Shown here piece after piece: positions 1-35,123 of a stretch of DNA of 35,123 nucleotides. How positions within the stretch are numbered: the first letter of the stretch is position 1; the number at the start of each line of letters is the position of its first letter. The notes under the pieces were generated by a model that had not been told where the DNA came from, did not search any database, and worked only from the letters and a program-made list of their open reading frames with translations. The DNA comes from Gemmatimonadota bacterium (GTDB lineage Bacteria; Gemmatimonadota; Gemmatimonadetes; Longimicrobiales; Gaopeijiaceae), in NCBI GenBank assembly GCA_028873825.1, contig JAPPNM010000026.1:1-35123 (forward strand). The letters are read 5' to 3'. Both the position numbers and the translations under genes were made by a program.

Positions 1-104
1 CCTGGTATGCGGCAAACTGACCTTCAACCTGCCCACCTGAAACAGCGAGGAGGCACATTTCGGGAGATCGGGCCGCCGAGATTCCGAGGCCCTACCGTCG
101 CGCG

Positions 105-527
105 ATGACGGACATCTTCGACCGCAAGAAACGAAGCGAGATCATGTCCCGGGTCCGCAGCCGCGACACGGGGCCGGAGATGATCGTCCGCAGGATCGCG
201 CACGGACTCGGGTTCCGGTTTCGCCTCCACCGCGGGGACCTTCCCGGCTCCCCCGATCTCGTGTTTCCGAAGCACAAGACCGTGATCATGGTCCACGGGT
301 GTTTCTGGCACCGGCATCCCGGCTGCAAGTACGCCTCCAGCCCCAAGACGCGCGTGCGGTACTGGGAGGACAAGTTCGAGGGCAACGTGGTCCGGGACCG
401 GCGCAACGAGGAAGCCCTGCACGAGCTAGGCTGGCGGGTGACGGTGATCTGGGAATGCGAGACGAGGGATCGCGAGGCCGTGGCCGAGCGGATCGTGGAG
501 TTCCTGCGGGGCGCGGACGGCGATTAG
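105..527 (+). CDS. vsr: Very short patch repair (Vsr-like) DNA mismatch endonuclease
   Basis: MTDIFDRKKRSEIMSRVRSRDTGPEMIVRRIAHGLGFRFRLHR..LPGSPDLVFPKHKTVIMVHGCFWHRHPGCKYA matches the Vsr signature (RSEIMSRVR, PDLVFP, VHGCFWHRH, C..A..P). Confidence 0.93.
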   Translation: MTDIFDRKKRSEIMSRVRSRDTGPEMIVRRIAHGLGFRFRLHRGDLPGSPDLVFPKHKTVIMVHGCFWHRHPGCKYASSPKTRVRYWEDKFEGNVVRDRRNEEALHELGWRVTVIWECETRDREAVAERIVEFLRGADGD

Positions 528-741
528 TTCCTCCGCCAGTCTCCAGCTCGACCCAGGCGGCCAGCCCATCGGGGCCGAAGGCGTCCGGCATGGGCGGATC
601 GTCCGGCGGCAGGGTGCCGACGTAGCGTCGTCGGGATTCCACACATCGATCACGCCGACGGCTCCTGCCAAGGGGTCTCCTTCGCGTCGGCGCCGCACCC
701 AAAGGAACGGGACCGGGGCATCTCCGGCAAGCTTCGGTCGC
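524..741 (-). pseudogene. Possible frameshifted minus-strand remnant (..APVPFLWVRRRREGDPLAGAVGVIDVWNPDD / RYVGTLPPDDPPMPDAFGPDGLAAWVELETG..)
   Basis: Two frames give protein-like sequence that joins by a single-base shift near 637; lies downstream of mcrC on the same strand. Confidence 0.3.
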
Positions 742-764
742 ACGACTCAAGCGCGTCAGATCAA

Positions 765-1847
765 TCAAGTCGGTCTGCCGTCGCCGCACAGCCCGATCGT
801 GTCCAGCATCTCCTCGTGGATCACCCGCCAGTCCCGGTCGAGGTTGACCGTCCGGGCCTGAATCCAGAATCCCTCCAAACGGACCTTGGCCCTCATTGGT
901 TCCTCGCCGACCTGCGGGTAGAGCAGAATGCCTTCGTGCCGTGCGCCGTCCGGACGGTTGGCCTGGCGGTTCCGCAGGTACGCGAGAAGTTGGTAGAGGT
1001 TGTTGGAGTGCAGCTTGCCGGCGCCGGAGCCGCGTCCGCGGGCGAGGGCGTCGCGGTAGAACTTTGTGTCCAGGATGATGCGGCGGTCGGGAGATTCGAG
1101 GATGACGTCCGCCACCATGACGGGGATCCGTGCCAGATTCGCGGCATCGTCCGCGTAGGGGTCCGCCCAGGCGATCCGGCGGCCTCCCGGATTCACCCGG
1201 TAGACCAGCTGCTCGCGCTCGTAGAATCCCGTTACGAAGTCCTCGAAGAGCCTCCACATGGTGGCCTTGTCCCGGCGGAAGTCGCGGAAGGCGGTATGGC
1301 CGGTGTTCTCGTCGACGACCGCGTTCCGGTAGAGGAGCCAGCACACCGAAAGCAGGTGATGGTAGACGCGGCGCTGGCCTCCCAGCTGGACCTGGCCGAA
1401 GGCGTTCCTCCTAAGCCGAAGGCGCGATACGCCGTCGAGCCTCCTGTACGCGGCGCGTACCTCGCTGCGGACGGCTCCGTCCAATGTGATCCTGGGGCTC
1501 AGCAGACGGCGGAGCGATGTGCGCAGGATGCGGTTGGGCAGGATGTCCGCCGACAGCTCCTCGAATTCGCACGCGGCCCGGGCCCGCGACCGCAGCGCCC
1601 GCTTCGCCGTCTCGCTGACCGCCAACTTGCCGCGAATACCAGCGAGGTCCTCGCGCCGTTCCACGTACCCGCGGTCGATTCCGCGGCGGACGAGGTGATT
1701 GACGCCGGTGGCGAGGACTTTGCCGAGGAGGTCCTGCACCGTCGAGAGGTCGGCAAGGCTGGCGAGCCGCTTCGTATCGCGTTCCTGGACGTGCCTCCAC
1801 GCATAGCAGAGGAGGTAGTAGACGTTGAGGATCGGGATTCGGTTCAA
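765..1847 (-). CDS. mcrC: McrC-like 5-methylcytosine restriction system subunit
   Basis: TTG start LNRIPILNVYYLLCYAW..., ends GDGRPT; nuclease-like core VMVADVILESPDRRIILDTKFY; start lies immediately after the McrB stop (1850). Confidence 0.85.
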   Translation of the reverse strand: MNRIPILNVYYLLCYAWRHVQERDTKRLASLADLSTVQDLLGKVLATGVNHLVRRGIDRGYVERREDLAGIRGKLAVSETAKRALRSRARAACEFEELSADILPNRILRTSLRRLLSPRITLDGAVRSEVRAAYRRLDGVSRLRLRRNAFGQVQLGGQRRVYHHLLSVCWLLYRNAVVDENTGHTAFRDFRRDKATMWRLFEDFVTGFYEREQLVYRVNPGGRRIAWADPYADDAANLARIPVMVADVILESPDRRIILDTKFYRDALARGRGSGAGKLHSNNLYQLLAYLRNRQANRPDGARHEGILLYPQVGEEPMRAKVRLEGFWIQARTVNLDRDWRVIHEEMLDTIGLCGDGRPT

Positions 1848-1849
1848 GG

Positions 1850-4030
1850 TCAGGCGTCGGCCTTGAGTCCGTCCACGGCGTTCTCGACGTCTTCCGGCGA
1901 ATCGAACCAGTACTCGCGGAGAAGCGGAGCGATCTGGGTGTCCACGATATGCCGGTACCAGTCTTCGGCGGGCTTGTCGCCGTCGTCGGGGACAAAGTAG
2001 CTGTGGCCGACCTCGAAGCCGCGGCCAAGTTCGCGGTCGCCGCGGATCTTCTCGTTGAGGCCTGCCATCCGCTCGCAGATGCGGCGGGGGAAGGCGGGGT
2101 CGGCGCCGTTTGACGTGAGGTATTGCCCGAACGCGGTGCGGCCGTAGTCCGACTCGTAGGCCGGCTCCAGAGTCTCGAAGGCGAAACGCCTCCGCAGCGC
2201 GTAGTCGACCAGGGCGAGCGACCGGTCGGCGGTGTTCATCATGCCGAGGATGTGGACGTTCGCGGGGACGTGGAACCGCGCGTCCGAATAGGTCAGCGCG
2301 ACGGCGTAGTCCTCGCTCCGCTTGTCGGCCTCGATCAGCATGAGAAGCTCGCCGAAGATGCGCGACAGGTTGCCCCGGTTGATCTCGTCGATGATGAAGG
2401 CGTGGGGGGTGTCCGGCTTGGCCCGCGCGCGTTCGCAGAAGCGGTGGAAGACGCCGTCCTTGAGGGTGAACCCGCCGTCGTCGGTGGGGCGGTAGCCCTG
2501 CACGAAGTCCTCGTAGGCGTAGGACTGGTGGAACTGGACCATCTCGATGGGGCCGTTGTCCTTGCGGCCGATCAGGCACCAGGCGATCCGGCGGGCGATG
2601 AAGGTCTTTCCGGTGCCGGGCGGGCCTTGCAGGATCAGGTTCTTTCGGGACTTGATGGAGGTGAGGAGGCGGTTGAAGCGGTCGGGGGGGATGAAAAGGT
2701 CTCGGTGGGCGTGAGTGGGGGTGTAGGGGGCGGGGGGTGGAGGCGGGTTGATCTGTTGAAAGTCCATGAGCCACAGGTATAGTCGCACCCAATTCGCATA
2801 CCTTGACCCAAAGCCGGTCAGCCTTTTCGCGGCCCAGCCGCCCCAGTAGGGTCCGAGTGGTATTTCGTGCGCGCAGCGCTGCCAATCCACGGCGCGAGTG
2901 TGAACGCGAAAGCGGGGCGCGTCGGGATCGTAGCGGTACTCGCCGGTAATCCGGCCCCAGCCCAGCAAGTAACGGCCGTTCTTCCGGCTCGCGATCACGA
3001 GGTCCCCAACTTCCATTCCGCTGGCGAAACCGCAGAGGAATCCGACCCTGTTGGAAGGGTTGGGGCCGGATCCCCGGTCGACCAGTTCCTGACGGATCGC
3101 CTCCGCGGACCTACGCAGATCTCCGCAAGCGTCCCAGCCGATCGACGCGACGCCGTCCTCGACCACGCCGGGCCACATGCGTTCTCCGCTGACGTTCATG
3201 TTCATCAGCCACCAGCTCCCGTCGCCAAACTGCTCCCAGAACCACGAGTCGGCCTTCTCATCGTCCCAGAACTCGACGTATGGCAACCGGTAGAAGTGAA
3301 CCTCCGCATCGTCGGATGCAGCTTCCAGGCGCCGTCGGCCTTCCAGGATCGCCTTATCGACGGCGACCGGGTCGGCAGCCTCTTTGGCCCCGAGACGACA
3401 GATCTTCTTCTTGTGGCCGCTCGACACGATCGGCTCGAATTCGTCCGGGAAGATCAAGAAAAGAAGAGCGTGGCGGAACATCCGATTGTCCGCAAACTCG
3501 GTGGAGTCGAGCCAGGAAGCGAACTTCCACGGATCCCCGGCCAGAGCGTGCCGGCGATCCGCATCCAGCGAGAACCAGTCCAGCATCGCGACCGCGAAGA
3601 AGCGGTACTCCGCCCACATGTGCGTGTTGTAGGCGGTCCCCACACTGGCGATTCCAGCCCCGAGCACGTCATCCCCGAGGAGTTCGTGCTCTTCGGGGAA
3701 ATCCCGCCCCGACCAACTCCAGATCGTGCGAACGTGCTGTCGCTTCGTCTCGGCCCTCACTGCCGAGCGGCTCACGATCAGCCGGTACAACCACGCCATT
3801 TCGGCCCACAGGCACTTGGCTTCCTTCGGCCCCGGGCCGAGCTGAAGTTCAAGCTTGGTCAGGAAGGACTCCGATGTCTCGATCGGACGATCCACATACA
3901 GTCGCCGCAACTCCTCGAAGTTCTCGCGCGTCCACAGGGACTGCCCGGTGAACACGGACCCTCCGCCGAGCAGGCATCGGTCCTTCCACTGTTCGGCGGC
4001 GGCGAGGATCCGCCGGGCTTCCGTGACTTG
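1850..4030 (-). CDS. mcrB: McrB-like AAA+ GTPase/ATPase with N-terminal PUA/EVE-like region; start codon uncertain
   Basis: Walker A NLILQGPPGTGKTFIAR, HAFIIDEINRGNLSRIFGELLMLIE, GMMNTADRSLALVDYALRRRF; upstream VGDLVIASRKNGRYLLGWGRITGEYRYD resembles a PUA/EVE-type reader. Open frame runs to 5224 but recognisable sequence ends near 4030. Confidence 0.83.
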   Translation of the reverse strand, partial: QVTEARRILAAAEQWKDRCLLGGGSVFTGQSLWTRENFEELRRLYVDRPIETSESFLTKLELQLGPGPKEAKCLWAEMAWLYRLIVSRSAVRAETKRQHVRTIWSWSGRDFPEEHELLGDDVLGAGIASVGTAYNTHMWAEYRFFAVAMLDWFSLDADRRHALAGDPWKFASWLDSTEFADNRMFRHALLFLIFPDEFEPIVSSGHKKKICRLGAKEAADPVAVDKAILEGRRRLEAASDDAEVHFYRLPYVEFWDDEKADSWFWEQFGDGSWWLMNMNVSGERMWPGVVEDGVASIGWDACGDLRRSAEAIRQELVDRGSGPNPSNRVGFLCGFASGMEVGDLVIASRKNGRYLLGWGRITGEYRYDPDAPRFRVHTRAVDWQRCAHEIPLGPYWGGWAAKRLTGFGSRYANWVRLYLWLMDFQQINPPPPPAPYTPTHAHRDLFIPPDRFNRLLTSIKSRKNLILQGPPGTGKTFIARRIAWCLIGRKDNGPIEMVQFHQSYAYEDFVQGYRPTDDGGFTLKDGVFHRFCERARAKPDTPHAFIIDEINRGNLSRIFGELLMLIEADKRSEDYAVALTYSDARFHVPANVHILGMMNTADRSLALVDYALRRRFAFETLEPAYESDYGRTAFGQYLTSNGADPAFPRRICERMAGLNEKIRGDRELGRGFEVGHSYFVPDDGDKPAEDWYRHIVDTQIAPLLREYWFDSPEDVENAVDGLKADA

Positions 4031-4060
4031 GTCGACCAGGCCCGCCGGGTCGTCGATGGG

Positions 4061-4906
4061 GACGTGTCGGTGTCGGTGCCGGAGATCATGCAGGTCGGGG
4101 GCAGCGCGGGAGGGGCCCGGCCGAAGGCGCTGATCCTCTGGGACCGGTGCGCGAACCGCGTACGATCCGGATTCGCGCGCCCCGAGTCCGGCGAGGAGCC
4201 GTGGCTCATCAAGTTCGACGGGGTGACGGCGGACGCCGCCGGCCGGGGGTTGCGCCGCCCCCGCGGTCCGGGCCCGTGGGGACGCATCGAGTACGCGTAT
4301 TCGTGCATGGCGCGGGAGGCGGGGATCGACATACCCGAGACGCGCCTGCTTCGCGACGGGCCGTTCGCGCACTTCATGGTCAGGCGTTTCGACCGGGTGC
4401 GCAACGATGCCACGGGGACCTTCCGGAGGCTTCACTTCCACAGTCTGGGGGGCCTGCAGCACATCGACTTCAACGACCAGTACGTCTTCGGCTACGAGGG
4501 GTACTTCGACACCATCCGCGCCATCGGACTCGGCCAGCGTTCGGTGAACGAGGCGTTTCGGCGCATGGTCTTCCACGTGGCCACCGTCAACTTCGACGAT
4601 CACGTCAAGAATTGCGGCTTCCTCATGAACCGGGCGAGCCGCTGGCGGCTGGCGCCCGCGTACGACGTGACCTACGCCGAGAACGATGCGTGGACGCGCC
4701 AGCACCAGATGTCGGTGCGGGGGAAGTTCCGGGAGATCACGCGGGGCGACCTGCTGGAGGTGGGGGAGATCTTCGATGTGCCGCGGGGAGGGCGTGAGAT
4801 TGTGGCGGCGGTCGAGGAGGCGGTGGGGGGGTGGGGGGAGCAGGCTCGCGCGGCAGGCGTCCCGGGCGAGATGGCGGAGTGGGTGGGGGGGCGGATATGG
4901 GGGTGA
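4061..4906 (+). pseudogene. HipA-like Ser/Thr kinase lacking its N-terminal domain (candidate in-frame ATG at 4088)
   Basis: VGGSAGGARPKALILWD, NFDDHVKNCGFLM, WRLAPAYDVTYA are HipA kinase motifs; the frame upstream of about 4060 is antisense to mcrB. Confidence 0.75.
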
Positions 4907-5397
4907 CGACCGGCTGCGGGCGCCGTCGGAAATGATCCGCTCGGCGGAGGAGAGCGAGCGCCGCCGTCCGCTCGGGTTAGCCCGAGGTCGAAGAGCGTGT
5001 CCACCCGACGACTCCCTCCGCCGTCCACGACGAGACCGGCGTTGCTCCATCCCCAGCCGCCATGACCAGCTCCGCGTGCGGTCCGTCCATCCACCCAACC
5101 GCACAGCCCACGCGGTTCCGGGCGGGGGGAGACGCGGCGACCGCGGCGCGGCGCGTTGCGGTTGAACCGACCACCGCCGCCGGGTACCATTGAGCGGCCG
5201 CCGACACCCAACCCGCCACCGCACCCCGCGTTCCGATGGCCGTTCACCCTCCTCGCGCCCGCTCCCGGTCTCGCACCGCGGCGCTCTCCGCCCGGATCGC
5301 CCCCCTGCCCCTACCAGCCCGTGGACAAAATCCCCCCGGCATTCGAGCGGCGACGCATCCGCGCCGGCCGCTTCGCTTCACCCGTCCACGCTGTAAA

Positions 5398-5429
5398 GTA
5401 TACGCTACATTATGTAATGTTTGCTATAC
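5398..5429. promoter_or_regulatory. Inverted repeat GTATACGCTACATTA-TG-TAATGTTTGCTATAC, operator-like, upstream of the amidohydrolase
   Basis: Arms ACATTA/TAATGT plus GTATA.GC/GC.TATAC directly visible in an AT-rich patch. Confidence 0.5.
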
Positions 5430-5507
5430 ATTTTGCCCCTCCAAGGCTTCGCTCTGCGTTGCTCCTCGGGCGAATAGCGCTGCTATTCCCCCTTCGTCGC
5501 GCCTTGC

Positions 5508-5555
5508 CGGCCCGGCGCCTCGCCGCTCTCGGTGCTCGCGGGGCCTTATCCACGG
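5508..5555 (+). repeat. 48-bp dispersed repeat copy A (inverted partner at 17717-17764)
   Basis: cggcccggcgcctcgccgctctcggtgctcgcggggccttatccacgg; 45/48 identical by eye to the reverse complement of 17717-17764. Confidence 0.85.
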
Positions 5556-5556
5556 A

Positions 5557-6948
5557 CTGTTCCTCCTGCTCCCGGGGTGCGGGGACGCGCCGGCCCCCCC
5601 GCCGGACGGCGGCCCCCTCGTCATCGACGGCGGCACCGTCGTCGCCATGGACGAGTCGGGCCGGATCCTCGAAGGCGCCGCGGTTGTCGTCGAGGGCGAC
5701 CGAATCTCCGCGCTGCTCGCGCCGGGCGACCCCCGTCCCGGCGGCGCCCGGGTCATCGACGCCACCGGCCACCTGGTCATCCCCGGACTGGTCAACACGC
5801 ACGGCCACGCCGCGATGTCGCTCCTGCGCGGTCTCGCCGACGATCTCCCGCTCCTGACCTGGCTCAACGACTACATCTTTCCCGCCGAGGCCGCGCTCGT
5901 CGCGCCCGACTTCGTCTACTGGGGCACCCTGCTCTCTTCGGTCGAGATGCTGAAGAGCGGGACGACCACGTTCGCCGACATGTACTACTTCCGCGACGAC
6001 ATGGCCCGGGCCGCGACCGCCGCCGGCATCCGCGCGGTCACCGGCCCTCACGTTATCGGCTTCCCCACCCCCGACTTCGCCACCCCCGAGGCCTCGCTGG
6101 CAGGCGCGGCGGAGTTCATGGAGCGGTACCGCGACCACCCCACCGTGGTACCGGCCGTCGCCGCCCACGCCCTCTACACCACCCCCCTCGAGGCGGTCGA
6201 GGCCGCCTTCCGGCTCGCCGAACGATACGACGCGCCCTTCCAGATCCACGCCGCCGAGGACCCCTCCGAGGACGCTGCCGCGCGGGAGCTGACCGGCATG
6301 GGGGTGGTCGAGGCGCTCGGCTCCATCGGCGCGCTTCGGCCCGGGACCGTGCTGGCCCACTCCGTCTACCTCTCGGACGAGGACATCGCGCGCATCGCGG
6401 CGAGCGGCGCCGGGATAGCGCACAACCCGCAGAGCAACATGAAGCTGGGCGTAGCGCGGGCGGCCCCGGTCGCGGCGGCGCTCGCGGCGGGAATCCCGGT
6501 GGGGCTGGGAACGGACGGGCCCGCCAGCAACAACGATCTCGACATGTTCGACGAGATGGACGCCGCCGCCAAGGTTCAGAAGTTCATGCTGGGCGACCCT
6601 GCGGCGCTCCCCGCCGAGACCGTCTTCCGCATGGCCACCGCGGGAGGCGCGCGGGTGCTCAACCTGCACGGCGAGATTGGGTCGCTGGAGCCGGGCAAGC
6701 GTGCCGACATCGTGCTGGTCGACGTGCGGCGCCCAGGGCTGACGCCGCTTTACCGCGTCTATTCGCACCTCGTGTACGCGGCGCGCGGCAGCGACGTGAC
6801 GACGGTGATCGTCAACGGCCGCGTGGTGGTGCGCGACCGCGAGATCGTCACCGTGGACGAGGAGGAGGTGATGGAGCGCGCGCGGGGCTTCGGCGAGCGG
6901 GTGCGGGAGGTGATGGAGAAGGTGGCGGCCGGGCGGGCTGGGGGATGA
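5557..6948 (+). CDS. Amidohydrolase of the MtaD/SsnA/Atz family (5'-methylthioadenosine/S-adenosylhomocysteine deaminase-like), probable lipoprotein; start codon unclear
   Basis: LFLLLPGCGD lipobox-like segment; IPGLVNTHGHAAMSLLRG, FQIHAAED, VLAHSVYLSDEDIA, IAHNPQSNMKLG, GLGTDGPASNNDLDMFDEM. Open frame begins at 5236 but its upstream part includes repeat sequence. Confidence 0.88.
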   Translation: MFLLLPGCGDAPAPPPDGGPLVIDGGTVVAMDESGRILEGAAVVVEGDRISALLAPGDPRPGGARVIDATGHLVIPGLVNTHGHAAMSLLRGLADDLPLLTWLNDYIFPAEAALVAPDFVYWGTLLSSVEMLKSGTTTFADMYYFRDDMARAATAAGIRAVTGPHVIGFPTPDFATPEASLAGAAEFMERYRDHPTVVPAVAAHALYTTPLEAVEAAFRLAERYDAPFQIHAAEDPSEDAAARELTGMGVVEALGSIGALRPGTVLAHSVYLSDEDIARIAASGAGIAHNPQSNMKLGVARAAPVAAALAAGIPVGLGTDGPASNNDLDMFDEMDAAAKVQKFMLGDPAALPAETVFRMATAGGARVLNLHGEIGSLEPGKRADIVLVDVRRPGLTPLYRVYSHLVYAARGSDVTTVIVNGRVVVRDREIVTVDEEEVMERARGFGERVREVMEKVAAGRAGG

Positions 6949-7059
6949 GGGAGGGCTGGAGGGGGGGCTGGTTGCCCGGCTCTACCAGCCCGTGGACACC
7001 CCCCCGGGCGCCTTTATCCACGGAATGAGGGCTCGCCGATTGACCTGATTGGGGTCAAT

Positions 7060-7100
7060 ATGTCAACTGCGATTTACATAATGTAAAGCACAGTTGTCAT
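7060..7100. promoter_or_regulatory. 41-bp concentric palindrome ATGTCAACTGCGATTTACATAATGTAAAGCACAGTTGTCAT with BlaI-like TACAT.ATGTA core
   Basis: 20-nt arms match at 17/20 positions; inner TTTACAT-A-ATGTAAA perfect and shares its centre (7080) with the outer ATGtCAACTG/CAGTTGtCAT. Confidence 0.65.
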
Positions 7101-7186
7101 GTTTGCCCAAGGCCGGACCCCACGCATGGGTTGCTCAACTTTCTCCGGAACCTGCGGTTTCAAAGACGTGTTTACGAAGATTGTCG

Positions 7187-7216
7187 TTGACAAATGCCTT
7201 CCCGCGCCCCTACTGT
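7187..7216 (+). promoter_or_regulatory. Possible sigma70-type promoter for blaI-M56
   Basis: TTGACA, 18 nt, TACTGT; 29 bp before the blaI ATG. Confidence 0.4.
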
Positions 7217-7244
7217 ATGACCACGAACATCTACGAGAACCTTC

Positions 7245-7679
7245 GTGGCGCGAAAAAATGAGAGGACAGGCGGGCGAATGACCGGCCGGCGAGGAAGGCG
7301 GGAGCCGAAGGGCTTCACCGAACGGGAACTCGACGTCATGAGCGTGCTGTGGCGCGAGGGGTCGGGCACGGTCACCGAGGTGCGGCAGGCGCTCGGCGAG
7401 GAGGTGGGCTACACCACCGTCCTCAAGATGCTGCAGATCCTCGAGGAGAAGGGCGCCGTGGGCCACGAGCAGGAAGGCCGCGCCTACCGCTACTTCCCGC
7501 TCGTGGAATCGGTGCGGGCGGGCGGACGGGCGCTCACGCGCATCGTGAACAAGATCTTCCACGGCTCGGCCGAGCGCCTCCTGGCGACCCTGGTGGAGGA
7601 CCGCGAGTTCACCGCCGAGGAGATCGCCCGGATGCGCTCGATCCTCGACCGGGCGGAGCGCAGGGGAGACGAAGAATGA
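7245..7679 (+). CDS. BlaI/MecI/CopY-family transcriptional repressor
   Basis: FTERELDVMSVLWREGSGTVTEVRQALGEEVGYTTVLKMLQILEEKGAVGHEQEGRAYRYFPLV winged-helix signature; stop overlaps the next ATG. Confidence 0.92.
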   Translation: MARKNERTGGRMTGRRGRREPKGFTERELDVMSVLWREGSGTVTEVRQALGEEVGYTTVLKMLQILEEKGAVGHEQEGRAYRYFPLVESVRAGGRALTRIVNKIFHGSAERLLATLVEDREFTAEEIARMRSILDRAERRGDEE

Positions 7680-9346
7680 TCGCCTGGATGGTGTACGCGG
7701 CGGCGGTCGGCGTGACGGTCTCGATCGGCGGCCTCGCGCTCGAACGACTGGCGGCGGCGGCAGGGCAACCGCGCAGGATCGGGTGGTTGGCGGCCCTGAC
7801 TCTCGCGGTACTGATTCCGCCGGCGGGGGGATGGCGCAAGCCGGCGCCGGCGCCGGATGCGGAGATCGTCGCCACCGAACCCGCGGCGGCCGGGGGAGTC
7901 GCGGTCGGTGAACTCTGGAGCGCGATTCCCGCCCTGACCGCTCCCCGGGGAATCGCAACGGGAAGGATCGCGGCCATGGCGTGGGGCGCGGGCTCCCTGG
8001 CGACGCTGGCCGTTCTGGGCGGCGTACTGGCGCTTGTCGCGCGGGGGCGCCGCCGCTGGGAGCGAAGGACGATGTGCGGCACCGAGGTCTACGTGTCGCG
8101 CGGTTTCGGCCCCGCCCTGGTCGGCATAGCCAGACCGGAGGTCGTACTCCCCGCGTGGGTGGTGCGGCTGGAGCCGCGTGCCCGCGAAGCGATCGTCCGG
8201 CACGAGCTGGAACACGCCCGGGCGAGGGACCACCTCGTGCTGCTCTGCGGCGGCTTGGCGGTGGCGGCCTTCCCGTGGAGCCCCGCGATCTGGTGGATGT
8301 ACCGGCGGCTCCGCGCCGCCGTGGAACTGGACTGCGACCAACGGGTCCTGGCGTCGGGGATCGGGGTCGCCGACTACGGCGACGTTCTCCTGAACGCGGG
8401 ATGCCGTTCCCGTGGCCGCTGGGGATTCGCTCCGGCCATGGGTCAACCCGAGAGTCTGCTCGAACGGAGGCTGAAGACGATGAGCGAGAAGCGAAGGAAA
8501 CCGAATGCGGGACATGCGGCGCTGCTCGCGGCGGTGGCGGTGGGGGCGGTCGTTGTGGCGTGCGATACCCCGGTACCGACCGAGGTGCGGGAGGCGTTCG
8601 AGGAGGTGACCGCGGATCGGCGCGTGGAGCGTACCGAAGCGGAAATGGAACGACGGAGCGTGCGGCTCCGGCTCTTGCGGGACTTTGCGGTCACGGGCCG
8701 CAGCCGGGACTCCGGCCCGATCGTATACCTGGACGGCGTCCGGGTCCCAGGGCCGCGGGAAACGTCCGACGGCGAGGATCCGCTGTCCCGGCTGGATCCC
8801 CGCGATATCGCCGTCGTCGAGGTGCTGAAGGGACCTGCGGCCAGGGAGCTGTACGGCGACGAGGCGGCGAGCGGGGTGATCCTGGTGCTAACGAAGGCGG
8901 TGGAGGACGCCCGGAAGAGACTGCAGGCGACGCTGGCCGAGTACGAAGCCGAGATCGGCAAGCTCGAAGCCGACTACCGGAGGTCGGAAGCCGACTACCA
9001 GAGGGCGTTGGGCGAGTACCGGCAGCGGCAGGTGACGACCGGACAGGCGCGGGCACAATCCCTGCGCGAGCCGAAGGCCACGGAACTCGTCGTGACGGCA
9101 GAGACGGCGGCTTGGACGAAGTGGCTCACCGAGAATGCGGCTTCCGGTACGCCCCCGGGTTGGAGTCCGGTCATCTACGTCGACGACGTACGCCTGGATG
9201 GCGGCGGATCCGGGGTGGACAGGCTGTCTCCCGCGCTGGTCGCCGATCGCATCGACCGCATCGAAGTCGTCAAGGGGGAGAGGGCCGGGGAGCTGTACGG
9301 CGACGAGGGGGAGCGCGGCGCGATCCGGATCTTCACGAAGAAGTAG
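7676..9346 (+). CDS. BlaR1-like M56 metallopeptidase with two C-terminal TonB-plug-like modules
   Basis: VRHELEHARARDH (HExxH-type); ELDCDQRVLASG; C-terminal repeats DPRDIAVVEVLKGPAARELYGDEAASGVILVLTK and IDRIEVVKGERAGELYGDEGERGAIRIFTKK; ATGA overlap with blaI. Confidence 0.88.
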   Translation: MIAWMVYAAAVGVTVSIGGLALERLAAAAGQPRRIGWLAALTLAVLIPPAGGWRKPAPAPDAEIVATEPAAAGGVAVGELWSAIPALTAPRGIATGRIAAMAWGAGSLATLAVLGGVLALVARGRRRWERRTMCGTEVYVSRGFGPALVGIARPEVVLPAWVVRLEPRAREAIVRHELEHARARDHLVLLCGGLAVAAFPWSPAIWWMYRRLRAAVELDCDQRVLASGIGVADYGDVLLNAGCRSRGRWGFAPAMGQPESLLERRLKTMSEKRRKPNAGHAALLAAVAVGAVVVACDTPVPTEVREAFEEVTADRRVERTEAEMERRSVRLRLLRDFAVTGRSRDSGPIVYLDGVRVPGPRETSDGEDPLSRLDPRDIAVVEVLKGPAARELYGDEAASGVILVLTKAVEDARKRLQATLAEYEAEIGKLEADYRRSEADYQRALGEYRQRQVTTGQARAQSLREPKATELVVTAETAAWTKWLTENAASGTPPGWSPVIYVDDVRLDGGGSGVDRLSPALVADRIDRIEVVKGERAGELYGDEGERGAIRIFTKK

Positions 9347-9366
9347 GGGACTCCGGGCGGCCGCGG

Positions 9367-11580
9367 TCAATCCACCGCGATGTTCGGCGCGCGCTCCCGC
9401 CTCGCCTTCGATCCTCCCAGGTATCCGTGGAGGAACTCTTTCGACATCTCCCGGTAGCGCAGACTCGTCTCCGTGTCGCCTTCGGCTTCGGCTAACGCTC
9501 CCAGCAGCGCCGTCAACCGGTAGTAGGAGTACGGGATGTGGCGGGTCGAGTAGTCCTGCCAGATCTCGCGCGCACGGAGCCCGCGGTAGCTGTAGACCTC
9601 GTCCACGAGCTGCCTCGACCGCGGATAGTCGAACCATTCGCCGCCCAGGCCCTCGTCCGTCCGCCGGTATCCGGCCGACGGCTCGCGGTCCAGGTCCCGC
9701 ATGTGGAGCCGCACCGCCAGGCCCTCCGAGACAGCCCACGCCGCAAGCCCCATCGTCCTCATCTCTCCGCTTCTCGACGCGAAGTAGACCGGCCGCTCGG
9801 GGGCGGAGGCCCGAATGATCGACAGAGCAATTCGGTGTCCGCTGCGCAGCTCCGTTCCCTTCGGGTACTCGACCAGCATGCCGCCGATTCGCAAGCGCAT
9901 CGTGTCGGGCAGCCGCCCGTCCCCCACCGCCGCAAGCTGCGCGTCCGTGAGATCGACGACGGGACCGGCCGGCGGATCCCGGTCCGCGTAGGGAAGCCCC
10001 TCGGCGGGAACGTACCGCCGCTGGCGCCCCGGTTCGGTCAGTTCGCGCAGCTGGCTCGCGTACCAGTCCGTGAACAGGTACTGGACCACAACCACTGTCA
10101 CGTCCCGGCGAATTCCCTCCACCTCCTGCAGGTACCAGAGCGGGAAGGTGTCGTTGTCGCCTTCGGTGAAGAGCACCCCGTAGGGCTCCACGCTGTTCAG
10201 GAGGCCGTACGCCCAGTCGCGGGCGGCGTAGTCCCCGGCGCGGTTCGCCCAGCCTAGGTTGAGGAAGAACGGGACCAGGGCGACCGCCAGCACGGGCGAT
10301 GCGTTGCGCGGGCCCCCCGCGCGCTCGCCGAGCCACGCCCAGCAGCGCGAGAGCCCGAGTCCGGACAGAACGCCCCAGAGGGCGAAGAAGAGCAGGAAGA
10401 AGTAGTCGCGCTCCCGGACTTCGTGGGAACGTTCGGCGGTGACCTCCGGGGCGAGCGAGTACCCCAGCCTGAAGTTGAGGTAGAAGACAAGCGCAACCGA
10501 CAGCGTGACGGCGAACGCCGCGACGTAGGCGCCGGTGTTGCGGTCTCCCCGCCAGACGGCGAAGAGGCCGGCCCCTCCAAGAGCGATGAAGAGCAGGGTG
10601 AAGGGCAGGCGCGCCGGGGAAGGGGGCTCGTCGGGATCCATCCCGCGCGACCACTGCCAGTCGAAGTACTGGAAGAAGTTCAGCAGCTGGTGTCCGAAGG
10701 GCGCCATGCGCTGCGTGACCGGGGGCTTTCGGTACTGCTCGCGCTTGAGCGCCGAGGCCAGGGCGGGACATCCGGCGGCCCCGCCCGTGTAGATGGCCAC
10801 CGCGGCCTCCACCGCCCCTTCGCAGCGCGGATCGCCCTCGTTGACGACGGGACGCTGGGCCGCGCGAATCGGCAGGAAGAAGTTGAAGGAGATGCCGGCG
10901 ACCACGGCCAGGGCGCAGCGCGAGAGGAAGCGCCGGTGGGCGAGCAGCTTCGGCCGGGTAAGAAGGAGAAAGAGGAGCGCCGCCCCGGCCGGAAGCACCG
11001 ACATGAGGTGGTTGGTCGCGCCCAGCGCCATCAGGTAGACGGCGGCCACGACCAGCCGCGCGCTGCGGGGGTCGTTGCGCCGGTCCCCCCAGCGCAACAT
11101 AAGCCAGCTGACCGCGGCCGCGATCAACAGCGAGACCGTGTACACCTTCTCGTTCGTGTTGCTCTGGCTCCAGACCGTGAAGGCGGTGGCAGAGACCAGT
11201 ACGGCCGCCGCCGCGCCGACCAGCGCCTCGCGCCCGCGTCCCCGCAGCTGGACGAGGGTGCGGTGCGCGACCAGGAAGAAGAAGAAGGACGCGCCCGCCG
11301 AGGTCGCGGCCGCCAGCAGGTTGATCCGCACGGCCGGCGGAAGCCCCAGCGGCGCCAGCAGAACGGACCACGCACGTCCCGTCGCCACGAAGAGCGGATT
11401 GCCCGGCGGGTGCGGTATCCCCAGCGTATGGGCGGTTGCGACGTACTCGCTGGTGTCCCACCAGGTCGGCGCCGGCGCCAGCGTGAGGACGTAGAGCAGA
11501 AAGGCGCCCGCGGCGGCGAACGCGGCGGCCCCGTACGGGGGACCCTGGCCACCGCCGAAGAACCGCGGCGTTGCTATCAT
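9367..11580 (-). CDS. DUF2723-family multi-spanning membrane protein
   Basis: LYVLTLAPAPTWWDTSEYVATAHTLGIPHPPGNPLFV..., SQSNTNEKVYTVS, RERDYFFLLFFALWG, FTEGDNDTFPLWYLQEVEGIRRDVTVV. Confidence 0.9.
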   Translation of the reverse strand: MIATPRFFGGGQGPPYGAAAFAAAGAFLLYVLTLAPAPTWWDTSEYVATAHTLGIPHPPGNPLFVATGRAWSVLLAPLGLPPAVRINLLAAATSAGASFFFFLVAHRTLVQLRGRGREALVGAAAAVLVSATAFTVWSQSNTNEKVYTVSLLIAAAVSWLMLRWGDRRNDPRSARLVVAAVYLMALGATNHLMSVLPAGAALLFLLLTRPKLLAHRRFLSRCALAVVAGISFNFFLPIRAAQRPVVNEGDPRCEGAVEAAVAIYTGGAAGCPALASALKREQYRKPPVTQRMAPFGHQLLNFFQYFDWQWSRGMDPDEPPSPARLPFTLLFIALGGAGLFAVWRGDRNTGAYVAAFAVTLSVALVFYLNFRLGYSLAPEVTAERSHEVRERDYFFLLFFALWGVLSGLGLSRCWAWLGERAGGPRNASPVLAVALVPFFLNLGWANRAGDYAARDWAYGLLNSVEPYGVLFTEGDNDTFPLWYLQEVEGIRRDVTVVVVQYLFTDWYASQLRELTEPGRQRRYVPAEGLPYADRDPPAGPVVDLTDAQLAAVGDGRLPDTMRLRIGGMLVEYPKGTELRSGHRIALSIIRASAPERPVYFASRSGEMRTMGLAAWAVSEGLAVRLHMRDLDREPSAGYRRTDEGLGGEWFDYPRSRQLVDEVYSYRGLRAREIWQDYSTRHIPYSYYRLTALLGALAEAEGDTETSLRYREMSKEFLHGYLGGSKARRERAPNIAVD

Positions 11581-11822
11581 GTCACGGTACCCGGTTCGAG
11601 GATCGCGAGCCTCCGCTGACCGCCGGGGCGGGGAGCGCCGCAGACCCGCCGTCCGCCCGCCCGACGCCTATCAAGGTAGCCGCCCCGGTCCGGCCCGTGA
11701 TACCGTCCGGTTCGGGCTCGGCCGTCCCGCGGAGGAGATCTCCCGGCCCGGTTGCGCCCGAAGCGGACGGCACCGGACCGTGCCGTGGATCGTCCCCAGC
11801 AGCCACGCCAGCGAAGCGCATC

Positions 11823-13637
11823 ATGTCAGAAAAGCGATTCAAGTCCATCGAGGACTGGAAGCGGGCCGAGCAGGCCCGGCGCCGCCAGACGGCGTCCCGG
11901 AACCTGGGGCGGCACGCCCCGCCGCCCGCCGGCGGCAGGCTGCGGGTGACGCTGGAGCTCGCCCCGCACGCGGAACCCGCCGCGACACGCCAGTGCCGAG
12001 ATGTCGCGCTCGGATGGCTGCGGGACGGAATGGGGCGCGGATTGCCCCGCAAGGCGCTGCGCCACCGGTCGTTTTCGTTGGGCGGCGACAAGTCCGCCTG
12101 CCGGGCGGTCAGGATCAGGGACGGGCGCCGGGACCATTGGGCAGCCCAGTTCGAGCGCAGTTCCGCCTCGGGACGGGTGACCGTCACCGAGGTCGTCGTG
12201 GGAGGGCGCGAGGGGCGGCTCCCGGCCGTCGGCGTCGAGGTGGTGGACCGGTCGGTGGCGCCGGCCGACGCCGCCGCGGAGTATCCGGCCGGAATGCTGG
12301 CGGCGATGGCGGAGCGCGTGCCCCTCCTTCAAGGGGGACGGAAGCTCAGCCACAGGCCGATCGTCGTGGATTCGGCCGATACCATGCAGGGCTTTCACCG
12401 CATGCTGGTCGACCCGCGCCGCGAAACGCCCTTCGCGGTGGTCTCCGTGCCGCCCGAGGCCGACGAGCCGCAAACCCGAACGCTGCGATCGCAGTGGCGG
12501 GAGCTGGCCCGCGCGCTAACGGGGCTTGCCGTAGTCTGGGTGCTGCCGCCGCCGATGACCTACCGTCTCAGCGACCTCGTCGGCAAGCCTCGGTCGGTGT
12601 TCCTGGGCGCCTGGAGGTTCTACCGTCCCGGCTTCGACCACGAGGCGGAGAGAACCGATCATCCCCTCTTCCTGAAGAACAGGATGGAGGACGGGAGGGG
12701 AGTCGCGGAAGTCACGAGGCGGTTCCTGCTCATGGCCGCCGCGGAACGGATGCGCGGGGGAACCGGTTCCGCCCTCCCGTTCGACTACGAGACGCTCGCG
12801 CGGGAGAACGCCGAAGTCGCGCGCGGGCCGGCCCGCCTGGTCGCTTTCATCCGGGGGACGCTCGGGGGGCATACCGCGCGAGGACCCGAGTACGCGCGCT
12901 CCACGGCCGCGAGGGGGGCCGCAGCGGGCCGGTTGTTGACGGACGGCGCTCCGGGTCGAACCGGAACCGCGCCCGCGGCGGTCCGGGAGCCCGGGGCCGG
13001 CGCGTCCCGGAAGACGGTTCGGGACGAGACCCCGCTGCTGCGGCGCAAGCTAAGGGCCGCGACCGAAAAGGCCAGAGCCCGCGCCAGCCGGTACGAGCGG
13101 GCGAAGCGGCGCGCGGCCACCGCCGAGCGGGAACGCGACGAAGCGCGCCGACGGGCGCGGCAGTTGGCGGAACTAGTCCGGTCGCTGGGAGGGAATCCGG
13201 ACGCCGAGACCCCCTTCCCGACCGCCTGGGGGGAATTCGCCCCCTGGTGCGAGGAGAACCTGGCGGGCCGACTCGTGCTCGCCGCCTCTGCGCGGCGCGA
13301 ACTCGGGGGGGCAGAATTCGAGGATGTGAGCCTGGCGGCGCGCTGTCTCAACTGGCTCGCAGGCGACTACCGCGAGGCGCGTCTCCGGGGCGGGGACTCC
13401 CGACTCCGCGGCCGCATCGCCGACATCGCCGACGGCGTCTTCAACGTGCCGTGCGGGGGGGACGGCTTCGAGTGCTCGTGGGAAGGGCGGCGCCGCCGCG
13501 TCGAGTGGCACGTCAAGCGCGGCGCGAACACGCGCGACCCGCGGCGCTGCCTTCGCATCTACTACTTCTGGGACGAGAAGACGCGCCGGGTGGTGGTCGC
13601 GTCCATGCCGGCCCACCGGAGGTCGGCGGCCACCTGA
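11823..13637 (+). CDS. Uncharacterised about 604-aa protein; coiled-coil middle and distinct basic/aromatic C-terminal domain
   Basis: Long ORF with codon-like composition; C-terminus GDGFECSWEGRRRRVEWHVKRGANTRDPRRCLRIYYFWDEKTRRVVVASMPAHR. Confidence 0.65.
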   Translation: MSEKRFKSIEDWKRAEQARRRQTASRNLGRHAPPPAGGRLRVTLELAPHAEPAATRQCRDVALGWLRDGMGRGLPRKALRHRSFSLGGDKSACRAVRIRDGRRDHWAAQFERSSASGRVTVTEVVVGGREGRLPAVGVEVVDRSVAPADAAAEYPAGMLAAMAERVPLLQGGRKLSHRPIVVDSADTMQGFHRMLVDPRRETPFAVVSVPPEADEPQTRTLRSQWRELARALTGLAVVWVLPPPMTYRLSDLVGKPRSVFLGAWRFYRPGFDHEAERTDHPLFLKNRMEDGRGVAEVTRRFLLMAAAERMRGGTGSALPFDYETLARENAEVARGPARLVAFIRGTLGGHTARGPEYARSTAARGAAAGRLLTDGAPGRTGTAPAAVREPGAGASRKTVRDETPLLRRKLRAATEKARARASRYERAKRRAATAERERDEARRRARQLAELVRSLGGNPDAETPFPTAWGEFAPWCEENLAGRLVLAASARRELGGAEFEDVSLAARCLNWLAGDYREARLRGGDSRLRGRIADIADGVFNVPCGGDGFECSWEGRRRRVEWHVKRGANTRDPRRCLRIYYFWDEKTRRVVVASMPAHRRSAAT

Positions 13638-13678
13638 ACGGCCGTCTTCCCGGCGGCCGGCTCTCGATGCCGGACTCC

Positions 13679-14284
13679 TCAGAACCGGATTCTCGTCCCC
13701 AGAGTCACGGCCGGCCCTCCGTCGGGGCCGTATCGCACGTCGGCCACCGGATCCACGGCGCGAACGCCCGCACGGTTGTGCGAAACGGTCTCCCATACGT
13801 CCCTCTTGACCAGCGCGCCCAGCAACAGGCCGACGGCACCGGCCACGGCAGTGCTCGATATCATGATTTCCCTATCGCTCGGGGGGGGAATGTGCTGGTT
13901 GCGCCGAGCCATGCACCACATACCCCCACCGATAGTGCCACCAGTGTTGCAGGCAAACTCCCGCTTCGCGTCGATGCGCACCGCCGAAACGATCAGCCCC
14001 GCGCCGATCCCGATGCCAAGCCCCCACAACGTGGCCCGTCGTGTTCCCGCGCTGACTTCGAGCCGCTCGACTTCGCTGCGCGCGAGCCGCCAATTCCACC
14101 CCCCCGGGACACGCAGCTCGAGCGTGTGCTCGCCCACCTCGGCGACCTTCCCTACCGCCGTTTGTCCGGGCGTTGTCACCCGAACGCGGTCGCCCACGCT
14201 CTGCGCGAGCGCGGGACGGCCGAGGGGAACGAGCGATGCCAGGACAACCGCCGTTGCGGCTCCGGCACGGCATGTCGCAGTCAT
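13679..14284 (-). CDS. Hypothetical secreted/membrane protein with signal peptide
   Basis: MTATCRAGAATAVVLASLVPLGRPALAQ signal peptide, then VGDRVRVTTPGQTAVGKVAEVGEHTLELRVPG and two hydrophobic segments. Confidence 0.7.
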   Translation of the reverse strand: MTATCRAGAATAVVLASLVPLGRPALAQSVGDRVRVTTPGQTAVGKVAEVGEHTLELRVPGGWNWRLARSEVERLEVSAGTRRATLWGLGIGIGAGLIVSAVRIDAKREFACNTGGTIGGGMWCMARRNQHIPPPSDREIMISSTAVAGAVGLLLGALVKRDVWETVSHNRAGVRAVDPVADVRYGPDGGPAVTLGTRIRF

Positions 14285-14439
14285 ACGACCTCCTCTCGAT
14301 GTAGGGGCGGGAAGCGCGTGGACAGCTGTGGCGCGGTCCCGCCCGGTTGAGGACTGGGGGACTCCATGAAACATACGCCCCTTCACCTTCCCGGTTACAG
14401 CCGTCGGTCGCCGGGAGCGCCGGAGTTCGCACGTTCCCC

Positions 14440-15408
14440 TCACACTTCCACCACCCGCCCCACGCCCTCCGCCTCGGCGCGGCGCAGCACCTCCGCGCCG
14501 ATCGCCACGTCCTGAACCGCCGTCCCCACCGACTTGAAGAAGGTGAGATCCCGTCCCCCGCTTCCGGCCGGCGCCCGCCCGTTGACGATCTCGCCGAGAT
14601 CCGCGTCGATCACGTCCGGCCGCACGAGACCTTCCCGGATCGGGATGACCAGGTCTCCGGCTTCCTCGAGCGCCGCTTCGCGCTCCTCGACCACCACCCT
14701 GGCCCTCGCCACCACCTCGCCGCCGATCTCGCGCGCGTCCGCCGCAAAGCTCCCGCTGCCGCTCACGTGCGTGCCGGCCGCGAGACCGGCGCCGTCGAAG
14801 ACCGGAGTGACGGAGGTCGTTACGGCTACGATGACGTCCGCCCCGTCCACCGCCTCGGCCGGGTTCGCAACCGCCCGCGCGTCCACCCCCTCCAGCGAAG
14901 ACGCCAGCATGCGCGCCGACTCCCCGCCCTTCGAGACGACCCGCACCTCCTCGACCGGCCGCACCGCCCTCACCGCCTCGATCTGGCGGGGGGCCAGCGC
15001 GCCCGCGCCGAAGACGGTCAGCACGCGGGACCCGGGACGGCTCAGAAGCCTCGCCGCAAGTCCCGCCGCGGCGGCGGTCCGGATCGCGGTCAGCTCCCCC
15101 GCGTCGATCAGGGCGGCGGGCAGTCCGGTCTCGTCGTCGAGCATCAGGATCACGCCGTTGACGCAAGGCATCCCCCGGGCGCGGTTGCCCGCGAACACCG
15201 ACACGATCTTCGCGCCCCGCTCGCCGCCGGCCCCGAGCCGCGCGGGCATGAAGAGCGAGATGCCGTCGCCGGACGCCAGCCCGACCCTGGCCGGCATCTC
15301 GGCCCGCCCCGCCGAGAGCTCGCCGAAGGCTCGGGCCATGATGTCGATGGCGTCGTCCATGGCGATCAGCGAGAGGACGTCGGCGCGGGAGAGCACGCGC
15401 ACGTTCAC
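14440..15408 (-). CDS. Ornithine cyclodeaminase / mu-crystallin family protein
   Basis: GVILMLDDETGLPAALIDAGELTAIRTAAAAGLAARLLSRPGSRVLTVFGAGALAPRQIEAV; ..ADVIVAVTTSVTPVFDG. Confidence 0.92.
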   Translation of the reverse strand: MNVRVLSRADVLSLIAMDDAIDIMARAFGELSAGRAEMPARVGLASGDGISLFMPARLGAGGERGAKIVSVFAGNRARGMPCVNGVILMLDDETGLPAALIDAGELTAIRTAAAAGLAARLLSRPGSRVLTVFGAGALAPRQIEAVRAVRPVEEVRVVSKGGESARMLASSLEGVDARAVANPAEAVDGADVIVAVTTSVTPVFDGAGLAAGTHVSGSGSFAADAREIGGEVVARARVVVEEREAALEEAGDLVIPIREGLVRPDVIDADLGEIVNGRAPAGSGGRDLTFFKSVGTAVQDVAIGAEVLRRAEAEGVGRVVEV

Positions 15409-15415
15409 TCCCCGG

Positions 15416-17650
15416 TCAATCCGCCGCCACCCTTCCCACGAACGCCCGCACCCGGTCGTGGCTCTTCAGCACGATCACCGTGCCGGGCGCCTCGCGCGCG
15501 ATCCGCTCGGGAATCGTCCCGAAGAGGATTCGGTGCGAGAAGCTGTCCCCCGAGGCGCCCACCATCACGGCATCGTATTCGCCCGCCGCCCCGACGATCC
15601 CCTCCGCCACCCCCGGCCCCGCGATCACGCGCGTCCCCGCCGCCACGCCCTCCGGCAGCTCCGCCCGCTCCGCCGCCAGCCGGTTCGCCTGCTCCTCCCG
15701 GCGCCCCTCCGGCGCCCCCGCGGGCACCACCGCCGCCAGCGTCAGCTCGCCCCCCTCCGCGTCGGTCATGGCGAGCGCGTATCCCCGCGCCTTGCGCGCA
15801 TGCACGCCCCCGGCGCTCGGGAGCAGGACGCGGCGCGGCACCGCGGGTTCGGGCCCGAACCTGACCAGCATGACGTCGGCCCGCGCTAGCCGCACCACGT
15901 CGTCGGCGACCTCGCCGAGGATCCGCCGCGCGGTGGTCGTGAAGCCCTTCCACCCGAGGATGACCACCTGGGAGCGGTTCTCGCGCCGGGCCTCCAGGAT
16001 GGCGCGGCCCACGTTGCGGCCCACGCGCACCTCGGTCGCGACGGGCACCCCCGTTTCGCCCTCCAGCGCCTGCAGGCGCTTCAACGTCCCCGCCTCGCGC
16101 TCGATCTCCCGCCGCGCCATCTCCGGCGGCAGCTGGTCGGGAACCCGGACCACGCGCAGCACGGTGATCGCGCCGTCGCGGGGCTTGGCGATCGCGGCGG
16201 CCAGGCGCACGAGGGGTTCCGCCGTCCGGGGGTTGTGGACGGGCAGCAGGATCCGGAAGGGGGCCGCGCGGGGGGAGGCGCGCAGCACGACCACGCGCGA
16301 GCCGGGACCGGCCGGGTCGGGCAGGCCGGCGCGGGTGCCGCGCCAGGCCGCGTAGCCGAACAGTCCCGCCGCCAGGGCCAGGACGACCAGGACGACCGGC
16401 CGAATGTGCCCCTGCATCGGAATCTGCAGGATGAGGTACGCGTTCGCGGCGATCCCCAGCGCGGGCAGCAGGGGGACCAGGGGGACCCGGAAGGGGCGCT
16501 CGATGCCGGGGAAGCGGCGGCGGTGGACGATGAGCGCCGCGTTCACCAGGCAGAGCGCCAGCAGCAGGACCAGGTTGGCGAAGTGGGCGAGCGACTCGAG
16601 CGGCAGGAGCAGCGCGAAGACGCCGATCGACCCGCCGGCCGCCAGCACCGCCGCGAAGGGCGTATGCGTGCGAGCGCCGATGCGGCCGAGGAAGCGGGGC
16701 AGGTGGCGAAGGTGACTCATCGACAACGCCACCCGCGACCCCGCCATGATCGAGGCGTTGGAGGCCGAGATCATCGAGAAGAGCGCGCCCCCGACCATGA
16801 CCGCGCCCCCGACCGGTCCCAGGAAGGCCCGCGCGGCCACGCCCATCGCCGCCTCGGTGTACTCGTTCAGGTCGGCCACGACCACGACCAGCACCACCAG
16901 CGAATAGAGCGCCGTCACCGCCGCCATCGAGATGAATATGGCCCGGGGAATCGTCTTCGTGGGGTTGGCGACCTCGCCCGCCGAGGCCGCGATCGCCGAA
17001 AACCCGAAGAAGGTGATGAAGACGAGCGCGGCGGTGGACGCGATGAGCGGAACGTCGCGGCTGAAGCGCTCGGCGACGGCGGTCGCGTCGAAGCTGCCCA
17101 GTCCCCCCGCGACGAACCATGCGAGGAGGATTATCTTGGCCGCCGTGACGACGATCTGGAAGGTGCCGCTCTCCTTGGTGCCCTTGACGTTGAGCAGCGT
17201 GAGCGCGGCGAGGAAGACGAGTCCCGGCAGCGCCGGCAGGGGCGCGTGCCAGACGAACTCGTTGAAGTAGCTGGACAGGCTGGCGACGTAGAAGGCGCAC
17301 GACGACGAGTAGCCCAGCAGAATGCACCAGCCCACCAGGTACGCCAGAAGGGGCGGAAAGGTCTTGCGCGCGTAGAGGTAGCCCTCGCCCGAGAAGGGGT
17401 AGATCGAGGCGAATTCGCAGTAGGTGAGCGCGGTGAAGGCCGCCACGACGGCCGCCAGCAGGAAGGAGGCGATCGCCGCGCTCCCCACGTACCCGACCGC
17501 GAGCCCCGACAGGGTGAAGATCCCGGCCGCGATCATGGTGCCCGTCCCGATCGCCAGCGCCGAGACCAGTCCCAGGTCGCGGCCGAGGCCGGCGACCGCG
17601 ACCTGGCCGGCGGCGCCGGGCGTCCGCGAGGGCCGGCTTTCAGGTTTCAC
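15416..17650 (-). CDS. APC-superfamily amino-acid permease fused to C-terminal universal stress protein domains
   Basis: LGLVSALAIGTGTMIAAGIFTLSG... permease core; C-terminal FRILLPVHNPRTAEPLVRLA and VMVGASGDSFSHRILFGTIPERIAREAPGTVIVLKSHDR USP motif; GTG start at 17650. Confidence 0.9.
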   Translation of the reverse strand: MKPESRPSRTPGAAGQVAVAGLGRDLGLVSALAIGTGTMIAAGIFTLSGLAVGYVGSAAIASFLLAAVVAAFTALTYCEFASIYPFSGEGYLYARKTFPPLLAYLVGWCILLGYSSSCAFYVASLSSYFNEFVWHAPLPALPGLVFLAALTLLNVKGTKESGTFQIVVTAAKIILLAWFVAGGLGSFDATAVAERFSRDVPLIASTAALVFITFFGFSAIAASAGEVANPTKTIPRAIFISMAAVTALYSLVVLVVVVADLNEYTEAAMGVAARAFLGPVGGAVMVGGALFSMISASNASIMAGSRVALSMSHLRHLPRFLGRIGARTHTPFAAVLAAGGSIGVFALLLPLESLAHFANLVLLLALCLVNAALIVHRRRFPGIERPFRVPLVPLLPALGIAANAYLILQIPMQGHIRPVVLVVLALAAGLFGYAAWRGTRAGLPDPAGPGSRVVVLRASPRAAPFRILLPVHNPRTAEPLVRLAAAIAKPRDGAITVLRVVRVPDQLPPEMARREIEREAGTLKRLQALEGETGVPVATEVRVGRNVGRAILEARRENRSQVVILGWKGFTTTARRILGEVADDVVRLARADVMLVRFGPEPAVPRRVLLPSAGGVHARKARGYALAMTDAEGGELTLAAVVPAGAPEGRREEQANRLAAERAELPEGVAAGTRVIAGPGVAEGIVGAAGEYDAVMVGASGDSFSHRILFGTIPERIAREAPGTVIVLKSHDRVRAFVGRVAAD

Positions 17651-17716
17651 GCGCCGCCTCGCCAAGCGCGCTCGCGGCCCGCCCGGATCGGGTTCGCCGT
17701 CGGCATCCTTCGCGAA

Positions 17717-17764
17717 CCGTGGACAAAGCCCCGCGAGCACCGAGAGCAGCGAGGCGCCGGGCCG
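17717..17764 (-). repeat. 48-bp dispersed repeat copy B, inverted relative to copy A (5508-5555)
   Basis: Reverse complement cggcccggcgcctcgctgctctcggtgctcgcggggctttgtccacgg, 3 differences from copy A. Confidence 0.85.
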
Positions 17765-17816
17765 CGGGGATTTCGTCCATGGGTTGCAAGAGCGAACCGG
17801 CGTCGCCCGAACGACG

Positions 17817-18335
17817 TCAGGACCGGCCCGGCATCGCGGCCAGCACCCGTCTCACGCTTTCCTGCACGTCCTCGGCCATGGGCATGAACCCGCCCGTCCA
17901 CCGCTGGACGAAGCGTCCCTCCGCGTCGACGAGGAAGGTGCCGGGAAGGCCGACGAGGCCGTACTTTTCCGCGATTTCCCAGGAAGGGTCGTGATAGATG
18001 GGAAAGTCGACACCCACTTCGCCGAGAAATTCGACGATCGTCTCGCGCGACCCTCGGTCGTCCACGCTCACCCCCACGACCCGGAAGCCCTGGCCGGCGT
18101 ACTTGTCGTGCAGCTCCTGGAGTTCGGGCATCTCGTGCCGGCAGGGGGCGCACCACGTGGCCCAGATGTTGAGCATGTAGGGAGCGCCCGCCAAGCCGGA
18201 GCCGTCGAACTCGCCGCCGTCCAGCGTCGAGGCGGCGAAGGCGGGCACCTTGTCGCCGGGCTCGAGGGGTCTGTCGGGCATTCTGCACGCGGCCCACGCC
18301 AAGGCTGCGATCGAAACGACTAGGCTTCTCCTCAC
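17817..18335 (-). CDS. TlpA/ResA-like thioredoxin-fold lipoprotein
   Basis: PGDKVPAFAASTLDGGEF..., MLNIWATWCAPCRHEMPELQELHDKY, WCAPC redox motif; GLVGLPGTFLVDAEG cis-Pro loop; GTG start at 18335. Confidence 0.9.
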   Translation of the reverse strand: MRRSLVVSIAALAWAACRMPDRPLEPGDKVPAFAASTLDGGEFDGSGLAGAPYMLNIWATWCAPCRHEMPELQELHDKYAGQGFRVVGVSVDDRGSRETIVEFLGEVGVDFPIYHDPSWEIAEKYGLVGLPGTFLVDAEGRFVQRWTGGFMPMAEDVQESVRRVLAAMPGRS

Positions 18336-18587
18336 GGGACCCCCCCTCCGGCTGGACTTTCGAAACACGTGGCCTCAAGCTACCCAAAGGGGCGCGGGCC
18401 GGCCAACGGCGCGGGAGCGCCGGCGAGGTCGCGCGGCGGCGCGGGCAACCCCGCGGCGCGGAGGCCGGCGCGGGCGCGGCAACCCCGGGACTGGAAGCGG
18501 GCGCCGAATTCGCGTGCGGGAACCGGAACCCCCCGGCGCCCCGGCACGTAAGGAGCCAGGGAGTTTCCTCAGACGGGACTACGATAC

Positions 18588-19274
18588 ATGACCACGGACC
18601 GAACCCGATCCGCCGCGCGCCGGAAGCTGACCTTCGTCGCCGGTTTCGCCATCTACTTCGCCGCCCTGTGGCTCCTCTGGGACACGCCGGCCATCTACCC
18701 GCTCAAGATCTTCGTGGTAATGCTCCACGAGATCAGCCACGGGATCGCCTCCCTGGCCACGGGGGGCACGATCGACAGGATCGTCCTGGACCCCCAGCAG
18801 GGCGGCGCCTGCCACTGCGGCGGCGGCAACGCCTTCCTGACCCTGTCGGCGGGATACCTTGGCAGCCTGCTCTGGGGCGTGGCGCTGCTGGCGCTCGCGG
18901 GGGCGCGACGCATCTCGAACGCCACGCTGCTCACAGTGATCGGCGGCCTCGTCGTGCTCCTCACCGCGCTTTACGTGCGCAACGGATTCGGGCTCCTCTT
19001 CGGCCTGGGCTTCGGGTCCGCCCTGCTGATCGCCGGCCGCAAGCTCGGACCGCTCGCGAGCAAGGTAGTGCTCACGACTCTGGGCCTCACGAGCTGCCTC
19101 TACGCGATCCTGGACATCAAGAGCGACGTGCTCGACAGGCCGCACCTGCAAAGCGACGCGGCCATGCTCGCCGAGATCACGCCGCTGTCGACGACGGCGT
19201 GGGGGGCGGTGTGGATCGGGGTGGCGGTGATCGTCAGCGGGGTGGCGTTCGCGAGGGCCTACAGGGCGGCTTGA
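18588..19274 (+). CDS. M50B-like membrane metalloprotease family protein
   Basis: VVMLHEISHGIASLATGGTIDRIVLDPQQGG with HExxH in a multi-TM protein. Confidence 0.78.
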   Translation: MTTDRTRSAARRKLTFVAGFAIYFAALWLLWDTPAIYPLKIFVVMLHEISHGIASLATGGTIDRIVLDPQQGGACHCGGGNAFLTLSAGYLGSLLWGVALLALAGARRISNATLLTVIGGLVVLLTALYVRNGFGLLFGLGFGSALLIAGRKLGPLASKVVLTTLGLTSCLYAILDIKSDVLDRPHLQSDAAMLAEITPLSTTAWGAVWIGVAVIVSGVAFARAYRAA

Positions 19275-19307
19275 GGGGGCGGAGGGGTCGAATGTCAACC
19301 GGAACTG
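19232..19307 (+). repeat. 76-bp direct repeat copy 1 (3' end of the M50B-like gene plus flank)
   Basis: Identical by eye to 21603-21678: cgtcagcggggtggcgttcgcgagggcctacagggcggcttgagggggcggaggggtcgaatgtcaaccggaactg. Confidence 0.95.
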
Positions 19308-19957
19308 ACTACCGTCACCTCCATGTCGAGCGAAGCGGCCAACCCGCCGGGGTCCTCCGCCACAACCGTAACGGTCGCGGAACCCGGCGCCACGCCCTTG
19401 ATCCTGACGGCCTCCGCCAACACGAGGACGGTGGCCACCTCCGTGTTCGAGGACGACGCGGTAAGCCGCAGTTCCTCCCCATCCGGGTCTTCGAAGCAGG
19501 GTACGACAAGAACGGTCTCCCTCACTTCCAGTGGCGGTGGCCGGGGCGGGGTGTCGCATACCTCCGGTGCCCGGTTGCCTAGCACCGCAACGCCGAATTC
19601 CTGCCGGGCGGTCTGGCCGGCGGGATCCGTCGCCACGACCGCAATGGTCGCCGAACCCGGCGAGACGCCCTTGACGCTGATGGCGGAATCCTGCGCGGCG
19701 GCGGTCGCAACCTCCACGTCCGACGACGACGCGGTCAGCTTCAGTTCCTCCCCCTCCGGGTCTTCGAAGCACGGCGCGAGGCGCACCTCCTCCTCCAGGC
19801 CGAGCGTTTGTTGCGGTATGCTGCCGCACGCCCCGGGAGGCTCGGAGTCCTCCCCACAGGCGAAAAGGCAGACGGCCGCGACCGCCAGCGGCAACCGGCG
19901 GACAAGCAATCCGCGGTCCGGCAGCGGTGAGCGTACGGATGAAAGCGGGTGACACAT
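19295..19957 (-). CDS. Lipoprotein with two tandem repeat domains (Ig/cadherin-like)
   Basis: RRLPLAVAAVCLFACGED lipobox; two copies of CFEDPxGEELxLTASSSxxEVATxxxxxxAxxxKGVxPGSATxxVVAxDPxGxxA. Confidence 0.75.
   Translation of the reverse strand: MCHPLSSVRSPLPDRGLLVRRLPLAVAAVCLFACGEDSEPPGACGSIPQQTLGLEEEVRLAPCFEDPEGEELKLTASSSDVEVATAAAQDSAISVKGVSPGSATIAVVATDPAGQTARQEFGVAVLGNRAPEVCDTPPRPPPLEVRETVLVVPCFEDPDGEELRLTASSSNTEVATVLVLAEAVRIKGVAPGSATVTVVAEDPGGLAASLDMEVTVVSSG
19886..19939. repeat. Imperfect direct repeat copy 1 (partner 20086-20139, offset 200 bp)
   Basis: cagcggcaaccggcggacaagcaatccgcggtccggcagcggtgagcgtacgga; about 6 differences over 54 nt. Confidence 0.85.
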
Positions 19958-20085
19958 CGGAGTATTCCTTTCCCGTGGAGTGGTGCGCGGCAGGGCCGCC
20001 CGGCGGCGACCCATGGTCAGGTATACTCCTGAAGCGCGGAACTCGCCCGGCGCTACCATTCGGACGTCTGTCACGGTCGGGCGGG

Positions 20086-20139
20086 CAGCGGCAACCAGCG
20101 GACAACGAGTCCGCAGTACGGCAGCGGTGAGCGTACGGA
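20086..20139. repeat. Imperfect direct repeat copy 2 (partner 19886-19939)
   Basis: cagcggcaaccagcggacaacgagtccgcagtacggcagcggtgagcgtacgga. Confidence 0.85.
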
Positions 20140-20149
20140 GGGGAGCTGG

Positions 20150-20189
20150 TGTCAACCGGGGTTGACAGAATGTAAAGTGGGGTTTACAT
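20150..20189. promoter_or_regulatory. Two adjacent palindromes TGTCAACC-GG-GGTTGACA and ATGTAAA-gtgggg-TTTACAT
   Basis: Perfect 8-bp and 7-bp arms; same half-site words as in the 7060-7100 palindrome. Confidence 0.6.
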
Positions 20190-20208
20190 GGGAGGGACCC
20201 CCGCTCCC

Positions 20209-21405
20209 TCAACCGGGGCCTGCGGGAAGCGGCGGGGAAGCGTCAAGTCGCGCGAGCAGTGCGGGCAGGTCCTCAAGCGGGACGACCTCGCAGTCCCCCC
20301 GCGACCGCCGGTCCGTTCCTCCATGGACCACGGCCTTGGCGCTGACTCGCGGGAGCAGCTTGGCGACGCGGTCGAGCGCCGCGAGACGACTCCCGCGGAT
20401 CCTCGTCCCGGCCTTGGTCTCGATCGCACCGATGCCGTTGCCGTTCTCGTAGAGCAGGTCGCATTCCAGCCCGTCCGCGTCCCGGAAGAACGTGAGATTC
20501 GACCGGCGGCCCGTGTTGAAGCGGTGCTTGAGGGCCTCGACCACGACGGCCTTCTCGAAGAGCGGCCCCCGCGCCGGGTGCGCCGCCATCTGGCCGGCGT
20601 TCTCGATGCCGAGAAGGTGGCCGGCCAGTCCCACGTCGTGGAAGTAGAGCTTGGGCAACTTGACGAGGCGCTTGCGGATGTTGGCGAAGAAGGGCGGCAG
20701 CCGAAAAACGACGTAGCTCGCCTCGAGGACGGTGAGCCAGTGGCGCGCCGTAGCCTGCGGCACGCCGGCATCCGAGCCCAGGGAGCCGAGGTCGGCGAGT
20801 TGGCCCACCCTCGCCGCGCAGAGACGCACGAACCGGCGGAAGGCGGACAGATCGCGGATCTCGCCGATTCGCCGAACGTCGCGTTCGACGTAGGTCTCGA
20901 GGTAGTCCCCGAGCGCCTGCGTGGGATCCAGCCCGCGATCGTGAATCCGCGGATAGAATCCCGAATAGAGGATGTCGTCCAGCGCGTCGCTCGCTCCGGT
21001 GCGCCGCCGTTCGGCGAGGGAGAACGGCAGGAGCCGCAGCAGCGCCGTTCGGCCGGCGAGCGACTGGCCGATGGTCTCCGAGAGGCGAAACTGTTCGCTC
21101 CCGGTGAGGACGAAGAGGCCGGTTCCACCGTCTTCGTCGGCGAGGACCTTCAGGTAGGACACGAGATCCGGAACGCGCTGGATTTCGTCGAGGATCGCTC
21201 CCTGGGGGAACCGTGCGAGAAAGCCTCGCGGGTCGGACTTGGCGAACGCCCGGCGGTCGGGAGCGTCCAGGTCCACGTGGGGGAGCCCGGGGAAGGCGGC
21301 GCGGCAGAGCGTGGTCTTCCCCGACTGTCGCGGCCCGGTGACCGTGACGAAGGGGTATTGGCGGAACAGGCCGACCAGGACGGGCGTGATCTCGCGCTCG
21401 ATCAT
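20209..21405 (-). CDS. AAA ATPase with DUF4143 C-terminal nuclease-like domain
   Basis: FVTVTGPRQSGKTTLCRAAF, ARFPQGAILDEIQRVPDLVSYLK, FVLTGSEQFRL, DYLETYVERDVRRIGEIRDLSAFRRF, C-terminal ECDLLYENGNGIGAIETKAG. Confidence 0.93.
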   Translation of the reverse strand: MIEREITPVLVGLFRQYPFVTVTGPRQSGKTTLCRAAFPGLPHVDLDAPDRRAFAKSDPRGFLARFPQGAILDEIQRVPDLVSYLKVLADEDGGTGLFVLTGSEQFRLSETIGQSLAGRTALLRLLPFSLAERRRTGASDALDDILYSGFYPRIHDRGLDPTQALGDYLETYVERDVRRIGEIRDLSAFRRFVRLCAARVGQLADLGSLGSDAGVPQATARHWLTVLEASYVVFRLPPFFANIRKRLVKLPKLYFHDVGLAGHLLGIENAGQMAAHPARGPLFEKAVVVEALKHRFNTGRRSNLTFFRDADGLECDLLYENGNGIGAIETKAGTRIRGSRLAALDRVAKLLPRVSAKAVVHGGTDRRSRGDCEVVPLEDLPALLARLDASPPLPAGPG

Positions 21406-21559
21406 GCGGGGTAATGTAGGGGAGGGGGAGGCCGCGGGCAGGTCGGTGGCGGCGGCGCGCTTCGCGGTCGGGAAAGCGGTCTTCGCGCTCGCCGCGCCAC
21501 TCAGGTGGACAAGCCCCGGATCGGCACCGGGGAGCCGGCCGACGAACTGCATCACCGGT

Positions 21560-21678
21560 GCGGCAACCCCGGAACCGGAAGCGGGCCCCCGGCGCCACGG
21601 CACGTCAGCGGGGTGGCGTTCGCGAGGGCCTACAGGGCGGCTTGAGGGGGCGGAGGGGTCGAATGTCAACCGGAACTG
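21560..21678 (+). pseudogene. Deletion-scar copy of the M50B-like locus: two upstream blocks joined to the 3' end
   Basis: 21560-21586 resembles 18476-18502 (25/27), 21586-21605 resembles 18530-18549 (19/20), 21603-21678 equals 19232-19307 (76/76); same order and strand. Confidence 0.75.
21603..21678 (+). repeat. 76-bp direct repeat copy 2
   Basis: Identical by eye to 19232-19307. Confidence 0.95.
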
Positions 21679-21715
21679 TCGGGAGTAGTCAACCCGTCGC
21701 GGCGGCCTGGCCCGC

Positions 21716-21997
21716 TTACCGGCCGGAGGCTTCTTCAAGTTCCGCAAACATCTCGTCCGCGCTCGCGAATCGCGCCGCGCGCGTGCTGACCATCTCGTCA
21801 ACCTCGGCCATGGCTTCTCGCGTTTTCGCGTTGGGAACCTTGAGTTCAAGCGGGAACGCCTGATCGACGGCAATGCGATGGAACAGAAGCCGCACGGCCT
21901 CCGAAGCCGTCAAGCCCATCGCCGCGAGCGCCGCCATCGCTTTCCGCTTCATCTCGGTGTCCATCCGCACATGCACCATCGAACTCCGTGTCTTCAT
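21716..21997 (-). CDS. RelB/DinJ-like antitoxin, no adjacent toxin seen
   Basis: VHVRMDTEMKRKAMAALAAMGLTASEAVRLLFHRIAVDQAFPLELKVPNAKTREAMAEVD. Confidence 0.88.
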   Translation of the reverse strand: MKTRSSMVHVRMDTEMKRKAMAALAAMGLTASEAVRLLFHRIAVDQAFPLELKVPNAKTREAMAEVDEMVSTRAARFASADEMFAELEEASGR

Positions 21998-22880
21998 CCG
22001 AACCTCCTGTATCTCAATTGCGATCCACCGTCGTGTTTCGTCGTGAACGAGTCAAGCCGGTGCCGACAACGGCGATCCCCGGGCGGCGGCATCCCCTCTC
22101 GCAACCCGCCCCACGGCGGTTCGGTGGACCAGCAGTCGCGGCACCGCTAGCCACTGTACCCAGTCGCGAATCGCACTGCGGTCCAGACCCGCCAGCTCGG
22201 GTCCGAAGACGGTGTCCGGATCCCGGTCGGTGTAGCCGCACGCCGTCGGCCACCCGAGAGCAACCCCGGAAACGGTGGCGGGGATCGGCGGGGGACCTTG
22301 CTCCCCGGCCCCAACGCGGACCGATTTGGACTAAATTGGTCAGAATTGTCTGGTGGAGGACGCCGGTGGCGCGACGAGGGACATGGGCAATCCGGCGGCC
22401 CGCCGTCCCCGGCGCCATGACCGCCGACATCCTCGCCCGCCCTACGACGCTCCAGGCCGAGGCCCTCCGTCTCCTCGGCGTCCGCCCATGACCCGTACCC
22501 AGTAGCGTACACTCCCGGAATCGCACTATGTCACTGCGCCGCAATCACTTGCCTGACTAACCCGAACTTCGAGAGAAGGCGCGTGGCTAGGTTCTGGTCA
22601 CGACAAGAACATAATAACAGGCGAATTAGTCACGTTTTGGTCATACAGAAGATCGGCTTCAGCCGTCAGTGAGCAGTACGCTTCACAATTCGCTATCCCC
22701 ATGGACATCAGTCTTGACGAGAGCACACTCAGTCGTCATACTGCAACTACGAGTTCGGTGGGTGATTCCCGCCGAAGATCGCACCCATATCCAAGAGGAC
22801 GAAAGCACTAACCTTGCTTCTGACTGACCTGGCCGCTGGACCACACTCCCCGACCGCCCAAATCCCAGAGGAGAAGAAGG

Positions 22881-22991
22881 ATGGCCGAGCTCACGAACCG
22901 CCAGATCGGCGGGAGCGCCGAGGCCACCGTAACCGTACTCCTCGATTCGCGCGAGCGTACGTTCGCCGGTGTCACCCCCACATCGACCTAA
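22881..22991 (+). CDS. Possible 36-aa leader ORF just upstream of cas3 (MAELTNRQIGGSAEATVTVLLDSRERTFAGVTPTST)
   Basis: ATG preceded by purine-rich aggagaagaagg; ends 26 nt before the cas3 GTG. Confidence 0.3.
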   Translation: MAELTNRQIGGSAEATVTVLLDSRERTFAGVTPTST

Positions 22992-23017
22992 TGGACTGCG
23001 TGGCAGGAGTTTAAGGC

Positions 23018-25622
23018 GTGACAACCAATCCCGCCTTGGCGACAGCTCCCGCGAACCTTGATCTGGGAGGTCTCTATCAGGCCGCATTCGGACGACCGAT
23101 GTCCCTCGGTTGGCAGCGCGCTCTCGTAGACGGCAGCTGGCCCGAGGTCCTGATCGCTCCGACGGGATCCGGCAAGACTGCCGGCGTGACGTTGGCATGG
23201 GCGCATCGTCGGCTCCACCGGCCCGAAGCGACTCCGCGCCGTCTCATCTGGTGCATGCCGATGCGCACGCTCGTGGACCAGGCGGCCGACGAGATTCGCG
23301 GGTGGATGGCGCGATGCGAGGCGAAGGGAGTCAACCCCGAGGGACTGATTCCGCGGCGTGAAGACGTTCATGTCGTCATGGGCGGCGCGGATTCGGGGGA
23401 TTGGCGCCTCAAACCCGAACGTCCTCTGATCCTCGTGGGAACTCAGGACATGATGCTCTCCAGGGCCTTGATGCGCGGCTACGCGTGCTCGAGGGCGGCG
23501 TGGCCCATGGAATTCGCGCTGCTGCACCGGGACGCGCAGTGGGTGTTCGACGAGGTGCAGCTGATGGGGGCGGGGCGCGCAACCTCCGCGCAGCTGGAGG
23601 CGTTTCGGCGGGGGGAGCACGAACGGGGCGTTTCGGGAAGCCGGTCGCGCGAGCCGGTTTGCAGAAGCCTCTGGATCTCGGCCACGCTCGAGCCGGAATG
23701 GCTCAAAACCGTGGATCACCCAGCTCCAACCAGGGTGCTGCGGGTAGAGCCAGCGACAGAGGATGACCCAAGGCTGCTCAAGCTCGCGCAGGCCGCGAAG
23801 CACCTGCATCGGGCTCCGGCCGCACCCGAGTCCTCCTCGGCCGCGCACGTGCGGGACTACCTCGCCCGGCTGGCCGAGTCCGTCGTTGACGCCCACCGGG
23901 CGGGTGGCATGACGCTCGTGATCGTCAACCAGGTCAAGCGCGCGCAGGAGCTGTACGCGAGCGCGGGCCGCATTCTCGCGCGTCGCGAGCGCAGGAATGC
24001 TGTTCCGAAGCTCGTGTTGCTGCATTCACGGTTCCGTGCCGCGGACCGTGAGCGTAAGATGGAATGGACTCGGGCCGACCCGGGCGAGCACGGGATCATC
24101 GTGATCTCAACTCAGGCGGTGGAGGCCGGCGTCGACATCTCCGCGGCGGTCATGGTCAGCGAGCTCGCTCCGTGGGCGTCAATGGTGCAGCGGTTCGGGC
24201 GGGCGAACAGGCGAGCCGAGGTCGATGGCGGTGCCGAGGTGCACTGGATCGACCTGCTGGGGCGCTTGGATGCCGACGACACGGCTGGAGAGAAGCAGGC
24301 CGTGGCCCTGTCGAAACCCTACGACGTCGACGATCTGCGCGAGGCCCGCGCGAAGCTCGTTGCACTTGGCGATGTGGCTCCGGTTCATCTGCCGCCACCC
24401 GGCGACATCGACCCTCCTTTGCGCGTGATCCGGCGCAAGGACCTCGACGAGCTCTTCGACACCGACTCGGACCTTACCGGGTTCGACGTCGACATCTCCG
24501 CGTACGTGCGCGACGCCGAGGACACGGATGTCCGGGTATTCTGGCGTGACCTGACGGAACCGGCCGACGATCCTCCGAAGCCCAGCGCAAACGAACTTTG
24601 CGCGGTGCCGATCGGGCAGGCGAAGAGGTGGATCCAAACGGCGACCGAGGCGTCCGGTACGGTCTTCTTCCGTCGCGATCCGCAGTGGCGCCGCCGCGAG
24701 GGAGCGGCGGAGTCCCACCCTCCGGGATGGCCTCCCCTTTCCCCGCGCGATCCGCCGTGGCCCGGACTCACGATCCTGGCCGACGTGAGGGCGGGAGGAT
24801 ACCGGGAGGATCTGGGCTTCACCGGCAACCGGAAGCACCGGCCGGCTCCAGTAGACCCCGACGCAGGGGCCGCGCGCGTGTCGGCGGCCAAGTCGGACGG
24901 CCACCGAACGCCGGAGGAGTCGGACGGATACGACGAGGACCCCGTGAGCCAAGCCGGACGGCCGGTGTCGCTCGCGGGTCATCGGCGGCACGTGGTTCGG
25001 GAGGTGCGCCATCTGGCCGGCGCGTTGCTGCTGCGCAACGAGACTCGCACCCTGCTCCTGCGCGCCGCGCGCTGGCACGATGTCGGAAAGGCGCACGAGG
25101 TCTTCCAGGACACGATGCGGCGCGGGCTGGACGGACAGGTGGTCCAGGAGAACATGCTGCTGGCCAAGACCGTGCTGAGAACACGCCACAAGCGCCGTTT
25201 CCGCCACGAGCTGGCGTCGGGACTGGCGTTTCTGGCTCACGAAGGCTGGCGGCGTGACGCGGATCTGACCGCGTACCTCATCGTCGCGCATCATGGGAAG
25301 GTGCGGATGAACCTGCGCGCGCTGCCGCGGGAGCAGGGACCGAAAGAGCCTGAGCGGGCCGGCGCCCGGTTCGCCAGGGGGGTTTGGGAAGGCGATCGCC
25401 TGCCCCCGCTCGACCTCGGAGGCGATGAACGATGGGAAGGCGGGCGCTTGACGCTGTCGGTCATGGAACTCGGCTGGGACGAGACGACGAGGGAAAGCTG
25501 GACCGAGCGGACACGGGTTTTGCTCGCGCGACTCGGACCGTTTCGGCTGGCTTGGCTGGAGACGCTGCTGCGCATCGCCGACCAGAGGGCGTCCGCGAAG
25601 GAGAGCGCGGGCCGATACGACG

Positions 25623-25630
<8 letters not shown>
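23018..25630 (+). CDS. cas3: Type I-G (I-U) Cas3: helicase with C-terminal HD domain
   Basis: LIAPTGSGKTAG, WVFDEVQLMG, STQAVEAGVDISAAVMVSELAPWASMVQRFGRANR, C-terminal RWHDVGKAHEVFQ HD motif; GTG start. Confidence 0.93.
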
Positions 25631-28971
<3,341 letters not shown>

Positions 28972-28977
28972 GCAACC

Positions 28978-30639
28978 GTGTTCGGGTTTGCCTTCCGGTT
29001 TCCGGCCGGACGATACCACGCCACGCCGTGGGGCCGAAACGTCAACGAGGCGGATGTCGCGTGGCCGCCGGAGCCGTGGCGGATCCTTCGGGCGTTGATT
29101 GCCTGCTACTGGCGCAAGGGAGACCGGGAGCGCTGGAGCGAGGACGACTTGGCGCGGCTCGTCGATGCCTTGGCCGCCGATCTTCCCGTGTTCCGTCTGC
29201 CGGAGGGTGCCATTCACGCCCATACGCGGCACTACATGCCGATCAGGAAAGGGAGGGCCGAGTCGAGAACTTTGGTCTTCGACGCCTTCCTGCATCTTCC
29301 AGACGGCGGGGAGGTCCAGGTCATCTGGCGGGGCGTGGCACTGGATGGCGATCTGCTGGAGCTTGCTGGCGATCTTGCGTCCGGAATGGGCTATCTCGGC
29401 CGGGCCGAGAGTTGGACCGAATGCCGCGTGATTCTCGAAGCCGATGGCGAGCCGAACTGCGGCCCGGCGGAGGGCGGGTTTGCGGGCGAGTCGTTCCGGC
29501 TGCTCCTGCCGCGGTCGGCCACGTCCTACCGGGCGGTGCGCGAGCGGCTAATGAGGGAGGAGGGAGACCGCATTCGGGCCGCTGCGAAGAAACCGATCAC
29601 CGAGCGCGCACTTCGGGGCCGAATCGCCAAGTCGTTTCGGGCAAAGTCCGTGGACACCCTCCCCGCCCGCTTGGTAGACGCCATCACGGTGGACACCGCC
29701 GACCTCCAGAATCGCAAGTGGAACCGCTCCCCCGCAGCCTACGAGGCTATCTACGCGCGGGATCCCGCGACCAATCCCGGTGTTGTGCCGCGTTCGCTCG
29801 GGAGGCGCAGAATCAGGAGGGCAAGCAGCGTGAAGAACCAACCGACCGTCGCGCGCTATCTCCTGGCGGGCCGACCGCGCCCTCGAATCGAAGATTCGGT
29901 GAAGATCGGCGAGGTGATGCGGGCGGCGGCGCTGTCGAAGTTCGGGTGGGCCACCGATGACGTCTCCGGGAAGCGGGTGCCACGCGCCCCGTGGCAGGTC
30001 ACCGGGCGCGACGAGCAGGGCCGCCCGCTTCGCGACCCGGCCCACTCTCACGCGTTCTGGCTCCCCGAGGATGCCGACGAAGACGGATGGATCGATCATG
30101 TGACGGTATTCGTCGCCGACGGCATGGACCACAGCGTTCGGTCAAGGCTCGACCGGATCACGCGGCTCTGGATCACCGCGAGAGCTCGTGACGAAGCTGG
30201 GGAAAAGCCGAAGATCGACGAGTGGCGCCTGGCCCTGGAGGGGTTCGGCAGCAGGGAGGACTTCGCCGGGGCTTCGCGGCTGCTGGCCACATCGCGGCGC
30301 TGGCGGAGCGTAACTCCGTTATTGGCGGCGGGCCACCTGAAGAAGGCCGGGTACGAGGGAGAGGTGCACCGGCTGCTTCGGCGGCGCGGGATTGCGACGG
30401 AGGGTGTGGCGGTCGAGGAGTTGCGTGACATCGATGTCGGTGGCACGGCACGGCGCGCGCTGAACTTCCACAGGTTCCGCTCGCGGGGGCGGGAGCGGCA
30501 GATCGACACGAGGGGGGCTTTGCTGGAGATCACGTTTCCAGAGGATGTTCGGGGACCGCTGGCTCTCGGGTACGCCAGCCATTTCGGGTTGGGAGCGTTC
30601 GGGGGTGTTGGGGACGCGAACACCACGGGAGGGCGTTGA
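28978..30639 (+). CDS. csb2: Csb2 (Cas5-Cas6-like, type I-G)
   Basis: GFAFRFPAGRYHATPWGRNVNEADVAWPPEPWRILRALIACYWRKG; HTRHYMPIRKGRAESRTLVFDAF; GTG start. Confidence 0.9.
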   Translation: MFGFAFRFPAGRYHATPWGRNVNEADVAWPPEPWRILRALIACYWRKGDRERWSEDDLARLVDALAADLPVFRLPEGAIHAHTRHYMPIRKGRAESRTLVFDAFLHLPDGGEVQVIWRGVALDGDLLELAGDLASGMGYLGRAESWTECRVILEADGEPNCGPAEGGFAGESFRLLLPRSATSYRAVRERLMREEGDRIRAAAKKPITERALRGRIAKSFRAKSVDTLPARLVDAITVDTADLQNRKWNRSPAAYEAIYARDPATNPGVVPRSLGRRRIRRASSVKNQPTVARYLLAGRPRPRIEDSVKIGEVMRAAALSKFGWATDDVSGKRVPRAPWQVTGRDEQGRPLRDPAHSHAFWLPEDADEDGWIDHVTVFVADGMDHSVRSRLDRITRLWITARARDEAGEKPKIDEWRLALEGFGSREDFAGASRLLATSRRWRSVTPLLAAGHLKKAGYEGEVHRLLRRRGIATEGVAVEELRDIDVGGTARRALNFHRFRSRGRERQIDTRGALLEITFPEDVRGPLALGYASHFGLGAFGGVGDANTTGGR

Positions 30640-30642
30640 CCG

Positions 30643-30828
30643 ATGTCACGGTGCATCGCGGAGTACGTAGCGGGTGACCTCTCCGGCATTCAGGACTACA
30701 TCCTCGGAGTTAGAACCGTCGGCAAGGCACAGGCCAAAAGACTGCGCGCGCGATCATTCCACGTTGAGATCTTCGAGTACGCGGCCTTGGCGACGGCCCG
30801 AGCCCGCCTGGGCATCACGGACGCGAGC
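30643..30828 (+). pseudogene. Truncated Cas10-like N-terminus (type III), coupled to csb2
   Basis: IAEYVAGDLSGIQDYILGVRTVGKAQAKRLRARSFHVEIFEYAALATARARLG resembles the Cas10/Csm1 N-terminal GDxSGIQxFI...A.A..LRARSF block; ORF then runs into unrelated sequence and stops at 31038. Confidence 0.7.
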
Positions 30829-30890
30829 ACATCCCGCTGCACATTGGGCCGGTCACCGGATTCCCCCGCCGGGTGGAAACCCGGCCAATT

Positions 30891-30905
30891 TGACCAATAT
30901 GGTCA
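30891..30905. promoter_or_regulatory. Perfect palindrome TGACCA-ATA-TGGTCA within the post-cas10 scar
   Basis: Direct reading of 30891-30905. Confidence 0.45.
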
Positions 30906-31062
30906 CATACTGACAATGGTGTTCCTGCGGCACCGGCGCGGATGGCGTGACGGACCCCAACACCCCCTGGTGCGAATGCCCACCCGGTCGCCCAGATTCG
31001 GATTCCGCCACTGGCCACCCACCGCGACAGGAGAATGATGAAGAGCCCAAGGGAACAGTTTC

Positions 31063-31287
31063 ATGAACACGAAATCGAAGGACAGCACGGATCAGGCCTC
31101 GCGAGATGGCGGAAGGGGCGCCTCGATCACGCCTTCGACCGCCGCACTCATGCGAAGGCTCGGCCCCTCGCCCGCCCCCCGGATGCTGACGCCATCCGAG
31201 ATCGCCTTGTTGCGAGCCGACAAGCGGGAGATGCCCCAGGTGGTCGACGAAGCTCTCGCCCGCAAGGACGAAGAATCAGAGAGTTGA
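31063..31287 (+). CDS. Small hypothetical protein (74 aa)
   Basis: MNTKSKDSTDQASRDGGRGASITPSTAALMRRLGPSPAPRMLTPSEIALLRADKREMPQVVDEALARKDEESES; co-directional between cas10 remnant and CARF gene. Confidence 0.4.
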   Translation: MNTKSKDSTDQASRDGGRGASITPSTAALMRRLGPSPAPRMLTPSEIALLRADKREMPQVVDEALARKDEESES

Positions 31288-31333
31288 GCTGCTTGAGAGA
31301 TGATTGGCTTCACTCACGATGCGGGAGCATAGC

Positions 31334-33223
31334 ATGACCCACGAAACGCCCGAACGGGAACACGTCCTCCTCACCGTGCTCGGGACCAATCCACGGAATG
31401 CGACCTACGAGCTGGGCGGCGTAACGCAGGATGCCCGCCTGGCACCCGTGGCGCTGCTGCGCCTTCTACCCGAAGTTCGCCGCCCCACGCGGGTACTCGC
31501 CCTCTGCACCGGGGAGGCGAGTCAGGAAAGCTGGCCAAGCCTCGAAGAGAACCTTCCCCAAGGCTGCGCGGCCGACCTCGTGGACCTTCCGGACGGCGAC
31601 TCGCCCGAGGATGTCGACACGTTCCTGGAGGTGGTCGCGGAGGCTGTCCCCGGCCGCGCCGGCCTGACCGTCGACGTGACCCACGGCTTCCGGCACTTCG
31701 CCTTCCTCACCTACGTCGGCGTTCTCTATCTGGCGGCCCTGCGCGACGTGACGATTCGCGGCGCATACTACGGCCTGTACCGGCGCGACCGGACAAGTCC
31801 CTTTCTCGATCTGGCCCCTTTGTTGGAACTGCCGCAATGGATCCACGCGGTCAAGGTGCTGTCCGAGACGGGCAGCACCCTGCCGATTGCGGAGGCCATC
31901 AAGGCGAGACGCGGGTCTTCGCGGCCGGAGAGTCAAGTGGTTCACAACCTGTATCGGGAACTGTCGCGCTTTTCCTCGGCCTATCTTTCCGGCCTGCCGC
32001 TGGAGCTCGGGGCGCAGACGCGGCTCATTCTCGATCAGCATCTCAAGCCGTTGCGGAAGAGGCTGGTGCAGGTGCACCGTGTCCCGCTCGCATCTCGGCT
32101 CGTGAAGGATCTCGAGCAGGCGATGACTGCCTACGATCTTCCCCCCGAATCGGCTTCCCCCAGGGGGGCCTGGAAGGGTCGCATGGGCCTTAGTGACAAC
32201 GAGCTGAGGCGACAGGCCAAGGTCGTTGACGACCTGCTGCGACACGGGAACCTCCCGGCGGCCCTGGGCCTGATGAGTGAGTGGACCGTTTCCTGGATGA
32301 CATGGCGGCGGGGGCGCATGGCCGACTGGCTGGACCATCACGGCGGCAGGCGCGAGGCGGCCAACGCTCTCAACGCCATGGCCGCCGCCGCTGACGACGC
32401 CGAGCTTCGAGCCAGCCTGCTGGACGAGCAGCCCGACCTCGGGCGGTTCTGGAAATCACTTCGCGAGCTGCGCAACGGATACGCCCACCACGGCATGAGG
32501 CGTCAGGACTTGGTCGCATCACCGGACTTGGACGCCCGTCTCGCCAAGGTGCACGAGTACTGGAATGTGCTTCGCGCCCGTCCGCAACTCACAGTCGCAC
32601 TTGACGAGGGATCAAACGCGCGCCTGCTGGTCAGCCCCATGGGACTGCCGCCAGGCGTGCTGTTCAGCGCGCTCCACGCGTGTCGCTCCGACGGCGGGTT
32701 CGGCGAGCCGACAGAGTGCATCGTCGTCTGTTCCGCCGAGACCGAGGGAGGCATCGCGGAGGCCCTCCGGGCCGCCAGATACGAGGGTGCCGCGACACCG
32801 CTGGTCCTCTCGGACCCGCACGGAGGCAGGACGGAGATCAAGCGCTTGCTGACCGGTGCGCGACGGCGGATCTTCGGAGCGAGGGAGATGCTCGTCAACG
32901 TTACGGGAGGAACGACGCTCATGGGACTTGCGGTGGAGGCGCTTGCGAACGAGGGCCGTCGGCTCGCCTGCCCCGTCCGCCGCTTCGGCCTCATCGTGGC
33001 CTTATTGTCGTGGGGGGCCGGCTCCCGCCCGGGATGTCACCTCCTCGTTGCGTCACGAATGATGTCGTGGTTGCAGTGGTTCAACATCACGAATTCGCCG
33101 CCGTCCTCTCGGCGACCAGGTGACCCGGTTCTTTCGGTCGACATATGCCTCCCACACCTCGTCGGCGGTTCCCCGTATCCGGTGGACCTTGAGCCCTGGG
33201 TGCCGGGGGTTACTCTCCAGTAG
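31334..33223 (+). CDS. CRISPR-associated DxTHG/TM1812-family CARF protein with HEPN-like centre and second CARF-like C-terminus; 3' end probably altered beyond about 32996
   Basis: VLLTVLGTNPRNATYELGG; LTVDVTHGFRHFAFL (DxTHG); LRELRNGYAHHGMRR (R-x4-H); REMLVNVTGGTTLMGLAVEALANEGRRLACPVRRFGLI. Confidence 0.82.
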   Translation: MTHETPEREHVLLTVLGTNPRNATYELGGVTQDARLAPVALLRLLPEVRRPTRVLALCTGEASQESWPSLEENLPQGCAADLVDLPDGDSPEDVDTFLEVVAEAVPGRAGLTVDVTHGFRHFAFLTYVGVLYLAALRDVTIRGAYYGLYRRDRTSPFLDLAPLLELPQWIHAVKVLSETGSTLPIAEAIKARRGSSRPESQVVHNLYRELSRFSSAYLSGLPLELGAQTRLILDQHLKPLRKRLVQVHRVPLASRLVKDLEQAMTAYDLPPESASPRGAWKGRMGLSDNELRRQAKVVDDLLRHGNLPAALGLMSEWTVSWMTWRRGRMADWLDHHGGRREAANALNAMAAAADDAELRASLLDEQPDLGRFWKSLRELRNGYAHHGMRRQDLVASPDLDARLAKVHEYWNVLRARPQLTVALDEGSNARLLVSPMGLPPGVLFSALHACRSDGGFGEPTECIVVCSAETEGGIAEALRAARYEGAATPLVLSDPHGGRTEIKRLLTGARRRIFGAREMLVNVTGGTTLMGLAVEALANEGRRLACPVRRFGLIVALLSWGAGSRPGCHLLVASRMMSWLQWFNITNSPPSSRRPGDPVLSVDICLPHLVGGSPYPVDLEPWVPGVTLQ

Positions 33224-33343
33224 ACGCAGGCACCTGAAGATTGCCTTCTTCAGCGAGGGAGACTTCTTGCGAAGTTGCTTCTTGAACGATGGAGCGATCG
33301 TAACCCGGGGCGCTTGACCTGACCTCACTCCTCCTGCAGCCAC
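33037..33343 (-). pseudogene. RelE/ParE-like toxin, apparently frameshifted near its C-terminus
   Basis: VTIAPSFKKQLRKKSPSLKKAIFRCLRLLESNPRHPGLKVHRIRGTADEVWEAYVDRKNRVTW; shifting one frame gives EDGGEFVMLNHCNHDIIRNATRR* ending at 33037. Confidence 0.65.
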
Positions 33344-33612
33344 CGGATGGCGTCCTCGAACGAGTCGAAACTCACGCCCTCCCCACGGCGAATCTCAGTC
33401 AGAGCTTTCTTTTCGGCACGCTGCCACGCGGCTGACCAGTAGTAGTCCTGCGACGGAATGCGGGCAACCCCGGTGGGGATGGAAGCTCGCCATCTGGGCA
33501 CCTCCATCGTTGACATCCGAAGGTTGGAACGCGGGGGCAAAAGGGCACTGAGGGTCATCTGCCCGACCACGGGGTTCTGGTAGCGTGTCGGGAGCGAGAG
33601 CGAGTGGGCCAT
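33325..33612 (-). CDS. Antitoxin-like protein partnering the RelE-like toxin; N-terminus atypical
   Basis: YYWSAAWQRAEKKALTEIRRGEGVSFDSFEDAIRWLQEE resembles the toxin-binding tail of AbrB-type antitoxins; overlaps the toxin ORF. Confidence 0.5.
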   Translation of the reverse strand: MAHSLSLPTRYQNPVVGQMTLSALLPPRSNLRMSTMEVPRWRASIPTGVARIPSQDYYWSAAWQRAEKKALTEIRRGEGVSFDSFEDAIRWLQEE

Positions 33613-33847
33613 CATGCCTCCTCCCCTCCTATCTCCTTCATGGCTTCGGTCAGCGACTCGACAAGCTGGCTCGCCGTCTTGACCGTTAGGCCCACGGTGA
33701 AGACTAGTGGGGCTCCTGTTCCACCCCCTCTCGGGTAATCTGGGGCGCGCCGGCCAGAAAGTGGACAACGGCATGGTCATCGGTTACACCGACCACCATG
33801 CCGGATGCGAGGAACGGAAGGAGGCGAAAGGAAGCAGGCTCAGGCAT
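33612..33847 (-). pseudogene. Small frameshifted ORF (MPEPASFRLLPFLASGMVVGVTDDHAVVHFLAGAP...EPH | VFTVGLTVKTASQLVESLTEAMKEIGGEEA), possibly DUF3467-like
   Basis: Two frames join across a 1-nt shift at about 33707; the second frame ends overlapping the antitoxin ATG. Confidence 0.4.
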
Positions 33848-34102
33848 GTCGTTTCCTGGTTTGGAGGGTGTCGGATGAACCGGCCCCCCGGCCAGCCGGT
33901 TACGGTTCATGGACTGTGAGGGCTGACGATGGGCTGAAATCGGGATGAAGCGCCGAACGGGATGGATAACGCCTCGCATCCCTACCGGGCAATCCCCTCT
34001 CCCCATGAGGGCGGCAACCGACGGTCCCGATGGCGAAGGCGAAGGGCTTGGGCGCGTGCTGGGATTGTGGCCCGCTCGCGCCGTGGTGCGCCATGCCGGG
34101 AT

Positions 34103-35005
34103 TCAGGTCGTCGCCAGCGTCCGCAGCGCTGTCCGCACGCTGGCCCCTGCGTTCGCGACGTCGAACGGCAGACAAGCGAGCCTCAAGCCGTCGAAGAACC
34201 GACAGGTGAATGGGCTGGTGAAGCCCGCGCTCCGGGGGTACGCGAGGGCCACCGTGCGACATCCGTACCTCTTGCCGTAGGCATAGAGCTGGTACACGTC
34301 GGAGGAGACGACGTCCCGGATGAGGTCCGGACCGCCCCGGCCGATGTGCTTCCACTTGGCGTCGAGGACAAACCGGACGGCGCCGGTCGCATCGCGGAGC
34401 GAGATGTCGGGCCTGATCGCGAAGAACGACCTGTCCCCCTTCAAGGCCATGTGCCGTCGAGGCCCCTGGGGGATCACCCGGAACTCGCTCTGGTGGCGCC
34501 GAAAGCTGTGGGTCAGGAAGTCCTCGAACACCTCCTCCATGGGGAAGAGCAGCGACCGGTTGACGTGCCTGCCGGACCAGGTCGCGAGCCCGCGGTTGAA
34601 GAGGAAGAGGCCGACCCACCGCATGACCGGGCCGTAGTGCGGCATGGAGCGGTCTACGCTGTGGCTCCGCCAGTCCGCGCGCTGGTCTCGCGCCGGCGGG
34701 ACAGCCGAGAACGCCGGTTTGAGATCCGTGAGCAGCCGCTTGTTGCCCTCGTTGCGCACGACGGGCTCGAGCCTCTCGAGCGCGGTGCGGATAAGCCGGT
34801 TGGCCGGGCGGTTGGGACTGAGCTCGTCGTGTTCGACGTGGAAGCGGGAGCGGTCGATCAGGTTCTCGCGCAGGTGGTCGCGAAAGACGATGCGCCCGCG
34901 CAGGAAGGGTAGGTTCTCCCGGACCGGCACGTAGCGTCGGCTGAGGCCGCCCGTCACGAGCACCCGGACGTTCTCCAGAAATGTCCGGACGAAGACTTCG
35001 AGCAT
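34103..35005 (-). CDS. Second McrC-like (DUF2357/McrC superfamily) protein, possibly partial at the 5' end
   Basis: PMEEVFEDFLTHSFRRH..., FFAIRPDISLRDATGAVRFVLDAKWKHIG nuclease-like core, SSDVYQLYAYGKRYGCRTVALAYP. Confidence 0.78.
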   Translation of the reverse strand: MLEVFVRTFLENVRVLVTGGLSRRYVPVRENLPFLRGRIVFRDHLRENLIDRSRFHVEHDELSPNRPANRLIRTALERLEPVVRNEGNKRLLTDLKPAFSAVPPARDQRADWRSHSVDRSMPHYGPVMRWVGLFLFNRGLATWSGRHVNRSLLFPMEEVFEDFLTHSFRRHQSEFRVIPQGPRRHMALKGDRSFFAIRPDISLRDATGAVRFVLDAKWKHIGRGGPDLIRDVVSSDVYQLYAYGKRYGCRTVALAYPRSAGFTSPFTCRFFDGLRLACLPFDVANAGASVRTALRTLATT

Positions 35006-35021
35006 GGGGAAGCGTGGGCGC

Positions 35022-35123
35022 CCCCCCCGGGGGGGGGGGGGGGGGGGTTGGGGGCGCGGGGGGGCCCCCGGGGGCCGCCCCCGCCCCCAGCACCACAAGC
35101 CGCTCGTGTTGGGGGGGGGGGGG
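35022..35123. other. Low-complexity poly-G/poly-C end sequence, probable sequencing/assembly artefact
   Basis: Long G and C homopolymers at the window edge. Confidence 0.8.

Follow-up and report, generated by a model that had tools for sequence, protein, structure and literature searches.

A cas10 stub behind a type I-G CRISPR operon as the likely remnant of a composite I-G/III-A system

The type I-G CRISPR operon of a Gemmatimonadota bacterium (contig JAPPNM010000026.1; the window is the whole stretch of DNA analysed, 35,123 nucleotides) runs directly into the first codons of a cas10 gene. The best explanation is that the locus is a decayed composite I-G/III-A system, in which cas10-csm2-csm3-csm4 were lost and the I-G genes and a csx1-like gene were kept; this reading is likely (probability roughly 0.77) and remains an inference, function included. 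In this view an HD-less, csm1-type cas10, of which the stub is the 5' end, would once have headed a reduced III-A module. That module (cas10-csm2-csm3-csm4-CARF effector) would have been inserted into the I-G operon, behind csb2 and ahead of cas4/1. A deletion or replacement would then have taken the rest of cas10 together with csm2-4, leaving the I-G genes, the CARF-HEPN gene, cas4/1, cas2 and the array in place. An earlier note, made without database searches, had proposed an ancestral I-G operon with its own signalling Cas10. That proposal is supported, in the form of a whole cas10-csm2-csm3-csm4-CARF module and not of cas10 alone; that the full module once stood at the window locus is only inferred, the nearest I-G relatives being without it and csm2-4 having left no remnants.

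csb2 ends with its stop codon at 30639; 4 nt on, at 30643, an ATG opens a frame that begins MSRCIAEYVAGDLSGIQDYILGVRTVGKAQAKRLRARSFHVEIFEYAALATARARLG and continues without stops for 131 aa (30643-31038), the sequence past the stub being unrelated. The stub matches TIGR02578 (Cas10/Csm1) over 53 residues at profile positions 232-282 of 753 (E 1.1e-9), and stays under the whole-protein cut-off of that family because only a fragment remains. PADLOC Cas10 models match it at E 7e-9 and weaker, and solved Csm1 chains at E 1.5e-4, around Csm1 residues 236-287. Taken together, the NCBIfam, PADLOC and solved-structure matches exclude chance; Pfam returned no significant match for the stub, and NCBIfam and PADLOC were needed. 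The homology falls at the start of Palm1, just behind the HD domain of an ordinary Csm1, and not at the HD N-terminus. It stops at about codon 51-58 of the 131-aa frame, and by a profile built from 12 relatives only Cas10 positions 4-45 of 531 are left; the GGDD Palm2 and the rest of Cas10 are missing. No csm2, csm3 or csm4 remnants were found in six frames of 30600-34200 with profiles built from relatives, a whole-genome search found no Cas10 besides the stub, and a plasmid search with the stub gave no matches.

Most of what the earlier note had read at this junction held: the coordinates of the stop and start codons, the Cas10 identity of the fragment, the loss of similarity after about 60 codons and the assignment of the four genes before it to type I-G. 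Its description of the fragment as a Cas10 N-terminus held in part, the Palm1 start being an N-terminus only in the HD-less kind of Cas10 found in relatives. It had named as refuting outcomes the lack of a Cas10 profile match, full homologues that proved to be an unrelated short protein, and the lack of any other I-G operon with cas10 in this position; none of these occurred.

Table 1. Features of the window and of related loci. Positions are those of the window unless a contig or locus is named; G, C and L numbers are our handles for genomes, contigs and loci.
Feature	Location	Strand	Evidence or layout
cas3 (Cas3g, type I-G helicase/nuclease)	23018..25630	+	TIGR02621, 690 bits vs cut-off 400
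csx17 (cas8g, I-G large subunit)	25623..28028	+	TIGR04113, 579 bits vs cut-off 150
csb1 (cas7g)	28003..28971	+	TIGR02570, 127 bits vs cut-off 38; PF09617
csb2 (I-G Cas5-Cas6 fusion)	28978..30639	+	TIGR02165, 155 bits vs cut-off 45
cas10 stub, first ~55 codons of HD-less Cas10 (Palm1 start)	30643..30825	+	TIGR02578 E 1.1e-9; HD-less profile 4-45 of 531
Unrelated DNA, inferred to replace the rest of cas10 and csm2-csm3-csm4	30826..31333	.	single copy in own genome; no csm profile matches
74-aa ORF	31063-31287		no family matches, no Pfam match
csx1-like CARF-HEPN-CARF effector, DxTHG family	31334..33223	+	PADLOC CARF_HEPN_CARF E 7e-125
cas4/1 fusion and cas2 of I-G	C27:38769-40985		beyond run of Ns
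csb2 C-terminal tail remnant	L090 (G534:C70:111500-131000) 9216-9410		between csb2 and cas10
G054 locus			cas3-csx17-csb1-csb2-cas10-csm2-csm3-csm4-CARF/HEPN, one strand; csb2/cas10 overlap ATGCTGA
G400 locus	single contig, 3.88 Mb		cas3-csx17-csb1-csb2-cas10-csm2-csm3-csm4-CARF/HEPN-cas4/1-cas2-array
G398 locus (Phycisphaerales)	L061, JADLBV010000018.1		cas3-csx17-csb1-csb2-cas4/1-cas10-csm2-csm3-csm4-CARF-cas2
G128 locus	one contig		csb2, one nucleotidyltransferase-like gene, cas10-csm2-csm3
G151 loci	separate contigs		module and I-G genes apart, each contig broken near expected junction
G744 locus			module without adjoining I-G genes; I-G elsewhere in genome
G735 and G477 loci			stop at contig edges
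G530 locus	L096 10910-11911	-	only C-terminal (Cas6-like) csb2 half directly before cas10; own I-G-type array
G899 locus	L104 9529-11486		composite operon; cas10 split over two frames

All four genes of the I-G operon, cas3g, csx17, csb1 and csb2, score above their NCBIfam cut-offs, and on the 48.8-kb scaffold to which the window belongs (C27) cas4/1, cas2 and the array follow beyond the Ns at the window's right end. The array has 46 repeat copies with the repeat end ATTGAAGC (TTGAAGC-type, I-G), and from sequence alone the I-G system of this genome looks complete. The genome is a draft of 183 contigs, 93% complete, and near 35.1 kb the window has Ns and sequence of low complexity. Its second I-G locus (C157) has the adaptation genes directly after csb2, and the other nearest I-G relatives of the window locus (G010 and G057) have nothing between csb2 and cas4/1; the window locus therefore has extra DNA exactly there. 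Two other features of the scaffold are recorded here. Identical 76-bp direct repeats (19232-19307 and 21603-21678, ~2.4 kb apart) flank an ATPase-like ORF (20209-21873), possibly as a recent duplication or an insertion scar. Between csx1 and cas4/1 lies an McrBC restriction system, with McrC encoded at 34103-35095 (-) and an AAA ATPase past the Ns (C27 beyond 35123) that is likely McrB.

Intact counterparts exist in other genomes. An HD-less Cas10 with csm2-csm3-csm4, usually a CARF gene, and neither csm5 nor cas6 occurs in 13 genomes of Gemmatimonadota and Planctomycetota, and in 8/13 the module shares one strand run with I-G genes. The full-length cas10 right after csb2 that the earlier note had suggested looking for is found in G054, G400 and G594, with five more genomes having it near; a short gap or one gene separates the two in G452, G534, G899 and G128. 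In G400 and G452 the order csb2-cas10...CARF-cas4/1-cas2-array is that of the window scaffold. G398 was found by a collection scan, and a profile search around it added G400, G594, G534 and G452, with G899 found later; the stub search and a csb2-family search within the same order converged on the same contigs. The family is rare, with 1/399 and 2/395 in two phylum-wide draws. Some loci depart from the common layout. G530 has a full I-G system elsewhere in the genome and a module that carries its own crRNA-cutting half, and the split cas10 of G899 may reflect faulty sequencing or else a further signalling half in decay. In G128 csb2 (735 aa; L038 4632-6839, -) has a second C-terminal part of csb2 type in addition to its own, and the nucleotidyltransferase-like gene between csb2 and cas10 lies at L038 3742-4269 (-).

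The module is recognizably Csm. Csm1, Csm2, Csm3 and Csm4 exceed NCBIfam cut-offs in the proteins tested (G054 and G398), and profiles find them in every locus, the csm4 of G128 being only a fragment at a contig end and the G735 locus being cut off. The earlier note had also proposed inspecting the GGDD and HD motifs: GGDD is present in all 11 of the unsplit, unbroken full-length HD-less Cas10s (11/11), and the HD motif is absent from every Cas10 of the group. Canonical Csm5 queries matched only Csm3 in the composite loci, and weakly, so csm5 is absent there, and no cas6 other than Csb2 was seen in their gene calls. Most modules encode a CARF1-HEPN protein with RNxSILAH, and G398 a CARF7-type one. 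Every array found beside or near a module has I-G repeats ending ATTGAAGC. Against canonical Csm1 the HD-less Cas10s form one clade (100/100), with the Gemmatimonadota members together. An AlphaFold model of an HD-less Cas10, built with 5 sequences, is of low confidence (pLDDT 57); its PDB matches are all Csm1, which gives weak support only.

Does the stub belong to this clade? It has 13 residues ahead of SGIQ, as against 7-8 in intact HD-less proteins (taken from the most likely start) and about 180-530 in canonical HD-bearing ones. The HD-less profile gives it 44.4 bits and the canonical profile 35.2. It also shares a QA pair and a 16-residue spacing with 12/12 HD-less sequences and with 0/10 canonical ones. 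In a 57-column tree it sides with the HD-less clade (support 84/88) on a long branch, and the bootstrap trees place it on the HD-less side in 83% of cases vs 6% on the canonical side. The placement rests on only ~41-55 surviving residues. Tree, signature, scores and position are good but not final evidence, and membership of the HD-less clade is likely.

The association of the module with type I-G extends to whole genomes: csb2 is above cut-off in 13/13 genomes with an HD-less Cas10 vs 2/31 controls (Fisher p = 2e-9). The controls, from a Planctomycetota class, had csb2 in 1/11 genomes with canonical Csm1 and in 1/20 without a strong Cas10 match, and are imperfectly matched, with 3/13 of the HD-less genomes belonging to Gemmatimonadota, where the order baseline is 22/159 with csb2. 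The two halves can also part company. G534 and G400 agree by 74% in Cas10 and 73% in Csm3 but by only 31% in Csb2, and in G534 a G400-type csb2 tail (...QPVAGPIALGHSSRFGMGSFVP) still stands before cas10, behind the present, different csb2; the I-G half has therefore been swapped under a retained signalling half. Such tail remnants precede cas10 in 2/9 loci checked. I-G and type III halves recombine as modules, and the G534 tail is direct evidence of it.

Between the stub and the effector gene the window holds unrelated DNA. The stretch 30811-31333 was considered as a repeated mobile element and rejected, being single copy in the window genome. As the earlier note had it, the start of cas10 survives beside a CARF-HEPN effector, the csx1-like gene at 31334-33223, which is above the TIGR02549 cut-off and reaches 65 bits with TIGR02221, under the cut-off of 76.25. 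Alignment with a homologue in G154 shows its HEPN motif RNGYAH to be intact. A suspected frameshift at its 3' end was not upheld, the G154 homologue stopping in the same region; ORFs at 33053-33780 have no Pfam matches. The CARF class differs, CARF2-type in the window vs CARF1- or CARF7-type in the intact modules. The signalling half is broken, and csx1 is therefore without a cognate Cas10 in its genome. The G154 homologue (39%; G154:C29, L109) itself has as neighbours a Cmr2-like Cas10, RAMP genes and an I-G-like cas4/1 (L109 3822-10570, -, and 11090-13039, +), and this may be another I-G/III neighbourhood, of a type III-B kind.

How might an intact composite locus work? Gene order, motifs, the absence of HD and csm5, the I-G repeats and the co-occurrence are shown; crRNA sharing, cyclic oligoadenylate (cOA) signalling, CARF-HEPN activation and the division of labour are inferred, with no expression, binding or activity data behind them. 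One I-G-type array would be transcribed and its crRNAs cut by Csb2, through its Cas6 domain. The I-G Cascade and Cas3 would attack DNA, and a Cas10-Csm2-Csm3-Csm4 complex loaded with the same crRNAs would sense viral RNA, whereupon the GGDD Palm2 would make cyclic oligoadenylate and switch on the CARF-HEPN RNase. The HD nuclease of Cas10 is proposed to be dispensable because Cas3 cuts DNA. Two of these steps are read from sequence alone: the signalling rests only on the GGDD and RNxSILAH motifs, and the loading of Csm with I-G crRNA only on the I-G-type repeats near the modules. A bolder reading, which could as well prove wrong as right, is that the Csm module without HD and csm5 serves I-G as an obligate accessory for signalling and needs it for crRNA processing by Csb2 and possibly for a subunit that replaces Csm5. 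If that were true, the cutting of DNA by Cas3 and the second-messenger signalling of Cas10 would both run from one operon and one spacer memory.

Several observations count against a composite origin of the window locus: the stub is short and on a long branch, the nearest I-G relatives have no module, csm2-4 left no remnants, csx1 is CARF2-type, and Ns separate it from cas4/1. The strongest rival, itself unlikely, is that the stub is left over from an unrelated, ordinary III-A or III-B locus that recombined downstream of csb2, with no composite ever present there. In its favour are the nearest I-G relatives without a module, the G154 csx1 homologue adjoining a III-B-like Cas10 (GPVQEFVAQARRTRDLW) and RAMP genes, and the score of the stub against canonical Csm1. 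However, the stub begins at Palm1 with its ATG 4 nt past csb2, like HD-less operon members, it carries the QA signature and spacing that no canonical sequence has, the trees favour the HD-less side, and its location is that of the composite operons in other genomes. It is very unlikely that the junction is an artefact of binning or of a metagenome assembler that fused part of a Cas10 locus onto an I-G contig. The draft state of the genome and the Ns and low complexity near 35.1 kb would allow it, but the junction is in-frame, tightly spaced to csb2 and inside a contig stretch rather than a gap, and the same junction type recurs in independent assemblies, one of them a single-contig genome. That the 131-aa ORF encodes a small protein with a function of its own, such as a truncated Palm1 domain regulating signalling, is all but excluded: its frame is open without stops, but no relative of this short form appears in about 1,900 genomes searched, the residues after ~58 match nothing found, and the segment is without a GGDD site.

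On the composite reading, a reduced type III signalling module has been built into the I-G operon in two phyla and has moved between I-G backbones. It has shed the HD nuclease, Cas6 and array, all of which I-G could provide, and Csm5 as well. The window would represent the reverse step, with the signalling half gone and the effector gene left behind. The intact loci offer a compact natural test of two questions: how one spacer memory is coupled both to cutting DNA and to abortive RNA signalling, and whether Csm5 and HD can be done without.

Loci that mix type I and type III are known; the recurrent I-G/Csm layout is, provisionally, undescribed in the open-access literature searched, subscription papers and preprints excluded. 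No I-G/III composite is described in the passages of PMC11229360 consulted, and term searches of the 2025 classification text (PMC12669027), figures and supplements excluded, found no mention of one. A csm3 beside I-G in M. innocens (PMC10333696) was rejected as a precedent, its authors calling it a likely false positive. The composite loci share with type III-A (Csm) systems cas10/csm1, csm2, csm3 and csm4 above curated cut-offs and an adjoining CARF effector, but their Cas10 starts at Palm1 without HD (a domain reported for 65% of type III-A systems; PMC11229360), they have no csm5, cas6 or separate array, and the module is embedded in a type I-G operon. With type I-G (GSU0053/csx17) they share cas3-csx17-csb1-csb2, the cas4/1 fusion, cas2 and repeats ending TTGAAGC, whereas canonical I-G has no cas10-csm module (PMC9638904), which here stands after csb2 or cas4/1 and before the end of the operon. 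In CCTyper annotation, loci that combine type III with a second CRISPR type form an accepted class of hybrids, although PMC11229360 retained them under their type III name alone. The chimeric III-B/Cas6f loci of Marinomonas, a case of crRNA co-option (PMC5576922), likewise place type III genes next to the Cas6 and array of a type I system and have a type III effector that uses type I crRNAs, but they pair III-B with I-F, the chimeric locus lacks a full type I effector, and there is no HD-less, csm5-less Csm module. Type I-D is also of mixed type I and III nature, but there Cas10d takes the place of Cas8 within one single complex (PMC9638904), whereas the composite loci encode both Csx17 (Cas8) and Cas10, implying two complexes.
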